Shown here: positions 1-10,800 of the stretch, in pieces
Position numbering within the stretch: position 1 is the first letter of the stretch
Layout of the letters: the number at the start of each line of letters is the position of its first letter
NCBI GenBank assembly: GCA_013215025.1
Contig: JABSRR010000001.1
Coordinates: 70,225-81,024, forward strand
Direction: 5' to 3'
Length of the DNA: 10,800 nt
Source: Pseudomonadales bacterium
GTDB taxonomy: Bacteria; Pseudomonadota; Gammaproteobacteria; Pseudomonadales; DT-91
Program-made: the position numbers and the translations under genes
The notes under the pieces: model-generated
Told to the model about the DNA's origin: nothing
The model's database searches: none
The model's input: the letters and a program-made list of their open reading frames with translations, nothing else

Positions 1-506
<506 letters not shown>

Positions 507-518
507 CGTATAAGTTGT

Positions 519-929
519 ATGAAATCACCTACGGTTAACCCTGCCTATGCCGTTAAAGCAGACATCAGTTATGTACTCACTATTATCAGTGTGGCCGTCG
601 AACTCCTGTTGCTCTACCTTGTGACACACACGTTTTTGCCCGAGGGTAAAAACGCGAACACGGTGATCTTTTGGGTGAATGCGATACCGTTGTTAGTTTT
701 CTTACCCTTACTGTTGATTCGCAACATCAAAGCCTTCGCCTGGCTCAGCTTTCTGATTATGTTGTATTTCATTATCGCCGTCATGAACGCATTTGACCCA
801 CGTTACGGAGTTGTGTCGCAATTGGAACTCGCCACTGTCTGTTTGATTTTTATTTTTAGCATGCTGTTCACCCGCTATGAACAACGCCGCTTAGGCATTA
901 CCATCACCCCAAAAGACGGCAAGCCCTAA
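519..929 (+). CDS. DUF2069 family inner-membrane protein
   Basis: A 136-residue, strongly hydrophobic protein with about four membrane helices (roughly 17-38, 48-67, 72-91 and 103-118), a short charged loop near PEGKN (41-45), and a polar C-terminal tail. Length, helix pattern and the RNxKAFAWLSFLxxLYFI stretch (68-85) fit DUF2069, a family of small predicted membrane proteins of gammaproteobacteria with no established function. It starts 12 bases after wrbA, the usual neighbour of this family, which suggests one transcript; whether it supports quinone or membrane redox work is a guess from context. The ATG at 519 gives a normal family length, but there is no clear Shine-Dalgarno sequence in front of it, so translation may depend on coupling to wrbA. 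Confidence 0.88.
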   Translation: MKSPTVNPAYAVKADISYVLTIISVAVELLLLYLVTHTFLPEGKNANTVIFWVNAIPLLVFLPLLLIRNIKAFAWLSFLIMLYFIIAVMNAFDPRYGVVSQLELATVCLIFIFSMLFTRYEQRRLGITITPKDGKP

Positions 930-952
930 ACGCAAATCAAGCAGACTGCGTT
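929..952 (+). terminator. possible weak terminator after the wrbA-DUF2069 unit
   Basis: AACGCA at 929-934 pairs perfectly with TGCGTT at 947-952 around a 12-base loop, directly after the DUF2069 stop codon. Only a poor T run (CTTTC) follows, so intrinsic termination would be inefficient. The placement at the end of the operon is the main support. Confidence 0.25.
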
Positions 953-981
953 CAGCTTTCAATAAACCCTCCACCTATCCG

Positions 982-996
982 TCAACTGTCAGTTGA
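982..996. promoter_or_regulatory. 15-base near-perfect palindrome, possible operator
   Basis: TCAACTG and CAGTTGA are perfect inverted arms around one central T. With such a short centre it cannot form a useful RNA hairpin, so a dimeric repressor or activator site is the more likely reading. It lies about 130 bases upstream of the trhO promoter candidate and 50 bases after the DUF2069 stop. No regulator is recognised for it, and a chance palindrome is possible. Confidence 0.25.
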
Positions 997-1127
997 ATCT
1001 CAGTCGCGTCTTAATCGTGTATTAATCTCTTGTTTATAGGCTTACTGTCGAATGCATATTTGCCAGTGAGCGTTTTCATTGCCAGCAAAAGCTTATACGC
1101 AACTAATGGCACCAATCGCAATGACTG

Positions 1128-1156
1128 TGGTCATAATGCGCATGGGCGTTTATAAT
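1128..1156 (+). promoter_or_regulatory. sigma70-type promoter for trhO
   Basis: TGGTCA at 1128-1133 (four of six matches to the -35 consensus) and a perfect TATAAT at 1151-1156 are separated by the optimal 17 bases. Transcription would start near 1163, leaving a leader of about 50 bases. That leader contains a small ACCAG/CTGGT hairpin (1183-1201) just ahead of the ribosome binding site GAGG at 1206-1209, five bases before the trhO ATG. Confidence 0.6.
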
Positions 1157-1214
1157 CTCGCCTTTTTACGACATATCACAGCACCAGTTTTACGTTCTGG
1201 TTAGCGAGGATAGC

Positions 1215-2234
1215 ATGGCATTAAATAATATTGGCGGGGCGATAGTCGTCTGCGCGCTTTATCGTTTCGTACGTCTTGAAAATTATCTCGAGATGCGCGA
1301 ACCACTTTTACACACCCTATTAAAACATCAGATCAAAGGCACCTTATTGCTTGGAGAAGAAGGCATTAACGGCACCGTCGCCGGCAGCCGCGAAAGCATT
1401 GATCAATTGCTTACGTTTCTTAATCAAGACTCCAGACTAGCAGGCTTCAGCTATAAAGAATCCTATGATGATGAGATGCCTTTTTATCGCACTAAGGTGA
1501 AGTTAAAAAAGGAAATTGTCACCATGGGCGTCGAAGGTATCGACCCAAATCACACGGTTGGCAGCTATGTGAAGCCAAAGGATTGGAATGCCCTGATTTC
1601 TGATCCAGATGTTGTGCTTATAGATACGCGCAATGATTATGAAGTTGGGATTGGTACTTTTCAGGGCGCGCTAGACCCAAATACGAAAACTTTTCGCGAA
1701 TTCCCCGATTACGTAAACAACAACTTAGACCCTGAGCAGCATAAAAAAGTGGCGATGTTTTGTACCGGCGGCATTCGTTGCGAAAAATCTACTGCCTATT
1801 TAAAACAGCAAGGTTTTGACGAGGTCTACCATTTGGAAGGTGGCATTTTAAAATACCTTGAAGAGGTCGACCCGCAAGAATCTTTGTGGCAAGGGGAATG
1901 CTTCGTCTTTGACAATCGCGTCTCGGTCACTCACCAACTTGAAAAAGGTGCTTATGATCAATGCCATGCCTGCCGTCGCCCGATCACCGAAGAAGACAAG
2001 CTCAAATCAGAATACGTTGCTGGCGTCAGCTGTCATCAGTGTATCGATGAATACAGCGAGGAACAAAGAGCCAGGTTTAAAGAGCGTGAAAAGCAAATCC
2101 AGTTGGCTAAGCAACGCGGTGAAAGTCACATTGGTAGTGATGCATTAGCTACGCTGGAGGCTCGCAAAGCTGAAAAACGTGCCAACAAAAACTTAATGCG
2201 TGAGCAACAACAATCTATCAGTCACAAGCGCTAA
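1215..2234 (+). CDS. trhO: tRNA uridine(34) hydroxylase TrhO (rhodanese-like, YceA/UPF0176)
   Basis: A 339-residue cytosolic protein that matches the TrhO/YceA family, which hydroxylates uridine 34 in the wobble position of certain tRNAs, using oxygen, towards 5-hydroxyuridine and its cmo5U/mcmo5U products. Domains in order: an N-terminal acylphosphatase-like region with the family motif [11 protein letters not shown] (47-57); a rhodanese domain (about 125-220) with DTRN (137-140) and the active loop [10 protein letters not shown] (183-192), where C183 is the expected catalytic cysteine and C189 is also conserved; and a C-terminal region with two CxxC pairs (C250/C253 and C273/C276) that probably bind zinc, followed by a charged Lys/Arg-rich tail. 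The ATG is preceded by GAGG with five-base spacing and a convincing promoter, so the start is secure. It appears to be transcribed alone, converging on the CheX gene with 37 bases between the stop codons and no visible terminator. Confidence 0.95.
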
Positions 2235-2271
2235 TTTAACTGCTTTTCTTTGCAACAGATATCGCGGTCAG

Positions 2272-2721
2272 TCATGATAAGTAAATGACGATGGATGAGT
2301 TATATTGTTTCCAATATAGCGGCACTACATAGCAGCGCTCATTACCCTGCGAAAACTGCTGATTAACACTGCCAGAAACCACTTTAGGCGTTGAAATTAG
2401 AAACTCTGAACCAAAATGCTTGCGTAAATTGCCCGAGATAGTATTCGCGACCTCGCCCACCATATCTTCCATATTAACGATAGAAGTGTCAGACTCGCCC
2501 ATGCTGAGCAATAAATGTTTAATCATGATACGCGGTGCACTATAACGCAACCAGCCATTTTTATTTCCCGATATTGCAATCATACCTGATAAAAACTCGG
2601 CATCTTCAGCTTGATCGGCATTCAATAAGTATGGCGTACCAACGCTAACATCATCATTACGTGTGACATTAAAATAATTTACCACACTCTCAACTAAAGC
2701 TTTAAGTTGATTCTCTTCCAC
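2272..2721 (-). CDS. CheX-type response-regulator phosphatase
   Basis: A 149-residue protein of the CheC/CheX/FliY phosphatase family, which removes phosphate from CheY-like receivers. The family signature D/S-x3-E-x2-N is present once as DMVGEVAN, with D86, E90 and N93; a single copy is the CheX arrangement. The surrounding GNLRKHFG helix and the PKVVSG segment (112-117) also fit. It starts with GTG; the preceding GGAG (2728-2731) lies inside the last codons of the receiver gene, with only three bases between the two genes, so translation is probably coupled to the receiver. As last gene of the four-gene unit it most likely dephosphorylates that receiver and sets how long the signal lasts. 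The target is inferred from gene order. No full CheC-like second active site or FliM/FliN-type domain is seen. Confidence 0.88.
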   Translation of the reverse strand: MEENQLKALVESVVNYFNVTRNDDVSVGTPYLLNADQAEDAEFLSGMIAISGNKNGWLRYSAPRIMIKHLLLSMGESDTSIVNMEDMVGEVANTISGNLRKHFGSEFLISTPKVVSGSVNQQFSQGNERCYVVPLYWKQYNSSIVIYLS

Positions 2722-2724
2722 TTT

Positions 2725-3087
2725 TTACTCCATGATAACTTTTTCAAGTGCTGATTTAAGTTCGTCATCAGCAAAGGGCTTGCATAAAAATCCACGTGCA
2801 CCCAACTCAAGTGCCTCTATCGCAGTTTCTTTATCAGATAGTGCCGAAACAATGAGAATACGAATATAAGGATCTTTTTCTAACAAGGCTTTTGTCGCCT
2901 GCAAACCATCCATCTCTGGCATAGTTATATCCATGGTTACTACATCAGGCTTATGCTCATGCCAAGCCGCAACTGCTTGTTCACCATTAGCCGCACTGGC
3001 AACAACTTTAAATAACGAATTGCCATGTAAGCGCTCAATTTGTTTACGAATAATGTTTGAGTCATCAACTATCATTAATCTCAACAT
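2725..3087 (-). CDS. stand-alone CheY-like receiver protein
   Basis: A 120-residue single receiver domain with no output domain. The full phospho-acceptor set is visible: acidic pair D8/D9 (VDDS), phosphorylated D53 (VTMDITMP, 50-57), S81 in the switch position (LIVSALSD) and K103 (LCKPFADD). It therefore should accept phosphate from the kinase encoded just upstream. The ATG has GAGGGA about ten bases in front, overlapping the kinase stop codon TAG, so it is the third gene of a tight operon. Lacking a DNA-binding or enzymatic output, it must act through protein contacts: a flagellar motor, a type IV pilus motor, another kinase cascade, or as a phosphate shuttle. Which of these applies cannot be read from the window. 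It is clearly receiver class; calling it CheY proper would go beyond the evidence. Confidence 0.92.
   Translation of the reverse strand: MLRLMIVDDSNIIRKQIERLHGNSLFKVVASAANGEQAVAAWHEHKPDVVTMDITMPEMDGLQATKALLEKDPYIRILIVSALSDKETAIEALELGARGFLCKPFADDELKSALEKVIME
2728..2731 (-). promoter_or_regulatory. ribosome binding site deciding the GTG start of the CheX gene
   Basis: On the minus strand GGAG lies six bases before the GTG start at 2721 and is made from the final ATG-GAG codons of the upstream receiver gene. Ribosomes finishing the receiver would be placed on the CheX start, which would keep the two products in a fixed ratio. Confidence 0.6.
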
Positions 3088-3102
3088 GTATTGCTGTTCC
3101 CT

Positions 3103-5214
3103 CTAAACTGAATTTTCAGTGTTAACTATTGCTTTTTTATCAACAGTAATCGGCAATAGTAAGATGAACTTACAAAACTCACCTTGCTCATTTTTAACCG
3201 AAATTTTACCGCCAAGCTTGTGTACCATCTGACGAACTGCCAACATACCCAAGCCACGACCGGCATCTTCATTGACCTCACTGGCGGTCGAGAAGCCGGG
3301 TTCGAAAATCATTTTTAGCAACTGTGCTGAAGACCATGAAACAACCTCTGTGTAAGATGCTTTTTGCATCTCAACCACGCGGGCACGTATCTTATCTAAG
3401 TCGATACCGTTACCATCATCCCTTACCGTCATGGTCAGCTGTTTCGCATCAGCAATTAGCTGAATAGACAGTTCACCTTCAGCTGGCTTTTCTCCGCGCA
3501 TTGAGATGGGCTCAATACCATGGGTAACCGAATTTCTAACCAGTTGCACTAGAATATCTTTAACCGGTCTAAGCATTGATTCAGGCAAATAGTCTTTACC
3601 ACGCTGCTTCAACTTGAGATTCACTTTTTTGTTGTGTTTACTAGCGATACCGTCAATTAAGCTCAGAAGGGCAGACTTTGATACGATACCGTTAGCTTTA
3701 TCCTCTTCTTGCGAATATTTTTCTACAAGATTTTGCAACTGTTCGGCAACTTTCACATAACCCTCTAGCTCTTCGAGCAAACCTCTCAGCATCACCGCAA
3801 GTGGTAAAAAGTCATCACCTTCAACATCATCTTTTTTTCGTAAAGCAATTACAGACTCTTCCATTGTATGTGTGTCTTTAGCAATAGAATGCATATTCAT
3901 CATGCTAGATTCACCTTTAAGCTTATGAAGCTCTGTGGCGATGTGATCAATTTGCTGTCTAAATTGATCACTGCGACGACTAGGCTGCTGCAAAATTGCA
4001 TTGATTTTATGCAATCGCGCCAATGAATCGTTGACGAAGTTCACGAAGTCTTTAGGGCTATGATCTAACACACGACTTAAAACCGACATGTGGTTACCTT
4101 GACTACTCTGCAACTTGTCTAACTTAGCTTTCAAATCAACTTGAATACTGATATCTTGCGCAGTAACTAAAATTTGCTTGACCTGATCTCCTTCATAGGC
4201 GCGTTTAAATGAAAACGAGACATATTTATTTTCAAATTGACCTTTTTCATTTGCAATTAATAATCGAATATTTTTTAAGGGGTTTAAGTCATCTAACAAT
4301 GATTCATCCACCTGCCCGTCCAGCAAAACTTGCAAATATTTTCTTATCATTGCTAAGTCATCATTGCTGACTTTATTATTAAATAATTCTTCAAAACGCT
4401 TATTAGCTATATCACTATCATCAAATAATTTTGTTGCAAAGAGAGAATGTTCAGTTGAAATACGCAAATCTCGATCTAACAAAAATAGTCCTTCATTAAC
4501 GGTATCTAATATCTTTCGAGTTTCACCTCTAACAGAATGAATTTGATCATCTGTTTCTCGCAACTGACCAATAAAGTGATAAATAATAATAATAAAATTT
4601 ATGATCGCTAAACTGATACCAATAGTTTGCACCATGCGTAAACGGTCAGCTTTACTGCTAGCCAATACCTCCATATAGTTAGCAAGATCCGATGAGATTT
4701 CTAATAATGTAATATTATTTGACGCAACATACATTTCAGCTTCTGCTAGATTATCTAAAAACCAAGCCTGTTTAACCGGTGCTGGTAGATTGATTACAGG
4801 GTTGATCAAATTTTTAAACGGCTGCCAGACTTGATCTATTTTATTGATAAATGCTTCGCCTTGCGCTGTCTCAACAGCCTTTAAAAACACGATCTCACCG
4901 GTCGGTGAATACGTATTACCGCCCTGCCTAAACGCTGCCAAAGTTTCATCAAAGTTTTGATACGTGTTCTTAAGCTCTTTAAAGGGCTTATTAACGTCGC
5001 CATTATCGCGCAAAGAAACTTCTAGCTCATATAAGGACTTCATTAGACGCTGGCTCATCATCTGTAATTGACCAGCTTGAGATACAGCGATTGCGTCGCC
5101 TTTCAGGGCAAAGGCAATATAAAAATTCATTGCAAGAATAGATGCATCGAGCACAATAAAGAGTGCAATTGCAATAACAATATTTCGATATTTACCCGTC
5201 AATAGTGAAAACAT
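3103..5214 (-). CDS. membrane CheA-like sensor histidine kinase with PilJ-type input, PAS and internal HPt
   Basis: A 703-residue inner-membrane kinase. Helix 1 (about 11-33) and helix 2 (about 195-214) bracket a periplasmic region of about 160 residues; its QAGQLQMMSQRLMK motif (46-59) resembles the PilJ/type IV pili chemoreceptor N-terminal domain. A PAS-like domain follows (about 232-360), then an HPt helical bundle (about 385-495) with the phospho-acceptor H430 in HKLKGE. The ATPase domain is CheA-like: N box LVRNSVTHGIE (558-568), DDGNGID (599-605), IFEPGFSTA (636-644) and GRGLGM (652-657). The protein ends shortly after LLLPIT, without the CheW-like P5 domain and without a receiver. Expected chemistry is trans-phosphorylation of H430 and transfer to the receiver encoded next. 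The gene starts 15 bases after the beta-helix gene stop; its own ribosome site is weak (AGGTTGG). Architecture is clear; the ligand is unknown. Confidence 0.92.
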   Translation of the reverse strand: MFSLLTGKYRNIVIAIALFIVLDASILAMNFYIAFALKGDAIAVSQAGQLQMMSQRLMKSLYELEVSLRDNGDVNKPFKELKNTYQNFDETLAAFRQGGNTYSPTGEIVFLKAVETAQGEAFINKIDQVWQPFKNLINPVINLPAPVKQAWFLDNLAEAEMYVASNNITLLEISSDLANYMEVLASSKADRLRMVQTIGISLAIINFIIIIYHFIGQLRETDDQIHSVRGETRKILDTVNEGLFLLDRDLRISTEHSLFATKLFDDSDIANKRFEELFNNKVSNDDLAMIRKYLQVLLDGQVDESLLDDLNPLKNIRLLIANEKGQFENKYVSFSFKRAYEGDQVKQILVTAQDISIQVDLKAKLDKLQSSQGNHMSVLSRVLDHSPKDFVNFVNDSLARLHKINAILQQPSRRSDQFRQQIDHIATELHKLKGESSMMNMHSIAKDTHTMEESVIALRKKDDVEGDDFLPLAVMLRGLLEELEGYVKVAEQLQNLVEKYSQEEDKANGIVSKSALLSLIDGIASKHNKKVNLKLKQRGKDYLPESMLRPVKDILVQLVRNSVTHGIEPISMRGEKPAEGELSIQLIADAKQLTMTVRDDGNGIDLDKIRARVVEMQKASYTEVVSWSSAQLLKMIFEPGFSTASEVNEDAGRGLGMLAVRQMVHKLGGKISVKNEQGEFCKFILLLPITVDKKAIVNTENSV

Positions 5215-5229
5215 ACACCAACCTATGCG

Positions 5230-6978
5230 TTAAGAAGATGGAAACTGTGTCCAACCATCTAACCAAGTAATTGCAGTACCCGGGCGAATTGCACCAATAT
5301 AATTAGCCCCCTCATCCCAAAATTCACCTTGAGGAATACGCGCCAGACTATCACGCGCAGGCGAATGCCCTAGGGGAGTAAACTCTGGGTTATAAGCATT
5401 ATATATAGCTGCGGGTAATCGCGGATCGATACCAAATTTAAAATTCAATCGAGCATCAGAAAAATAATCAGCTTCAATAAATCCATTATCATCATCAGCT
5501 TCCGCCTGCTCAGCTGCGAAATACTGACCATCATTTATTTGGTCTAAAATCAAATCAGAAAAATTTAAGGTTTCTAAGCGAGTCAACCGCTCAATCGCTT
5601 CACCGCGCAGATCGATAGATTCTCGACTGAAACCCACCATTAGAATATTGCCGAATTCACCGCCAGAGCCGCGGCGCAATGTCATACCTCGCTGTGAGGT
5701 TTGGGTTGAATTACCGCCAATCAAAGTGACGTTATAAAACACCGGCGCTGAACGTGGTAAGGCATCTGGGTTCTGCTTAAAATTATCACCCTCAAAAGCA
5801 TTATCGCCATCATCATTGTGCATTTGCACAACAAGAAATTGTACTCGGCCAGTCCAGCCCATATCCCAATCAAATGCATCATCGCCGGCGCCGGTAACGA
5901 GAATATTTTTAAGGTCTACAGTGCCGCCAAATACTTCAATGCCATCGTCTAGAGACTTATGCACCTGAACATTACGAACAACCGTTTCCTTACCGCATGC
6001 GCCCAAAGTGAGGCCATTAAGTTCGTTATCAATAAATGTTTCAAAACCCGCAAACTCAACTCTAACATATTCTAAATTTCCGCAATTAGAGCTAGGGTCG
6101 CTTCCGCCAAATTCACCGCGCGGATCATTTGCATCGATGCCTTCTAATTGCCCCTGGCGATTCACCGGTGCATTTCCTAACAACACTAGCCCACCCCAAT
6201 CGCCGCGATTTCTTTGCCCCTCTGGTTTATTGGAGGTGAATACAATAGGCGCGTCTTTTCGCCCTTTAGCAATCAATTGGGCATCACGCGTAACAATTAA
6301 TGCTGAGCCTGGCTCACCAAAAATCGTAGCACCCGCCTCAATCGTCAATTTCGTTTTACCCTCTACAAATACAGGCTCTTGTAAAATGTAAGTATTGTTG
6401 GATTTAAACACTGTATCCGTTTGAATTGACCCACTGAGTAGAATTTCCTTCTCGCCAGTCATAGATTGAATATAGGGCTGTATATTTAGGCTAATGCTAA
6501 GCACTAACAGAATGCTTATAAATGACGACGCCCATTTCCAAACGCTGATGCGTTTGGAAAATTGCTGCTGTAAGATAGCTTGGCTTTGTTGCACTGCTTG
6601 TTCAATTTTCTCATTCAATACGGCCTGACTAATGCCTCCCATACCATTATCAGCTCGGTTATGCCCTAACATTCGAGCCTTAACATCATCGATATGCACG
6701 CTACCTTGTAAGTCCATTTTTGCTAATCGCAGCGCAATACTGGCAATATCAGCGTTTTTAACTTTAGACAGTTTATCGATTACTTGATTACGGTATTTTG
6801 CTTGACGTAAAAGCGCATCAAAATTGAGTGGTTTAGCGTCAGCTGCTTTATGTTGTTCATAGCCTTTTTTTAAATCCCAAAGATCTCGAATGGCTAGCTC
6901 TACTACTTCAATCTCATGTTGCTGTTCGGCAGTAAATGGTGCTTGTTCGGCTTGTTCGGCTGAAGAATCATCTGTCAT
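5230..6978 (-). CDS. membrane-anchored protein with cytoplasmic helical region and periplasmic beta-helix ectodomain
   Basis: A 582-residue protein with one membrane segment (about 147-167) preceded by KRISVWKW, implying an N-in, C-out topology. The cytoplasmic part (1-145) is charged and helical, with a likely coiled coil at 118-142. The outer part (168-582) reads as a right-handed beta-helix: LTIEAGATIFGEPGSALIV (211-229), the GDWGGLVLLGNA turn (259-270), then recurring Asp/Gly-rich coils such as SLDDGIEVFGG (342-352) and GAGDDAFDWDMGW (363-375). The LTIEAGATI and DWGGL pattern is familiar from secreted or lipid-anchored beta-helix proteins of marine bacteria, which are uncharacterised. Only two cysteines (C299, C328) occur, both outside, so one disulfide is possible. 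Catalytic pectate-lyase residues were not recognised. First gene of the kinase unit, with a strong AAGGAGG ribosome site. A 9-base tandem repeat (6942-6959) encodes AEQAEQ near the N-terminus. Sensor, adhesin and enzyme all remain possible. Confidence 0.85.
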   Translation of the reverse strand: MTDDSSAEQAEQAPFTAEQQHEIEVVELAIRDLWDLKKGYEQHKAADAKPLNFDALLRQAKYRNQVIDKLSKVKNADIASIALRLAKMDLQGSVHIDDVKARMLGHNRADNGMGGISQAVLNEKIEQAVQQSQAILQQQFSKRISVWKWASSFISILLVLSISLNIQPYIQSMTGEKEILLSGSIQTDTVFKSNNTYILQEPVFVEGKTKLTIEAGATIFGEPGSALIVTRDAQLIAKGRKDAPIVFTSNKPEGQRNRGDWGGLVLLGNAPVNRQGQLEGIDANDPRGEFGGSDPSSNCGNLEYVRVEFAGFETFIDNELNGLTLGACGKETVVRNVQVHKSLDDGIEVFGGTVDLKNILVTGAGDDAFDWDMGWTGRVQFLVVQMHNDDGDNAFEGDNFKQNPDALPRSAPVFYNVTLIGGNSTQTSQRGMTLRRGSGGEFGNILMVGFSRESIDLRGEAIERLTRLETLNFSDLILDQINDGQYFAAEQAEADDDNGFIEADYFSDARLNFKFGIDPRLPAAIYNAYNPEFTPLGHSPARDSLARIPQGEFWDEGANYIGAIRPGTAITWLDGWTQFPSS

Positions 6979-6982
6979 AATG

Positions 6983-6989
6983 CCTCCTT
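6983..6989 (-). promoter_or_regulatory. strong Shine-Dalgarno for the first gene of the kinase unit
   Basis: On the minus strand AAGGAGG, a full match to the anti-16S sequence, lies four bases before the ATG at 6978. It is by far the strongest ribosome site in the operon, which suggests that the beta-helix protein is made in larger amounts than the kinase, whose own site is weak. Confidence 0.75.
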
Positions 6990-7014
6990 GACAGTGATAG
7001 TGTAAGTCAGGTTC

Positions 7015-7020
7015 ATATTA
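7015..7020 (-). promoter_or_regulatory. possible -10 element for the kinase operon
   Basis: TAATAT on the minus strand (five of six matches with one substitution at each relevant position allowed) would place transcription start near 7008 and a leader of about 30 bases. No good -35 hexamer is present 16-18 bases upstream, which is typical of activator-dependent promoters and fits the repeated sites at 7064-7092. Confidence 0.3.
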
Positions 7021-7063
7021 GGAAAAATAAGAGGCTAGTTTGCTGCACTTTTGTTTCGTCCTT

Positions 7064-7092
7064 GTGTCAGTTTTGTGACAATTCGATGACAA
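7064..7092 (-). promoter_or_regulatory. three 7-base direct repeats at 11-base spacing, Pho-box-like
   Basis: Read on the minus strand the sites are TTGTCAT (7092-7086), TTGTCAC (7081-7075) and CTGACAC (7070-7064), separated by the 4-base AT-rich-type spacers CGAA and AAAA. Seven-base units of the type CTGTCAT, separated by four bases and repeating every 11 bases, are the layout of sites bound by PhoB, an OmpR-family activator. The orientation points towards the kinase operon. The distance to the best -10 candidate (about 44 bases) is longer than in classical Pho promoters, so either the true -10 was missed or the site works from further upstream. Another OmpR-family regulator could equally bind here. 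Confidence 0.4.
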
Positions 7093-7154
7093 AAAACCAA
7101 ACTGCATAAAACTTTTTTAAATATTGCTGCGTAATAATAGGTTTTCTTCTTGCT

Positions 7155-7192
7155 GGCATTAGCTTGCTATTCACTATCAGGCATTAGCTTGC
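7155..7192 (+). repeat. 13-base direct repeat upstream of the deazaflavin reductase
   Basis: GGCATTAGCTTGC occurs exactly twice, at 7155-7167 and 7180-7192, with a period of 25 bases. A CACTATC heptamer also occurs twice (7172-7178 and 7209-7215). The repeats lie 40-80 bases before the ATG at 7235, where an operator would be expected. No known regulator motif was recognised; a local duplication is an alternative. Confidence 0.6.
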
Positions 7193-7234
7193 CTTGTAAG
7201 CCATCAGACACTATCTATAAATTTAGGAACAAGT

Positions 7235-7744
7235 ATGAGCGAAAATAAATTCGACTATGTTAAAACACGTCGAGAAGACGTTGATGAGATCCCGGCCAAA
7301 TGGGTGCCGCTGGTCCGTAAAGTAATGCGTCGCTATACCCAATTTAATGTATGGGTGTATAAGAAAAGCAATGGCCGCTTGATGAAGCACTTCCCAGGTG
7401 GCTACCCCATATGTATTGTCGGCATGACCGGTCGCAAGTCTGGCGAACGCCGTGAGGTCGCGCTTATTCACTTGCCATGGCAAGACCAAGGCGTAGATAA
7501 AAAACTGATCGTTGCCTCACAAGGCGGTATGGATAAACATCCGGTGTGGTATCACAATATTAAAGCCAATCCAGACATTGATATTATGGTCACCGGGCTA
7601 AAGCACGATTACACCGCGCGACAAATTTCAGAAGATGAAAAGCGCGCACTATGGCCACATTTGCTAAGTCTTTACCCTGATTTTGACGAATATCAAGCTC
7701 GCACCGACCGCGCAATCCCTGTATTTGTCTGCGAGCCCAAATGA
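7235..7744 (+). CDS. deazaflavin-dependent (Ddn/F420H2-type) quinone or nitro reductase
   Basis: A 169-residue protein of the Ddn family, split-barrel oxidoreductases that in mycobacteria use reduced coenzyme F420 to reduce menaquinone or nitro compounds. Diagnostic segments are VGMTGRKSGERREV (62-75), the cofactor-phosphate binding loop, LIVASQGGMDKHPVWY (91-106) and HNIKANPDIDIMV (107-119). The N-terminus (1-50) is amphipathic with KKS and RLMKHFP, as in family members that touch the membrane. No signal peptide is seen. The ATG has AGGA seven bases in front. It is transcribed away from the kinase operon and appears to be a single gene, since the next clear gene is 466 bases on. Whether this organism makes F420 cannot be decided here; many proteobacterial homologues have unknown cofactor use, and FMN or another deazaflavin is possible. 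Family call is firm, substrate unknown. Confidence 0.88.
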   Translation: MSENKFDYVKTRREDVDEIPAKWVPLVRKVMRRYTQFNVWVYKKSNGRLMKHFPGGYPICIVGMTGRKSGERREVALIHLPWQDQGVDKKLIVASQGGMDKHPVWYHNIKANPDIDIMVTGLKHDYTARQISEDEKRALWPHLLSLYPDFDEYQARTDRAIPVFVCEPK

Positions 7745-7777
7745 TTAGCTTCAGTCATTTCTGCAATTTTCTGTCTT

Positions 7778-7832
7778 TTGAGATCTATTGCCCCATATCA
7801 CCAAGCGTTTCCAAGAAGTGGGGCAATCTCAA
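7778..7832. repeat. 14-base inverted repeat with a 4-base bulge and 23-base loop
   Basis: TTGAGAT (7778-7784) plus TGCCCCA (7789-7795) pair perfectly with TGGGGCA (7819-7825) plus ATCTCAA (7826-7832). The only irregularity in the stem is the four-base bulge CTAT at 7785-7788 on the left side. No T run follows on either strand, so it does not look like an intrinsic terminator for the upstream reductase, although it lies only 33 bases after its stop. It could be an RNA 3' end stabiliser, a small-RNA stem or a mobile-element scar. Confidence 0.6.
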
Positions 7833-8070
7833 CAATCAGCAGCTAGTTTGAATATCCTTACCTTAGGATTTTGTACATCAAACTCCCAGATCAACTTCCT
7901 ATATTATCTTTCTGCATTTATAAGGATAAAACGCTTTACTAAAACAAAACTAACATCCAGTAAGAAACTATGCATTTACTGCGTATTTCAGTATTGCTTA
8001 TATTATGAGGTATTTTTTATCTATAATTCTAATCATTATGATACTTTGATGAGACTGAGGCATGGCTTGT

Positions 8071-8087
8071 AACTTGCGATGCAAGTT
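8071..8087 (+). terminator. short hairpin with weak T run
   Basis: AACTTGC (8071-8077), loop GAT and GCAAGTT (8081-8087) form a perfect 7-base-pair hairpin, followed by TTC and AT-rich sequence. The stem has only three G:C pairs, so termination would be weak. If a transcript crosses the gap, this is the best candidate for its 3' end. Confidence 0.3.
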
Positions 8088-8210
8088 TTCAATTAAACAC
8101 GCTATTCACCTAGGGTAGTTTATCTCATAGCTTAAATGAACTTTCTTTAGCTAGGTTTGTCTTATTAGATTATCATTTATTATGCTGAAGTTTATTTCTA
8201 GGAGCCTATT

Positions 8211-8585
8211 ATGTTTCAGATGGTTAGCCGTATTAAATGTATATTTATCTGTGTGTGCATTATCTTTTTATCACACCCCTCGCTAGCATCATCCAATATT
8301 GCTAAGCCATTACCCGCCAAAGTCGGCCCAGCATCGACGCAGCCACTTATTCCAAACAAGCCTAATAAACCTGTTAAGCCAGTTAAACCTATCAAGCCAG
8401 ACAATTGGCACCACAACAATGGCGTAACTATTATTGAACCGCAAACACCGGATATCTGTCATGATGTAGAATACAGCGGACGCTGGCGCAAAGAGCAACT
8501 TTGCATGACTGAGTCTGAGTGGTCTACATTCAAAAGTGAAAAACATTGTCATAGCCAAAATGGCATTGTGCACTGTAAAAAATAA
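8211..8585 (+). CDS. small secreted protein with Pro-x-Lys repeats and a four-cysteine C-terminal region
   Basis: A 124-residue protein of unknown function. A signal peptide is clear: RIK (7-9), the hydrophobic core CIFICVCIIFL (10-20), and a likely cleavage after SLA (25-27). The mature part begins with a Pro-rich linker and five PxK tripeptides (PNKPNKPVKPVKPIKP, 48-63), which should be an extended, positively charged spacer. The C-terminal region has four cysteines (C83, C98, C113, C122), consistent with two periplasmic disulfides. Its C-x6-SGRWRKEQLCMTESEW pattern (83-104) resembles a class of short exported proteobacterial proteins with a TGSR-type stretch between two cysteines and a C-x-T-x2-EW motif; this is from memory of such sequences and is tentative. 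The ATG at 8211 has AGGAG six bases before it. It stands alone between two gaps, in AT-rich surroundings. A lipoprotein is unlikely, because no lipobox cysteine follows the core. Confidence 0.78.
   Translation: MFQMVSRIKCIFICVCIIFLSHPSLASSNIAKPLPAKVGPASTQPLIPNKPNKPVKPVKPIKPDNWHHNNGVTIIEPQTPDICHDVEYSGRWRKEQLCMTESEWSTFKSEKHCHSQNGIVHCKK
8352..8399 (+). repeat. 9-base tandem repeat encoding PxK units
   Basis: Five degenerate 9-base units of the type CCx-xxT-AAr encode PNK, PNK, PVK, PVK and PIK, closed by a sixth proline codon. Copy number in such short tandem repeats can change by slippage without breaking the frame, because the unit is a multiple of three. Confidence 0.8.
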
Positions 8586-8645
8586 ATGCGCGGCAAAAAA
8601 ACATATTTACTATGGGTTATATTTAGTAGGGTTTACTTTAATTTT

Positions 8646-8672
8646 TGTTAAGCCCGTTAACTATTATTAACA
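8646..8672. promoter_or_regulatory. cluster of GTTAA/TTAAC half-sites upstream of the glyoxalase gene
   Basis: GTTAA (8647-8651) is followed by TTAAC at 8657-8661 and again at 8667-8671, each 10 bases apart, and the whole block is bounded by TGTTAA and TTAACA. Half-sites on one face of the helix suggest a dimeric regulator. AT-rich sequence makes chance occurrence likely enough to keep confidence low. Confidence 0.25.
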
Positions 8673-8719
8673 GCGTTTTCAACCACCTCAAAGACAAATA
8701 ATAGGCTACTAAAAGATAT

Positions 8720-9175
8720 ATGGAATATTTACACAGCATGGTTCGCGTCAGTGATTTAGACGCGTCACTGGATTTTTACTGTAACGCGCTTGGGCTTCAG
8801 GTGCATCGTCGTAGCGACTATGAGGAAGGGCGTTTTTCACTGATTTTTTTAGTCGCATCCGGCGATCAGAGCAAATTACTCGACAGTCCTTCGCCATTAA
8901 TTGAACTCACCTATAATTGGCCAGATGCAGACGGCAACCGCAAACAATACAGCCAAGGTGATAGTTTTGGGCATCTGGCATTTCGCGTCGACAATATTTA
9001 TGCCCTATGCGAAAGACTGCAACAGGCAGGCGTAAGTATTCTAAGGCCGCCACGCGATGGTCGTATGGCATTTATCAAATCGCCCGATGGCATTTCAATA
9101 GAGCTGTTACAGCGCGGTGATGCCTTAGCGCCACAAGAACCCTGGGCAAGCATGGCGAATAATGGCAGTTGGTAG
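8720..9175 (+). CDS. gloA: glyoxalase I-like (lactoylglutathione lyase) VOC protein
   Basis: A 151-residue member of the vicinal oxygen chelate superfamily, most like glyoxalase I, which isomerises the hemithioacetal of methylglyoxal and glutathione to S-lactoylglutathione in the cytosol. All four metal ligands expected from E. coli GloA are present: H5 (MEYLH), E62 (LIELTYNW), H85 (GHLAFRV) and E128 (ISIELLQ). The two beta-alpha-beta-beta-beta modules span about 1-70 and 82-131. Compared with the 135-residue E. coli enzyme it has an insert around 47-58 and a C-terminal tail ending in PWASM and GSW, which I associate with another GloA subgroup. The ATG at 8720 keeps H5 in register and so is preferred over the ATG at 8738, although only a poor AAAAGA precedes it. 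It converges on the photolyase gene with 28 bases between stops. A broader VOC role cannot be excluded. Confidence 0.82.
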   Translation: MEYLHSMVRVSDLDASLDFYCNALGLQVHRRSDYEEGRFSLIFLVASGDQSKLLDSPSPLIELTYNWPDADGNRKQYSQGDSFGHLAFRVDNIYALCERLQQAGVSILRPPRDGRMAFIKSPDGISIELLQRGDALAPQEPWASMANNGSW

Positions 9176-9203
9176 TCGAGGTCTTTAGCTACGTTTATTC
9201 TGC

Positions 9204-10571
9204 TTAAGCACAGGCTTTAAACAGTGCCTTCGCCTGTTCGGCCGCCGTTTTATGATTCACCATTGGTGATGGGTATCCAGCCGGCTGCTCGTCACTGAGT
9301 TCAAGCGCATGAATCGCTTTAGCACTCAACTCTCGCAGCTCAGGCAGCCAGCGCTTAATATAGGCGCAGTCAGGGTCGAAGCGTTGCTGCTGACGCCAAG
9401 GGTTGAAAATACGAAAATACGGCTGTGCATCACAGCCGGTTGAGGCTGCCCATTGCCAATTACCATTATTGACCGCACTGTCGTAATCGATTAACAAGTT
9501 TTTGAAATGTGCCTCACCTAGTCGCCAGTCAAGGTGTAAGTCTTTCACCAAAAAAGAGGCCACAATCATACGCACCCGGTTGTGCATAAACCCTGTCTGC
9601 CGAAGCTGGCGCATGCCGGCATCTACAATCGGAAAGCCAGTTAAGCCATCTTGCCACCGTTGTAATGCCTCGTTATCGTACTGCCAGGCGATAGCATCAT
9701 ATTGTGGTTTAAATGCCTTTTGCATCGCATGTGGAAAATGCCAAATGATATGGTAATAAAAATCGCGCCAGTAAAGCTGTCGCAACAGTGGTGATTGTTG
9801 TCCCAAGCTTGCGGCAATCAACTGATAGCATTGGCGAATAGATATCACCCCAAGTTTTAACAGTGGCGATAATCCGGAGGTAGACTCTAAGGCAGGAATA
9901 TCTCGCACCTCATCATAGTCATGTAATTCGGCCAGTTTTTCCATAATTGAGGTATGCATATCAGCAACCGAAAGTGCGTTATCGGGCTGCTGATCAAGCT
10001 GCCAATAGTCACGTAAGGCGTCCGCATTAAATTGCAATGACGAAGGCGCTGGGAGAAACTCACCAGCCACAGTCGACGCTGATGATTCTACTGGATATTG
10101 CAGGGCGCGTTTAAAAAATGGCGTAAATACGGTATACGGTGCGCCGTCGGCTTTGGCGATAAAACCGGGCGGAAACAATAGGCTATCGTGCTCTAGCTGC
10201 AGAGCAATATTATGCTGCTGACAATAATCACTGAGCTGTTGATCTCTCTGGCGCCCCTGAGGCGTGTACTCGAGATTTGCAAATACGCTGTCAACGGCAA
10301 CAAATTCAGAAAGCTGTGCTAGCGCTTCTTCAGGGCTACCGTAGGCAAGCCAGAGATTAGCCTGATGCTTGTGTAACTGTTGCTCGAGGTGCGCTAGAGC
10401 ATCCACTAATAAGGATTTTGCAAACTGGCGTCCTACAGCGGCAAAGCGCGGATCAACCACAAATAGGCAAATCACCTGCTCTGCTTGCGCGCAGGCAGCT
10501 TGTAGGGCTTTATGATCTTCAAGCCGAAGATCACGGCGAAAAATACATACAGCTTGGCGATATTCAGTCAT
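9204..10571 (-). CDS. phrB: deoxyribodipyrimidine photolyase (class I CPD type)
   Basis: A 455-residue enzyme that uses blue light and reduced FAD to split UV-induced cyclobutane pyrimidine dimers. The N-terminal antenna domain starts with IFRRDLRLEDH (10-20). The C-terminal FAD domain contains LYWRDFYYH (266-274; W268 in the substrate-contact position), WQDGLTGFPIVDAGMRQL (306-323), GFMHNRVRMI (327-336), and NNGNWQWAASTGCDAQPYFRIFNP (starting at 368). The electron-transfer tryptophans of E. coli photolyase have apparent counterparts W306, W349 and W372. Length is slightly short of E. coli PhrB (472). The antenna chromophore (folate or 8-HDF deazaflavin) cannot be told from sequence by eye. 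The ATG at 10571 is the only usual start codon after an in-frame TGA about 75 bases upstream, but its ribosome site is poor. Single gene, read towards gloA. Confidence 0.94.
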   Translation of the reverse strand: MTEYRQAVCIFRRDLRLEDHKALQAACAQAEQVICLFVVDPRFAAVGRQFAKSLLVDALAHLEQQLHKHQANLWLAYGSPEEALAQLSEFVAVDSVFANLEYTPQGRQRDQQLSDYCQQHNIALQLEHDSLLFPPGFIAKADGAPYTVFTPFFKRALQYPVESSASTVAGEFLPAPSSLQFNADALRDYWQLDQQPDNALSVADMHTSIMEKLAELHDYDEVRDIPALESTSGLSPLLKLGVISIRQCYQLIAASLGQQSPLLRQLYWRDFYYHIIWHFPHAMQKAFKPQYDAIAWQYDNEALQRWQDGLTGFPIVDAGMRQLRQTGFMHNRVRMIVASFLVKDLHLDWRLGEAHFKNLLIDYDSAVNNGNWQWAASTGCDAQPYFRIFNPWRQQQRFDPDCAYIKRWLPELRELSAKAIHALELSDEQPAGYPSPMVNHKTAAEQAKALFKACA

Positions 10572-10800
10572 GGCTGTTATACGCCAGCACTTGGGCTTTA
10601 AGATCGACCAGCGCTGATTTTTTTCATATAGCCCTGAGCCTTCGCCTCAGAAAGTGGGTAACCAGAAGACAAAAAAGTCAAACTTATTATACAATTTTGC
10701 GTTTTTTTATAATTGATGTTCTGATTATCATTACTAAAATAGTGCAACATTACAGCGTCTTGGCAGCACTAACTTATCTGATTTATTAAGTTCTATCTCG
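10572..10800. promoter_or_regulatory. upstream region of the photolyase gene with two opposed TATAAT elements
   Basis: Minus-strand TATAAT at 10691-10686 could drive the photolyase gene with a leader of about 110 bases; plus-strand TATAAT at 10708-10713 would read out of the window to the right. Neither has a good -35 hexamer at normal spacing. A CTGAG/CTCAG hairpin (5 base pairs) lies at about 10634-10650 inside the putative leader. A nine-codon frame starting with ATG-AAA-AAA on the minus strand, just before the gene, is too short to interpret. No gene was found here. Confidence 0.35.

Follow-up and report, generated by a model that had tools for sequence, protein, structure and literature searches.

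A recurrent kinase-CheY-CheX gene set with a CheA-type transmitter, accompanied in one lineage by a beta-helix membrane protein

The CheX and CheY proteins of Thermotoga and Borrelia act in flagellar chemotaxis, together with CheA/CheW arrays. The locus analyzed here, which lies in a 10,800-nucleotide stretch (the window) of a Pseudomonadales genome (the source genome), encodes a CheX of the same family, with the same ExxN site, and it adjoins a CheY gene as theirs does. By contrast, the operon in the window holds no array genes, and the source genome has no FliM/FliN.

In the sections of Berry et al. (2023, PMC10782961) available to us, all surveyed CheA proteins have domains P1, P3, P4 and P5, and none has a sensor domain. 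The window kinase resembles CheA in its Hpt phospho-histidine, its CheA-type ATPase and its use of CheY as receiver; it differs in that P5 is absent, P3 is not found by profile, and a PilJ sensor and a PAS-like domain are fused onto it. According to the accessible part of PMC6381276, NarX/NarQ and McpN have in common with this kinase a periplasmic four-helix domain of PilJ type, but NarX and NarQ work via NarL and NarP, McpN is a receptor, and the window kinase has Q at the position of McpN R61. An extracytoplasmic partner that tunes a membrane kinase, as we propose below, is described in the available portions of the work on QseG-QseE (PMC12691602) and CpxP-CpxA (PMC4160245); the putative partner in the window, by contrast, is a one-span beta-helix membrane protein. 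We set aside the Caulobacter Hmr pathway as a counterpart, since the excerpt of PMC11481889 presents it as a hybrid-kinase phosphorelay; the string 'chex' occurs zero times in the literature listing for it. A description of the kinase-CheY-CheX triad was not found in the open-access papers searched, as judged by title or abstract.

The operon consists of four minus-strand genes separated by spacers of 15, 15 and 3 bases, in agreement with an initial annotation that was made from the letters of the window. Its features are as follows.

5230..6978, minus strand: single-span membrane protein of 582 aa, predicted to carry a beta-helix in the periplasm
6664..6930, minus strand: its helical N-terminal domain, residues 17-105, predicted cytoplasmic (alignment and model)
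6457..6621, minus strand: long helix that includes the membrane span, residues 120-174 (model and sequence)
5287..6447, minus strand: right-handed beta-helix, residues 178 to about 564 (predicted structure)
3103..5214, minus strand: membrane histidine kinase, 703 aa, in the order TM, PilJ, TM, PAS-like, Hpt, CheA-type ATPase, with no P5
4792..5109, minus strand: periplasmic PilJ-type four-helix sensor, residues 36-141 (Pfam PilJ, E 1.4e-13)
4153..4491, minus strand: putative PAS-like domain, residues 242-354 (suggested by secondary structure in the model; no Pfam match)
3772..4038, minus strand: Hpt domain, residues 393-481 (Pfam Hpt, E 4e-06)
3925..3927, minus strand: phospho-acceptor H430, conserved in the family alignments
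3148..3558, minus strand: CheA-type HATPase_c domain, residues 553-689
2725..3087, minus strand: single-domain CheY-like receiver, 120 aa (Pfam Response_reg, E 3e-31)
2929..2931, minus strand: receiver phospho-acceptor D53, invariant in 10 of 10 aligned rows
2272..2721, minus strand: gene of a CheX-family CheY-P phosphatase, 149 aa, GTG start (Pfam CheX, E 8.6e-15; 10-row alignment)
2443..2454, minus strand: CheX ExxN motif, E90 to N93, its first and last residues unchanged across all 10 aligned rows

The gene content, the domains and the catalytic residues are direct observations, and H430, D53 and the ExxN site are all intact, as had been reported. When the genes of the window are scanned by profile, no CheW, P5, receptor, CheR or CheB is found in the operon. 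The initial annotation had held that this is not an array-chemotaxis operon and that its kinase, receiver and phosphatase form an orderly set, and both views are borne out; we reject array chemotaxis for an operon that has no CheW, receptor or P5. Array genes (CheW, receptor, CheR and others) are encoded elsewhere in the source genome, outside the operon. The operon had also been called self-contained, which holds for the kinase, the receiver and the phosphatase and fails for the output, as the partner of CheY is not encoded in the operon.

Around the operon, a gene of the F420H2-dependent quinone reductase family (window 7235-7744, plus strand; Pfam E 5.3e-35) diverges from the beta-helix gene, and a gene for a UPF0176 rhodanese-type protein (1215-2234, plus strand) converges on the operon's end; a DNA photolyase gene lies at 9204-10571 on the minus strand. 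Promoter- and terminator-like sites are rarer in the window than in shuffled sequence, and neither Rfam matches nor tRNA genes were found there.

The kinase carries its own sensor. Its PilJ segment scores 51.4 bits against a Pfam cut-off of 26.6 and sits, in the structural model, between two membrane spans, with helices at residues 10-69 and 150-234. Because the kinase has this periplasmic PilJ-type domain, the cascade need not begin at the beta-helix protein, where the initial annotation had it start.

We compared 68 members of the kinase family, the window kinase included, drawn from 117 matches of a protein search. HATPase_c is found in all 68, and PilJ and Hpt in 65 each. H430 is invariant in this alignment and present in 203 of 206 rows of a larger one; the 68 rows also show no variation at K433 or at the ATP-site residues N561, D600, G601, G652 and G654. 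By profile, none of the 68, the window kinase among them, has a CheW/P5 domain, and the window kinase chain stops at its ATPase domain. The P3 domain (H-kinase_dim) likewise matches in 0 of 68, a count to be read with the remark, in the part of PMC10782961 available to us, that HMMER misses P3 in many true CheA. In the region of P3, profile matches to longer CheA constructs (4xiv and 1b3q) begin at residues 455 and 485, and the model has helices at 466-500 and 513-526. The weakest of the 117 matches, P0117, alone has CheW and H-kinase_dim, and is by its domains a true CheA. Since none of the 68 carries a CheW/P5 domain, the window kinase, as judged from its sequence, falls outside CheA despite a transmitter of that type. 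A NarX-type transmitter is rejected on the same CheA-type ATPase.

In the receiver, D8, D9, D53 and K103 are all invariant in the 10 aligned rows. The CheX profile matches with 55 bits against a Pfam cut-off of 27, and the ExxN motif is what we take to be the CheX active site; the NCBIfam model CheX_Thtogales gives the window CheX a score of 29.1 against a cut-off of 280. The source genome has two CheX matches, each beside a kinase of this kind, one in the window and one on contig C41. The kinase of this second triad (L008 / L080) is 35% identical to that of the window, and no beta-helix gene occurs in the stretch of C41 that we read.

In order to see how far the triad extends, we scanned named genomes with the kinase alignment and took the best 80 loci of at least 590 stretches. 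Another 14 loci, including that of the window, bring the total to 94, and dropping the duplicate contigs L084 and L085 leaves 92. CheY adjoins the kinase in 90 of the 92 listed loci, including the window and the source-genome paralogue, and CheX is present in 82. The exceptions are of several kinds. At L005 (CheX) and L141 (CheY and CheX) the gene is missing where the contig ends early; at L103 both genes are present more than 1 kb from the kinase, so that CheX was counted and CheY was not; L148 has no CheX within just 862 bases of downstream sequence. A further seven loci (L073, L149, L155-L158 and L161) have CheY and room downstream, yet no CheX, and CheX is therefore not strictly needed. 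Taxa named in the record titles of the best 80 loci are presumably all gamma- or betaproteobacteria, the remaining titles giving Proteobacteria or uncultured bacterium. Cultured environmental species that carry the triad include Spongiibacter thalassae (L152) and Parathalassolituus penaei (L086). To judge from these loci, the conserved unit is three genes.

A tandem pair of CheX genes stands at 21 of the 92 listed loci. Twenty of these pairs, which follow CheY, belong to the 21 loci grouped as Psychrobacter and kin (L075-L077 and 17 between L109 and L151, where L075-L078 are grouped by family number only), and the pair is also seen in Moraxella oblonga (L132). At L099 the frame that follows the kinase is 312 aa long and contains the CheX match, which may reflect a fusion or the way the genes were called.

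The beta-helix protein has a different distribution. Its N-terminal domain is probably cytoplasmic, given the basic residues that precede the span, and its relatives match Pfam PF28492. Because Foldseek gave no match for the model at E up to 0.001, the fold assignment comes from a second structural look, which found a common fold only. Among 293 genomes of the order, 24 (the source included) encode a relative of this protein at more than 360 bits and at least 42% identity, and 14 carry the kinase (E 1e-40). Both occur in three genomes: the source genome, G027, where they lie on separate contigs, and G231, where they are about 0.9 Mb apart. Of the 23 other close beta-helix loci we read 19, and to these we added a more distant one (G026); at none of these 20 loci from other genomes is the kinase or CheX nearby, and the neighbors are argH at eight, a GMC oxidoreductase gene at seven and neither at five. 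Conversely, the beta-helix gene occurs at one of the 92 listed kinase loci, that of the window, while 80 of the 92 have more than 2 kb upstream. The proposal that the four genes make up one general unit is thus rejected on counts of 1/92 and 0/20.

The expected co-occurrence of the beta-helix gene with the kinase, which failed at these 20 loci, did appear in a small clade. In a search of 5.8 billion proteins, the best-matching kinases and beta-helix proteins lie on contigs of equal size in six cases, counting the window: the sizes are 16611, 362269, 38361, 34281 and 30885 bases, and 81024 for the window's contig. CheX matches lie on contigs of the same five other sizes, and no further coincidence occurs among the 117 kinase and 120 beta-helix matches listed. 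The kinases on the five contigs are as little as 42% identical to that of the window. In a quick tree, made with no bootstrap, the linked kinases form a clade with P0004 (SH-aLRT 100), and the linked beta-helix proteins form one with P0122 (100/99); the inner branching differs between the two clades, at branches that are short. The P0004 contig, at 3510 bases, is too short to hold both full genes. Two CheX relatives, P0241 (66%, contig of 141872 bases) and P0247 (57%, 8525 bases), are as close as the linked ones, and neither has a kinase or beta-helix protein on an equal-sized contig among the matches listed. Because contigs of equal size, matching clades and kinase identities down to 42% coincide, the linkage appears old within one lineage and restricted to it; on the five contigs it is known through their equal sizes alone.

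In G027 and G231 the beta-helix gene lies directly before a kinase-regulator pair, between argH and hemC (L055:5533-9243 and L060:3549-7173). The pair in L055 consists of a PF06580 kinase and a LytTR regulator, and we take the pairs in both loci to be AlgZ/AlgR-like. At L052 a transposase gene follows the beta-helix gene, with an AlgZ-like gene further on. The beta-helix family may have associated with two-component systems on more than one occasion.

The input of the kinase can also be compared with that of McpN, in which R61 makes two hydrogen bonds to nitrate and the R61A mutant does not recognize nitrate, according to the part of PMC6381276 available to us. A profile match to 6gcv (E 9.4e-07) and a weak pairwise alignment of the relative L004 (E 0.016) both place the position of window residue Q51 opposite R61, and the equivalence also fits the residue spacing given in that part of PMC6381276. 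The arginine is therefore absent from the window kinase. The position is Q in five of the seven kinases of the window's clade, P0004 included, and R is kept in two linked ones. A sharp split had been apparent in the 68 chosen rows (Q in 5/7 of the clade, R in 60/61 others), but in the 206-row alignment, in which some genomes enter twice, as a P row and an L row, 141 of the 199 rows from outside the clade keep R and 58 have lost it (4 of these being gaps). The loss of this arginine is thereby weakened as a marker of beta-helix-linked kinases. The Q at position 51 is consistent with an altered input in the window's lineage, though it falls short of demonstrating one; the PilJ domain of the window kinase would be predicted not to bind nitrate.

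What the receiver acts on must be sought outside the operon. The source genome, which is 96% complete, has no match to FliM/FliN (FliMN_C), and we reject a flagellar output on that ground. FliMN_C is found in five of the 14 kinase-bearing genomes versus 216 of 293 overall, and PilP in 13 of 14 versus 248 of 293; these counts are confounded by kinship, as five of the 14 genomes come from one family (f35) and three from the window's own. The one kinase-bearing genome with no PilP match is the source genome itself (G000), which may reflect a gap in its assembly or a genuine loss. It does encode T2SSE ATPases, as well as a ChpA-like protein, cut by the contig start, with four Hpt stretches, CheW and a receiver; ChpB- and ChpC-like genes accompany the ChpA-like gene. 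A separate receptor-CheA-CheR gene set is present, and the genome has eight CheW domain matches. Since PilP occurs in 13 of 14 kinase-bearing genomes, and Pil-Chp-like genes and T2SSE ATPases in the source genome, we consider the type IV pilus machinery the most plausible candidate for the target of CheY, if an unproven one.

Our preferred explanation, which as a whole falls just short of probable, is an array-independent two-component system of three genes, with the beta-helix protein as an accessory particular to one clade. The kinase would sense a periplasmic signal via its own PilJ-type four-helix domain, and the signal would run through the PAS-like domain to the CheA-type Hpt-ATPase transmitter, leading to autophosphorylation at H430. 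The phosphoryl group would pass from H430 to D53 of the single-domain CheY, and CheY~P would then bind a protein encoded outside the operon, presumably a non-flagellar target. CheX would dephosphorylate CheY~P and so fix its decay time. The beta-helix protein, at the front of the operon in the window's lineage, would most likely tune the kinase as an accessory, either a co-sensor or a scaffold; it is more likely a lineage-specific addition of this sort than the start of the cascade.

The same three-gene core could stand beside a beta-helix gene that is a mere transcriptional neighbor, encoding an envelope protein with no part in signaling. We regard this as rather unlikely: the beta-helix gene often lives elsewhere, beside argH, a GMC oxidoreductase gene or neither, and never near this kinase in the 20 other loci read, but its linkage to the kinase persists down to 42% kinase identity, and it also directly precedes the AlgZ/AlgR-like pair in two other genomes. 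The three-gene core that this reading has in common with our preferred explanation is, by itself, quite probable. It is improbable, on the other hand, that the beta-helix protein is the receptor, with the four genes forming one cascade from there and the PilJ domain reduced to a passive link. Such a reading would draw on the five further contigs of equal sizes that carry beta-helix, kinase and CheX, and on the Q found in five of seven clade kinases at the R61-equivalent position (R51). Many kinases outside the clade, however, lack the arginine too, and two linked kinases retain it; the window kinase still scores for PilJ, and the kinase stands with no beta-helix gene at 91 of the 92 listed loci, 79 of which have more than 2 kb upstream. 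Finally, the kinase might be a reduced CheA that supplies, through cross-talk, a chemosensory array of the source genome, whether Pil-Chp-like or of another kind. Its CheA-type ATPase, and the ChpA/ChpB/ChpC-like genes, CheA-receptor-CheR genes and eight CheW domain matches of the source genome, would suit that role, but we consider it very unlikely, given that CheW domains occur in none of the 68 family members, that the kinase has its own membrane sensor, and that its own CheY adjoins it in 90 of the 92 listed loci.

Returning to the three-gene system, the module is real and recurs across genomes: a one-piece membrane sensor with a CheA-type transmitter, joined by a free CheY and by its dedicated CheX. 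If this reading is true, CheA-type catalysis can combine with a free CheY and a CheX phosphatase of its own into a stand-alone membrane sensor system that does without CheW or receptors, and that recurs in Gamma- and Betaproteobacteria, some of which have no flagellar switch. A swappable input and a lineage-specific beta-helix partner would then be a case of such systems gaining new inputs. One may go further and picture an array-free counterpart of chemotaxis that steers surface behavior (type IV pili or adhesion) with no flagella, in which the beta-helix protein, perhaps binding polysaccharide of the envelope or matrix, is an obligate co-receptor that replaces the small-ligand site of PilJ; we would be surprised if this fuller picture proved correct.

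At L074:5272-7665, a similar transmitter carries a dCache sensor in the position of PilJ, so that inputs appear to have been swapped on a similar transmitter. A further relative of the kinase, P0008 (834 aa), apparently has two PilJ-type segments in tandem, as judged by eye from repeated sequence.
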